Source: Ruminococcus sp.
GTDB lineage: Bacteria; Bacillota; Clostridia; Lachnospirales; Lachnospiraceae
DNA length: 47,652 bases
Direction: 5' to 3'
NCBI GenBank assembly: GCA_013911065.1
Contig: JACERV010000039.1
Coordinates: forward strand, 1 to 47,652
How positions within the stretch are numbered: position 1 is the stretch's first letter; every line of letters starts with the position of its first letter. The position numbers were made by a program, and so were the translations under genes. The notes beneath the pieces were generated by a model. The model was not told where the DNA came from, searched no databases, and saw nothing but the letters and a program-made list of their open reading frames with translations. Below are positions 1 through 47,652 of the stretch, one piece after another.

Positions 1-63
1 TTGTGGTACCCTAAAATGGGCCGCCCCCGTTGACGGGGAGAAAGCAAGGCTGAACTCATGAAA

Positions 64-87
64 ATACCGGTGCATGAACACCGGTAT
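64..87. terminator. Short perfect hairpin, possible terminator
   Basis: ATACCGGTG and CACCGGTAT form a 9-bp perfect stem around a 6-nt loop. On the minus strand the stem is followed by TTTTC, so it could stop transcription coming from the right. On the plus strand it is followed by an A-rich, not a T-rich, tract. Confidence 0.45.
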
Positions 88-153
88 TATAAAAAATCAA
101 AATTTACACATTTTACTTGACAAACCCTAGGCACTATACTTACCCATGAGATG

Positions 154-164
154 TGATTATCAAA
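154..164. promoter_or_regulatory. Weak FabT-box-like motif
   Basis: TGATTATCAAA matches 11 of the 13 bases of the clear FabT box in front of fabH (13533-13545). It lies next to TTGACA (117-122) and TATACT (135-140), but these are only 12 bp apart and do not make a normal promoter. It could be a second regulatory site for a gene left of the window, or chance in AT-rich DNA. Confidence 0.2.
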
Positions 165-213
165 TCTAATCTGCTGCTTCCATTGCCGCAAATATCCGTC
201 CACTTTCCGGCTA

Positions 214-251
214 TAAAAACGCCCTTGCCCCTACGAAGGCAACGGCGTTTT
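214..251 (-). terminator. Terminator downstream of the nitroreductase gene
   Basis: AACGCCnTTGCC pairs with GGCAAnGGCGTT with one mismatch around an 8-nt loop. On the minus strand it is followed by a TTTTT run. It sits about 80 bp after the nitroreductase stop codon. Confidence 0.7.
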
Positions 252-284
252 CCCCGCAACACTGACAGAGCATATAATGTATAT

Positions 285-305
285 TTCTTGAACTGCTAAC
301 GTTCA
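285..305. repeat. Inverted repeat, copy 1 of a 20-bp dispersed sequence
   Basis: TTCTTGAACTGCTAACGTTC occurs here and again, identically, at 39527-39546. This copy contains a perfect inverted repeat TTGAAC-N7-GTTCAA. Both copies lie just downstream of the stop codon of a minus-strand gene (nitroreductase here, fructose-bisphosphate aldolase in the other). The function is unknown. Confidence 0.7.
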
Positions 306-330
306 ATACGGTATATCTTTGGACAAATAT

Positions 331-855
331 TTAAAAGTGCTCTCTATGGATTTTCTCCACCGGTAATGTTTCGATCCGGCCGGGTTCTTTTTGTTCCGCC
401 GGCATACCTAGAGAAAGGACGGCCTCCAGCCGGTAATTTTCCGGGTATTCCAGGATAGCGCACAGATAGTCTTCTGTTGTTCTTCCGTCAGGAGCTTCTC
501 TCAGCCTTCCCTGTATCCAGCAGCTTCCAACTCCCAGACTGTGGGCCATCAGATGCATATTTGCCATCGCTATAGATGCATCCTCTGTCCACACATCTGT
601 CTTTTCGGCATCTGCAATCACTACAATCGCACAATCTGCACCGGCCAGCATTTTTGCGGAGCCTGCTCTTGACTCTGACATTTTCTGCAGCGTTTCCTTT
701 TTCTTCACTACAATAAACTCCCAGGGACGTATCCCCCGGCTGGAGGCGGACAACAGCCCTGCTGCCAGTATTTGTTCCAGCTTATCCTCACCGACCGGCT
801 CTTGTGTATATTTTCTGATGCTTCGGCGGGTTCTCATCATTTCTAATAAATCCAT
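331..855 (-). CDS. Nitroreductase family protein
   Basis: This 174-residue protein belongs to the FMN-dependent nitroreductase family, whose members reduce nitro compounds, quinones or flavins with NAD(P)H. The N-terminal RRSIRKY motif (residues 10-16) is the typical phosphate/FMN-contacting signature. The central SSRGIRPWEFIVV segment and the late GxGSCWIQG segment (about residues 107-116) are also family features. The length is typical of the short subfamily. The start is supported by a GGAGG 8-9 nt upstream. A strong terminator follows the gene. The physiological substrate cannot be read from sequence; cytosolic location is inferred from the lack of a signal peptide. Confidence 0.85.
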   Translation of the reverse strand: MDLLEMMRTRRSIRKYTQEPVGEDKLEQILAAGLLSASSRGIRPWEFIVVKKKETLQKMSESRAGSAKMLAGADCAIVVIADAEKTDVWTEDASIAMANMHLMAHSLGVGSCWIQGRLREAPDGRTTEDYLCAILEYPENYRLEAVLSLGMPAEQKEPGRIETLPVEKIHREHF

Positions 856-908
856 CTTTCTTACCTCCTTATTTTAATGATTTATCCAAAAGGCAATGTG
901 CCAGCACA

Positions 909-1493
909 CTAGCAGTCTTTCACATTACCTTTCTGAATATGTTTCTCTACAATATCCTGCATACACTTCCATACATCTTTTGACGTTGCCTCTATCTTTT
1001 CATTCCGTTTATAAATCTGAGATTTTCTTACGCCATGCTCAGCCCAGCTTTTGCCGTCCGAGGCATCATTAAGCAGCAGAGGCTGAAAGTTGTCCAGCAG
1101 ATGCGCGTATCCTGCCTCAACACTTTCATATTCTTCAAACTCTTCCCACAATTCCCGGAAAAGGACTCCCTGGTCTTCCGGCAGCATACCAAAGATACGC
1201 TCAGCAGCCTGTATTTCCCTCTCCCGCTTTGTCTCTGCTCCCGCAGAATCATAAGCATATGTATCTCCTGCATCAATTTCAACCAGATCATGAATCAATA
1301 GCATAATCATAACCTTAGTCAAATCCACTTCCGGTACATATTCTTTCAGCAGAACTGCCATCAGTGCAATGTGCCAGGAATGTTCCGCGTCATTTTCCTT
1401 TCGCTGCCCGTCTGCCAGATATGTCTGTCTGTAAATGTCCTTTACCTTATCAACCTCTCTGATAAATTGAATCTGCTGTTCTAATCGTGTCAT
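909..1493 (-). CDS. HD-domain phosphohydrolase (YfbR/HDDC2-like)
   Basis: This 194-residue protein carries the HD fold of metal-dependent phosphohydrolases. The metal-binding residues are visible as the ENDAEHSWHIA motif (residues 33-43) and the HDLVEIDAGDTY motif (about residues 68-79). This arrangement is that of YfbR and HDDC2, which are 5'-deoxynucleotidases acting on deoxynucleoside monophosphates; that activity is family knowledge, not shown here. The start lies behind a GAGGGAGAA ribosome site. It is read just after the DUF6483-like gene (10-bp gap), so the two are probably co-transcribed. Confidence 0.8.
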   Translation of the reverse strand: MTRLEQQIQFIREVDKVKDIYRQTYLADGQRKENDAEHSWHIALMAVLLKEYVPEVDLTKVMIMLLIHDLVEIDAGDTYAYDSAGAETKREREIQAAERIFGMLPEDQGVLFRELWEEFEEYESVEAGYAHLLDNFQPLLLNDASDGKSWAEHGVRKSQIYKRNEKIEATSKDVWKCMQDIVEKHIQKGNVKDC

Positions 1494-1503
1494 TTCTTCT
1501 CCC

Positions 1504-1887
1504 TCAAATGTCTACAAATTCTTCTAAAGCTTCCATACCGTATTTCCCCAGCAATCGTCTGATTCCATCGCCAATCTCTTCCCTCGTGTAATCATGTGCA
1601 GCCAGAAAACCATCCTCATATCCGTTCAGATGATTATAAAACCCTATTCCTATCTCCAGATATGGCAGATTTGCTCTGTCCAATTTCTGGTAAAGCAGAT
1701 TTTCCGCCTCATTGATATGACCGGCATCTGCCATCCCCAACAACCGCTCATATAAATCATCTACAGCAGTATACTCACCTTGTACAGGGAGCTCATATTC
1801 CGGATTTGATTTTTGAAATATGATTCTTGCCAGTGCCGCCGCTGCCGCCTTGATCATTCTCATAATGTAATCTTGTTCAAAGTTCAT
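1504..1887 (-). CDS. Small conserved protein, DUF6483-like
   Basis: This 127-residue protein has the N-terminal MNFEQDYIMRMIK sequence typical of a small family I recall as DUF6483, common in Lachnospiraceae. It is predicted to be all-helical, with a TPR-like central part (residues 42-75, leader DDLYERLLGMADAGHINEAENL) suggesting a protein-interaction role. No catalytic motif, signal peptide or membrane segment is visible. A GGAGGAGGG ribosome site precedes the ATG. It is first in a two-gene unit with the HD hydrolase. The function is unknown and the family name is from memory. Confidence 0.65.
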   Translation of the reverse strand: MNFEQDYIMRMIKAAAAALARIIFQKSNPEYELPVQGEYTAVDDLYERLLGMADAGHINEAENLLYQKLDRANLPYLEIGIGFYNHLNGYEDGFLAAHDYTREEIGDGIRRLLGKYGMEALEEFVDI

Positions 1888-2010
1888 AAATATGCCCTCC
1901 TCCCATTACAATACCTTATGTGGTTTTTGAGTTATTAATTTCATTTTACCATAAAACAATACACATGTCATAAGATTTTCCAAGCTTCTTATCTTTGTTT
2001 TACAATACAA

Positions 2011-2045
2011 GCGGCGGCTTTGAAATAAAGATCAAAAGCCGCCGC
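2011..2045 (-). terminator. Terminator after the DUF6465-like gene
   Basis: GCGGCGGCTTTGA and TCAAAAGCCGCCGC form a GC-rich stem of about 13 bp around a short loop. On the minus strand it is followed by TTGTATTGT. It lies about 27 bp after the stop codon of the 2072-2497 gene and probably ends the long transcript from the fatty-acid operon as well. Confidence 0.75.
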
Positions 2046-2071
2046 CTGGAAACAATATTTAAATATGTGTC

Positions 2072-2497
2072 TTATAAATCTACCTTTCCGGTCGTATCCC
2101 CATTGATTACATAGTATGCTGCTGCCTCTTCGGGCTTCAGGTAAATCTTCACATCTTTCATATCACCCACTTTATTTTTCAGGGTTTTTGTCCAGACATC
2201 TTTTACCTTCTGAAGAATTTCTTTTTCTGTATACTCTTTTCCGGCAAACTGCAAAAACAGCTCGGTTGTCTTCCCTGCTTTTTTTGCTGCCGTCTTCTTT
2301 ACAGACGTTTTTTTCTGTGCATCCTTTTTCACCTCAGGTTTCTTAACTTCCTCTTTCACAGGCTGAGGATTTTGCAGAACTGCCGCTCTTGTCTCAATTG
2401 CTTTTGTAGTATCCTTTTTCGTTTCAATTGCCTTTGCCCGTCCGGCTGTTGTCTCAATTGCTTTCGCTGTTGTTTTTGCTGCTTCCTTCGTCTTCAT
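2072..2497 (-). CDS. Lysine/alanine-rich protein with DUF6465-like C-terminus
   Basis: This 141-residue protein has two parts. Residues 1 to about 75 are a low-complexity, strongly basic tail with three spaced copies of KAIET and a KKTAAKKAGK stretch, like histone H1 or HU tails. Residues from about 78 to 141 form a compact domain (ELFLQFAGKEYTEKEI onward) that I recall as DUF6465. A nucleic-acid- or polyanion-binding role is inferred from the tail only. A GGAGGG ribosome site precedes the ATG. It lies 69 bp after fabT with no terminator seen between, so it may be partly read from the fatty-acid operon. The repetitive codons make the tail prone to length changes. Confidence 0.6.
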   Translation of the reverse strand: MKTKEAAKTTAKAIETTAGRAKAIETKKDTTKAIETRAAVLQNPQPVKEEVKKPEVKKDAQKKTSVKKTAAKKAGKTTELFLQFAGKEYTEKEILQKVKDVWTKTLKNKVGDMKDVKIYLKPEEAAAYYVINGDTTGKVDL

Positions 2498-2566
2498 ACT
2501 TGTTCCCTCCTGCTAAAACATTAGGCTCCAACATAAACATTTCCTTGCTGCAAATTGTATTACACC

Positions 2567-3013
2567 TCATTTTTTCGCCTGATATCCACGGAAAAACTCC
2601 GAGAGGCTATTTAACGTTTTCAAAAGAACCGGTATCTCATCTGCATCCAGACTTTGAATGACTGCATCTGTCATCTGCATATGAAAGTCCTTATGGTGAA
2701 GAAATGCTCTCCTGCCTTTCTCTGTCAGCCGGATATAAACTACGCGGCGGTCAGATTCGCTTCTTTCCCGCACCACATATTTTTTATTCACAAGGCTGTT
2801 GACAGATGTCGTAAGTGACCCTGCAGTGATACCGAGCTTCTTAGCTACCATGGACATTGTGCTGTCCACTCCCGGACCAATGGCTTCTATGATATGCATG
2901 TCATTATTGCTGATATCCTTATATTCTTCTGTAATAATGGCTTCCGCTTCCAACTCCCAGATCTCATTAAACAAATGAACCAGGATATCATTGATAGTTT
3001 CATGTGCATTCAC
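2567..3013 (-). CDS. fabT: MarR-family regulator, FabT-type repressor of fatty-acid genes
   Basis: This is a MarR winged-helix regulator of about 148 residues. The helix-turn-helix (AKKLGITAGSLTTSVNSL) and the wing (SESDRRVVYIRLTEKG) are clear. I place the start at a GTG (3013), 10 nt after AAAGGAG; an upstream TTG at 3034 overlaps that site and is less likely. It is the last gene of the fatty-acid operon. FabT of streptococci is a MarR protein that binds a TTTGATTATCAAA-type palindrome when helped by acyl-ACP. The same palindrome sits on the fabH promoter at the other end of this operon. Assignment as FabT is by family, context and operator, and the acyl-ACP co-repressor is inferred. Confidence 0.8.
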   Translation of the reverse strand: MNAHETINDILVHLFNEIWELEAEAIITEEYKDISNNDMHIIEAIGPGVDSTMSMVAKKLGITAGSLTTSVNSLVNKKYVVRERSESDRRVVYIRLTEKGRRAFLHHKDFHMQMTDAVIQSLDADEIPVLLKTLNSLSEFFRGYQAKK

Positions 3014-3104
3014 AGATGCTGCACTCCTTTCCAAACATCCCCGCTTGTGCCAGATATATGAATATAATGAAGTTCATCCTGAGCTGCCGCCTGGATTCGC
3101 TAAA

Positions 3105-4163
3105 TTACTTTCGGTCGAACAGGGAATCTACCACTTCTTTTACCGTTTCCATGCGTGTTGCCTTGTATGCATTGGCCCCACAGAACAATAGTGCCTGATC
3201 TATCTCTCCTTTTGCAGCATTTATCAGGCTGTCCGTAATACAGTACGGAATCTCATTGGGACTGCATTTTGACAGGCATCCGTGGCAGGGGGTATGAGGT
3301 ATCTTTTCTCCTAGCATAACACGTTTCATGAAAGGATTCAAGATTGCACGCCCCGGCATGCCTACAGGACTTTTTACAATGGCGATATCTTCTTCCTCTG
3401 CCTTTAAATGTGCTTCTTTATATTTTATGTCAGCATCACATTCTTCCGTCGTAATAAACCGTGTGCCAACCTGTACTCCATCTACACCCAGTTGCTCAGC
3501 ATGTTTTACATCTGCGCTGTCATAAATTCCTCCGGCAAGGATAACCGGAATCTTTGTATTATATTTTGTTTCATAAGTCCGGACAACTTCTATGATTTTC
3601 TTAATTTCTTCATCATATGCTTCCGGAGAATAAAGCTCCAGCTCCTCTTGCTTAAATCCAAGATGCCCTCCGGCTTTTGGTCCTTCAATTACAATCAGAT
3701 CCGCTGTCCTTTGGTGCTTTCTGCCCCAGTATTTCAGGAGTACATTTGCCGATTTCTCTGTGGATACAATCGGGGCAATCCTGGTATGACTTCCTGCTGT
3801 AAGTGCGGGAAGATCCATAGGCAGGCCAGCCCCAGAAATGATAATGTCGGCGCCTGCCAGAACTGCGGCTTCAACATGCTGTTTAAATTCCCGGAGAGCG
3901 GTCATGATATTATAGCCGACAATTCCCTGGGGAGAGATTTTCCGTGCTTTATCCATTTCTTTTTGAATAGCCCTGCGGTTGGCTTCCACGGGGTTTTTAT
4001 CAAAATCCGGCTCACGAAAGCCAATCTGTGCGGTAGAGATGATTCCCACACCGCCTTGTGCTGCAACGGCACCGGCCAGATTCCCCAGACTGATTCCCAC
4101 TCCCATTCCCCCTTGAATCAGGGGAACTTTAGTTGTCTTTTCACCTACTTTAAATGGACCCAT
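3105..4163 (-). CDS. FabK-like / nitronate monooxygenase-family flavoprotein with C-terminal cysteine cluster
   Basis: This 352-residue protein has the FMN-binding TIM barrel of the FabK/2-nitropropane dioxygenase family. The start IQGGMGVGISLGNLAGAV, the EGPKAGGHLG motif and VILAGGIYDSADV are the flavin and substrate signatures. It is a second paralogue in the operon beside the 312-residue FabK (11259-12197). It differs by a C-terminal extension with CHGCLSKC and further cysteines (about residues 291-330), which could bind a metal or an Fe-S cluster. It sits between accDA and fabT, so a role in fatty-acid synthesis is likely, for example as an alternative enoyl-ACP reductase. Nitronate oxidation is the other option. 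A ribosome site AAAGGAGAGG precedes the ATG. Confidence 0.75.
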   Translation of the reverse strand: MGPFKVGEKTTKVPLIQGGMGVGISLGNLAGAVAAQGGVGIISTAQIGFREPDFDKNPVEANRRAIQKEMDKARKISPQGIVGYNIMTALREFKQHVEAAVLAGADIIISGAGLPMDLPALTAGSHTRIAPIVSTEKSANVLLKYWGRKHQRTADLIVIEGPKAGGHLGFKQEELELYSPEAYDEEIKKIIEVVRTYETKYNTKIPVILAGGIYDSADVKHAEQLGVDGVQVGTRFITTEECDADIKYKEAHLKAEEEDIAIVKSPVGMPGRAILNPFMKRVMLGEKIPHTPCHGCLSKCSPNEIPYCITDSLINAAKGEIDQALLFCGANAYKATRMETVKEVVDSLFDRK

Positions 4164-4187
4164 ATCTTAAAAACCTCTCCTTTACTT

Positions 4188-5879
4188 CTATATTCGCCGG
4201 AACCGCTGATAACGTTTCTCTGTAAGTTCGCTGGCGGAAAGCGCAGCATACTTATTTAAAAATCCGTTTAAATAGAATTCCAGCGCGTCACTGACATTCT
4301 CAAAGTTATCCTGAGTATAGTGCTCCGGTTCTGCAATTACTTTTTCAATCACTTTCATTTCCAACAAATCACCGGCTGTCAGCCGCATCACTTCCGCAGC
4401 TTCATTCGCCTTTTTGCTATCCTTCCACAGGATACTCGCAAACCCTTCCGGAGAAAGTATAGAATAGATGGAATTTTCCAGCATCCATACTTCATCTGCA
4501 ACCGCTACCGCCAGAGCACCGCCGCTGCCGCCTTCACCAATTACCACAGACAACACCGGTACCTTCAGTCCTGACATTTCAAACAGGTTTCTGGCAATGG
4601 CCTCTCCCTGCCCTCTTTCTTCAGCTTCCAGGCCGCAAAATGCACCTGGAGTATCTACAAAACAGATAACCGGACGACCAAACTTCTCCGCCTGTTTCAT
4701 CAAACGAAGGGCTTTTCTGTACCCGTCAGGGGACGGCATTCCAAAGTTACGCTCAATATTTTCCCTGGTGGTCTTTCCCTTTGCCTGGGCAATGACAGTT
4801 ACAGGACGTCCGTAGAAGTATGCCGTGCCTCCTATAATAGCCTTGTCATCCTTAAAATAACGGTCCCCATGAAATTCCATGAAACCATCAAATAATTTTT
4901 CAATATAATCTCTTCCTATCGGACGGTCTTTTCTCCGGGAAACCTGTACACGGTCCCATGCACTGGCGTAAGGCCTTTCCTGAAGTTTCTGCACGGGGGC
5001 CTCTCTTAAAGCTTCCCTTGGCTCAGGCGTATTTTCACTGTGCAATTTCAGTATCTGTGCCAAAGTGTCCTTCATGTCCTCACGTTCCACGATTTTATCA
5101 ATAAAGCCATGTTCCAGCAAGAACTCCGAGCGCTGGAATCCTTTGGGGAGTTTTTCTCCGATAGTCTGCTCTATGACTCTGGGACCTGCAAAACCAATCA
5201 GTGCATTTGGCTCTGCCAGAATAATATCTCCCAGCATGGCAAAGCTTGCAGTCACACCTCCTGTGGTCGGGTCCGTCAGAACAGAAATATAAAGAAGTCC
5301 TGCATCACTGTGACGTTTCAGAGCCGCGGAAGTCTTTGCCATCTGCATCAAGGATATAATCCCTTCCTGCATCCTCGCCCCTCCCGAACAGGCAAATAAA
5401 ATGACCGGAAGCTTTTCCTCTATGGCACGTTCTACAGCACAGACAATCTTTTCTCCTACCACTTCCCCCATGCTTGCCATCATAAAACGGCCGTCGCACA
5501 CACCAATTACCGCAGGTTTGCCGTCAATCTTGATTTTTCCTGTAACAATGGCTTCCTCCAGCCCGGTCTTCTCCTGTAATGCTTCAAGCTTCTCCTCATA
5601 TCCCTTAAAATTCAGAGGATTTCTAGTCACAAGCCCTTTATCCCATTCCTCAAAAGAACCCTCATCCGCCAGCATTTCAATTCGCCGGTAAGCGTGGATA
5701 CGGAAGTAACCCTGGCATTTCGGGCAGATATAGAAACCATTCTTAACATCCTCTGTCATAATGGCTGAGCCGCACTTATTACATTTACTGAGAAGCCCGT
5801 CCGGGACCTCGGGTCTGGACTCCTTTAGAGAAATGTAATTCTTCCTTTTCGTCTTTTTAAACATATTCTGTAACTTCAT
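4188..5879 (-). CDS. accDA: Acetyl-CoA carboxylase carboxyltransferase, fused beta-alpha (AccD-AccA)
   Basis: This 563-residue protein joins both carboxyltransferase subunits of acetyl-CoA carboxylase in one chain. The N-terminal half is AccD, with the zinc ribbon C33/C36/C52/C55 and the crotonase-like core containing [11 protein letters not shown]. The C-terminal half, from about residue 310, is AccA, with [20 protein letters not shown] and [10 protein letters not shown]. The two are separate genes in E. coli (each about 300-320 residues), so both are essentially full length here. It transfers the carboxyl group from biotin on AccB to acetyl-CoA to make malonyl-CoA. AGGAG precedes the ATG. 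It follows accC across a 139-bp gap that holds a palindromic repeat. Confidence 0.92.
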
Positions 5880-5920
5880 AATGATAACTCCTAACTTCTT
5901 GTTCGGGGAGGACGTTCAAA

Positions 5921-5973
5921 GGGGGACTTTTGAAAGGGGACAGACCCCTTTCAAAAGGGACTGACCCTTTTGC
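5921..5973. repeat. Intra-operon palindromic repeat, copy 1
   Basis: The gap between accC and accDA contains several variants of CAAAAGGGACTGACCCTTTTG. This near-palindrome recurs in inverted orientation at 7839-7880, between fabZ and accB. It can fold as one or two hairpins in mRNA. It has no T-run, so it is unlikely to be a full terminator. Confidence 0.7.
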
Positions 5974-6018
5974 ACTCCATTTTCAGAATATTCTTAAATC
6001 ATCCCTGCCAAAACTTCT

Positions 6019-7353
6019 TTATAATCTTTCTATAAATTCTATATCTATATCTCCCGATTCGAAATCCGGGTGATGCAGTATTTCATATTGATAATCTACA
6101 TTTGTATCAATGCCTTCTATGATGACCTCGCCAAGTGCGCTGCGCATTTTCCGGATTGCCTCTTTCCGGTTTTTTGCGTGTACAATCAGCTTTGCCAGCA
6201 TGGAATCATAGTACGGTGTTACTGTATAGCCGCTGTAGATAGCGGAATCAATACGCACGCCTTTTCCTCCTGGAAGGTACATATCCGTAATGGCTCCGGG
6301 GGAAGGACGGAAATTCTTTTTCGGATTTTCTGCATTGATACGGCATTCTATGGCATGGCCGGTTATCTTTACATCTTCCTGGATGTAGTTTAATTTTCTT
6401 CCGTCCGCGATGCTGATTTGTTCTTTAATCAAGTCAATTCCTGTCACCCACTCTGTCACCGGATGCTCTACCTGAATCCTTGTATTCATTTCCATAAAGT
6501 AAAAGTTTCCGTTTTTCTCCAATAGAAATTCTATGGTTCCGGCGTTTGAATACTGGGCAGCCTTTGCAGCTTTCACAGCCGCTTCTCCCATTTTTGTCCT
6601 CAGTTCTTCCGACAAAGCAACAGAAGGAGATTCTTCAATCATTTTCTGATGGTTTCTCTGAACAGAACAGTCCCGTTCTCCCAAATGTATTACATTGCCG
6701 TACTTATCTGCGAGAATCTGGAATTCTATATGTCTTGGATGCTGGACGAAATGTTCAATATACATGGTGTCGTCACCAAAGGCCATTTTAGTTTCCTTTT
6801 GGGCCGTATTGAAACTGTTTTCAAACTCTTCGGCAGTCTCAGCTACACGCATTCCTTTTCCCCCGCCTCCAAGCGCTGCTTTTACAATGACAGGGTATCC
6901 GATTTTTTCGGCAGTCTCAGCACCGGCTGCTGCATCATAAACAGGCTCTTTGCTTCCCGGAATCACAGGTACATTGGCAGCCACCATCGTGTTTCTCGCT
7001 TCCTGCTTATTACCCATCTTGCGAATTACACTGGAATCAGGTCCGATAAACGTAATATTGCACTGTTCGCATAATTCCGCAAATTTACTGTTTTCTGATA
7101 AGAATCCAAATCCCGGATGAATAGCATCTGCGCCGGATACCAGTGTTGCACTTATGATGCGCTCCATGCTCAGATAGCTCTCTGAGGACGGTGCCGGACC
7201 TATGCAAATTGCCTCGTCAGCCAGTTGTGTATGCAGAGCTTCTTTGTCCGCTTCCGAATAAACAGCGACAGTTTCTATTCCCATTTCCCTGCATGCCCGG
7301 ATAATACGCACGGCGATTTCTCCTCTGTTTGCAATCAATACCTTTTCAATCAT
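6019..7353 (-). CDS. accC: Acetyl-CoA carboxylase, biotin carboxylase subunit
   Basis: AccC is an ATP-grasp enzyme that carboxylates the biotin on AccB. The N-terminal MIEKVLIANRGEIAVRI, the ATP-binding loop GGGGKGMR, the HPRHIEFQ segment and the EMNTRIQVEHPVTE active-site motif are all present. Total length is 444 residues, which is standard. I choose the ATG at 7353; a GTG nine bases earlier is too close to the AAGGAG. It lies directly after fabZ in the operon. Nothing is missing. Confidence 0.96.
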   Translation of the reverse strand: MIEKVLIANRGEIAVRIIRACREMGIETVAVYSEADKEALHTQLADEAICIGPAPSSESYLSMERIISATLVSGADAIHPGFGFLSENSKFAELCEQCNITFIGPDSSVIRKMGNKQEARNTMVAANVPVIPGSKEPVYDAAAGAETAEKIGYPVIVKAALGGGGKGMRVAETAEEFENSFNTAQKETKMAFGDDTMYIEHFVQHPRHIEFQILADKYGNVIHLGERDCSVQRNHQKMIEESPSVALSEELRTKMGEAAVKAAKAAQYSNAGTIEFLLEKNGNFYFMEMNTRIQVEHPVTEWVTGIDLIKEQISIADGRKLNYIQEDVKITGHAIECRINAENPKKNFRPSPGAITDMYLPGGKGVRIDSAIYSGYTVTPYYDSMLAKLIVHAKNRKEAIRKMRSALGEVIIEGIDTNVDYQYEILHHPDFESGDIDIEFIERL

Positions 7354-7368
7354 ACCCCGCACATCTCC

Positions 7369-7800
7369 TTAATTTCCTACCATGAACGTCAGCTCTGCGC
7401 TGACTACGACCTTACCGTCTACAGATGCAGTTGCCTGACCAACTCCCACAGGTCCTTTACACTTGATAATTGTTGTTTCCAGCTTTAATTTGTCTCCAGG
7501 ACATACCATTCCTTTAAATTTGCATTTTTGGACACCTCCAAAATAAGCAATCTTCCCTTTGTTCTGCTCCATACTCAAAATTGCCACCGCACCGACCTGC
7601 GCCAGCGCTTCCAACGTGAGCACACCAGGCATAACCGGATGCCCCGGAAAATGTCCTTTAAAAAAATCTTCCCTGTAGGTCACACATTTATATCCAACCG
7701 CATACTGTCCCGGCTCGTAATCTTCAATATAATCCACCAGAAGAAACGGGTGCCTGTGAGGAATGATTTCCTGGATCTGATTTATGTCTAATTTGTTCAT
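7369..7800 (-). CDS. fabZ: 3-hydroxyacyl-ACP dehydratase FabZ
   Basis: This 143-residue hot-dog-fold enzyme removes water from 3-hydroxyacyl-ACP in the elongation cycle. The catalytic His50 lies in GHFPGHPVMPGV and Glu64 lies in LEALAQ. Length and motif spacing are those of normal FabZ. It sits between accB and accC. The upstream gap (7801-7877) contains a palindromic repeat, with an AGTAGG-type ribosome site close to the ATG. No FabN/FabA-type isomerase is evident in the operon, so the source of unsaturated fatty acids is not shown here. Confidence 0.96.
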   Translation of the reverse strand: MNKLDINQIQEIIPHRHPFLLVDYIEDYEPGQYAVGYKCVTYREDFFKGHFPGHPVMPGVLTLEALAQVGAVAILSMEQNKGKIAYFGGVQKCKFKGMVCPGDKLKLETTIIKCKGPVGVGQATASVDGKVVVSAELTFMVGN

Positions 7801-7838
7801 ATTTAACCTACTTTCTGAAAAACTCGGAAAATGGCCCT

Positions 7839-7880
7839 CAAAAGGGTCAGTCCCTTTTCAAGAGGGTCAGTCCCCTTTTA
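7839..7880. repeat. Intra-operon palindromic repeat, copy 2
   Basis: Two tandem variants of AAAAGGGTCAGTCCCTTTT lie between accB and fabZ. The sequence is the reverse complement of the repeat at 5921-5973. The accB stop codon falls inside the end of the repeat. Confidence 0.7.
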
Positions 7881-8339
7881 TCTTTTTATCACAAACAATG
7901 GCTGCCCGTATTCTACAGGTGATCCGTTTTCTACCAGTATTTCTGCCACAATGCCGGAGAAATCACTGTCTATTTCGTTCATCAGTTTCATGGCCTCCAC
8001 AATTGCAAGTACCTGCCCCTCTTTTACGCTATCCCCTACTTTTACAAATGGTTCTGCGTTCTCAGAAGGTGCTGCATAAAATGTTCCTACCAGAGGAGAT
8101 TTTACTACGTTTCCGTCCATAACTTTATCTGCTGCCGGCGCTTCTCCTGCTTCTGCGGGAACTGCCTGCATTGCCTGCACTGGCTGTACTGCTTGAGTTT
8201 GTATCACAGGCACTGTCTGGAACTGGCTGTCTGTTGTTTTTTTCAGTGAAAGCTTTACACCCTCTTCTTCATATTTGAATTCCGTCAATGTGGAACTGGA
8301 TACTGATTCTACCAATTGTAATATTTGCTCTATTTTCAT
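7878..8339 (-). CDS. accB: Acetyl-CoA carboxylase biotin carboxyl carrier protein
   Basis: This 153-residue AccB has an N-terminal helical part (residues 1-35), a proline/alanine/glutamine-rich flexible linker (about 40-75) and a C-terminal biotinyl domain. The biotin-accepting lysine is in VEAMKLMNEI. The domain ends in GSPVEYGQPLFVIKR. It carries carboxybiotin between AccC and AccDA. It follows fabF by 9 bases, so translation is probably coupled. Confidence 0.95.
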   Translation of the reverse strand: MKIEQILQLVESVSSSTLTEFKYEEEGVKLSLKKTTDSQFQTVPVIQTQAVQPVQAMQAVPAEAGEAPAADKVMDGNVVKSPLVGTFYAAPSENAEPFVKVGDSVKEGQVLAIVEAMKLMNEIDSDFSGIVAEILVENGSPVEYGQPLFVIKR

Positions 8340-8348
8340 GGTTCTACC

Positions 8349-9587
8349 CTATCCTTCATACTTTTTAACTAATAAAGTTGCATTATGTCCGCCGAATCCG
8401 AGAGAATTCGTCAGCACATAGTTTATATCTTTTTCTACCGGCGCACCGATTGCATAGTTCAAGTCACACTCTTCATCGGTTTCGATGGTTCCCATTGTCT
8501 GATGGATATATCTGTCCTGGATACTTTTCACACACACAATAAATTCTGCGCCGCCTGCCGCACCCAGAAGATGCCCTATCATAGATTTCGTGGAATTTAT
8601 GACAACATCCTTAGCCGCTTCTCCCAATGCATATTTAATGGCTCTTGTCTCAAATAAATCGTTATGATGGGTGCTGGTTCCGTGTGCATTGATATAATCA
8701 ATCTGCTCCGGTGATACTCCTGCTTCTTTCATTGCTATTTTCATTGCCATTCCAGCCCCTCCTCCGTCTTCCTGAGGGGAAGTGACGTGGTAAGCATCTC
8801 CGGTAGAGCCATAGCCAACCAGTTCTGCATAGATTTTTGCACCTCTGGCTTTTGCATGTTCCAGCTCTTCCAGCACAACAATTCCGGCGCCTTCTCCAAG
8901 TACAAAACCACTTCTATCTTTATCAAATGGTATGGATGCCCGCATAGGATCTGAAGACGCGGAAAGTGCGGTCAGTCCTGAAAATCCTGCCACTCCGGTA
9001 GGGCAGATACAACTTTCCGTCCCCCCTGCCACTATAACATCTGCATCATCATACTGAATTGCACGGAATGCGTCACCAATACAGTTGGTTCCTGAAGCAC
9101 AGGCTGTCACCACATTTGTACACTTTCCTTTCAGCCCAAGCTGAATGGACACGTTTCCTGCTGCCATGTTAGATATCATCAGCGGAACCATCAGCGGATT
9201 CACTCTGCTGGGTCCTTTTTCCACGATTTTCGTGTAATTCTCTTCTACAATCTGCAAACTTCCGATTCCGGAACCTACAATCACACCTGCCCTGTAAGGG
9301 TCTTCCTTTTCCATGTCAATTCCCGCATCCAAAAATGCTTCTTTTGCTGCAGCAACTGCATACTGGGAAAATAACTCCATACGTTTTGCTGCTTTAAAGT
9401 CCATATGCTCTTTTGCTACAAAATCTTTTACTTCTGCCGCAATCTGCACTTTATATTCAGATGCATCAAATTTGGTGATTGGCCCGATTCCGACTTTACC
9501 TGCCCGGATACCGCTCCAAAACTCCTCTACTGAATTACCGATTGGGGTCACTGCTCCCATTCCAGTTACTACAACTCTTTTCTTCAT
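8349..9587 (-). CDS. fabF: 3-oxoacyl-ACP synthase II FabF
   Basis: FabF condenses acyl-ACP with malonyl-ACP during elongation. Cys163 lies in TACASGTNC, one histidine in NAHGTSTHHND and the other in IGHLLGAAGG, giving the Cys-His-His triad. The length is about 412 residues. I take the second ATG (9587), six bases after AGGAG; the ATG at 9593 is directly on the ribosome site. It follows fabG by 24 bp. No FabB is present in the operon. Confidence 0.96.
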   Translation of the reverse strand: MKKRVVVTGMGAVTPIGNSVEEFWSGIRAGKVGIGPITKFDASEYKVQIAAEVKDFVAKEHMDFKAAKRMELFSQYAVAAAKEAFLDAGIDMEKEDPYRAGVIVGSGIGSLQIVEENYTKIVEKGPSRVNPLMVPLMISNMAAGNVSIQLGLKGKCTNVVTACASGTNCIGDAFRAIQYDDADVIVAGGTESCICPTGVAGFSGLTALSASSDPMRASIPFDKDRSGFVLGEGAGIVVLEELEHAKARGAKIYAELVGYGSTGDAYHVTSPQEDGGGAGMAMKIAMKEAGVSPEQIDYINAHGTSTHHNDLFETRAIKYALGEAAKDVVINSTKSMIGHLLGAAGGAEFIVCVKSIQDRYIHQTMGTIETDEECDLNYAIGAPVEKDINYVLTNSLGFGGHNATLLVKKYEG

Positions 9588-9611
9588 ATTCATCTCCTAT
9601 ATTACTCTTTT

Positions 9612-10352
9612 TTACATCGCCATTCCGCCATCTACACACAGTATCTGGCCTGTAATGTATCCGGCTTTATCAGAAGCAAGAAATGCAACCGCCTCTGCAA
9701 TGTCTTCTGTTTTCCCGAAGCGCCCCAGCGGAATTCCTGCTGCTGCACTTTCCTTCACTTTATCGGAAAGCACTTCTGTCATTTCTGTATGAATAAATCC
9801 CGGTGCAATGGCATTTACCGTTACACCTCTGGATGCCAGCTCTCTTGCCGCTGATTTTGTAAGTCCAATCACACCTGCTTTTGAAGCTGAATAATTTGCC
9901 TGCCCCGCATTTCCCAAAACTCCTGATACGGAGGAAAGGTTAATAATGCGTCCGCCTCTTTGCTTTATCATCTGCCTTGCAGCAAACCGGATACAGTTGA
10001 ATGTACCTTTCAGATTTGTATTTAAAACGCTGTCAAAATCTTCCTCAGACATTTTCATTAGAAGACCGTCTCTTGTAATGCCTGCATTATTTACAAGTAT
10101 ATCAATCCGGCCAAGCCTTGCAATGATGTCCCCCAGAAAACTTTCACACGCATGAAAGTCAGAAACATCACACTGGAATAGCTCTGCCTTTCCTCCAGCC
10201 TGCTCAATTTCTTCTTTTGCTTCCTCTGCCTTTTCTTTGGAACCATTATAATTAATCACAACCATCGCGCCGTCTTTCGCCAGCTTCAGAGCGACAGCTC
10301 TTCCGATTCCTCTGGACGCGCCTGTAACTACTGCTACTTTTCCTTCTAACAT
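9612..10352 (-). CDS. fabG: 3-oxoacyl-ACP reductase FabG
   Basis: This 246-residue short-chain dehydrogenase reduces 3-oxoacyl-ACP with NADPH. The cofactor loop [10 protein letters not shown] (residues 10-19), NNAG (88-91), Ser141, and Tyr154/Lys158 in YSASK are in place. The C-terminus [16 protein letters not shown] is typical. Its ATG overlaps the last codons of fabD by 7 bases, which indicates translational coupling. Confidence 0.96.
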
Positions 10353-11266
10353 AACTCACTAACCACCTTATCTACATCTTCCCAAGTTTCCACGTTATAA
10401 ACTTTGACGTCCCTGCTAATTTTCTTCATAAACCCTGCAAGCGTTTTCCCCGGACCTACTTCGACGAATACATCCACGCCGTCTTTGATCATATTCTCCA
10501 CACTTTGCTGCCAGCGTACGGAAGAGGTTACCTGTTTTGTAAGCAGCTCCTTTACTTCTGAAATATCATTCACATAATCTGCTGTGACATTCGTAACATA
10601 AGGAAGGTTCAGCGTATGCAATTCTATCTTATCTAAAACCTCCCCCAGCTTCTTTCCTGCTTCATTAAGCATTGGAGAGTGAAATGGTCCGCTTACATTC
10701 AGAGGCAATACCCGCTTTGCACCAGCCTCTTTCAGAGGCGCCCCGGCCTGGTCTACACTTTCCTTCCATCCGGTAATCACAATCTGTCCCGGACAGTTAT
10801 AATTGGCAATGCTGGCTCCTTCTATATCTGAAAGTACTTCTTCAATTTTCTCTGCTTCCAGTCCAAGAACCGCTGCCATAGAGCCTTTTCCGCCCGGAAC
10901 TGCCGTCTGCATCAAAATACCGCGCTTTCTGACAGCCAGCACCGCGTCCAGATCATCCATTCCCCCAGCCACAGCTATGGCAGCATACTCGCCCAGGCTC
11001 AAACCTGCCGTCACAGCCGGCATCAGCCCTTTCTCCTCCAAAATCCTTGCCATAGCCAGACAAGTTACAACAAGTGCTGCCTGGGTATATTCTGTCTGGT
11101 CTAATAAATCATTCTTTTCAAAACATAACTCTTTCATATCTATATCCAGCAGCTCAGACGCTCTGTCATAGAACTTCGCCGCTGTTTCACTATTTTCATA
11201 AAAATCCTTTCCCATTCCGGCCTTCTGTGCGCCCTGCCCGGGAAAGATAAATGCAGTCTTACTCAT
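10346..11266 (-). CDS. fabD: Malonyl-CoA:ACP transacylase FabD
   Basis: FabD moves malonyl from CoA to ACP. The nucleophile Ser90 is in GLSLGEYAA and His196 is in GPFHSPML; the N-terminal FIFPGQGAQ is diagnostic. I start at the ATG 11266 (306 residues), 11 nt after GGAGG and overlapping the end of fabK by 8 bases. A TTG six codons upstream sits on the ribosome site itself and is rejected. Confidence 0.95.
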
Positions 11267-12197
11267 AGAATCCTTTTCCTCCAATTAGGCTGTCTGTCTC
11301 TTTCACCAGCTTTTGAATTAGATTCTGACAGGATAATTCTTCTTTCACCATTCCGGCTATCTGACCTGCCATTACACTGCCATTTACAATGTCTCCTTCC
11401 ACCACGGCTTTCCTAAGCCCTCCCAGTGTCAGAAGCTCAAGCTCCTCAAAACTGGCGCCCTCCTGCTCCCTCTGCAGGTAGAGCTTTGTCATCTGATTAC
11501 GCAATGCGCGCACCGGATGCCCTGTAGAACGCCCTGTAACTCTGGAATCAATATCTCTTGCTTTCAGAACACATTGTTTATAATTTTCATGAACAATAGA
11601 CTCGTTCGTAACCACAAAATGAGTGCCCAACTGTACAGCCTGAGCACCAAGCATAAATGCTGCCGCAACTCCTCTGCCGTCAGCAATACCGCCTGCGGCA
11701 ATAACCGGGATACTTACTGCATCCACAATCTGAGGCACCAAAACAAAAGTTGTATTTTCACCGATGTGTCCGCCGGCCTCTGTCCCTTCCGCTACTACAG
11801 CGTCTGCACCGCAGCGTTCCATACGCTTTGCAAGTGCTACAGAAGCAACGACAGGAATTACTTTTACTCCCGCTTCTTTCCACATCTTCATATATTTTTC
11901 TGGAGAACCTGCGCCGGTTGTTACTACCTTTACGCCTTCCTCCACGATTATTTTCGCTACTTCGTCCGCATAAGGACTCATCAACATAATATTTACACCA
12001 AAAGGTTTATTTGTCAGCTTTTTCGCTGATCTAATTTGTTCCCGTACCCAGTCGGCAGGCGCGCTTGCCGCCCCAATCAGTCCAAGCCCGCCTGCTTCTG
12101 ATACGGCGGCTGCAAGATGATATTCAGCAACCCATGCCATTCCACCCTGGATAATTGGATATTCAATTTCTAAAATTTCGGTTACTTTTGTCTTCAT
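11259..12197 (-). CDS. fabK: Enoyl-ACP reductase II FabK (FMN-dependent)
   Basis: This 312-residue TIM-barrel flavoprotein reduces the enoyl-ACP double bond with NAD(P)H, the last step of each elongation cycle. The start EYPIIQGGMAWVAEYHLAAA, the VAEGTEAGGHIG motif and VIAAGGIADGRGVAAA are classic FabK. It lies between acpP and fabD, the standard FabK position. No FabI is seen, so FabK and perhaps its paralogue at 3105-4163 are the enoyl reductases of this operon. Confidence 0.93.
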   Translation of the reverse strand: MKTKVTEILEIEYPIIQGGMAWVAEYHLAAAVSEAGGLGLIGAASAPADWVREQIRSAKKLTNKPFGVNIMLMSPYADEVAKIIVEEGVKVVTTGAGSPEKYMKMWKEAGVKVIPVVASVALAKRMERCGADAVVAEGTEAGGHIGENTTFVLVPQIVDAVSIPVIAAGGIADGRGVAAAFMLGAQAVQLGTHFVVTNESIVHENYKQCVLKARDIDSRVTGRSTGHPVRALRNQMTKLYLQREQEGASFEELELLTLGGLRKAVVEGDIVNGSVMAGQIAGMVKEELSCQNLIQKLVKETDSLIGGKGFYE

Positions 12198-12225
12198 ACT
12201 AACAACCTTTCTATTACGTTTTTCT

Positions 12226-12450
12226 CTATTTATGTTCTTCCAGATATTTAATTACATCTCCAATAGTAGCAATCTGCTCCAGGTCCTCGGATGGAATCTC
12301 CACGCCAAACTCTTCCTCAAATGCCATAACTACTTCAAATAAGTCTAAAGAATCTGCTGCCAGATCTTCTTTAAAAGAAGTTGCCTCTGTAAGTGTTCCA
12401 ATTTCTGCTCCTAAGGATTCTGCTACGATTTCTTTTACTTTTTCTAACAT
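12226..12450 (-). CDS. acpP: Acyl carrier protein
   Basis: This acidic 74-residue protein is the acyl carrier of fatty-acid synthesis. Phosphopantetheine attaches to Ser34 in the AADSLDLFEVV motif. Length and charge are typical. It is second in the operon, between fabH and fabK, with an AGGAAAGG site before the ATG. Confidence 0.97.
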   Translation of the reverse strand: MLEKVKEIVAESLGAEIGTLTEATSFKEDLAADSLDLFEVVMAFEEEFGVEIPSEDLEQIATIGDVIKYLEEHK

Positions 12451-12518
12451 GATTTTAAATTCCTTTCCTGCTCTTTTTTCTTTTTATTGTGTAATCCGGT
12501 CCAACCGGGAATTACCCG

Positions 12519-13481
12519 TTACCACTCCAGACAGGCCGCTCCCCATGAAAGCCCCGCCCCGAATCCTGCCAATACCAGTTTTTGCCCTGACTGAAACAAA
12601 CCTTCCCGGTTCATCTCATCCAAAAGAATGGGAATGCTGGCTGAAGAAGTATTCCCATATTCATCCAAGTTCATAGGGAATTTATCAATATCCTGCTTCA
12701 GACGCTTTGCCACAGCTTCAATGATTCTTTTATTCGCCTGATGCAAAATAAAATAGTTGATATCCTCCAATGGAATATCTGCCTTTTCTAAAACTTCCAG
12801 TATCACCTCAGGCACCTGCTTTACAGCAAACTTAAACACCGCCTGTCCGTCCATCTTCATATAAGAATCTAAATCTTCGGCCCCCGATATCCAGCCTTTC
12901 CGATGCCTGCTCATACAAGTCAGGGCACTCCCTTTGCCTCCATCTGAATAAGTTACCGGCTGGTATGGTATCCCCTCCTCGGCCTTCAGTACCACAGCCC
13001 CTGCACCATCACCAAAGAGAATGCAGGTTCCCCGGTCTTCCCAGTTCACCATATTAGATAAACTTTCCGAGCCAATCACCAGCACCGTCCGGTACATACC
13101 GGAAGCAATATATGCCTGCGCTGTGTTATAAGCAAATACAAATCCTGTACAGGCAGCATTCAAATCAAATCCTGTAGCATTTACTGCCCCGATTTCCCGC
13201 TGCACTTCACAGGCAGCACAGGGAAGCAATACCTCAGAAGTAAAGGTGGAAACTAAAATCAAATCCAATTCTTCGGGAGCAACACCACTGTTTTCCAAAG
13301 CACGTTTTGAAGCGGTCACTGCCATAGAAACCATCGTCTCGTCTTCGATAATATGTCTTCTGACAACTCCTGTACGTTCCCGAATCCATTCATCATTTGT
13401 ATCCACAATCTTTGCCAAGTCATTATTATCCAGAAAATGAGCCGGCACATATGAGCCAGTTCCGCATATCCTTCCAATCAT
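12519..13481 (-). CDS. fabH: 3-oxoacyl-ACP synthase III FabH
   Basis: FabH starts each fatty acid by condensing acetyl-CoA (or branched acyl-CoA) with malonyl-ACP. The catalytic triad Cys111 (LNAACTGFVFA), His247 (FILHQANKRI) and Asn277 (DEYGNTSSASIP) is intact in a 320-residue protein of normal length. It is the first gene of the operon, behind a promoter that overlaps a FabT palindrome. This is the usual control point for the pathway in Firmicutes using FabT. Confidence 0.96.
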   Translation of the reverse strand: MIGRICGTGSYVPAHFLDNNDLAKIVDTNDEWIRERTGVVRRHIIEDETMVSMAVTASKRALENSGVAPEELDLILVSTFTSEVLLPCAACEVQREIGAVNATGFDLNAACTGFVFAYNTAQAYIASGMYRTVLVIGSESLSNMVNWEDRGTCILFGDGAGAVVLKAEEGIPYQPVTYSDGGKGSALTCMSRHRKGWISGAEDLDSYMKMDGQAVFKFAVKQVPEVILEVLEKADIPLEDINYFILHQANKRIIEAVAKRLKQDIDKFPMNLDEYGNTSSASIPILLDEMNREGLFQSGQKLVLAGFGAGLSWGAACLEW

Positions 13482-13532
13482 ATTCTATCTCCATGTTTAA
13501 TTTTGTTTTAAAGTATCTTTGCATTAAAATAG

Positions 13533-13545
13533 TTTGATTATCAAA
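13533..13545. promoter_or_regulatory. FabT operator at the fab operon promoter
   Basis: TTTGATTATCAAA is a perfect palindrome around a central T/A and matches the FabT box known from streptococci. It abuts and overlaps by one base the -10 box (13545-13550) and extends into the start-site region, so a bound repressor would block the polymerase. Confidence 0.85.
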
Positions 13546-13572
13546 GTATATCACACTGGTCTCATTTGTCAA
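13545..13572 (-). promoter_or_regulatory. Promoter of the fatty-acid operon
   Basis: On the minus strand TTGACA (13567-13572) and TATACT (13545-13550) are separated by 16 bp, with an extended -10 TG one base upstream. Transcription would begin near 13538, giving a leader of about 55 bases to fabH. Confidence 0.85.
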
Positions 13573-13637
13573 GAATTAATTGAGAAAAACCGTAACAAAA
13601 TTGTAACATTTTTTTACAAAAAAAATAAGTTTAGGGC

Positions 13638-13667
13638 TTTACAAAGCTAGGGGTCTTATGATATGAT
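13638..13667 (+). promoter_or_regulatory. Promoter of tRNA-Leu
   Basis: TTTACA (13638-13643) and TATGAT (13662-13667) are 18 bp apart. The mature tRNA begins 13 bases after the -10 box. This promoter is divergent from the fab promoter. Confidence 0.7.
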
Positions 13668-13679
13668 ATCAGTTGTCGA

Positions 13680-13764
13680 GCGGAAGTGGCGGAATGGCAG
13701 ACGCGCTAGATTCAGGTTCTAGTGGGAGTTATCCTGTGAGAGTTCAAGTCTCTTCTTCCGCATA
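13680..13764 (+). tRNA. tRNA-Leu (anticodon CAG)
   Basis: The acceptor stem GCGGAAG/CTTCCGC, D arm, anticodon stem CTAGA/TCTAG with loop TTCAGGT, long type II variable arm (GGGAGTTATCCTGTG) and T arm (GAGTTCAAGTCTC) are all present in 85 bases. The anticodon CAG is at 13713-13715 and reads CUG. The CCA end is not encoded. The long variable arm confirms the leucine type. Confidence 0.95.
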
Positions 13765-13765
13765 A

Positions 13766-13799
13766 AAGCTGTGATCCTTATGGGTTGCAGCTTTTTTAT
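13766..13799 (+). terminator. Terminator of tRNA-Leu
   Basis: AAAGCTGTGATCC and GGGTTGCAGCTTT form a 13-bp stem with G-U pairs around a TTAT loop, followed by a run of T. Confidence 0.85.
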
Positions 13800-13904
13800 T
13801 TTTGCGTAGCGGATGCGTTCCTTGGAATTTGATAAATCATAATTATTATGTAGTTAACTAAAATAAGTCAATACTATTAACAAATAAACGTATTAATAAA
13901 AGGC

Positions 13905-13935
13905 TTGCGTATCACGCTGCGTGATAGAGTACAAT
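13905..13935 (+). promoter_or_regulatory. MerR-type promoter with 19-bp spacer and dyad operator
   Basis: TTGCGT (13905-13910) and TACAAT (13930-13935) are separated by 19 bp, the over-long spacing typical of promoters activated by MerR proteins. A perfect dyad TATCACG-CTG-CGTGATA (13910-13926) fills the spacer. The MerR gene is second in the transcript it would control. Confidence 0.85.
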
Positions 13936-13953
13936 GACTTTGAGGTGATAAAA

Positions 13954-14592
13954 ATGAATAATATTATAAAAATGCTTTCAATGAATAAGGACTTTAGAAT
14001 TGTCATTGCTGACACATATCAAATTGCAGAAAAGGAATTAAATGATTTTTCAGGAAATGATTGTATCCGTAAGTTTTTAGAACAGATAATTACAAACTGT
14101 ACGTTGTTATCTGCTATGAATGACTTTAATCAAAAAATAAGTTTTTCATTGCGTCTTTCAAAAGAAATTTCTATCTTCTGCATGATAACAAATTCAAAGT
14201 TTAGTATAGAATACACTAATAAACTTAATGAATTTAAAGGAACTGTATCGGATTTATTTAACAATAAATCTCTATTGTCGATAACAACAGGCGATTGGGA
14301 CACAGGTTTACACACTGGTACAGTGGAGGCGCATATTGATAATATCGATATTTTATTTGCTTATTTCACAGTACAAAGCGAACAACTGCCGAGCCATTTT
14401 ATAATAGCCGCGGATAATGCTACAAGAGGAGTACTAATGCAGCCCTTACCATTTGCCGATAAAAAGGCAATAGCTAAGGGTAACGCGGAATTGTTATATC
14501 TGTCAAAGCAGTTAGAGCAGACCGAGTGGCAAAAAGTGATTAGGATATATAACCCTTTAGGAAATGTTATATCAGAAAGCAGAATAGAATAG
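13954..14592 (+). CDS. Hsp33-like protein lacking the redox zinc tail
   Basis: This protein of about 212 residues resembles the N-terminal core of the redox chaperone Hsp33. The clearest part is the stretch of YFTVQSEQLPSHF followed by RGVLMQPLPF, which matches the YFxxSEQ.PS...GG.LlQ.LP core. The protein ends at VISESRIE, so the C-terminal CxC...CxxC zinc switch of true Hsp33 (about 290 residues) is absent. I use the ATG at 13954 behind GAGGTG; the GTG at 13921 lies upstream of the -10 box and cannot be the start. It is AT-rich compared with the fab operon and is paired with a MerR regulator. Function as a chaperone is uncertain. Confidence 0.65.
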   Translation: MNNIIKMLSMNKDFRIVIADTYQIAEKELNDFSGNDCIRKFLEQIITNCTLLSAMNDFNQKISFSLRLSKEISIFCMITNSKFSIEYTNKLNEFKGTVSDLFNNKSLLSITTGDWDTGLHTGTVEAHIDNIDILFAYFTVQSEQLPSHFIIAADNATRGVLMQPLPFADKKAIAKGNAELLYLSKQLEQTEWQKVIRIYNPLGNVISESRIE

Positions 14593-14603
14593 GGAAAACA
14601 ATA

Positions 14604-15323
14604 ATGAACCACTATGTAAAAATTAAAGCATTTGCTGAATTAACCGGCGTAAGCGTACGGACTTTACAGTATTATGATGAAATCAACCTGTTAAAGCCAG
14701 CACACATCAATGAGTATGGGCACAGATTCTATGATTCGGGTTCATTCTCAAAAATTTTTGTTATTCTTTCTCTTAAAAATATGGGAATGAGTTTAGGTAA
14801 AATTCATCAATATGTAAATAATAACAACTTTGATATAAGGATTTTTATCGAAGAAGAAAGACATAGGATGGAAACGGAAATTACTGACTTACAGTTACGT
14901 TTAATGCGGCTATCCAGATTAAATGATCAAATAGAAGAAAATCAAGACATAACTCCATCCATTCTTCCCTTTTTCTCGCATATCGGAAGCAACACTACTG
15001 TTTCTCAAGCACGGATTGATAACATAATAAAGTATGATAAGGAAAAACCAGACTTCAATATAAAAAGTTGGAATGCTTTTATAAAAGATTTGAATTTTTG
15101 CTTTGAAAATAATCTATCTGCAATGGACAAGAAAGCTATCAAATGTATCCACTATTGGAAAGAGAACATCCTTGAGGCAAACCAAGTAGACAGCGATATG
15201 GTAAAACTTGCGGAAGATTTTTATCAAAACAGCTCTCAGATCACCTTTGGAATTACAGGCGATACCTATAAATACTTGCGTGAGTTGATTGATGATTACC
15301 ATAAAATACAGAATAATGTATAA
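14604..15323 (+). CDS. MerR-family regulator, TipA-like C-terminal domain
   Basis: This 239-residue protein begins with a MerR winged helix (residues 4-70; AELTGVSVRTLQYYDEINLL and the GHRFYDSGSF wing), followed by a long dimerisation helix (about 80-115). The C-terminal part (about 135-239) is helical and resembles the TipAS-type ligand-binding region. No conserved metal-binding cysteines follow the dimerisation helix, so it is more likely a drug/stress sensor than a metal sensor. It starts 11 bases after the Hsp33-like stop. It probably activates its own promoter at 13905-13935. The AT-rich composition suggests acquisition. Confidence 0.85.
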   Translation: MNHYVKIKAFAELTGVSVRTLQYYDEINLLKPAHINEYGHRFYDSGSFSKIFVILSLKNMGMSLGKIHQYVNNNNFDIRIFIEEERHRMETEITDLQLRLMRLSRLNDQIEENQDITPSILPFFSHIGSNTTVSQARIDNIIKYDKEKPDFNIKSWNAFIKDLNFCFENNLSAMDKKAIKCIHYWKENILEANQVDSDMVKLAEDFYQNSSQITFGITGDTYKYLRELIDDYHKIQNNV

Positions 15324-15455
15324 TTAGTCTTTCAAATTCAGTCAGGAGCTTATATAAATTTTTATAAATCTTATTATAATATTGAGATTTTTCACAAAAC
15401 TTTTGTTTTTTCTCGTCAGACTGATGTTATAAGGCTAAACTGTATAGCATTTAAA

Positions 15456-15486
15456 AACCAGGCAAGAACTTATATCCTGCCTGGTT
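15456..15486. terminator. Bidirectional terminator
   Basis: AACCAGGCA and TGCCTGGTT form a 9-bp stem between the convergent MerR and surface-protein genes. On the plus strand it is followed by TTAT, on the minus strand by TTTAAATG. Confidence 0.8.
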
Positions 15487-15520
15487 TTATTATGCTTTTA
15501 AAAAATTATTATAAAATCTA

Positions 15521-17911
15521 TTAGTATGCCTTCATAAATCTTTGTATAATAATTGATGTAACTGCTCTTGAAGCTGTTCCTTGTGGATTTAACTTTCCCT
15601 GATCACCAGAAATTAATCCAACACCAACTGCCCATTGCATGGCCTTATTAGAAAAAGAACTAACCTTTTTATAATCCGGATATTTTTCCAAGTTCGCTTT
15701 CTGAGCAATATTATATCCTTTATACTTAGCATATCTGTACATCATAGTGGCAAGCTGCTCTCTTGTCATAGTATCTGCCGGGCCAAAATATCCACTGTTA
15801 TATCCTGAAATAACTCCTGTGTTATAGGCCCATGATGCCGGAATAGAGTAAAATTGCCCATTTGATACATCTGGAAATATAGCCTGATATTCAATATTGG
15901 GGGTTCCTTCCATTCTATAAAGAATTGTAGCAAATTGCCCTCTTCCAAGATTATCTGCCGGACCAAAATTTCCATTGGCAAATCCGGTCATAATTCCATT
16001 ATCATACACATAAATAACAGCCTCATGATACCAAGCACCCGATTTCACATCTTTGTACGGAAGATCTATGGTTTTTTGCTTACTACCGCACTTAGTACAC
16101 ACTTTGTCCTTATATGAACATTGCTCCGTTTTCTTTTCACCGCCCACCGTACAAACCACGGTGTGAGTTCCATCTTCATTATTAGTATATTCGTATTTGT
16201 GGTCTTTAACTGAAGTTTTTACTTCCTTTGTACTTGTATATTCTTTTCCGTCCTCGCCCTTATAAACCGCGGTATATACTGTTATTCCATTATCTTTACA
16301 TGTAGCTTCCTTTATAACTTTATTAGTTACAGTACACTTTTTTGTTATGGACTCTTTACATCTATCACATTTTGATGTTGCTTTGCATGTGTTATCGTCC
16401 GACCAAGTAAAGGTTGGCTGGCCAAATTTATGCCCCAAGGCTGCATTATTAACTGTTTTAGTGTCTGTATACTCTTTTTCTTTATTATTGCTCCCAAACT
16501 TACACGCAGCTGTATAAACGGTCTGGCCGCCCTTGGTACATGTGGCATCTATTGTTTTCTTTCCTAAAACTGTACACTTTACTGTTTGTACATCACCACA
16601 TATAGAACATTTAAATTTAGCCGAACACTCATTGTTACCTGTCCAAGCAAATTGAGGAGATCCATAATCATGGCCGGTAGCTATAATTTCCTCTGTATTA
16701 GAACCACTGTATTCTTTTCCATTAAAAATACATGTTGCTGTGTATGTTCTAATTCCATTCTTTTCACAGGTAGGGTTTATTGTCACCTTACTATTTACTT
16801 GGCAATCTTCCTGTTGTTTATCGTCCCCAACAACACATTCAAATACCGCTATACATGCTTGCCTGTCTTCTGACCATTCAAATTTTGGTGTACCATATAT
16901 ATGTCCATTTGGGGGCACAATGACCTTCTTTTCATCTGTATACACTTTATTATTATATACACGTGTAGCTGTATAAACTATCTCCCCACCTTCAGTACAT
17001 GTAATATTTGGTACATCTGTACTTACTTCACAATTTAAGCGCTCGACATTGTCACACGTACTGCATGTAAATTCAACATTACACGTAGTATTATCTTGTG
17101 ACCAGATAAATTGGGGCTCGCCATATGTATGGCCTTTCGCTGGTATGGCAACCTTCTTTTCGTTTCTGTACACTTGATTATTATGTATACATGTAGCTGT
17201 ATAGATTCTCTCCCCAACTTCAGTACATCCCGCCTCTCTTGTATCTTCAGTTATGGCACAGCTTAATTCTTCTGTATTACTACAGGTAGTACATATAAAT
17301 TTAGCATTACATATAGTATTGTCTTCTGACCAAATAAATTTAGGCTCACCATATGTATGCCCTAATTCCGCTATTTCTGTTATATCTGTTTTCTCATTGC
17401 ATCTTATACAATGACGTGATTGACTGCCCTTTTCAGTGCACGTTGCCGCCTTATCAACTGTCCATTTAGTAGAATAATTATGGCCCAACACTGAAGTTTC
17501 TGTTGTATACGTATCACCACATATAGAACAAACATATGTTTTTAAACCACCTTCAGTACAAGTTGCCTTTTTCTCAGTACATACATAATCATGATCTTTT
17601 ATAAAAGTCCGTCCATATGTTGTAGCGTACTCCTGAGCTGTTGAAGCCTCATACCCATAAATTTTAAAATTAGAAGGGATTGCACTCTCTCCGCCTGCTA
17701 TATTACATCCTGGGTTTAATATAACAATTCCATTCAACCGTGAACACCTGGAAAATATACTATCTTCAATACTTTCCACAGTTTTAGGTAATACAACTTT
17801 TCCGCTTAAATACTCACAACCTGCAAACGCAGATTTCGAAATTAGCTTTAATTTACTAGGTAACTTTAATTCACCCGTAAATTTGTTACTTCCAAATGCA
17901 TAAACTCCTAT
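15521..17911 (-). pseudogene. Downstream part of a disrupted S-layer-homology surface protein
   Basis: This is the open frame after an in-frame TAA (17912-17914). It continues the same reading frame as the 17912-19318 part. It first encodes the end of a BspA-like leucine-rich repeat region. Then come about seven or eight cysteine-rich repeats of about 70-80 residues, each with a CxxC pair and a GHxYG motif. Last come three C-terminal SLH domains (for example GIMTGFANGNFGPADNLGR and GVISGYNSGYFGPADTMTR). SLH domains anchor proteins to secondary cell-wall polymers. This piece has no signal peptide, and no ribosome site lies before its first possible start (GTG 17779), so it is probably not made alone. 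The intact protein would be about 1,265 residues. Confidence 0.8.
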
Positions 17912-19318
17912 TTAAGTAACAGTTTGCGGAAGAATCAAATTACCAGTGAAACCAGACATATAAAAGCATCCGTCAGGAATACTCTTCAGCTCAGAAGGTA
18001 ATATTAATTTTCCTGTTAATTCTCCACAATGTGCAAAGGCATAGCTGGCTATATTTGTTACGCTATCCGGTATTACCAAGTCTCCTGTAAAGTTACCGCA
18101 ATATGAAAATGCAAAATTTCCAATGCTCGTCACTTTATTTGGTATTACCAAGTCTCCTGTAAAGCCACTGCATCCCTGAAATGCAAAATCTCCAATCTTT
18201 AATAAATCATCGGATAAATACAATTTAGAAAATGCTGTGCAATAACTAAAAGCACTGTTTCCAATAGTTGTTACACTGTTTGGTATTATTAGGTCACCAT
18301 AGAAATTACACTTATAAAATGCATCTCTTCCAATGCTTGTAAGAACCTCTGGTAAAATTAAGTTTCCCGTTAAATTTTCACATTTATAAAATGCATTGTT
18401 TCCAATATGAGTAACCCCAGGACCTACTATAAGCCGTTCAAAACTTTCTTTATATGCGTGCCATGGCGCAGAAGTAGCATAATCTTTCATAGCTCCTAAA
18501 CCATCTATTACGAGTGTATCTCCTATGCCATTCTCGTCTGTATCATAGATAGTCCATGTTAATTTGTCAATTTGGGGTGCGCCACAATTACCTTTTACAA
18601 TAACCGTCCCATACTCATTTGTTTCATCATTATAGACTTTATCAGAAACCTCAACTGAATATTTTCCTAAAATAGTCCCTGTTTCATTTAAGCTAACTGT
18701 CATGTCCGCATGTCCAGTAGCTTTTCCTGTTATTCTTATTCTCACCATGAGCCCGTCTGAGCCAGCGTCTCCGGCAATAGCTTCTATAGAAGCTATACTC
18801 TCATCAGAAGACGTACAAAAAATATCCTGAGGACGAGTCACATCCGGAGCTACTGTATAATATATATTTTCTTCTTTTTTCTCACCTATGTCTAATTTTA
18901 CTTCTGTACTTGCTTTTTCTGATGAAACCTCAACTGAATATTTTCCTAAAATAGTTCCTGTTTCATTTAAGCTAACCGTCATGTCTGCATGTCCAGTAGC
19001 TTTTCCTGTTATTCTTATTCTAACCATGAACTCGTCTTGGCCAGCGTCTCCAGCAATAGCTTCTATAGAAGCTATATTCTCATCAGAGGATATACAAAGA
19101 ATATCCTGAGGACGAGTCACATCCGGAGCTACTGTATAATATATATTTTCTTCTTTTTTCTCACCTATGTCTAGATTTACTTCCGTACTTACTTCTGCCA
19201 ATGACAATATTTGTTCTTGGCTCTCACCGCTGCTTTCTTCCGCATTAACATAACCAACTGACTGTAATAACAATATTACTGATAATCCAAGTCCAATCCA
19301 CTTTTTCGCTCTCTCCAT
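17912..19318 (-). pseudogene. Upstream part of the disrupted surface protein (signal peptide, Ig-like repeats, LRR)
   Basis: This 468-codon frame starts behind AAGGGGGA with a signal peptide (residues 1-26, ending VGYVNA). Residues about 40-225 are two nearly identical 93-residue repeats resembling bacterial Ig-like (Big_2) domains. Residues about 240-468 are BspA-type leucine-rich repeats built on the pattern IPxxVTxIGxxAFxxC. The frame ends LILPQTVT-stop, exactly where a further residue of the VTxIGxYAF pattern is expected, and the pattern continues after the stop. This is a premature stop, not a natural end. The piece would be secreted without its cell-wall anchor. Confidence 0.8.
18642..19199. 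repeat. Tandem duplication of 279 bp inside the surface-protein gene
   Basis: Two adjacent copies (period 279 bp, 93 codons) are almost identical over most of their length, for example from 18648 and from 18927. The high DNA identity points to recent duplication or gene conversion. Confidence 0.85.
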
Positions 19319-19511
19319 AAACTTCCCCCTTCAGGCTCTCCAGTTATTCACAAAACATCGCGATACAACTTGTTTTATAATAAATATATTCTACCATATT
19401 CTGGTATAAATTCCGATATGAAATCTTGATTCTAGGGAGAAGTTTTTTACTGATTATATTATTTCTAAATTACCTATAAACGTATTAATTCTTAATCTTT
19501 TTTATTTTAAT

Positions 19512-19561
19512 AGGGATGTTAGTTCATGGATAGCTACTCCCATCCATGAATTAACATCCCT
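19512..19561 (-). terminator. Long hairpin after the endolysin gene
   Basis: AGGGATGTTAgTTCATGGAT pairs with ATCCATGAAtTAACATCCCT in a stem of about 19 bp. It is followed on the minus strand by ATTAAAATAAAAAAG, so it is a strong hairpin but has no good T-run. It separates the lysis genes from the surface-protein gene; the remaining 190 bp up to 19319 must hold the surface-gene promoter, which I could not place. Confidence 0.6.
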
Positions 19562-19587
19562 TCATTTAGAATCCTAGATTCTTTCGT

Positions 19588-20571
19588 TTATACTGCTGTA
19601 ATCGCTTTCAGGCTATATACATGCACAAACACATACGTTCCATCATTCGCCTGTTTTGTCCAGAACTTTTGTTTACTGTTTTTCAAGTCATCCCACAATT
19701 TTAGCTTAGCCCCTTCATCAATGCCGTTGTTTTCCACACTGGCATATTTATCTGGCGCAAGTTTAGGCTCCAAGAGGGCGTATTGTGCATATCCGTGTGA
19801 CTTGTATATAATTTTCCAGAGCTGTGCATCTGTATTATTTTTTTCATATAACTGTAACACAGCGTCATTTTTGGCATCTGCGGCAGGCACATCCAAATAC
19901 AGACCCGTTTTCTTATTTTTTAATCTCACATAGTCATTCTCTGCATCCTCAATGTAAAATCTCTGATCATCTGTTCCTTTCTGCACTCTCATTTCAACTT
20001 TCGAGGAGTTTTGCTCCGGCGGAATAGAGTTATCAGAAGTTGTCAGTGACACTTTAGCATCGATAGCATTTGCAATGAATCGGGCTGTACTATTTATTCC
20101 AAAACGTTTGTATAAATCAACATCATACTGATTATCGCAGAACAATGTTTCTACAATCATTGCCGGCATAATGGAAGCGTTCAAATCGTGGTATGCTGTG
20201 TTGTATTTTACTCCTCTGTTCTGAAAGCCCTTTGCTGCAAAGTTCTGACAGATACGGCTTGCGATTCCGTTCATGGTGCTGTTGGCATTATTATACATCC
20301 ACACTTCTGTACCATTCCCAATTCCACCGGACGCATTCATGTGAATTGTGACATAGATATCACAATTGTTAGAGTTTGCTTTGTTGGTTCCTTCCGACAA
20401 TTCCCCACTGATTGTATCCGCATCTGAGTTACAGTGGATTATAGTATGCCCTGCTGCCTGCAGCAGAGGAACCATTTCATTGTATATTTTTCTTACTTCT
20501 ATCTGCTCGTCTAAAATTCCCATTGCTCCTTTACATCTTGGGGAGTGTCCTCCCCTGAGTCCAATTTTCAT
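19588..20571 (-). CDS. N-acetylmuramoyl-L-alanine amidase (endolysin) with ricin-type C-terminal domain
   Basis: This 327-residue protein has an Amidase_3 zinc domain (residues 1 to about 175). GLRGGHS provides the first zinc histidine, TIHMNA the later one and PAMIVETLFCDN the catalytic glutamate. Residues from about 195 form a beta-trefoil, ricin-like region (NKKTGLYLDVP, AQLWKI) that could bind wall carbohydrate. There is no signal peptide, so release depends on the holin encoded just upstream. AGGAGG precedes the ATG. The pair looks like a phage lysis cassette, but no head or tail genes remain. Confidence 0.85.
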   Translation of the reverse strand: MKIGLRGGHSPRCKGAMGILDEQIEVRKIYNEMVPLLQAAGHTIIHCNSDADTISGELSEGTNKANSNNCDIYVTIHMNASGGIGNGTEVWMYNNANSTMNGIASRICQNFAAKGFQNRGVKYNTAYHDLNASIMPAMIVETLFCDNQYDVDLYKRFGINSTARFIANAIDAKVSLTTSDNSIPPEQNSSKVEMRVQKGTDDQRFYIEDAENDYVRLKNKKTGLYLDVPAADAKNDAVLQLYEKNNTDAQLWKIIYKSHGYAQYALLEPKLAPDKYASVENNGIDEGAKLKLWDDLKNSKQKFWTKQANDGTYVFVHVYSLKAITAV

Positions 20572-20613
20572 ATAAACCTCCTATCTGTTGCAGTACTGCA
20601 ACGAAAAGGGTGA

Positions 20614-20841
20614 TTACCCGCCCTTTGAATGATCTACAATTTCAATTTCCGGCAGTCCGGCAAGAGATGTAAGCAAGGACATTACTCCCGCCAGTATGGA
20701 TGCAGATAGTACATACTTCCAATCTACCTGCCCCATCACCGTAGCAGTTCCAATTCCGGCAATTGCCGCCTGTGCAATCGTCTTAACTGCACGTATTCCT
20801 GCTCTTTTGCTCCAATTAACCCAATAATCTTTTCCTTTCAT
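20614..20841 (-). CDS. Phage-type holin (r1t-like family)
   Basis: This 75-residue protein has two hydrophobic segments (about residues 20-37 and 43-60) and a short acidic end. The start KDYWVNWSKRAGIRAVKTIAQ resembles holins of the phage r1t class. Holins form holes in the membrane and let endolysin reach the wall. It is followed after 42 bp by the amidase gene, as in phage lysis modules. GAGGGG precedes the ATG. Confidence 0.8.
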   Translation of the reverse strand: MKGKDYWVNWSKRAGIRAVKTIAQAAIAGIGTATVMGQVDWKYVLSASILAGVMSLLTSLAGLPEIEIVDHSKGG

Positions 20842-21155
20842 AGCCCTGATCCCCTCTTCCTATAATCAGTCACCTTCTGGTACAGCACCGTCCGGATAAA
20901 TCATCCCACTATTATCATACGCTTCGACAAGTTGTTTGTTTCTTATTACACAAGAAAGAATCTTGCTTGCAAGATTCTCCGCCTGTGGCGGGTTGCGATA
21001 GCAACATCTTCTTTACCGCCACAGTGCGATCCCCTGTCGGGTTTTTATATAATAGGAAACACAGTTTCCTATTATATAAAAAAAGCACCTCAGTTACGAG
21101 GTGCGATTTATCAAATACAAATTTGTGCATAAAAATGAGTTGCCCTAGAGGAATA
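20842..21155. other. Gap with a phage-like gene fragment and a structured repeat
   Basis: Next to the holin, a minus-strand frame ends at TGA 20866-20868 and encodes VEAYDNSGMIYPDGAVPEGD before the stop. It has no recognisable start, because upstream it runs into the hairpin repeat at 20958-21080. I read it as the 3' end of a lost gene, perhaps a small phage gene. The rest of the gap holds the repeat and a GCACCTC/GAGGTGC hairpin (21086-21104) that may serve as terminator of the DsbA-like gene. Confidence 0.5.
20958..21080. repeat. Structured intergenic repeat, copy A (three hairpins)
   Basis: Hairpin 1 is GAATCTTGC-TT-GCAAGATTC (20958-20977). Hairpin 2 is CCGCC-TGT-GGCGG (20979-20991), followed by GTTGCGATAGC. 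Hairpin 3 is a perfect 17-bp AT-rich stem (21044-21060 with 21064-21080). Related copies are at 23883-24010 and 35629-35671. Confidence 0.8.
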
Positions 21156-21854
21156 TCAGTCACAATGGAACTTGCCGTCTTCCAATTTACAAGCCGCCCC
21201 TTCTGGAATTTCTTTTTCCTCTGATACACTTGCTGCCTTATTTACAGCATTAATAATTTCATTCAGAGGGAGGGCGCCGCCTAATTTATGTGTTTTATTA
21301 ATAATCAGACATGGTACGCTTTCAATTCCATAGCTTTCTGCCAGTAAAAGGTCTTCTTCCACGGCCTCCAGGCTTTTGGAATCGCGGTAATATTCTTTCC
21401 ATTTCTCAAAATCTATGTTTATATCCTTTATACATTGAAAGATTACACTTTCCGCTTCAATATTCTGACTCTCCACGAAAAGAGCTTTTTGAAGTGCATC
21501 AAAAGCATTCCAGTAAGCCTCTTCTCCTGCTGTAAAGTAAGCTGCTTTGCAGGCAACAAGAACATTCATGGAAGATGGAAAAGGAAATGTTGATTTTCTC
21601 ATTCCTTCAATTTGAAAACGGTGTAAATCATCATTTTGATTTGCATGGTCCCAGTGGGTTAGGATTTCTGTTTTAGCTGCTTCTCTGGACCCAAACATAT
21701 CTGCAAAGTCCTGCTCAGATTTGACTAAAGCAAAGGAGCGGTGCTTTATGTGCACATCAGGCATCAGATTTTGAAGTTGTCTCATTCTGTATGACATTGG
21801 AAAACAAAAACTGCATATTACATCATGGAAAAATTCTATTTCTATTCTACTCAT
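21156..21854 (-). CDS. DsbA-family thiol oxidoreductase (FrnE-like)
   Basis: This protein of about 232 residues has the thioredoxin fold with helical insertion typical of cytosolic DsbA/FrnE proteins. The redox motif CSFC is in HDVICSFCFP near the N-terminus, and the cis-proline loop is GIESVPCLII. A second cysteine pair lies in the C-terminal tail (CKLEDGKFHC). There is no signal peptide. I start at ATG 21854, which has AGGAGG seven bases upstream, not ten codons earlier. The XRE regulator gene is 60 bp upstream in the same direction. The substrate is unknown. Confidence 0.8.
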   Translation of the reverse strand: MSRIEIEFFHDVICSFCFPMSYRMRQLQNLMPDVHIKHRSFALVKSEQDFADMFGSREAAKTEILTHWDHANQNDDLHRFQIEGMRKSTFPFPSSMNVLVACKAAYFTAGEEAYWNAFDALQKALFVESQNIEAESVIFQCIKDINIDFEKWKEYYRDSKSLEAVEEDLLLAESYGIESVPCLIINKTHKLGGALPLNEIINAVNKAASVSEEKEIPEGAACKLEDGKFHCD

Positions 21855-21914
21855 ACTAATGCCTCCTTTTAAAATGGAAAGCATCAGACTCCATGCTTAC
21901 TTTTCTTCAAAACC

Positions 21915-22163
21915 TCATACGGATGTCCCAGTATTAGTCTGCCTTTCCCGGCATCTTGGTTTTCTCCCGGCAATTTCATCAAGGGATACGTCAAAAATAT
22001 CTGCCAGAACCAATAGTTCATAAATGTCCGGTATCCTTTTCCCAACTTCATAATTTGAAAGAGTCTGTCGCTTCATATACATTTTCTGCGCCAACTGCTC
22101 TTGTGTCATGTTCAGTTCGCCCCTAAGTGACTTTATGTTGTGCCCAATAATATTTTGTGTCAT
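21915..22163 (-). CDS. Cro/CI-type (XRE) transcriptional regulator
   Basis: This 82-residue protein is a single helix-turn-helix domain: IKSLRGELNMTQEQLAQKMYM, RQTLSNYEVGKRIPD and a hydrophobic third part. It has no sensor domain. It stands in front of the DsbA-like gene behind a strong promoter and may control that gene or itself. Confidence 0.9.
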   Translation of the reverse strand: MTQNIIGHNIKSLRGELNMTQEQLAQKMYMKRQTLSNYEVGKRIPDIYELLVLADIFDVSLDEIAGRKPRCRERQTNTGTSV

Positions 22164-22234
22164 ACTCTTCCTCTTCTCTTTATATAATTATCTGACAGAA
22201 AGAATTCTTCATATTCCTTACTGCCCATATGAGT

Positions 22235-22263
22235 ATTATATGTTTTCTAATAATTTAAGTCAA
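22235..22263 (-). promoter_or_regulatory. Promoter of the XRE regulator gene
   Basis: On the minus strand TTGACT (22258-22263) and TATAAT (22235-22240) are 17 bp apart. The leader to the ATG is about 65 bases. Confidence 0.8.
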
Positions 22264-22380
22264 TTGAGCAAATACACGAAATGTACTTGCCAATATTATA
22301 TAAAATCAACAAAGTTTGAGCTTTTTAACTTTTTTGCGTAAGTTTTTTCCTGAATGGTTGTTTATTTAATTTAAATAAAT

Positions 22381-22412
22381 AAAAAAGGCAGATTATTTTG
22401 TCTGCCTTTTTT
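22381..22412. terminator. Bidirectional terminator after rplY
   Basis: AAAAAAGGCAGA and TCTGCCTTTTTT form a 12-bp stem with an 8-nt loop, flanked by A and T runs on both sides. It lies just after the L25 stop codon on the minus strand. Confidence 0.9.
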
Positions 22413-22416
22413 GCTA

Positions 22417-22980
22417 TTAATGCTGGGGCTGCAGTTGTTTTCTTGAGTCTCCTGTTACATTTAATACCGGGCGGTCACCCTCTATAGTAACCTCAACATC
22501 TGATTTGTTCCAGATAGGGAGATCTGATACCTTCAGATTGGAACCTGCTCTTAATTTTGCCATATCTACCTCTACTGTTTCCACTAGATTAGAAGGCAGG
22601 GCCTTGTATGGAATTTCCGTAATAAACTGCTGAACCATGGTTGGTATTTTGTTTTTATTTTTTAAAATAACTTGGGCAAAGCTTGATACAGTTTTATTTT
22701 CACCTAACTGCTGAAATTCTATGTCATCAATTTGATGAGTCATTTGATTCTGGCTTATATGTTCTATGATTACATTATACTTTTTACCTTCGCACTCAAT
22801 TTCTAAGTTACCGCCTCTGCCCTTTACTTTCAAAAGTTTTCTTGCTTCACTTTCAGGTATTTGAATCAGCAATGATTCTTTCAAATCTCCTCCAAAGATA
22901 CTGGATGGTATAATCCCTTCTCTTTTTAATTTTTTTGCTTTCACATCTTTACTTCTTCTTTCTACCTTTAAACTATACAT
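22417..22980 (-). CDS. rplY: Ribosomal protein L25/Ctc family
   Basis: This 187-residue protein is the long (Ctc/TL5) form of L25, which binds 5S rRNA in the large subunit; in Bacillus the long form is a general stress protein. The N-terminal L25 beta-barrel spans about residues 1-90 (KLKREGIIPSSIFGG, IIEHISQNQMTHQIDDIEF) and the C-terminal TL5 domain about 95-180. GGAGGAG precedes the ATG. It is monocistronic, with its own terminator. Confidence 0.88.
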   Translation of the reverse strand: MYSLKVERRSKDVKAKKLKREGIIPSSIFGGDLKESLLIQIPESEARKLLKVKGRGGNLEIECEGKKYNVIIEHISQNQMTHQIDDIEFQQLGENKTVSSFAQVILKNKNKIPTMVQQFITEIPYKALPSNLVETVEVDMAKLRAGSNLKVSDLPIWNKSDVEVTIEGDRPVLNVTGDSRKQLQPQH

Positions 22981-23084
22981 TGGCTACTCCTCCATTTTCT
23001 TTTTTATTCTATGAGCAACATATACCGGCCTGGACTTCTGAGCGCATCACCTCCTTAACAAGGGGAGATTTTATGTCAGGGTTT

Positions 23085-23852
23085 TTACATATGGTTCATT
23101 TCAAGAAAGTAATTATAAAGTTCACATATTTCCTTTTTCTTTTCTGCATCGAAAGCAAGTCTCATCATATCTTCTAATATCTTCTTAATTGTTTTGTTCG
23201 AAATATATTTTATTTCACAATTTCCCCAATTGTTTAATCCGGTTTCCCCTGAAAAATAATCCCAGAATCGTATATCCTCGTCTTCTGCCTCCCATATGAT
23301 TCTATGCTTCTCATGGGCACAAATAATACCATTCTGACATTCCAGCCCTATAAAATCCTCTGAGACCATAAATATTCCTGCTATCGTACGGTCAGCTTCC
23401 TTCTGCCCTTCCGCCTTCACTGTCAGAAGGCAGGCCGAATTCATATTCAGGACTTTCGGAATCCTGGGCTTCCCTTTATTAACACCAGATAAATAACTCC
23501 CGGTGGAAGCAGACCAGTTCTCCAATACATCATTTAAATTATTCACACGCATTCCGAATACTGCATGAGAATTCTCCTTTATCTTTAACTTCCTTGCATA
23601 ATCCCGTCTCAGCTCTTCCCTGTTTTTTTCTTCCTGCTCCAAAGCTTTTAAGCGGTTAAATTCATCTATTCTGACCTGGATATATGCCTTTGTATTTTGA
23701 TCTGGAACTTCAAAAAACTTCTCAAAAGATTCAGGGTATGCAAATGTTTTTATTCCATATTTGAAGTCCACCCGTACTTTATTTGTCTGCACCTCTCTGA
23801 TTGTTCCTAAACCAAATTTTTTATGAGTAACCTTTTTTCCAATAAGATTCAT
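23085..23852 (-). CDS. Hypothetical protein with a CarD/Tudor-like N-terminal segment
   Basis: This protein of about 255 residues starts MNLIGKKVTHKKFGLGTI, a small beta segment resembling the CarD/UvrD-tail type that contacts RNA polymerase or nucleic acid. A charged coiled coil follows (about residues 60-95), then a domain without recognised motifs that is rich in Trp and Glu (WEAEDEDIRFWDYF). I place the start at ATG 23852 behind AAAGGAG. The frame is open further upstream, but that part is the hairpin repeat and codes for implausible cysteine-rich sequence. The function is unknown. Confidence 0.65.
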   Translation of the reverse strand: MNLIGKKVTHKKFGLGTIREVQTNKVRVDFKYGIKTFAYPESFEKFFEVPDQNTKAYIQVRIDEFNRLKALEQEEKNREELRRDYARKLKIKENSHAVFGMRVNNLNDVLENWSASTGSYLSGVNKGKPRIPKVLNMNSACLLTVKAEGQKEADRTIAGIFMVSEDFIGLECQNGIICAHEKHRIIWEAEDEDIRFWDYFSGETGLNNWGNCEIKYISNKTIKKILEDMMRLAFDAEKKKEICELYNYFLEMNHM

Positions 23853-23882
23853 ATTTTTCTCCTTTGACTTAATAATAACAAA

Positions 23883-24010
23883 GAGTCTGCCTTTGCCAGA
23901 CTCCCGCGCCGAAGCGCGGTCGCTTTGGCGGCCATCTGTCTTATGCGCGCAGTGCGCATCTCCCGGATGGGTTTTTATACAATAGGATACGCTGCTTCCT
24001 ATTGTATAAA
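23883..24010. repeat. Structured intergenic repeat, copy B
   Basis: Hairpin 1 is GAGTCTG-N7-CAGACTC (23883-23903), hairpin 2 is CCGCGC-CGAA-GCGCGG (23904-23919), and hairpin 3 is a 14-bp AT-rich stem (23974-23987 with 23997-24010). The stretch GGGTTTTTATAYAATAGGA before and within hairpin 3 is shared with copy A, while the stems of hairpins 1 and 2 differ in sequence but keep pairing. Confidence 0.75.
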
Positions 24011-24012
24011 AA

Positions 24013-24063
24013 AAGAAGGGCTTTCCATAACATGCGCACAGCATGATACCAAAAGCCCTTCTT
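24013..24063 (-). terminator. Terminator after the zinc-ribbon membrane protein gene
   Basis: AAGAAGGGCTTT and AAAGCCCTTCTT form a 12-bp stem, with an inner CATGCGCACAGCATG stem. On the minus strand it is followed by seven T. Confidence 0.85.
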
Positions 24064-24163
24064 TTACAAGACGGTTCTTTTCTCTTCAATTAACTATAGT
24101 CTATCATGTAATCCTTGGACTGTCAAGCCCGGGGCTTGACACAGCACGGTCTGAACAGCAACC

Positions 24164-24571
24164 TTAGCTTTTCTTAACAAATGTGTTGCTGCACTTAGGG
24201 CATCGGATTTCTATTTTTCCTTTTCCTCTTGGAATACGGATTTTCTGACTGCAGACCGGGCATTTATAAATATGATGAGTTCTTCTCTGTCCCCATATAC
24301 CCTTCTGGCTTTGAAAAAAGCTGCGTATCTTATATGTTCTCGTCAGAAATGTCTGATTTTCAGCATATCTCTTTGTAATTTTTTTTGAAATCATTCTAAA
24401 ATAGCAGTAGATAATCAAAACCCATCCTGCCAGATAACAGATTGTGCCTAAAACCGTTCCTCCAAAAATGGAGGAGAAAAACACCACCACCAAACCTGCA
24501 ATAAGCAGGAACTTAGAAAACGTATCTATTCCATATCTTCCCTGCATAAACCGCATTAATTTTTCTCTCAT
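24164..24571 (-). CDS. Small membrane protein with C-terminal zinc ribbon
   Basis: This 135-residue protein has two transmembrane segments (about residues 19-38 and 42-60) and a cytosolic tail. The tail ends in a zinc ribbon with CPVC and CPKC pairs (about residues 104-127; KGKIEIRCPKCSN). Such proteins are common and uncharacterised in clostridia. It lies 18 bases after the DUF4340 gene and may be the last gene of the ABC exporter operon. The function is unknown. Confidence 0.7.
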   Translation of the reverse strand: MREKLMRFMQGRYGIDTFSKFLLIAGLVVVFFSSIFGGTVLGTICYLAGWVLIIYCYFRMISKKITKRYAENQTFLTRTYKIRSFFQSQKGIWGQRRTHHIYKCPVCSQKIRIPRGKGKIEIRCPKCSNTFVKKS

Positions 24572-24589
24572 GATTTATCGTCCTCATTT

Positions 24590-25498
24590 CTAGCCTTTGT
24601 TCAGAATGTTATTACAGATTTCCTCTGATATCAAGTATACAATTCTGGAATCATTCATCATCACATACCGATTTCCATTCCCGTCTGTATTGCCTATATA
24701 CAGAGTCAGAACTGCATTTTTCCCATCTTCTGTATAAGTTGCCTCTACCGTTATTCTGCTGGCTTCATCAAGTCCAAATCCCGAAAGATCTTTGTCTTCA
24801 ACTGAATAATCAGCCGCATCACTTAATACAACAGCCCCCAGTCCTCCTGCAACCGCTGCAATATTTTCGGCATCCTCATTATTTTCTGAGTCATATATAG
24901 TAGTACTTCCATTTTGGGTAATAATCTCCTTTTTCAGATTGCCGCTCCCAATGGTTGGGTACGTATCCAACTGAGCCATATCTTTCAGCTCATACTGCAA
25001 ATCGGATATGGAAGTACCATCCACTGTATAGACCTTTCCAGTATCACCAACAGTCAGGTAATAGCCATCTCCGGCCGCATTTCCATAATACAGCGTGGTT
25101 TCCTTCCCGTCCTTATCTGTCAATACTACCGTATATACCGGTTCCTTCAGGCCATAATCCTCCAGGGAGTCCCCGCCTTCCAGTTCCCTTAACGCTTTTA
25201 ATCTGCTGAAGTCTTTTGCCATCTGCTGAGGATAGCTCTGTGCCAGCGGAAAATCTTTATCCTGTACATTATACCATGCATCATCTTCTTTCTCAAAGGT
25301 AAATTCTCCATTGCCTACATTGTATTTAATCTTTATAATATTATCTATGTCCGTGACATAAACTGTTTCTGCACCTGCTTTTTCTTCCTGCTTTTTCTCC
25401 TGCTCTTTGTTCCATGACTGAAGTCCAAAATAGGCCGCCAGAAGAATTAGAAAAATGCAGAATAGCACAATAAGTGACTTTTTTCTTTTCTGCTTCAT
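24590..25498 (-). CDS. DUF4340 membrane-anchored protein of a Gld-like ABC exporter
   Basis: This 302-residue protein has one N-terminal membrane segment (residues 8-26) and an extracytoplasmic part with the DUF4340 pattern: ITKIKYNVGNGEFTFEKEDDAWY-type beta repeats, and ELEGGDSLEDYGLKEPVYTV followed by LYYGNAAGDGYYLTVG. It is the last of four genes GldA-GldF-GldG-DUF4340, a common arrangement. Its likely role is to work with the GldG-like protein outside the membrane. The transported substrate is not known. Confidence 0.8.
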   Translation of the reverse strand: MKQKRKKSLIVLFCIFLILLAAYFGLQSWNKEQEKKQEEKAGAETVYVTDIDNIIKIKYNVGNGEFTFEKEDDAWYNVQDKDFPLAQSYPQQMAKDFSRLKALRELEGGDSLEDYGLKEPVYTVVLTDKDGKETTLYYGNAAGDGYYLTVGDTGKVYTVDGTSISDLQYELKDMAQLDTYPTIGSGNLKKEIITQNGSTTIYDSENNEDAENIAAVAGGLGAVVLSDAADYSVEDKDLSGFGLDEASRITVEATYTEDGKNAVLTLYIGNTDGNGNRYVMMNDSRIVYLISEEICNNILNKG

Positions 25499-25512
25499 AT
25501 TCTCCTCCCCTG

Positions 25513-26907
25513 TTAAGCTTTTCTCCGTCTCATCCAGACTGTAAAGCCAGAACCCAGAATGAGAAGGGGGACTCCAAATACAACCAAAAGGCTGAACATA
25601 CCTGCATGTTGTACTGTGTTATATTGTGCCGCAAGGCTTTTAGGCTCAATAGAAATATTTTGTACACCGTCAAAGTTACTGCTCACAAGGTTCATAAATA
25701 CCGTATTATTCTCAAGTTGAGGAAATGTATCCGTAATCTGTGAATCAATCAGGCTGGCCGCCGTGATGACTGTCAGCCGGCTCTCAGCACTATCTGTCTG
25801 TTCTGTTGCGATTGCCCCCAAAGTATACGTACCCTGGGTCTGATTCTCTTCTGTCACAGCATAAGCTTTTTCAGAAGTTGTCATAAAGGAGGTTGCAGTA
25901 ATAGTATCCCTAGCCGCATCCACCATGTTCAGACCTTTTGCATTGGTAAGAAGCACCATTTGGGAGGAAACTCCTTTTGCCATGTCACCGGACAGTGAAA
26001 GGTTGGGGAATATATAATAATAGTTTCCCTGATAACACCGCTCAGGGTCCGCAACATATCCGTCCGCTTCTTCCATTCCATACTCCTTCAGAACAGAAGC
26101 TAAATTCGGTAGATCTGATGCATTGGTTTCCCCTAATATCAACAGCACCTTTCCGCCTTCCAAAAGGTAGTTCTTTACAGCCTCTGTTTCATCTTCCGAT
26201 AAATCTGTGGCGGGAGCATACATCAGGAGTAAATCGCAATCATCGGGTATAGACGCGTCCATCACTAAATTTAACTCTTTCGTACTGTAATTATTTTTAT
26301 CCATCAACTCAGAAATGGAACTGGATAAGGTTGCCTCTCCATGTCCGGTTGTCCGGTAAATTGCCTGATTCACATCACTGGTCACATAGTTTACGGCGCT
26401 GGTCAGTTGTCCCTCGCCGTCAAATTCAGACTCGGAGGCAGTTCCCGTATAATAATAGGAGGAAGTGTCCATTACAATGATATCATCGAAGGATACTGTG
26501 GTACTTTTTCCCGAATCCTCGCAGGACACGACAATCATATTCTGTTCCGCATTATACTGGGTCAGGGCGGATGGGTGAAGTACCGGATCAATCCACTCTA
26601 CTGAGATATTTTTAGATAAAGCCACATACTTACTTAAAAATGTTTTTATCCTGTCATCCGTACTCTGTTTTTCCGCCAGTACCGTAAACGTAACCTTAGA
26701 GTCCAGATTTTTCAAAAGCTCACGGCTTGTATCCGTTATTTCATATATTCTTGTGCTGCTGACATCAATATTCCTGTACTTTTCAGGTATCTGACCGAAA
26801 ATCAGGTTTATCACCGCTACGATAGCGACCACCATGATGGTTAATCCTACACTGAAGGTCCCGTTCCTGGTCCCCGCTGTTTTAAATAAATTTTTAATTT
26901 TCTGCAA
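25513..26907 (-). CDS. GldG-like ABC transporter auxiliary protein
   Basis: This 464-residue protein has an N-terminal membrane helix (about residues 20-40), a large extracytoplasmic ABC_transp_aux domain (YRNIDVSSTRIYEITDTSRELL, GHGEATLSSSISELM, LLLMYAPATDLSEDE) and a C-terminal membrane helix followed by MRRRKA. In Flavobacteria GldG works with GldA and GldF in gliding; in Firmicutes the same set acts as an ABC exporter of unknown substrate. It starts 12 bases after the permease gene. Confidence 0.82.
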   Translation of the reverse strand: MQKIKNLFKTAGTRNGTFSVGLTIMVVAIVAVINLIFGQIPEKYRNIDVSSTRIYEITDTSRELLKNLDSKVTFTVLAEKQSTDDRIKTFLSKYVALSKNISVEWIDPVLHPSALTQYNAEQNMIVVSCEDSGKSTTVSFDDIIVMDTSSYYYTGTASESEFDGEGQLTSAVNYVTSDVNQAIYRTTGHGEATLSSSISELMDKNNYSTKELNLVMDASIPDDCDLLLMYAPATDLSEDETEAVKNYLLEGGKVLLILGETNASDLPNLASVLKEYGMEEADGYVADPERCYQGNYYYIFPNLSLSGDMAKGVSSQMVLLTNAKGLNMVDAARDTITATSFMTTSEKAYAVTEENQTQGTYTLGAIATEQTDSAESRLTVITAASLIDSQITDTFPQLENNTVFMNLVSSNFDGVQNISIEPKSLAAQYNTVQHAGMFSLLVVFGVPLLILGSGFTVWMRRRKA

Positions 26908-26919
26908 CTTCCAGCCCTC

Positions 26920-27795
26920 CTAACTCCACCGTCTTCTCTGTATCGTCTGTACCGTAAGGAAAATAAATACCGCGATAATAGACAAATACAGGATAATTCC
27001 GCTGACATCTACAATACTGTTGGACGTAATATCCATAAAAACATTTGCAAGTGCAAGCTTTCCCAAAATCTTCGTCAGTATATTTTCAAACAAGCTGGAT
27101 TTCATAACATATGTAATAACGCAGGCGGCAATACCAATCAGCTCAATTCCGCCGCTTATTAACCAGTTGCCGGTCATCTGCTGGATATAAGCAACCGCGA
27201 TTGTCAAAAGGATTATGATTCCTACAACCCCGCTGGAAGCTGAACTTGGCAGAAATGACAAAATCCCGTCCCAAAGATAAAGAACAAGCAAAACTCCAAA
27301 CGCAGTGATAAAAGCAATAATCTGGCTTTCCGTCAAGGAAGATAAAAACATTCCAATGGCAATGTACACACAGCCTAAAAGGAAAAACACACCAATGGAT
27401 ATGTAATCTACCTTCAGATAAGATATTCCCTGCAGTTTGATAATCAGCGGAAACAGGCAAAAGATAATATTAGGAGCTGCCAGCACGGAAACCATAGCCA
27501 GATATTTCCCCAGCACTACTTGGGGAAGCCCCACCGGTGCAGTTAAAAGTAACTGGTCCGTTTTATTTTTCCTCTCTTCTGAAAAACTTCTCATGGTAAG
27601 CAGCGGTATTCCTACTATAAATACAAGCAGCGAACCTGACAGGGTATACGAAAAATACGGATATCCGGCATTCAGGTTATATGCCATAAAATAAATTCCC
27701 GTAAAAGCCACTAAAAATGCAACAAATACACATCCAATCATGGACTGGAAATAAGACTTGAGTTCTCTCTTATAAATCGCCAGCATCTGTCTCAT
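26920..27795 (-). CDS. ABC-2 type permease (GldF-like)
   Basis: This 291-residue protein has six to seven hydrophobic segments of the ABC-2 permease type. It begins MRQMLAIYKRELKSYFQSMIGCVFV and has the RSFSEERKNKTDQLLLTAPVG segment typical of GldF-like permeases. It overlaps the end of the ATPase gene by 26 bases, so the two are translationally coupled and form the export channel. Confidence 0.88.
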   Translation of the reverse strand: MRQMLAIYKRELKSYFQSMIGCVFVAFLVAFTGIYFMAYNLNAGYPYFSYTLSGSLLVFIVGIPLLTMRSFSEERKNKTDQLLLTAPVGLPQVVLGKYLAMVSVLAAPNIIFCLFPLIIKLQGISYLKVDYISIGVFFLLGCVYIAIGMFLSSLTESQIIAFITAFGVLLVLYLWDGILSFLPSSASSGVVGIIILLTIAVAYIQQMTGNWLISGGIELIGIAACVITYVMKSSLFENILTKILGKLALANVFMDITSNSIVDVSGIILYLSIIAVFIFLTVQTIQRRRWS

Positions 27796-28762
27796 CCCCC
27801 TCCCTTTTTGAAAGCAGCAATTTAGATTCCCCGTCTCCCTGAGTCAGTTCCAGAAAGATTTCTTCCAGGCTTACATTGTTTGTATTAAGCAGAAGAAGTG
27901 GACATTTCTGGTCGGCAAATGCAAAAAATACCTTTTCCCGGATATCTGTGTTTTCCTTTGTTTCCAGTGTGGCAAATGTAGTTCCATCTTCTCTCTCTTC
28001 CATCTTCACAGATGAAATCTCCTGGATTGGCTCCAGTATCTCTTTTATACGGGATGGTTCGGCCTTTGCCTGGATTTCTATGAATTTAGCATCGTCCATC
28101 AAATGTTCCAGATTATCCGGTGTATCGCTTGCAACAAGCCTGCCTTTTGCGATAATCATAATGTAATCGCAGACTTCTTTTACCTCCGCTAAAATGTGAG
28201 AACTCAAAATAACAGTGTGGTCTTTTGCCAGTTTACGAATCAATTCTCTGATTTCAATAATCTGTTTCGGGTCCAGCCCTACCGTAGGCTCATCCAAAAT
28301 AACAATATCGGGAAATCCCAGTATGGCCTGTGCCAGACCTGCTCTCTGGCGGTAACCCTTAGACAGGTTGCGGATTAGTCTGCCACGGACATCCGTTAAC
28401 TTTACAAGCTCCAGAACCTCCTCTACTGATGATTTCCTCTGCCCCTTAGGGATTCCTTTTAATTCTGCCGCAAAATCCAGATATTCCAAAACAGTCATCT
28501 CCATATAAAGCGGCGGCAGTTCTGGAAGATATCCGATATACTTTTTGGCCTCCCTGGGTTCCTTCAGTATATCATGCCCGTTAATCAGCACTTCTCCTTT
28601 TGTAGCTCCCAGGTATCCCGTCATGATGTTCATTGTGGTCGATTTCCCTGCGCCGTTTGGCCCCAAAAAGCCATAGATTTTCCCTTTTTCAATCTTGAAA
28701 CTCAGGTTATCTATGGCTAGATGGTTACCATATTTTTTCACTAAATTCTTTACTTCTATCAA
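27770..28762 (-). CDS. ABC transporter ATP-binding protein (GldA-like)
   Basis: This 330-residue ATPase has Walker A GPNGAGKST (residues 34-42), the signature LSKGYRQR, Walker B VILDEPTVGLDP and a switch histidine in ILSSHILAEV. A C-terminal extension of about 110 residues is typical of ABC-2 exporters. The start codon is a TTG seven or eight bases after GGGAGG. It powers the GldF-like permease encoded next. Confidence 0.92.
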   Translation of the reverse strand: MIEVKNLVKKYGNHLAIDNLSFKIEKGKIYGFLGPNGAGKSTTMNIMTGYLGATKGEVLINGHDILKEPREAKKYIGYLPELPPLYMEMTVLEYLDFAAELKGIPKGQRKSSVEEVLELVKLTDVRGRLIRNLSKGYRQRAGLAQAILGFPDIVILDEPTVGLDPKQIIEIRELIRKLAKDHTVILSSHILAEVKEVCDYIMIIAKGRLVASDTPDNLEHLMDDAKFIEIQAKAEPSRIKEILEPIQEISSVKMEEREDGTTFATLETKENTDIREKVFFAFADQKCPLLLLNTNNVSLEEIFLELTQGDGESKLLLSKREGDETDAGDL

Positions 28763-28877
28763 GTCCTTACCTCCCTGATTATATAAATTTGAGTCAGGCA
28801 GCCAAAAAGAGCCGTCCCTGTAAGGTTAGCAGAAGATTGTGAAATATTTGTGTTAGAAATGTGGAATTTTTTAGTAA

Positions 28878-28920
28878 CAGTTCAGCCACGCAAAACGGAA
28901 TCGGGCTTGCGGCTGAACTG
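28878..28920 (-). terminator. Hairpin after the SGNH hydrolase gene
   Basis: CAGTTCAGCC and GGCTGAACTG form a perfect 10-bp stem around a 23-nt loop. On the minus strand it is followed by TTACTAAAAAATT, so it is a hairpin with a weak tail. It separates the SGNH gene from the ABC exporter operon. Confidence 0.6.
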
Positions 28921-28936
28921 TAAGTTTACGATAAAA

Positions 28937-29992
28937 TCATTTTCGTTTTTTTATGATACCCGCCACAGCCAATATTAGTATTATAAAAGCTGCGGCAGTC
29001 AGAATTGTATTGAACTGTAAGGTTTCTTCATCCTTGGCATCGTTGATGTCATTTTGCTTGTTTTGGCTGCTTTGTTCCTGCCCTGCAGGTGGTTCTGGTG
29101 ATTCCTCTGAAGTATCATCCTCCCCTTTGGAGGCTGCTCCATCTACAGACTGAGCAGTATCCTTTTCAGATTGATAAGTTTCGATTTCAGGATAAATCAT
29201 TTCCGCTATTAGCTGCTGGCCTTCCTGACTGGGATGAAGACCGTCATCCTGAACATATTCCACTATGCCGGAGTGAAAAAGGTCTATTACCTGATAATCG
29301 AATTCTTCGGCACGCTTCTCTATAATGCCGTTCATATTTTGGATAATTCCTTCTACCACTTTGTTCATGGTTCCGGGAAGCTCCATGTTGTATACAGGAT
29401 TATAGATATTTGTTACTATGATTTGAGCTCCGTCTTTCTTTTGCTGTGTAATGGTTTCCATTGCCTCCGCCCACTGTGTTTCAAATGTACCATAATCCCA
29501 GTTGCTCAGAGCATCTACAACTTTCAGTACAAGAAGGGGGTTTTTCTTTACCTCCGCCTGAAGCTGTTCCATAGCCTGCCCAACACTTTTTATTTTCGTA
29601 TCAGAATTTAAAATTTCCTGGGTTTCCTGCTTAAATTGATTGAGTAAATCGTTGGATCCCATAGTGATTAATATAAGGTCTGCTTTGTTCAGACTTCTTA
29701 AAACACTGTCCTTTGCCAGTGTTTTCTCATTCAGGCTCCGCGTGTCCAGGCCATTTTTAGCATAATTATGGTAGTCATAAGAAATCTCGTTTTCTGTTGA
29801 TATCTGCTCTGTCAGAATCTGACCGTAACATTTTATTTTATTTTCCTTATCCGAAGAATACCCTTTTGAAATGCTGTCCCCCAGAACTGTACAGGATATC
29901 GTTTCCTCCCACGCCTTTGCAGGCAATGCCTGCTGCAGGCTCAGCAAAACTGCCAGTACAACAGCCGCTGCCACTTTCAGGTATTTCTTCAT
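28937..29992 (-). CDS. Cell-surface SGNH/GDSL hydrolase
   Basis: This protein of about 351 residues has a signal peptide (residues 1-27, ending PAKA), an SGNH hydrolase domain and a C-terminal membrane helix with KKRK, so it is membrane-tethered outside the cell. The nucleophile Ser40 is in VLGDSISKGY, the block III segment is ITMGSNDLL and the Asp/His pair is in DGLHPSQEG. A linker rich in Glu/Ser/Gln precedes the helix. The family hydrolyses esters, often acetyl groups on sugars or wall polymers; the substrate is unknown. I use ATG 29992; the ATG at 30007 lacks a ribosome site. It is directly after sbcC. Confidence 0.82.
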   Translation of the reverse strand: MKKYLKVAAAVVLAVLLSLQQALPAKAWEETISCTVLGDSISKGYSSDKENKIKCYGQILTEQISTENEISYDYHNYAKNGLDTRSLNEKTLAKDSVLRSLNKADLILITMGSNDLLNQFKQETQEILNSDTKIKSVGQAMEQLQAEVKKNPLLVLKVVDALSNWDYGTFETQWAEAMETITQQKKDGAQIIVTNIYNPVYNMELPGTMNKVVEGIIQNMNGIIEKRAEEFDYQVIDLFHSGIVEYVQDDGLHPSQEGQQLIAEMIYPEIETYQSEKDTAQSVDGAASKGEDDTSEESPEPPAGQEQSSQNKQNDINDAKDEETLQFNTILTAAAFIILILAVAGIIKKRK

Positions 29993-30013
29993 GCATCTCA
30001 CTTCCATTTCTAT

Positions 30014-32650
30014 TTATTCTAGTACCCACTGTGCATGGCTTCCCTGCTCTGTTTTCTTAATCGCAAGTTTCCATTCTATCTGTTCTTTTAGTTCATTTAC
30101 ATGGGAGATAATTCCCACCAGTCCCTTTTCCCCCGCAAGCTCCTGTAAAATCTGGATTGCCCTTTCCCTTGCAGCATCATCAAGCGAGCCAAAGCCTTCA
30201 TCCACAAACATAGTTTCCAGACTGATTGCGCCAGCAGTATTTTGTACAATATCTGCCAGTCCCAGTGCCATAGATAAAGAAGCCATAAAAGATTCCCCGC
30301 CAGATAAGGTTTTTACATCTCTCACTGAATTGTTTACAAGGTGATATACATCCAGGTCCAGCCCGGCCTGACCCTGACTGCTCAAATCCTTTATCTCACG
30401 GCATTGCAAAATAAATTCATTGGAGGTCATTTTACTAAGTCTCCGATTTGCTGCATGAATAATCTGTTTGAAATATTTTCGCTGCACGTAAGTCTCAAAA
30501 TCCAGTTTTACACTGCCGCTCAAAGTTCCATTGGCTGTACGGCTCAGATTATTTACCATTTCATATTGCATTGTCAGACTTTCCTTTGCACCAAAATATT
30601 GTTTCAATTTCGTCTGGGCCTCGTGGTTCTTCTGATTCTGATTGTGCAGAGAGAGCCACTTTTCTCTTTGTTCCTTCTGGGAAAGAAGCAGGGCTTCCAA
30701 TTTTTCTTTTTCCCCTGATAACTCTGACGGCTCTTTTCCCTCGCATTGCTGAGAAAACGTTTCATACCGGGTTTTTACTTCAAGACACCTGGAATCATAT
30801 TGGCTGAGACTCTTCTCACGTTCTTCACGACCCTTCATCCAAGACTTTGCCTGAGCATAACTTTCATAGGATATGAATTTCTGTACTTTTAATTCTTCCT
30901 GAAAATATTCTGCCTCTTCTTCCTGTTTCATATTCAATTCCTGAAACTGTTTTTCCTGACTTTCTAAAAGTCCGCCCTTGTGTTTCAATTCCTCCACTAA
31001 TTCCCGGAAATTTTTCTCCTTTTTCTGGTAATTTTCCTTTTTTTGTTTTAATTCAAATTCAAGCTGCTGCAGCTTTTCTTTTACCTGCTCCTCCTGGATG
31101 TCTCCAACCGCTTCTTCCAAAAGTCTCTTTTCAGATTCCAGGGCACTTTTACATTCCTGGAACTTTTCCTGGACACGGAAACGCTCCTGCTCCTTCCTTT
31201 CTCTTTTCTCCTTTGCCTGCTGCACCTCTTCCTGGCTTGGAGCACCCGCAAGCACTTCCGCTTTCCGAGGATGTTCCATAGAACCACATACGGGGCATGG
31301 CTGTCCGTCATACAGCTCCTTCGCCAAAATTCCCGCCTGTTCCCCGAAAAAGCGCTGGTACTTTTCCTCGTAGACTGCAGAAGCTGTACTACATTCCTCC
31401 AAAACCAATTCCATCTTTTTTACCTGTTCCTTGTATGAACCTTCTAACCGGCGTATCCGTCCATACTTGGGCAGAATATCTTGCAGGCGGATAATCTGCT
31501 GCTGCAGTACAGGTTCCCTTTTCAAAAGTTCTTCCCTCTGCCGTTTTAGTTCCGCCTCTTCTGTTACTGCCTTTTTCTCCTGCTCCGCAAGCCATCCTTT
31601 CGTTTCTAATATCAATTGCTCCAGTCGCAGCCTCTCTGCTCTGGTCCGCTTATACTGTTCTTCTTTTATAAAAACCTTTTCTGCTCTTGCACCTTCTTCA
31701 AGCTGCTGCCGAAGCTCTTCCATCTTTGGCTGCTGTGCCTTTAAATCTGCCAGCATGTCCCCGGCCTGTTTCTTCAGCATAAAAAGACGATTCACTTCTT
31801 CCCGGCTTCTAATACTGGAATTCAACTCTTCCACCATCTTCTGATACACTTCTGCCTGCTGCTGCGCACCTCTCTCCATATCCTTACCCTGTCCGCATAT
31901 TTCTTCCAGCGTACTTAATACATCCTGGGCGGGAGGAACTTTCAAAACCAACAGACTATCCCAAACCGTTTTTTCTGCACTGCCGGGGAAAGGTTCCACG
32001 CGCTCCATCTCGCGCAGACAATCCTTTGTATTATCCTCCAGACGGATATAGAGCTGCCTGGATTGTTCCTTAAGTTCCTCCTGAACCTGCCAATATAATC
32101 TTGTCTGAAAAATCCTGGAAAATATCTGCTTCCGCTCTTTGGATTCTGCATGAAGCAGCTTTAGGAAATCTCCCTGTGCAATCATTGCAATCTGCGTAAA
32201 CTGGTTCACATCCAAACCGATAATCTCTTCTATTTTATGGTCGACATCTTTTTTCTTTCCCTGATACTCTCTGCCGTCCGGCAAAAACAAACTTACCTTT
32301 GCCGTCTCTTTTACATACCTGGGAGACCCATCGGCCATCTTTCGCTTTCCTACCCGCATATATTCAGGATTTCTTCGGACTGTATAGTCCTCATCCCGGT
32401 AAGAAAATGTATACTCCACATAAGTATCCGTGTCCTCTGAAGCATACTGGCTGCGCATCATATTTCCATCCCGCCTGCCCCCGCTTGTCTTGTCATACAG
32501 AGCATAGGTCACGGCATCAAAAATGGTCGTTTTCCCCGCACCTGTATCCCCGGTAATGAGAAAAAGACCATGTTGTACTTTTGTAAAATCAATCTCCTCA
32601 ACTCCCGCATAGGAGCCAAAGGCAGACATTGTCAGCTTTACCGGCCTCAT
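30014..32650 (-). CDS. sbcC: Exonuclease subunit SbcC
   Basis: SbcC is the SMC-like ATPase of the SbcCD nuclease, which opens hairpins and processes DNA ends. In 878 residues it has Walker A GDTGAGKTT near the start, two long coiled coils, a zinc hook CPVCGSMEHP at about residue 453, the signature TLSGGESFMASLSMALGLAD and Walker B METMFVDEGFGSLD near the end. It is downstream of sbcD with a 2-base gap. Confidence 0.95.
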   Translation of the reverse strand: MRPVKLTMSAFGSYAGVEEIDFTKVQHGLFLITGDTGAGKTTIFDAVTYALYDKTSGGRRDGNMMRSQYASEDTDTYVEYTFSYRDEDYTVRRNPEYMRVGKRKMADGSPRYVKETAKVSLFLPDGREYQGKKKDVDHKIEEIIGLDVNQFTQIAMIAQGDFLKLLHAESKERKQIFSRIFQTRLYWQVQEELKEQSRQLYIRLEDNTKDCLREMERVEPFPGSAEKTVWDSLLVLKVPPAQDVLSTLEEICGQGKDMERGAQQQAEVYQKMVEELNSSIRSREEVNRLFMLKKQAGDMLADLKAQQPKMEELRQQLEEGARAEKVFIKEEQYKRTRAERLRLEQLILETKGWLAEQEKKAVTEEAELKRQREELLKREPVLQQQIIRLQDILPKYGRIRRLEGSYKEQVKKMELVLEECSTASAVYEEKYQRFFGEQAGILAKELYDGQPCPVCGSMEHPRKAEVLAGAPSQEEVQQAKEKRERKEQERFRVQEKFQECKSALESEKRLLEEAVGDIQEEQVKEKLQQLEFELKQKKENYQKKEKNFRELVEELKHKGGLLESQEKQFQELNMKQEEEAEYFQEELKVQKFISYESYAQAKSWMKGREEREKSLSQYDSRCLEVKTRYETFSQQCEGKEPSELSGEKEKLEALLLSQKEQREKWLSLHNQNQKNHEAQTKLKQYFGAKESLTMQYEMVNNLSRTANGTLSGSVKLDFETYVQRKYFKQIIHAANRRLSKMTSNEFILQCREIKDLSSQGQAGLDLDVYHLVNNSVRDVKTLSGGESFMASLSMALGLADIVQNTAGAISLETMFVDEGFGSLDDAARERAIQILQELAGEKGLVGIISHVNELKEQIEWKLAIKKTEQGSHAQWVLE

Positions 32651-32652
32651 AT

Positions 32653-33807
32653 CTATTCTCCTTTCGCCCTGTCCAACACTTGTTCTAAAATATTCCGTTC
32701 CTCCGCAGACATTGCCCTGCCCTGAATCTCTTTATAAAAATCATCAAATATGCTCAAAGGGTCCTTAATCTCCACCTCGCCGCCAAATTCCTCCAGGCGT
32801 TTTCTTGTCCTCGTGTTATCCATACGGATTTCCAGAATATGAGAGTATACCTTTTCTAACTGTTCTTTCGGCTTGTATGGGTCTATCTCATCCGTCAATG
32901 TAATACTGATATAATCCTCCCTATTATCCGGGCTGGCATTTTCAAGAATTTCAGCCAAATTCCCCCTTACCCTGCGCACATCTCTTAATGGATGCAGAGG
33001 CAGCAATTCCATATGGAACCCTTCGCCTTTTCCCTTCAAGTCTATCATATAAAGGTTTTTCTTATGTTCCGCCTCACTCACAGAATATTTTAAAAGTGTA
33101 CCGCAATAACGAATAGAGGTTTCTCCCACCTGCTGCGCCCTATGCAGATGCCCCAGAGCCGCATAATCAAAGTCCAACAGGAGCTGAATATCCACATTAT
33201 CAATTCCTCCCACAGAAAACATCTCCGAGTCACAGGTGTCAGGAGCATATCCATTTCCGGTATAGAACTGATGGGACACCAAAACATTTCGCCGCTTCCT
33301 GTCTATCTTTTCCCTGGCTAAAATCTGCGCCACTGCCTCACTATAACTCTCCGGTCTGCCTTCTTCAAATAAATTCCGCACATATCCTGGTTTTAAAAAT
33401 GGAAGCAAATAAAAATCTACGTCTCCCAGGCCATCTGACAGAGTTACTTTTTTCAGATATTCTTCTTTCTTCCCAGGCACTTCCCCGGCAATGTAAATAT
33501 TCTGTCTCCCCAGAATCCGGCTGGCATAATCCAGTCTCTGGGCAGAATCATGGTTTCCGCTTATAATCAGCACTGCAACAGAAGGCTCTATCTTTGCCAG
33601 CCTGGTAAGAAAATCATCAAACAGGGTAACAGCCTCTCCAGAGGGAACCGGTTTGTCATAAATATCTCCCGCAATCACAACTGCATCGGGGTGCATCTGC
33701 TCTACATAACCAATCACTTCATTCAGTATATGCCGCTGATCTTCCAGCAAACTATAATGATGCAGCTGCCTGCCTATATGCAAATCTGACAAATGAAAAA
33801 AACGCAT
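32653..33807 (-). CDS. sbcD: Exonuclease subunit SbcD
   Basis: SbcD is the Mre11-type metallophosphoesterase of SbcCD. The metal ligands are seen in SDLHIGR, VIAGDIYDKP, ISGNHDSAQR, LVSHQFY and ALGHLHRAQ within 384 residues. The length is standard. It forms an operon with sbcC and starts 13 bases after the ABC-class ATPase gene. Confidence 0.95.
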   Translation of the reverse strand: MRFFHLSDLHIGRQLHHYSLLEDQRHILNEVIGYVEQMHPDAVVIAGDIYDKPVPSGEAVTLFDDFLTRLAKIEPSVAVLIISGNHDSAQRLDYASRILGRQNIYIAGEVPGKKEEYLKKVTLSDGLGDVDFYLLPFLKPGYVRNLFEEGRPESYSEAVAQILAREKIDRKRRNVLVSHQFYTGNGYAPDTCDSEMFSVGGIDNVDIQLLLDFDYAALGHLHRAQQVGETSIRYCGTLLKYSVSEAEHKKNLYMIDLKGKGEGFHMELLPLHPLRDVRRVRGNLAEILENASPDNREDYISITLTDEIDPYKPKEQLEKVYSHILEIRMDNTRTRKRLEEFGGEVEIKDPLSIFDDFYKEIQGRAMSAEERNILEQVLDRAKGE

Positions 33808-33820
33808 AAACTTCCCCTTT

Positions 33821-35524
33821 CTACAACTTCAATCCACGATAACGGTTCAGGCACGCATGGATTTCCTGTTTTCTCGGCATTGCAAGACAAGCTATGTTCG
33901 AACGGCTTTCACATAGCCCTGCTAATCCATCTTTCTCTATCTTCTGTTCCAGCTCCTCTACAATCTTCTGCAAACTCTTCCGTCCGTCCAAAAGATATTT
34001 TTCTGCATATCTCACAGAATTCCCAAGAGCCGACACCTGTTCACTGTCTACAATCTGTTCTACATAGCGCAAATCAATGGTCTCCCTGTTCATCTGAACT
34101 GCATCTTTTCCCATCGTCTTCATTTTAAACCGGTCATTCCCGCGAAAAGAATTATTTGCCCCCGGACATCTGGAAAATAAAGGACTGTCTGCCTTCACTT
34201 CCGGAAGTTCAAGCATCGGGAAGGCTTCCGCCTCCTTTTTTGCAGTGGATGTGATGTCTTTGGGCACATACTTGTCCATCTGAATGATACAATCTGCAAT
34301 ATGGAAATATGCCCCTGAACTTCCTGCTACAATTACAGTAGAAATGCCATATTCTTCATACAATTCCTGTATCCGCTCGATGAACGGCGTAATCGGCTCC
34401 ATATCTCTGTGGATTACCCGCTGCATCAGTTCATCCCGGATCATAAAGTTCGTCGCGCTGGTATCTTCATCTATCAGCAGAAGTTTCGCACCCGCTTCCA
34501 TACCTTCAATCACATTTGCAGCCTGGGACGTACTTCCGCTGGCATCCTCGGTATAAAACCCTCTAGTCTCTTTTCCGTTGGGAAGGTCATTAATAAACAT
34601 GGAAATGTCTGTTTTCTTAATACTCCTGCCATCCTCCGCACGGATTTTCATGGCGGTGTCATCTGTAATCACATATTCCCTGCCATCACCTGAAATATGA
34701 TTGTAAACACCCAGTTCCAATGCCTTCAAAAGCGTGGACTTGCCATGATAACCTCCGCCCACAATCAATGTGATACCCCGGCGGATTCCCATTCCGCTTA
34801 TCTTCCCTTTGTGGGGCAAATCTATAGTCACCTTTAAGTCTTCCGGTGAAGTGAATATAACGGCCCCTCTCATAGGCCTTGAGGAAATCCCAGATTCCCT
34901 TGGCAGAACCGAGCCGTCGGCCACAAAAGCAGCCAATCCCATTTTGGAAAGCTGTTCCCGGATATACTGCTGATCATCTGCAAGAAATACCGTCTGCTGA
35001 ATTCGTTTCTTATCGCTATTCTTATAATAAAGAGAGTTTTCCACACTTTCAGGCAGAAAATCAAATAATATCTTCATCAATTCTCTCGCATTGATGGTTC
35101 GCCCATTCGCTGGGAACCCTGCTTCAAGCCGGAGGATTACGTTACCACTCCCTGTCTCTATCGTACATGCTGTACGCTCCAATACTTCCTGCCCGCAGCG
35201 GCTGACTGCAATCAGCCCGCTCTTGCCCGAGCCTTTTGCCTGAAATGCATGCCGCTCCACAGCACGTCCAAACTGCCTTGTCAGGTAATCTTCAAGGGCA
35301 ATCCTGCGGTGCTTCGTTTCAAATAAGTCCCTGGGGAAGCCGGCAGCCTTCCCCTCAATATGGATACTCAGCTTTGAGGGAGACGCAAAAGGGTCTCCCT
35401 GAACATGGTCAATCGAGAGCTGATATCCGGGAAACCGGTAAACTCCCTTTGCATCTTTATATGCAGGATAACTCTTGCGGTCAATCCTATTCAATAGAGT
35501 CTTTAAATCAGTAGACGTCTGCAT
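33821..35524 (-). CDS. Predicted ATPase of the ABC class (PF09818-type)
   Basis: This protein of about 567 residues matches a family annotated as ABC-class ATPase (PF09818). Walker A is GGGYHGKSTLLKALELG, Walker B is AKLLLIDEDTSATNF, and RYEQIVDSE-type C-terminal residues follow. The N-terminal 200 residues (KSYPAYKDAKGVYRFPGYQL) are a family-specific domain. There is no membrane segment. The family has no established function. I use ATG 35524 rather than the upstream TTG. It is directly upstream of sbcD and probably co-transcribed, which hints at a nucleic-acid role (inference). Confidence 0.8.
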   Translation of the reverse strand: MQTSTDLKTLLNRIDRKSYPAYKDAKGVYRFPGYQLSIDHVQGDPFASPSKLSIHIEGKAAGFPRDLFETKHRRIALEDYLTRQFGRAVERHAFQAKGSGKSGLIAVSRCGQEVLERTACTIETGSGNVILRLEAGFPANGRTINARELMKILFDFLPESVENSLYYKNSDKKRIQQTVFLADDQQYIREQLSKMGLAAFVADGSVLPRESGISSRPMRGAVIFTSPEDLKVTIDLPHKGKISGMGIRRGITLIVGGGYHGKSTLLKALELGVYNHISGDGREYVITDDTAMKIRAEDGRSIKKTDISMFINDLPNGKETRGFYTEDASGSTSQAANVIEGMEAGAKLLLIDEDTSATNFMIRDELMQRVIHRDMEPITPFIERIQELYEEYGISTVIVAGSSGAYFHIADCIIQMDKYVPKDITSTAKKEAEAFPMLELPEVKADSPLFSRCPGANNSFRGNDRFKMKTMGKDAVQMNRETIDLRYVEQIVDSEQVSALGNSVRYAEKYLLDGRKSLQKIVEELEQKIEKDGLAGLCESRSNIACLAMPRKQEIHACLNRYRGLKL

Positions 35525-35628
35525 CGTTGTATATTCCTCTTTTCTTTCTGTCGTGGAATTCTTTGCTCCCAAGAGAACAAAATCGTATGCTTATTTTACC
35601 ACACCATCTTCTCTTTTACTATGAAAAA

Positions 35629-35671
35629 GAACCTCGCAAGCGAGATTCTCCGTCTGCGGCGGGTTGCGATA
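35629..35671. repeat. Structured intergenic repeat, copy C (first two hairpins)
   Basis: CTCGC-AA-GCGAG (35633-35644) and CCGTC-TGC-GGCGG (35650-35662) are followed by GTTGCGATAGC. Compared with copy A the first stem has changed on both sides (CTTGC/GCAAG to CTCGC/GCGAG), and the second has a G-U replacement. The AT-rich third hairpin is missing. Confidence 0.75.
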
Positions 35672-35705
35672 GCGTAATGATTTTGGAGCTGATAAGCTAA
35701 CTTTA

Positions 35706-36596
35706 TTATTCTTCCAATATCCGCAGATAATGATTTGCCTCTCGTAATACATGGTCGCCGAGCAGCGGAAGAATAATTGATGATATCCCGCAATCCATAA
35801 TTCCCTTCGTTCCTGTTGCTTTAAAATCACGGTATTTGACTGTCAGTTTCTTACTCTTCAATGTCATTCCTTTCATCGTACAGTCATTTTTCTCTCGTGC
35901 CTGTTTCAGCAGCTCCTTATACTCTTCTGCAAACTCATCTGCAGTCTTAATCAGCTCACATTCCGTCGGGTCCAGCAGACCTCGGATGAACAATGCATGT
36001 TCCATCATAATTCTGTTCCAAAACAATTCGCTTTCTTTCATATTACGGCTGCAAATGGTGCCGGTTTTCTCCAGCTCCATTAAAAATGAACGATATAATT
36101 TTGCTTCCCTCAAAATGTGTTCAATTAAAAGAGGATAATTGGCGGTAAACATCCTGCAGCGTTTTACCTCTTGTAATAAATCCTCTTTAAATTGTATCAA
36201 TCCATTTAGTATGCCTAGCGTCTTACGGTTCAACCTATGGATTTTCATCTTTATTTCATCCGTATCAGCTGCATCCCCATACCGCATCTGCTGTTCCATA
36301 CATGTAATTCCACTGTTGATTGATATTCCTGTCAGCTGCTGTGTTTTTTTCTCCGCAGACATTGTAAACGAAGTCACAATTTCTCCTGATTTCAGAACAG
36401 ACTTGCTGGCCCGGCCTTCCCCCAGCCTTACACATTCTTCCAGCACTTCTTCAAACCGCTCTTTGTAAAGCTCCGCCATTCTGATAGCTGATGCATCTGT
36501 CTCCTGAAATCCTGCTTTCAAAAAGATTGCATGTTCTTTCATAATTCTCATAAAAAACAAATGTAAATCGATAGATAAGCCTATATAATTTTTCAT
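35706..36596 (-). CDS. DUF2935 four-helix protein
   Basis: This 296-residue protein consists of two similar all-helical halves (each with DLHLFFMRIMKEHAIFLKAG-type or LFWNRIMMEHALFIRGLLDP-type starts and an HILREA or HVLREANHY end). This is the ferritin-like DUF2935 family, with paired Glu/His residues that probably bind metal. No signal peptide is visible. It is monocistronic, and the function is not established. Confidence 0.8.
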   Translation of the reverse strand: MKNYIGLSIDLHLFFMRIMKEHAIFLKAGFQETDASAIRMAELYKERFEEVLEECVRLGEGRASKSVLKSGEIVTSFTMSAEKKTQQLTGISINSGITCMEQQMRYGDAADTDEIKMKIHRLNRKTLGILNGLIQFKEDLLQEVKRCRMFTANYPLLIEHILREAKLYRSFLMELEKTGTICSRNMKESELFWNRIMMEHALFIRGLLDPTECELIKTADEFAEEYKELLKQAREKNDCTMKGMTLKSKKLTVKYRDFKATGTKGIMDCGISSIILPLLGDHVLREANHYLRILEE

Positions 36597-36639
36597 CTTA
36601 GCACAAACTCACCTCTTTATTCCCTACAATATATGCATA

Positions 36640-36665
36640 AAGCCGCAGGATTGCCCCTGCGGCTT
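36640..36665. terminator. Terminator after the HD protein gene
   Basis: AAGCCGCAGG and CCTGCGGCTT form a perfect 10-bp stem with a 6-nt loop, about 55 bp after the stop codon of the 36722-37228 gene. Confidence 0.7.
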
Positions 36666-36721
36666 TATTATAAAAATATAGCATGAAGAATTTTAATATC
36701 AGATGTATTTCAAAATCAACT

Positions 36722-37228
36722 TTACTCTGCTTTATCCCCTGGCAGCCTGAAAATTGATTCCAACAGGCGTATCCCTGTTTCTGTCTTAAATACCCGCTTC
36801 TTCACCTTAATAATTGACTCTTCCGACATTCCGGATTCATCTGCATTTACAAGGAAATCTGCTTCCAGCAGTATCTGATAGTCCAATCCGTCTACTCCTG
36901 TGTATGTATGATGGTGAGATACTAAATAGCAAATTCTTTCTGCCATCTCTTCCTCACACTCTAATTCCTGCAAAAATGGAATTACCAAAGCAGCACTTTC
37001 TATCTCCTGGTGTTTTCCATCTGCATCACCATACTTTTCACGGCAGAGAGGGCACGCAATATCATGTATTACCGCTGCCACTTCAAGAGTTTCCTGAGTT
37101 TTCACATCTAACTTTTCCAGCTCTCCAATTATCCTGGCATAGGTATATACCTTCAAGAAATGATTAATATCCCGCAAATTGCCGTTTAAAAATTCCATCA
37201 TTTTCTCTGCTGCTGCGCTGCTTTTCAT
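36722..37228 (-). CDS. HD-domain protein
   Basis: This 168-residue protein has the HD metal-binding pattern: HFLKVYTYARI, VAAVIHDIACPLC, HHHTYTG and LEADFLVNADE. Such stand-alone HD proteins are predicted phosphohydrolases. The substrate is unknown. It is followed by its own terminator and lies downstream of glnN with a 74-bp gap. Confidence 0.8.
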   Translation of the reverse strand: MKSSAAAEKMMEFLNGNLRDINHFLKVYTYARIIGELEKLDVKTQETLEVAAVIHDIACPLCREKYGDADGKHQEIESAALVIPFLQELECEEEMAERICYLVSHHHTYTGVDGLDYQILLEADFLVNADESGMSEESIIKVKKRVFKTETGIRLLESIFRLPGDKAE

Positions 37229-37302
37229 ACCAACACCCTCTTTGCCCTTTCCTAAATCAAATCTTTAATTTCCGGTGAACCTGGGGCATGCTTCCTATGT
37301 AT

Positions 37303-39417
37303 CTACACTTCAAAAATCAGATCTCCATAGGACGGCATAGGCCATACATCTTTATCTACAATCATCTCCAGCCTGTCAACCGGTGCACGAAGTGCTTCCA
37401 TAGCCGGAAAGACCTCATCATGGTAGAAGTTTGCCTGAACAGCACCCTCTTCTTTTACGGCAGCTTCGTCCGTGGCTTTAATCAACGCTTCCAAAGCAGC
37501 CTTTGTCTCTACCAGCAGCCCGGAAACCTCATTTAGAAGTCCTGACTGTACAGAAACATCTGCCCCTGCCTCTTTCACTGAAAGAACTGTGTCCGCCAGT
37601 GTTTTTGTATACTTCATAATTGCAGGAATAATCTGTTTGCTTGCCATATCAATCATAGTCCGGGCTTCAATGTTGATTGCCTTTGCATATGCCTCATATT
37701 GAATCTCTGCCCGTGATTCCAGCTCTACCTTTGTAAATACACAAAACTTCTCAAACAGCTTTACTGCTTTATCTGTTGTCATTGCAGGGATAGCCTCTAC
37801 CATAGATTTAATGTTTGGAAGTCCCCGTCTTTCTGCCTCTGCAACCCATGCCTCTGAATATCCGTCACCGTTGAATACGATTCTCTGATTTTCTATTGCA
37901 TATTCCTTAATCAGATCATGGACTGCTTTATCAAAGTCATCTGTTTCTTCCAGCACATCACATGCCTCTGCAAACGCCTCTGCCACAATGGTATTCAAAA
38001 CAACATTAGGTGCCGCGATGGAATCTCTTGAGCCAACCATACGGAATTCAAATTTATTTCCTGTAAACGCAAAGGGTGAAGTTCTGTTCCTGTCTGTCGC
38101 ATCCTTGGCAAGATCCGGCAATGTCTTAACTCCGGTTTCCAGCTTGCCTCCCTTGAGACTGTGGGTTGCTTCCCCTGTACTGATAAGCTGTTCCATTACA
38201 TCTCCAAGCTGTTCTCCCAGGAAAACAGAGATGATAGCCGGAGGAGCCTCATTTGCTCCCAGCCTGTGGTCATTTCCTGGATCCGCAGCAGATTCACGTA
38301 ATAAATCCGCATGTTTATTGACTGCCTTTAAAATACAGGTCAAAACCAGCAAAAACTGCATATTTTCATGAGGTGTTTTTCCCGGCTCCAGCATGTTGAT
38401 TCCATCATCTGTAACCAGAGACCAGTTATTGTGCTTACCAGAACCATTCACGCCCGCAAACGGCTTTTCATGAAGCAGGCATTTCATTCCATGCCGGCAA
38501 GCTATCCTCTTCATCGTCTGCATAATAAGCTGGTTATGGTCTACAGCAATATTTGCCGGTGCATAAATAGGAGCAAGCTCATGCTGCGCCGGAGCCACTT
38601 CATTATGCTGAGTCTTCGCAGAAACGCCTACCTTCCACAGTTCCTCATTTAAATCCTTCATAAAACCAGCAACTCTCTGGCGGATGGTGCCAAAATAATG
38701 GTCATCCATCTCCTGGCCTTTCGGAGGCATTGCTCCAAATAATGTGCGTCCTGCATAAATCAAATCTTTTCTCTGTAAAAACTTGTTCGCATCTACAAGG
38801 AAATATTCCTGCTCTGGCCCAACTGAAGGTACTACCTTTCTTGATGTAGTATTTCCAAATAAGCGAAGCAATCTCATGGATTGAATGCAAACTGCCTCCA
38901 TAGATCTCAGAAGAGGTGTTTTCTGATCCAGTGCTTCCCCTTTGTAGGAACAAAATGCTGTCGGGATACAAAGTGTTGCACCTGCTGCATCCTGTCTTAT
39001 AAATGCAGGTGAGGTACAATCCCAGGCCGTATATCCTCTTGCTTCAAATGTTGCACGAAGCCCTCCGGACGGAAATGAGGATGCGTCCGGCTCCCCTTTT
39101 ATCAGTTCCTTTCCCGAGAAGCTCATCAATACTTTACCACTTGGCAGCGGAGCTGAAATGAAAGAGTCATGCTTTTCAGCCGTTACTCCTGTCAGAGGCT
39201 GAAACCAGTGAGTGTAATGTGTTGCTCCCTTTTCAATGGCCCATTCCTTCATCTCATGGGCAATCACATCGGCAGTCTCAAGATCCAGTTCATTTCCTTC
39301 CTCAATCGTTTTCCTCAGGTTTTTGTAGACCTTTTTCGGTAAACGTTCCTGCATCGCAGTATCATTAAACACGTTTTCCCCAAAAATATCTGCAACTTTA
39401 ACTAGTTCTGCGCTCAT
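37303..39417 (-). CDS. glnN: Glutamine synthetase type III
   Basis: This 704-residue enzyme makes glutamine from glutamate, ammonia and ATP. The length and the motifs [33 protein letters not shown] and GSGKHNNWS mark type III (GlnN), which is distinct from the 450-residue GlnA. C-terminal residues about 580-704 are helical and specific to this type. GAGAAAGGAAAG precedes the ATG. Its position near nif-type genes fits ammonia assimilation, but type III enzymes are also common in non-fixing gut bacteria. Confidence 0.95.
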
Positions 39418-39526
39418 AATTCTTTCCTTTCTCTTCGCTTCTCATATTTGTAGAACCGGGTGCCATGCGAATCCCCGTTTCAAACAGAATTGTTTTACAG
39501 GCAGGGTCAAAATCAAAATTCCATAC

Positions 39527-39546
39527 TTCTTGAACTGCTAACGTTC
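39527..39546. repeat. Inverted repeat, copy 2 of the 20-bp dispersed sequence
   Basis: It is identical over 20 bases to 285-304. Here the right arm is GTTCTA instead of GTTCAA. It sits between the fba terminator and glnN. Confidence 0.7.
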
Positions 39547-39568
39547 TATGCTATTCCTATAAAACAAA

Positions 39569-39598
39569 AAGGCACTCCAAGCTATCTTGGAACGCCTT
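39569..39598 (-). terminator. Terminator of fba
   Basis: On the minus strand AAGGCGTTCCAAG and CTTGGAGTGCCTT form a 13-bp stem with two G-U pairs, followed by TTTGTTTT. Confidence 0.85.
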
Positions 39599-39663
39599 CG
39601 TTCATATCTACGTACGTCAGTATACCTCAATCGTCCAAAAAAGGCAAGCAAAATCTTAAATTT

Positions 39664-40530
39664 TTATTCAGCTTTTCCGATTGATCCGAATAGCTCCATC
39701 TTTTCCTTTACAGTTGCAATGATTGCATCTGAGCCTGGTTTCAACAGTTTACGCGGATCAAAACCTTTTCCTTCTAAATCTTTTCCAGACTCTATATATT
39801 TACGCGTTGCTGCCGCAAAGGTTAACTGGCATTCGGTATTTACATTAATTTTAGCAACTCCTAAGTCAATTGCCTTTTTAATCATATCTTCTGGGATACC
39901 TGTACCACCGTGAAGTACCAGAGGCATATCTCCTGTCAGCTTCTGGATTGCATCGAGAGTCTCAAAGCTTAATCCTTCCCAGTTTTCCGGATATTTTCCA
40001 TGGATGTTACCAATTCCTGCTGCAAGAAAATCAATTCCCAAGTCTGCGATCATCTTACATTCCTGAGGATCAGCGCACTCACCTTTTCCGATAACACCGT
40101 CTTCCTCGCCGCCGATAGAACCAACTTCTGCTTCCAAAGACATTCCATGCTCTTTTACAACTCCAACAAGCTCTTTTGTCTTAGCAACGTTCTCTTCAAT
40201 CGGGTAGTGGGAACCGTCAAACATAATAGAAGAGAAACCTGCTTCTACACACTTCATACATCCTTCATAACTGCCGTGGTCCAAATGAAGGGCTACCGGA
40301 ACCGTAATATTCATCTCCTCCAGCATACCATTCACCATACCTACAACTGTTTTGTATCCTGCCATATATTTTCCGGCACCTTCGGATACACCCAAAATTA
40401 CTGGAGAATTACATTCCTGTGCTGCTGTTAAAACAGCCTTTGTCCATTCCAGATTGTTGATGTTAAACTGTCCTACCGCGTAGTGTCCTGCCTTTGCCTT
40501 TTGAAGCATTTCTGTTGCTGATACTAACAT
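39664..40530 (-). CDS. fba: Class II fructose-1,6-bisphosphate aldolase
   Basis: This zinc-dependent aldolase of 288 residues splits fructose-1,6-bisphosphate in glycolysis. The zinc ligands are in ALHLDHG, LEAEVGSIGG, GNIHGKYP and LVLHGGTGIP. The phosphate site is KINVNTECQ. I choose the ATG at 40530 behind GGAGG; the GTG at 40545 is on the ribosome site. It has its own promoter and terminator. Confidence 0.95.
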   Translation of the reverse strand: MLVSATEMLQKAKAGHYAVGQFNINNLEWTKAVLTAAQECNSPVILGVSEGAGKYMAGYKTVVGMVNGMLEEMNITVPVALHLDHGSYEGCMKCVEAGFSSIMFDGSHYPIEENVAKTKELVGVVKEHGMSLEAEVGSIGGEEDGVIGKGECADPQECKMIADLGIDFLAAGIGNIHGKYPENWEGLSFETLDAIQKLTGDMPLVLHGGTGIPEDMIKKAIDLGVAKINVNTECQLTFAAATRKYIESGKDLEGKGFDPRKLLKPGSDAIIATVKEKMELFGSIGKAE

Positions 40531-40554
40531 ATTACCATCCTCCACTTTTCTGAC

Positions 40555-40577
40555 TTATCGGATACGATCCGTTAAGC
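40555..40577. promoter_or_regulatory. Near-perfect 23-bp palindrome in the fba leader
   Basis: CTTATCGGATACGATCCGTTAAG is almost self-complementary. It lies between the fba promoter and start codon and could be an operator or a leader hairpin. Confidence 0.4.
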
Positions 40578-40602
40578 ATGTTTGTTGTCAAATTCTTTTT
40601 TC

Positions 40603-40631
40603 ATTATAGCTTATCAGAGAAAAAAAGACAA
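40603..40631 (-). promoter_or_regulatory. Promoter of fba
   Basis: On the minus strand TTGTCT (40626-40631) and TATAAT (40603-40608) are 17 bp apart, with a leader of about 65 bases. Confidence 0.8.
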
Positions 40632-40774
40632 TTAGTAATTGTTACAATATAATGTATGGAATTGGAATAGATTATAAGCATAACAATAAACAGGGACTTG
40701 TCCTAATCGATATTATAACGTAATACTTTAGTTGACAACAGTTGAGCTGTCCCATCGGATATCACTTTAATGGA

Positions 40775-41812
40775 TTATCCCGTAAGCAGCAAAATGTCCT
40801 CTTTTGGAATTGCCAATATGCTTGGATAAAGATGCAGTTCTTCAAACATGTTTTTGGGCATCTCCCATCGAAGCATTCCTTTGGAACACTCTGGTTTTAC
40901 CATCAATATTATACTAAAAACACCTTCTGTTACACTTATGATTTCGTAATTTAAAAACAATACATCATTCTTTTCCACTATTCGATGTGCAGGCTGAATC
41001 AGCTTTGCACGGATACCCACAAAAGCAATTTCTTTCTCAGCAGATTCCTGTTTAAATTCCAGTCCAAACTCCGGTGCTATAACCCTGCCGGCATCCACTA
41101 CTACCGGACAGATATTTTTACATCCCGTAAGCAGTGCGTCCGCATAAGTTTCGGGATGATGATATAGTTTCCTCCTACATGCAATTGGCTCATTCCTTCC
41201 GTCCTCCATCACGACCACCCGGTTACTGATGCGGTATACCTCATCACGGTCATGGGATACAAACAATACTGTCTTTCCAAATTTCTCAATTGCCGTAACT
41301 ACTTCTTGTTCCATTTTCCAGCGCAGATAACTGTCAAGTGCAGAAAACGGCTCATCCAGCATAATAATTTCCGGTTTGGAGACCATCATGCGTGCTAACG
41401 CACAGCGCTGCTTCTGCCCGCCAGACAACTGTGCCGGATATTGGTCTTCCAATCCTTCCAGATGAAAAGCGTTCATTATGGCATCCAGTTCTCCTCTCCT
41501 CTTTTTAGTAAGAACCGTGCAAATATTTTTCCGGACTGTCATATTTGGAAAAAGAGCATAATCCTGAAACAGATATCCCGTTTTTCTTTTCTGTGGAGGA
41601 AGAGAGATTTTCTTATTTGAATCAAACACTGTTTTCCCATTGATTACGATTTTTCCACTGTCCGGCTCCTCGATTCCGGCAATACACCGCAATGTCATGC
41701 TTTTTCCGCATCCAGAAGCGCCCATCAGAGCAATAGTCTCATCCTCTGCCTCGAATTTAATATCCAGCACGAAATTTTTCAATTTTTTTCTTATTTCACA
41801 ATATAGAGACAA
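40775..41812 (-). CDS. modC: Molybdate ABC transporter ATP-binding protein ModC
   Basis: This 345-residue ATPase has Walker A GASGCGKS (residues 31-38), LSGGQKQRCALARMM, Walker B IIMLDEPFSALD and switch FVSHDRDEV. The C-terminal 100 residues form a TOBE-type domain as in ModC. The start codon is a TTG (41812) after AAGGGGGGG, with no gap to modB. It powers oxyanion import. Within the ModC/CysA/WtpC group the molybdate assignment rests on modA and modB being next to it and on the nif context. Confidence 0.88.
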   Translation of the reverse strand: MSLYCEIRKKLKNFVLDIKFEAEDETIALMGASGCGKSMTLRCIAGIEEPDSGKIVINGKTVFDSNKKISLPPQKRKTGYLFQDYALFPNMTVRKNICTVLTKKRRGELDAIMNAFHLEGLEDQYPAQLSGGQKQRCALARMMVSKPEIIMLDEPFSALDSYLRWKMEQEVVTAIEKFGKTVLFVSHDRDEVYRISNRVVVMEDGRNEPIACRRKLYHHPETYADALLTGCKNICPVVVDAGRVIAPEFGLEFKQESAEKEIAFVGIRAKLIQPAHRIVEKNDVLFLNYEIISVTEGVFSIILMVKPECSKGMLRWEMPKNMFEELHLYPSILAIPKEDILLLTG

Positions 41813-41814
41813 TC

Positions 41815-42486
41815 TCAGCCCCCCCTTCCAAATGATACCCGTTTATCAAATATATTGACTACCAGCATGACTACAAAAGATATAATCAGATTAATCAGCA
41901 CCCATCCCATTGCTTCCGTATCTTGATTTGTCTGCCAAAAATAGGCAACGGTTGTAGATATGGTGGCCGTTCTGTCTGCAATGTATCCTGCAACCATGCT
42001 TGTGGCGCCGTATTCTCCGAGTCCTCTTGCAAATGCAAGCACCATACCTGCTACAATTCCTGCCTTACAGTTTGGAAGCAGGATTCTCCAAAATATGTAA
42101 GTGTTAGAAAGACAGAGTGTCTTTCCACTCGCAATGATATTTTGATCGAATGCTTCAAATGAACTTCTTGCAGTTCGGTACATCAGTGGGAAAGTTACCA
42201 CAACGACTGCCGCAATCGCTGCATACCATTTCATGGTAATAGTAGTATGAAAATATTCTTTCACTAAAATGCCGGGAACGCTTTTTGGCGAAAGCGTTTT
42301 TAACAGCAGGAAACCGACAACGGTAGGAGGCAGCACCATGGGAATCGTAAATATCGCGTCTAAAATCCCCTTAAGTATCCCAGGGAGCCTGATTACATAA
42401 TAAGCCAGGATAATACCTAGGAAAAAAGTAATACAGGTTGCCAGAAAAGAAATCCTCAAGGAATTCCACAAGGGAAACAGATTCAT
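41815..42486 (-). CDS. modB: Molybdate ABC transporter permease ModB
   Basis: This 223-residue protein has five or six transmembrane segments and the permease coupling motif EYGATSMVAGY-type (ARGLGEYGATSMVAG). The N-terminus LWNSLRISFLATCITFFLG is typical of ModB. AAAGGAGG precedes the ATG. It lies between modA and modC. Confidence 0.9.
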   Translation of the reverse strand: MNLFPLWNSLRISFLATCITFFLGIILAYYVIRLPGILKGILDAIFTIPMVLPPTVVGFLLLKTLSPKSVPGILVKEYFHTTITMKWYAAIAAVVVVTFPLMYRTARSSFEAFDQNIIASGKTLCLSNTYIFWRILLPNCKAGIVAGMVLAFARGLGEYGATSMVAGYIADRTATISTTVAYFWQTNQDTEAMGWVLINLIISFVVMLVVNIFDKRVSFGRGG

Positions 42487-42524
42487 AAATGTACCTCCTT
42501 TTGTCCTATTATAAGATTCTTGTT

Positions 42525-43430
42525 CTATTCCTTTTCCCCAGAAACAATCAGAACAATTTTATTATTCAGAAGATTTGTTACAGTATCCCCGTTTATATAT
42601 CCTTCTTCCTGCAGTGTATCCATCTGCTTTTGTGCTGCTGAAAAAAATATATCCGCCGAAGCTCCCTGTTCAATCTGGGTCTGCAAGGTTCCGCTGGAAT
42701 CAAAATTATATACCAGCGTAATATCAGGATACTGTTCGTTAAAAAGCTTTTGAATCGATGTAAGAGATTCCATCAGACTTGCCGCTGCAAAAACATTTAA
42801 TGTACAGGCCTTGTCAGATGCTACTTCAGCCGGTTTTTCATCTGTTGCCATCTCGAATCCGACTTTTTCAAACTCATGGACTGCTCCATCGGAAAGAAGA
42901 AAATTTAAAAATGCCTTTGCTGCCGTTGGATTCTCCGAATTCTTCAAAACCGCTGCCGGATAAAGAACTGGTGTATTCAATGCATCCTCTGGAGCTGTAC
43001 ACACAACCTTAATCCCCTCTGCCGTTGCTGCATCCGTTGCATATACAACACCGCAGTCTACCGTGCCCTCTTCTACCTGAGACAGAACTTCTTTTACATT
43101 CGTGCCATAAGATATTTTACCCTGGATACTATCCCAGAAACCCAGATTACGAAAAATCTCTTCCGAATACTGCCCCACTGGCACACCCGAATTCCCTAGT
43201 GCAATCAAAGTTACTGCGTCTGTATTGACATCTTTAAAACCAGTAATTTTGACCGTTTTTTCCATTTCCGCCTCTGTTTTTGATGTACTTTCTGCCGCCT
43301 CATTATCAGCCACTGCCGGCGGATCCGTCTTAGCTTTTGCAGATGGAACATTAGGTCCAGCATTCCCACATCCGAATAACAGCAGCATCGCTGCCACGAA
43401 ACAAATACATGATTTTTTTACATTTTTCAT
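42525..43430 (-). CDS. modA: Molybdate-binding lipoprotein ModA with circularly permuted halves
   Basis: This 301-residue protein begins with a lipoprotein signal (LLFGC, Cys21) and a linker to about residue 60. Residues 62-192 match the C-terminal half of normal ModA: ITGFKDV, LIALGNSGVPVGQYSEEIF, YGTNVKEVLSQVE, CGVVYATDA, PVLYPAAVLKNSENPTAAK, FEKVGF. Residues 209-301 match the N-terminal half: LNVFAAASLMESL, FDSSGTLQTQIEQGASADIF, SAAQKQMD, NKIVLIVSGEKE-end. In known ModA the order is the reverse. A 15-residue linker joins the old C-terminus to the old N-terminus. All regions expected to contact the oxyanion (AAASL, SSGTL, NSGVPVG, VVYATDA) are present. AGGAATGTGAG precedes the ATG. Confidence 0.88.
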   Translation of the reverse strand: MKNVKKSCICFVAAMLLLFGCGNAGPNVPSAKAKTDPPAVADNEAAESTSKTEAEMEKTVKITGFKDVNTDAVTLIALGNSGVPVGQYSEEIFRNLGFWDSIQGKISYGTNVKEVLSQVEEGTVDCGVVYATDAATAEGIKVVCTAPEDALNTPVLYPAAVLKNSENPTAAKAFLNFLLSDGAVHEFEKVGFEMATDEKPAEVASDKACTLNVFAAASLMESLTSIQKLFNEQYPDITLVYNFDSSGTLQTQIEQGASADIFFSAAQKQMDTLQEEGYINGDTVTNLLNNKIVLIVSGEKE

Positions 43431-43462
43431 ATTAACTCACATTCCTATTCCTTTCTCTTCAC

Positions 43463-44458
43463 TTAGGTATAATTGCTGCTGTGGCACAGTGAGCAGTTTG
43501 CACAGTCGTCAGGTGTACATCCCAATGTATCCGCAGGCAGTTTTTGAATGGTAAATCCAGTATGTTCCATCGGAAAAGTATACGTACTGCCGTTTTCAAA
43601 GTTCACTGTATCCTCCTCAAAATCGAAAATTACTTTCATGGCACTCCGTACCTTTATATCGTCATAAAGCGGGTGTTGCTTTTCCGCAGGTTCGAGAACC
43701 AGAAACTCCTCACCTCCTGTTTGAACCATAACTTTATCTTCTACAGTAGAAAACGCAGTAAGCCTCCCTTTCTCATCAAACATAACCGAATTGCTGTCCG
43801 CGTGAACTCCCACTGCATCCGGATCAAAAGCCGAAAAGATTCCGATTGGAGTTTGCAGTAACAATGCTGTTTTTGGTTCTACCGACTTTAATTCTCCACT
43901 CTCATAGAGGGAGAAGCCTATTGCCGTCTCAATCTCACCTGCCGGAGAGTGTACTGTAATGCTCTCTTTTGGATACAGCGTGATGCTTTTTATATTTCCG
44001 CTTTTATAAAAACAGATACCATTTGTATATGCGCAGAAGGAGGCAGCATCCAATTCAAAAGAAAGCGGGATATTATTTTCCCGTTCATCCTCCTCTGACC
44101 AGAATCCGTTTATCTGCCCATTCGATACAAAAGCCTTATGCAGCTCTCCTGTCGGATAAAATGTTACATACTCTGCCGGCAAGATTCCGATTGGACTTTC
44201 AATTTCAGACTGTTCCTCCAGCATGACGGCTTTTATGATTCCATTTTTATGAAATTCCACTGATGCTTTCTTTTTCCGCCTTTGTGATTCTGTGTAAGAG
44301 GGGACCAGTTCTCCCACATGCGTTACAACCATATTTTTCCCTGTCAAATTTACACTTTCAAGCTCTCCGCTGGGATAAGTCTGAAAAGAGGATACATCTC
44401 CAAGAATCCCAAATTCCATCTGTATATGCGCTTTGTCGATTACAAGATAATTCATCAT
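43463..44458 (-). CDS. MORN_2-type repeat protein with C-terminal four-cysteine tail
   Basis: This protein of about 331 residues contains at least six copies of a YxxGxLxxV-type repeat (for example TYPSGELESV, FHKNGIIKAV, FYPTGELHKAF, FYKSGNIKSI, LYESGELKSV). These resemble MORN_2 repeats, which form a beta-strand meander. The last 19 residues carry GCTPDDCANCSLCHSS, four cysteines spaced CX4CX2CX2C, suited to bind a metal or Fe-S cluster. There is no signal peptide. I use ATG 44458 seven bases after GGAGG; the start overlaps the stop of the AnfO-like gene. It lies between that gene and modA. I do not recognise a characterised family; a role in nitrogenase metal handling is inferred from context. 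Confidence 0.65.
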   Translation of the reverse strand: MMNYLVIDKAHIQMEFGILGDVSSFQTYPSGELESVNLTGKNMVVTHVGELVPSYTESQRRKKKASVEFHKNGIIKAVMLEEQSEIESPIGILPAEYVTFYPTGELHKAFVSNGQINGFWSEEDERENNIPLSFELDAASFCAYTNGICFYKSGNIKSITLYPKESITVHSPAGEIETAIGFSLYESGELKSVEPKTALLLQTPIGIFSAFDPDAVGVHADSNSVMFDEKGRLTAFSTVEDKVMVQTGGEEFLVLEPAEKQHPLYDDIKVRSAMKVIFDFEEDTVNFENGSTYTFPMEHTGFTIQKLPADTLGCTPDDCANCSLCHSSNYT

Positions 44459-45084
44459 AGACTTCCCTCCTGATATTGACGGACTGTAATCCGTGCAAGT
44501 ATTCCCTGTTCTGTGTCCTGAACCTGTACATTCCATGCCCCATCACGTGTAATCCAGGGCGGAACGTGTGAACAGCGCAGCTTCAGTTCCAAGAATGGGG
44601 TTGTTGGTAAAAATTCCATAAGAATCTGCTTTGAAGAAAGTTCCGGATGTTCTTTTTCAATTTGAAGCAGATTAAAAAAATAAATGCCGGGGATATCAGA
44701 TTCCAGCGGTTTTATGTTCTCTGCCAATTCCCATTTCATCCGTTTTTCCTTCTTCATTTCTTCCAAATCCAATACAATTCCATTCAGCGTTTCTTTTGTA
44801 TAATCCGGAACCAGAAAAATCAAGAACCCTTCCCTGTCCAAAATGGTATAGGGAATCCCACTGATATCTCTAAATGCTGCTATTTTGCAATTCTCCAGAA
44901 GTTCTGTCAAATACTTTACTGACTTTCTTACCTCTGACACAGTTGACTGCGGAATCGGATCATAATAGATGGTTTTCTCAAGTATAAATTCTCTTTTTAT
45001 TTTTAGAAATATCTGAAAACAGACGCAATCATAAAAATTAACCATGTTTCCGTTCTGATCTGTAAATACAGCAATTCTTTCCAT
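44455..45084 (-). CDS. AnfO-like nitrogenase accessory protein
   Basis: This protein of about 209 residues resembles AnfO, an accessory protein of unknown role encoded with Fe-only nitrogenase. Similar parts are the start MERIAVFTDQNGNMVNFYD, the CKIAAFRDISGIPYTILDRE segment followed by GFLIFL, and the late PFLELKLRCSHVPPW. The recognition is from memory of the family and moderate. I start at ATG 45084, behind AAGGGGGA that lies inside the longer frame. It follows the PqqD-like gene by 13 bases. If it is AnfO, an alternative (anf) nitrogenase may exist nearby. Confidence 0.55.
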   Translation of the reverse strand: MERIAVFTDQNGNMVNFYDCVCFQIFLKIKREFILEKTIYYDPIPQSTVSEVRKSVKYLTELLENCKIAAFRDISGIPYTILDREGFLIFLVPDYTKETLNGIVLDLEEMKKEKRMKWELAENIKPLESDIPGIYFFNLLQIEKEHPELSSKQILMEFLPTTPFLELKLRCSHVPPWITRDGAWNVQVQDTEQGILARITVRQYQEGSL

Positions 45085-45097
45085 AATGTTCCCCCTT

Positions 45098-45388
45098 TCA
45101 CTGTTCAATTTCTACCACATTTCCATGAATCAGCTTTGCAAGAAATTCGCCCACCTCATATTCAGCATCCTCTCTGCTGACTTCAAATTTATCAGTAACT
45201 GTGCTAATCAGCTCTTCGGTATCCGCACCCTTTTCCAGCCTGCTCCATAAAAAGATACAGGCTTCATTGACAGACGGAAGTCCTGTCAGTGAACCGTTAT
45301 CACTGTCTTTTTCGTAAAAGATGCAAAACTCTCCTCCAAGCTCTCTTAAAATATAACCTTCTTTTAATTTTGCTGATTTAATATTCAC
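45098..45388 (-). CDS. PqqD-family peptide chaperone-like protein
   Basis: This 96-residue protein has the PqqD fold pattern: an N-terminal beta part (EGYILRELGGEFCIFYEKD), NEACIFLWSRLEKGADTEEL and a C-terminal helix part (FEVSREDAEYEVGEFLAKL). PqqD proteins bind precursor peptides and present them to radical-SAM enzymes. No radical-SAM gene or short precursor peptide is visible in the window. The start is GTG 45388, five bases after AGGAGG. It lies between nifV-alpha and the AnfO-like gene, an unusual context. Confidence 0.75.
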   Translation of the reverse strand: MNIKSAKLKEGYILRELGGEFCIFYEKDSDNGSLTGLPSVNEACIFLWSRLEKGADTEELISTVTDKFEVSREDAEYEVGEFLAKLIHGNVVEIEQ

Positions 45389-45397
45389 ATTGTCCTC

Positions 45398-46216
45398 CTA
45401 TAGGAATTTTCTTCTATCCGGCTTAATCATCCCCGATAACAGTTCTTCAATCTTAAGTACACTGCGTTTGTCAATTCCTGTGTCAAAGTGGACTTCACAG
45501 GCATGAATAAAATCATACATATTGCAGTTCCCAGATCGTTCGCCAATACCCAGTATCGTACAATCAATCAAACCTGCCCCCATGTTGGCCATTTCCAGGG
45601 AATTGGCCACAGCCATACCAAAATCATTATGTTCATGTGCTTCAATCATTATAGAAGAATGGCTGTGTATTTCTTTTACCAGCTTTCCTGCACGTACAGG
45701 TGTAAAAATACCGACTGTATCCGCCAGCCTGATAATTTTTATTCCCATTTTTTCAGCCTGAACCGCCAATTTTATCATAAATCCTATATCGGCACGTGAA
45801 GAATCCTCAAATCCGGGTGTCACCTGCACATGGAAGTTATTCGCTATTTCTATACATTCCATGAACTGTTTTTCTACCCAGGCTTTATTTTTATTGAGCT
45901 TGGAGTAAATCTGTACATAACTGACCGGAACTGCGATATGCACGATATCCGGTTTTTGACGGCATGCTTCCATAACATCTACAGGGTTCAGCCTGCTCCA
46001 AAGTGATATTTTGGCATGTTTTTTCTGGTGCATGATTTTAGACAGATATTCCCTCCCCTCTGTCTTCCGGTCAAATATTCCGACTTCTATCTCGGATACA
46101 CCTATTTCATCCAGTGCCCGTGCCAATTTCACCTTATCTTCCGGGAAAAAAACAACTCCCGGGCACTGTTCCCCGTCACGCAATGTTGTATCCACTATAC
46201 TAAGTTTTTTCATCAT
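45398..46216 (-). CDS. nifV: Homocitrate synthase, catalytic subunit (NifV-alpha)
   Basis: This protein of about 272 residues is the catalytic TIM barrel of homocitrate synthase: IVDTTLRDGEQCPG at the start, the metal-binding HEHNDFGMAVAN at about residue 194 and LGIGERSGNC. It lacks the C-terminal accessory region of full-length NifV (about 380 residues), which is supplied by the omega gene just upstream. The same split and gene order (omega, then alpha) is known from C. pasteurianum. It condenses acetyl-CoA with 2-oxoglutarate to give homocitrate for the FeMo cofactor. The start overlaps the omega stop; ATG 46216 or 46213 is likely. Confidence 0.88.
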   Translation of the reverse strand: MMKKLSIVDTTLRDGEQCPGVVFFPEDKVKLARALDEIGVSEIEVGIFDRKTEGREYLSKIMHQKKHAKISLWSRLNPVDVMEACRQKPDIVHIAVPVSYVQIYSKLNKNKAWVEKQFMECIEIANNFHVQVTPGFEDSSRADIGFMIKLAVQAEKMGIKIIRLADTVGIFTPVRAGKLVKEIHSHSSIMIEAHEHNDFGMAVANSLEMANMGAGLIDCTILGIGERSGNCNMYDFIHACEVHFDTGIDKRSVLKIEELLSGMIKPDRRKFL

Positions 46217-47189
46217 AAGTCTCATACCTCCCGACCATTTCTATAAATTCTTCCTCTGTAATGGCGGTTCCCCGTGCCCTGCTTTTTTCTTTGATCAACT
46301 GAAGCAGGTCTTCTGTATGATCTTGAAATGTATTCTCCATATGAAGTTTCTTTAATTTAAAAGTAACACAACCTTTTCCTGAGTGCTTTCCAAGAATTAC
46401 TTCCCTTTCTAAACCGACCAGCTCCGCAGGATATGGTTCATAATTGGCAGGCTTTTTTAAAATGCCATCGACATGAATACCTGATTCCACATAAAAAATG
46501 CGGGTGCCGAGTACGGGTGCCATGGGAGATATCTCCTCTTTCAATACATCCTCAAGCCAGCATTTTAACCTTGAGAAATCTTTAAAATCATGATTCACCA
46601 TGTATCGTTCAATCACATGCAGTGCCATGAGAATTTGCTCTGTTGCGGCCTTATTTCCAATCCCAAGCAAGGTTGATACAACGGCATACCCCTTATTTTG
46701 AAGGAACAGGGTTGCAATTGCCGTTGCACAGTGGTAAGTATTCTCCGGACATAGAATAAGCTGCTTTAATTCAAATCTCTTTTTTAATGTCTCCAGCCCC
46801 ACATTGCACCCTCCAAGCAGAAGTTTATCTAATCCTGTAACCCTCAGCAGCGAATTTTCTTCAGCCGGTACTATCTTTACCGGCTCTTCCATATCATTAA
46901 TCTGATAGGTTTCGATTTCTCTTTTTCCTCTTTTCTGCTTGGGGGTAAAATAATATTTAATCCTTTTATCCTTTGGATAATCTTCATTCATGTAGGAAAC
47001 GGTATCCACTTCAAGATAATAGGTCATTCCATCCGGCAGGTTTCCCTCCAGTTTTTCATACACGCCGGCAGAAATCTGCAGATTTCTGATACCGATTTTT
47101 CCCATAAGCTCCACAAAACGATATATCTGTTCCCGGGTTAAATTATAGTTATCAAGAATGCATAGTGTAGCATCTATAATTCTTATCAT
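46200..47189 (-). CDS. nifV: Homocitrate synthase, C-terminal subunit (NifV-omega)
   Basis: This 329-residue protein is the partner of NifV-alpha. Its C-terminal part has ESGIHVDGI (residues 235-243) and EVILGKHSGKG (263-273), typical of homocitrate/isopropylmalate synthases. Its N-terminal part is a worn-down barrel. IIDATLCILDN stands in place of DTTLRDGEQ, and CPENTYHCATA in place of the HEHND metal motif, so it is probably not catalytic. GGAGG precedes the ATG. It follows the ferredoxin gene by 24 bp and overlaps nifV-alpha. Confidence 0.83.
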   Translation of the reverse strand: MIRIIDATLCILDNYNLTREQIYRFVELMGKIGIRNLQISAGVYEKLEGNLPDGMTYYLEVDTVSYMNEDYPKDKRIKYYFTPKQKRGKREIETYQINDMEEPVKIVPAEENSLLRVTGLDKLLLGGCNVGLETLKKRFELKQLILCPENTYHCATAIATLFLQNKGYAVVSTLLGIGNKAATEQILMALHVIERYMVNHDFKDFSRLKCWLEDVLKEEISPMAPVLGTRIFYVESGIHVDGILKKPANYEPYPAELVGLEREVILGKHSGKGCVTFKLKKLHMENTFQDHTEDLLQLIKEKSRARGTAITEEEFIEMVGRYETYDEKT

Positions 47190-47213
47190 AGATATACCTC
47201 CATTTCCCTTATT

Positions 47214-47522
47214 TTAAATCCTCAAATCTTCTACAGGTATTCCTCCTTCAAAATGCTCATCAAAAATTCGTTCCACATCTTCCGGTTTTACATTTCCGTA
47301 CCATACTCCTTCCGGATAAACTACAACAATCGGTCCCTTGTCACAGATACCGAAACACCCTGTATTATTAATAACAACTTCTCCTGAAAGCTCACGGTCT
47401 TCAATTTCCTGCATAAAATCCTGTATAAGATTCACACTTCCCTGCTGAAAACAGTATCCCTTCTGCTGCCCGTTAATTCTGCAGCTTGTGCAGATAAAAA
47501 CATGATACTTAGGTTGAACCAT
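47214..47522 (-). CDS. [2Fe-2S] ferredoxin of the thioredoxin-like type
   Basis: This 102-residue protein has cysteines at 11, 14, 24, 56 and 60, the same length and spacing as the [2Fe-2S] ferredoxin of C. pasteurianum, which is known to bind the MoFe nitrogenase. The motifs VFICTSCR, GYCFQQGSV and NTGCFGICDKGP are clear. It probably serves as redox partner or in cluster handling for nitrogenase. It is the first gene visible of the nifV-mod transcript. The stretch to its right (47523-47652) shows no gene but has CCCAGA-GAA-TCTGGG and TCCAATTA/TAATTGGA hairpins. Confidence 0.88.
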   Translation of the reverse strand: MVQPKYHVFICTSCRINGQQKGYCFQQGSVNLIQDFMQEIEDRELSGEVVINNTGCFGICDKGPIVVVYPEGVWYGNVKPEDVERIFDEHFEGGIPVEDLRI

Positions 47523-47652
47523 ATGATTACGTATAATCCAATTATCTTAGATGGTAATTGGATTTTTCCTTTCTCCCAGATTCTCTGGGCATTTTAATCC
47601 ATCTCTGATATATTTTGAAAAGGCACTGTGGATCTGTACCTATATAATTACA
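47523..47652 (-). promoter_or_regulatory. Leader of the nifV-mod operon with two hairpins
   Basis: On the minus strand a CCCAGA-GAA-TCTGGG hairpin (about 47577-47591) and a TCCAATTA-N10-TAATTGGA hairpin (about 47537-47562) lie between the right edge and the ferredoxin start. They could be the end of an upstream transcript or a regulated leader. No clear promoter was found. Confidence 0.35.

Follow-up and report, generated by a model that had tools for sequence, protein, structure and literature searches.

The window, a 47,652-nucleotide contig of Ruminococcus sp. (JACERV010000039.1), carries on its minus strand an open reading frame of 301 residues (42525–43430) for a lipoprotein in which the C-half of ModA precedes the N-half. 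The frame starts with a lipoprotein signal peptide (residues 1–21; 43368–43430), recognised by reading of the sequence; Cys21 was assigned by the lipobox rule and is invariant across the six aligned permutants. It is followed by a tether (residues 22–61; 43248–43367) that is longer in the alignment than in the permuted relatives and is predicted to be disordered, with AlphaFold2 pLDDT values of 42–62 in the 10-residue blocks up to residue 60. The ModA part that is normally C-terminal comes next (residues 62–192; 42855–43247), corresponding to positions 98–230 of the structure 4kd5 and 97–212 of TIGR01256. Between both matched stretches lies the linker that joins the old C- and N-termini (residues 193–208; 42807–42854), and the normally N-terminal part stands last (residues 209–301; 42528–42806; 4kd5 positions 6–96). 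The initial annotation had counted 15 residues in the linker, which we correct to 16; its placement of the stop codon directly after the N-half was borne out by the reading of the frame. On the same strand follow modB, encoding a permease (41815–42486; TIGR02141, 189.3 bits, exceeding the cut-off of 182.6), and a modC-like ATPase gene (40775–41812), which matches PF00005, scores 193.6 bits with TIGR02142, below the cut-off of 285, and is named by its position. Since modB starts 38 bases past the modA stop and the upstream frame ends 32 bases before the modA start, neither side offers space for a remaining ModA half.

The exchanged order was seen with both ModA profiles and in the listed alignments to solved sequences. 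PF13531 matched the window protein with 160 bits (cut-off 25) in two stretches, the best of which aligned residues 58–193 with profile positions 91–227. On the genome, the same profile matched the minus strand at C45:42852–43259 (positions 91–227) and at C45:42534–42800 (positions 1–88). TIGR01256 gave 152.7 bits (cut-off 62.5), again in two stretches. Seventeen distinct solved sequences matched the protein, 13 of them in two stretches, and among the matches listed the stretches were reversed in order in all four alignments to solved sequences. In the alignment with C. difficile ModA 4kd5 (E 3.4e-44), query residues 209–299 corresponded to chain positions 6–96 and residues 61–193 to positions 98–230, so that together the two pieces cover a normal ModA almost completely. 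Such a two-stretch, reversed match is far beyond chance. The reading of the protein as C-half (62–192) followed by N-half (209–301) thus holds for PF13531, TIGR01256 and 4kd5 alike, while the usual linear order of the halves is absent. Colinearity with ModA, which would speak against a permutation, is not found: linear alignment fails just as a permutation predicts. As the sequence exceeds the ModA cut-off with its order swapped, we classify it as a permuted ModA and not as a standard member of the family. That TIGR01256 still scores it above cut-off also means that profile-based annotation can hide such permutants.

The expectation that the permuted protein should fold agreed with structure prediction. 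AlphaFold2 predicted the window chain as one confident fold (pLDDT 83.5, with blocks of 81–96 over residues 61–300, and a moderate pTM of 0.73), and a differently cut permutant, L046 (see below), reached a pLDDT of 91.6 and a pTM of 0.83. Sequential structure comparison by Foldseek and VIA-align listed 12 and 7 ModA rows, none of which extended beyond the first (C) part of the models; sequential aligners are expected to behave in this way with a permutant. OpuAC could be aligned colinearly with the greater part of either model. The resemblance between the two lobes may account in part for the full-length matches to 4h1x, OpuAC and HisG, which are hence not proof. In our reading, the chain would start in lobe B shortly past hinge 1, cross to lobe A, pass the linker closing the old termini and then the old N-terminal half, and end where a normal ModA would enter the rest of lobe B. 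The cut, originally placed at a lobe boundary, does lie near hinge 1; probably, however, it falls a few residues past the hinge and not precisely on the boundary. The permuted chain should form the usual two-lobed trap, from which ModBC would receive the oxyanion. What would chiefly change is the site of the membrane tether, which is lobe A in a normal ModA and would be lobe B here.

The window genome is a 51-contig draft with a contamination of 4.31%, and one could imagine that two modA fragments had been joined in the wrong order during assembly or annotation. Yet modA is identical in nucleotides in a separate record, that of Faecalicatena contorta NLAE-zl-C134 (L044; L036/L044 100%). L044 looks like the same genome as G200, and G200 and G1088 also look like one genome; elsewhere L044 differs from the window genome, its nifE being 97% identical to that of G000. 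The proposed search for homologues with swapped order moreover recovered diverged copies, and the order proved conserved among proteins with the window's cut as well as in a second group. Two members of other genera, G476 (locus L125) and G045 (locus L007), share order and cut at 64% and 51% identity to the window protein, respectively. We refer to the permutants with the window's cut (window, F. contorta, L125 and L007) as type I. Given the identical F. contorta copy and the diverged same-cut permutants in two genera, the permuted gene is not an artefact, and we rejected an assembly error as practically inconceivable.

In F. contorta L044, the genes are arranged in the order nifE, nifN-B fusion, 2Fe-2S ferredoxin, two homocitrate synthase parts, PqqD-like, AnfO-like, a 357-residue protein without family, permuted modA, modB and modC-like. 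The window holds this order from the ferredoxin onward, and G476 shows the same order. The homocitrate synthase of the nif operon is split into two adjacent, overlapping genes (HMGL-like and HCS_D2; 45398–47189, minus strand), and the operon also contains the gene of a PqqD-like small protein (45098–45388, minus strand) that is likewise present in G476, G292, G387 and G452. The 357-residue protein (43463–44536, minus strand), which has no Pfam or NCBIfam match, is a candidate nif-operon gene product; 23 of the 383 genomes from the order encode relatives, and anfO or nifV genes lie alongside in nine of 11 stretches. A search for modA at E 1e-5 in ten further stretches with this gene (L198–L207) found none in nine of them. 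L207 (G235) holds a distant modA-modB-modC set on the opposite strand, in which a modA C-half (29% identical) lies directly before modB; the N-half of the L207 modA was not detected. In the window genome, the permuted ModA would probably feed the Mo nitrogenase operon that it follows. A role of type I confined to nitrogen fixation was rejected: modABC stands behind the nif operon in L044 and G476, whereas in G045, an 84% complete genome with permuted modABC, nifE gave no match, and the link between modABC and nif is therefore not general. At the G045 locus, a gene divergent from the permuted modA (L007:221–1165, minus strand) encodes an excisionase-type HTH joined to a domain that resembles the C-terminal part of PRK14498; as a guess, its product is a candidate regulator.

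A second, differently cut group had escaped the initial annotation, as had the nif-operon context. Three uncultured Clostridia, L045 (RUG608), L046 (RGIG3527) and L047 (SRR8387721_bin.54), here termed type II, also encode the C-half ahead of the N-half. Their cut lies about 20 residues later, so that the last part runs through FDDLAAALKK (FDGLAAALKK in L047) and the first part begins near LLVMGNS. In L046, modA is flanked by a molybdenum-cofactor-synthesis-type gene and an XdhC-type gene; this is not a nif setting, and nifE gave no match in the three type II genomes.

Permuted ModA is rare. Among 127 distinct ModA-like frames in 175 loci, 115 had the normal order, seven ran C-then-N and five were other or partial; one of the seven is part of a broken tandem (L052), and the permuted order occurs in six distinct proteins. 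The search of genome contigs had yielded four permuted loci (L044–L047), besides L052, among the 80 kept of 157 relatives. Full-length permuted matches were obtained in two of four sampled genomes of the window's genus, 2/200 and 2/397 of its family, 2/392 of its order, 1/391 of its class and 1/58 of the family of G476. These samples overlap, and as the searches of order (392), class (391) and family (397) scored at most six candidates per genome, permutants may be missed there. A plasmid search matched 215 records, none of which held 80% of the query in one place.

For type II, the rearrangement could be followed in the DNA. L046 and a normal-order locus of Ruminococcaceae RUG11086 (L106) are colinear over about 9 kb at 78–92% identity, the exception being an exchange of blocks within modA. 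The block of the signal peptide has kept its position (L046 5081–5235 = L106 6619–6772), the C block (L046 5244–5608 = L106 7148–7512) sits ahead of the N block (L046 5645–5991 = L106 6778–7124), and modB and the rest follow. The type II cut corresponds approximately to LLK/GGAILMAMGN of L106. A further locus, L119, shows the same swapped pattern against L046 in modA and downstream, with a rearranged left flank. With a permutant (L046) and a normal-order relative (L106) having a common locus at the DNA level, the event is traceable almost step by step. The inner linker of the type II permutant is rich in Ala and Glu, as are the tethers of L119 and other normal relatives, suggesting that it originated from the tether of a second copy. 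An origin by tandem duplication, as had been proposed for the window gene and as is described in the accessible text on the permutation-by-duplication model (PMC3320104), is plausible in view of a type II relative, L052 (RUG282; L052:1–1393). This locus of the same kind carries a tandem modA next to modB, with repeats (332–796 and 916–1380) that are 90% identical and an in-frame join from the first C-half to the second N-half. However, neither copy has its N-half joined in frame to its C-half; L052 is therefore either decayed or misassembled and gives a hint, not proof, of permutation by duplication. Fusions of another kind were also observed: at L071:7792–9360, a single reading frame joins ModA to another ModA-like domain of divergent sequence (N-C-N-C), and L068:1–1086, cut by a contig end, encodes a similar fusion.

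We built a ModA tree with the halves in canonical order from 122 of the 127 distinct frames (left out were three of L052 and those of L068 and L093). Type I formed one clade (SH-aLRT 95) and type II a separate one (SH-aLRT 100), both set among normal-order proteins. Forcing all six permutants into one clade was rejected at a cost of 69 log-likelihood units (AU p 0.030). The ModB tree (117 rows) held five of the six permutants, the modB of L047 being cut by a contig end; here the single clade cost 60 units (AU p 0.037), with a warning of long branches meeting. Trees of each ModA half alone, which have few columns, also kept the groups apart. Alignments A5 and A9 comprised 25/50 C-half and 25/50 N-half fragments and four whole permutants; the deep fragment alignment A4 had misaligned C-half fragments and was excluded. 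These tests leave some scope for a single permutation whose cut later drifted by about 20 residues while the gene spread by transfer. When the long-branch row L007 was omitted, one clade was no longer rejected for ModA (AU p 0.244, cost 29.8 log units), and the linker and tether regions align poorly; the free tree computed without L007 nevertheless kept type I and type II apart. Against a single event, the halves of L046 are 82.4% identical to those of normal-order L106 and only 52.7% to those of the window protein (L047 and L106 share 78.2%), and L046 and L106 have a common locus at 78–92% DNA identity, with 79–82% in the two modA blocks; type I and type II are also cut at different sites. 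Because L046 is nearer to L106 than to the window, and the two loci are colinear except for the modA blocks, we infer that two separate permutations took place. This is very likely in our judgement, with partial support from the tree tests, whereas a single drifting permutation appears unlikely.

The oxyanion ligands of E. coli ModA, which we take to be Ser12, Ser39, Ala125, Val152 and Tyr170, were mapped via alignments to solved structures onto S218, S246, V85, V112 and Y130 of the window protein, and these five residues are invariant in all six aligned permutants. The next gene is modB in all six permutant loci, and modC is present in five, L047 being cut by the contig end. Three type II pairs gave dN/dS values of 0.06–0.10; in type I pairs dS is saturated, so that selection is judged by conservation only. 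TIGR01256 was further used to search nine genome entries, eight of which carry a permutant (G200 and G1088 being apparently one genome). The permuted copy was the only ModA found in five of the eight entries (G045, G476, G1089, G1090 and G1091), though this may reflect missing sequence, since G045 is 84% complete and L045–L047 are MAG contigs; in G1091, the two pieces of the permuted copy score below the TIGR01256 cut-off. A normal-order ModA is also held by G000, G200 and G1088, and G1092 holds the tandem. In G000, the normal-order paralogue adjoins a gene that, named by eye, resembles a molybdopterin oxidoreductase.

The invariant ligand positions, the modB and modC neighbours, the low dN/dS and the genomes with no other ModA found mark the permutant as a predicted molybdate receptor, and most likely it works as one. 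Judged from sequence, it is highly probable that the protein serves a ModABC importer as a functional lipoprotein for molybdate (or tungstate), that its gene is circularly permuted, and that the protein would take part in both binding and transport. A genuine permuted gene might instead have lost molybdate binding and now serve as a sensor or buffer, or be decaying; normal ModA proteins elsewhere in G000 and G200 would permit this, as the permuted copy need not be essential there. Such a loss is quite improbable in the face of ligand positions conserved in six of six proteins, modB following in every locus, the five entries in which no other ModA was found, and dN/dS values of 0.06–0.10 in type II.

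ModA of P. aeruginosa is classified as a cluster D-IIIa solute-binding protein (PMC9171197). With ModA (TIGR01256, PF13531), the window protein shares both halves, the ligand positions, and the modB and modC-like neighbours; it differs in the order of the halves and, as predicted, in having its termini and lipid tether in lobe B, not lobe A. The accessible text of PMC4990184 describes TpMglB-2 (Tp0684), a circularly permuted glucose-binding lipoprotein designated 'Type Ic', which like the window protein is a natural circular permutation in a tethered ABC-importer binding protein, and for which the authors raise a link of permutation to tethering. According to the same text, it differs by its Type I fold, its sugar ligand and a fourth crossover added by the permutation; between its permuted end and the corresponding part of EcMglB, identity is only 13%. 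In the available portion of PMC2395249, CPSARST grouped the glycine betaine-binding 2B4L (OpuAC), 1R9L and 1SW1 with ModA (1AMF/1ATG) into one circular-permutation family. These, too, are bilobed binding proteins related by circular permutation, with less than 24% identity and different ligands, according to that portion. Unlike in the glycine betaine group, the permutation described here lies inside the ModA family and has close normal-order relatives. The initial statement that no permuted ModA had been described agrees with the literature matches listed, among which none was recognised, although permutation is known from other solute-binding proteins. The accessible parts of PMC3589368, PMC3937361, PMC10469547, PMC7824862 and PMC2861598 contain nothing on permuted ModA; in PMC3589368, as far as its available text goes, the permuted part is a fluorescent protein.

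Whereas TpMglB-2 and the glycine betaine group are, in the text available on them, distant from their normal-order relatives, the ModA permutants stand out by an apparent recurrence and a DNA event that can be read. At least one more event of this kind, with a different cut, seems to have taken place in rumen and gut Clostridia. This second group serves as a replicate, and it becomes possible to test why permutation is tolerated or favoured among binding proteins with a tether. Tentatively, and with considerable doubt, one may suppose that the lipid anchor of ModA was shifted from lobe A to lobe B in two lineages independently, owing to some advantage of a tether on lobe B, for instance that it positions the trap on ModB or frees lobe A. 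If this were true, permutation would be a way of adaptation that tethered binding proteins can take repeatedly, which would fit the link to tethering put forward for TpMglB-2.
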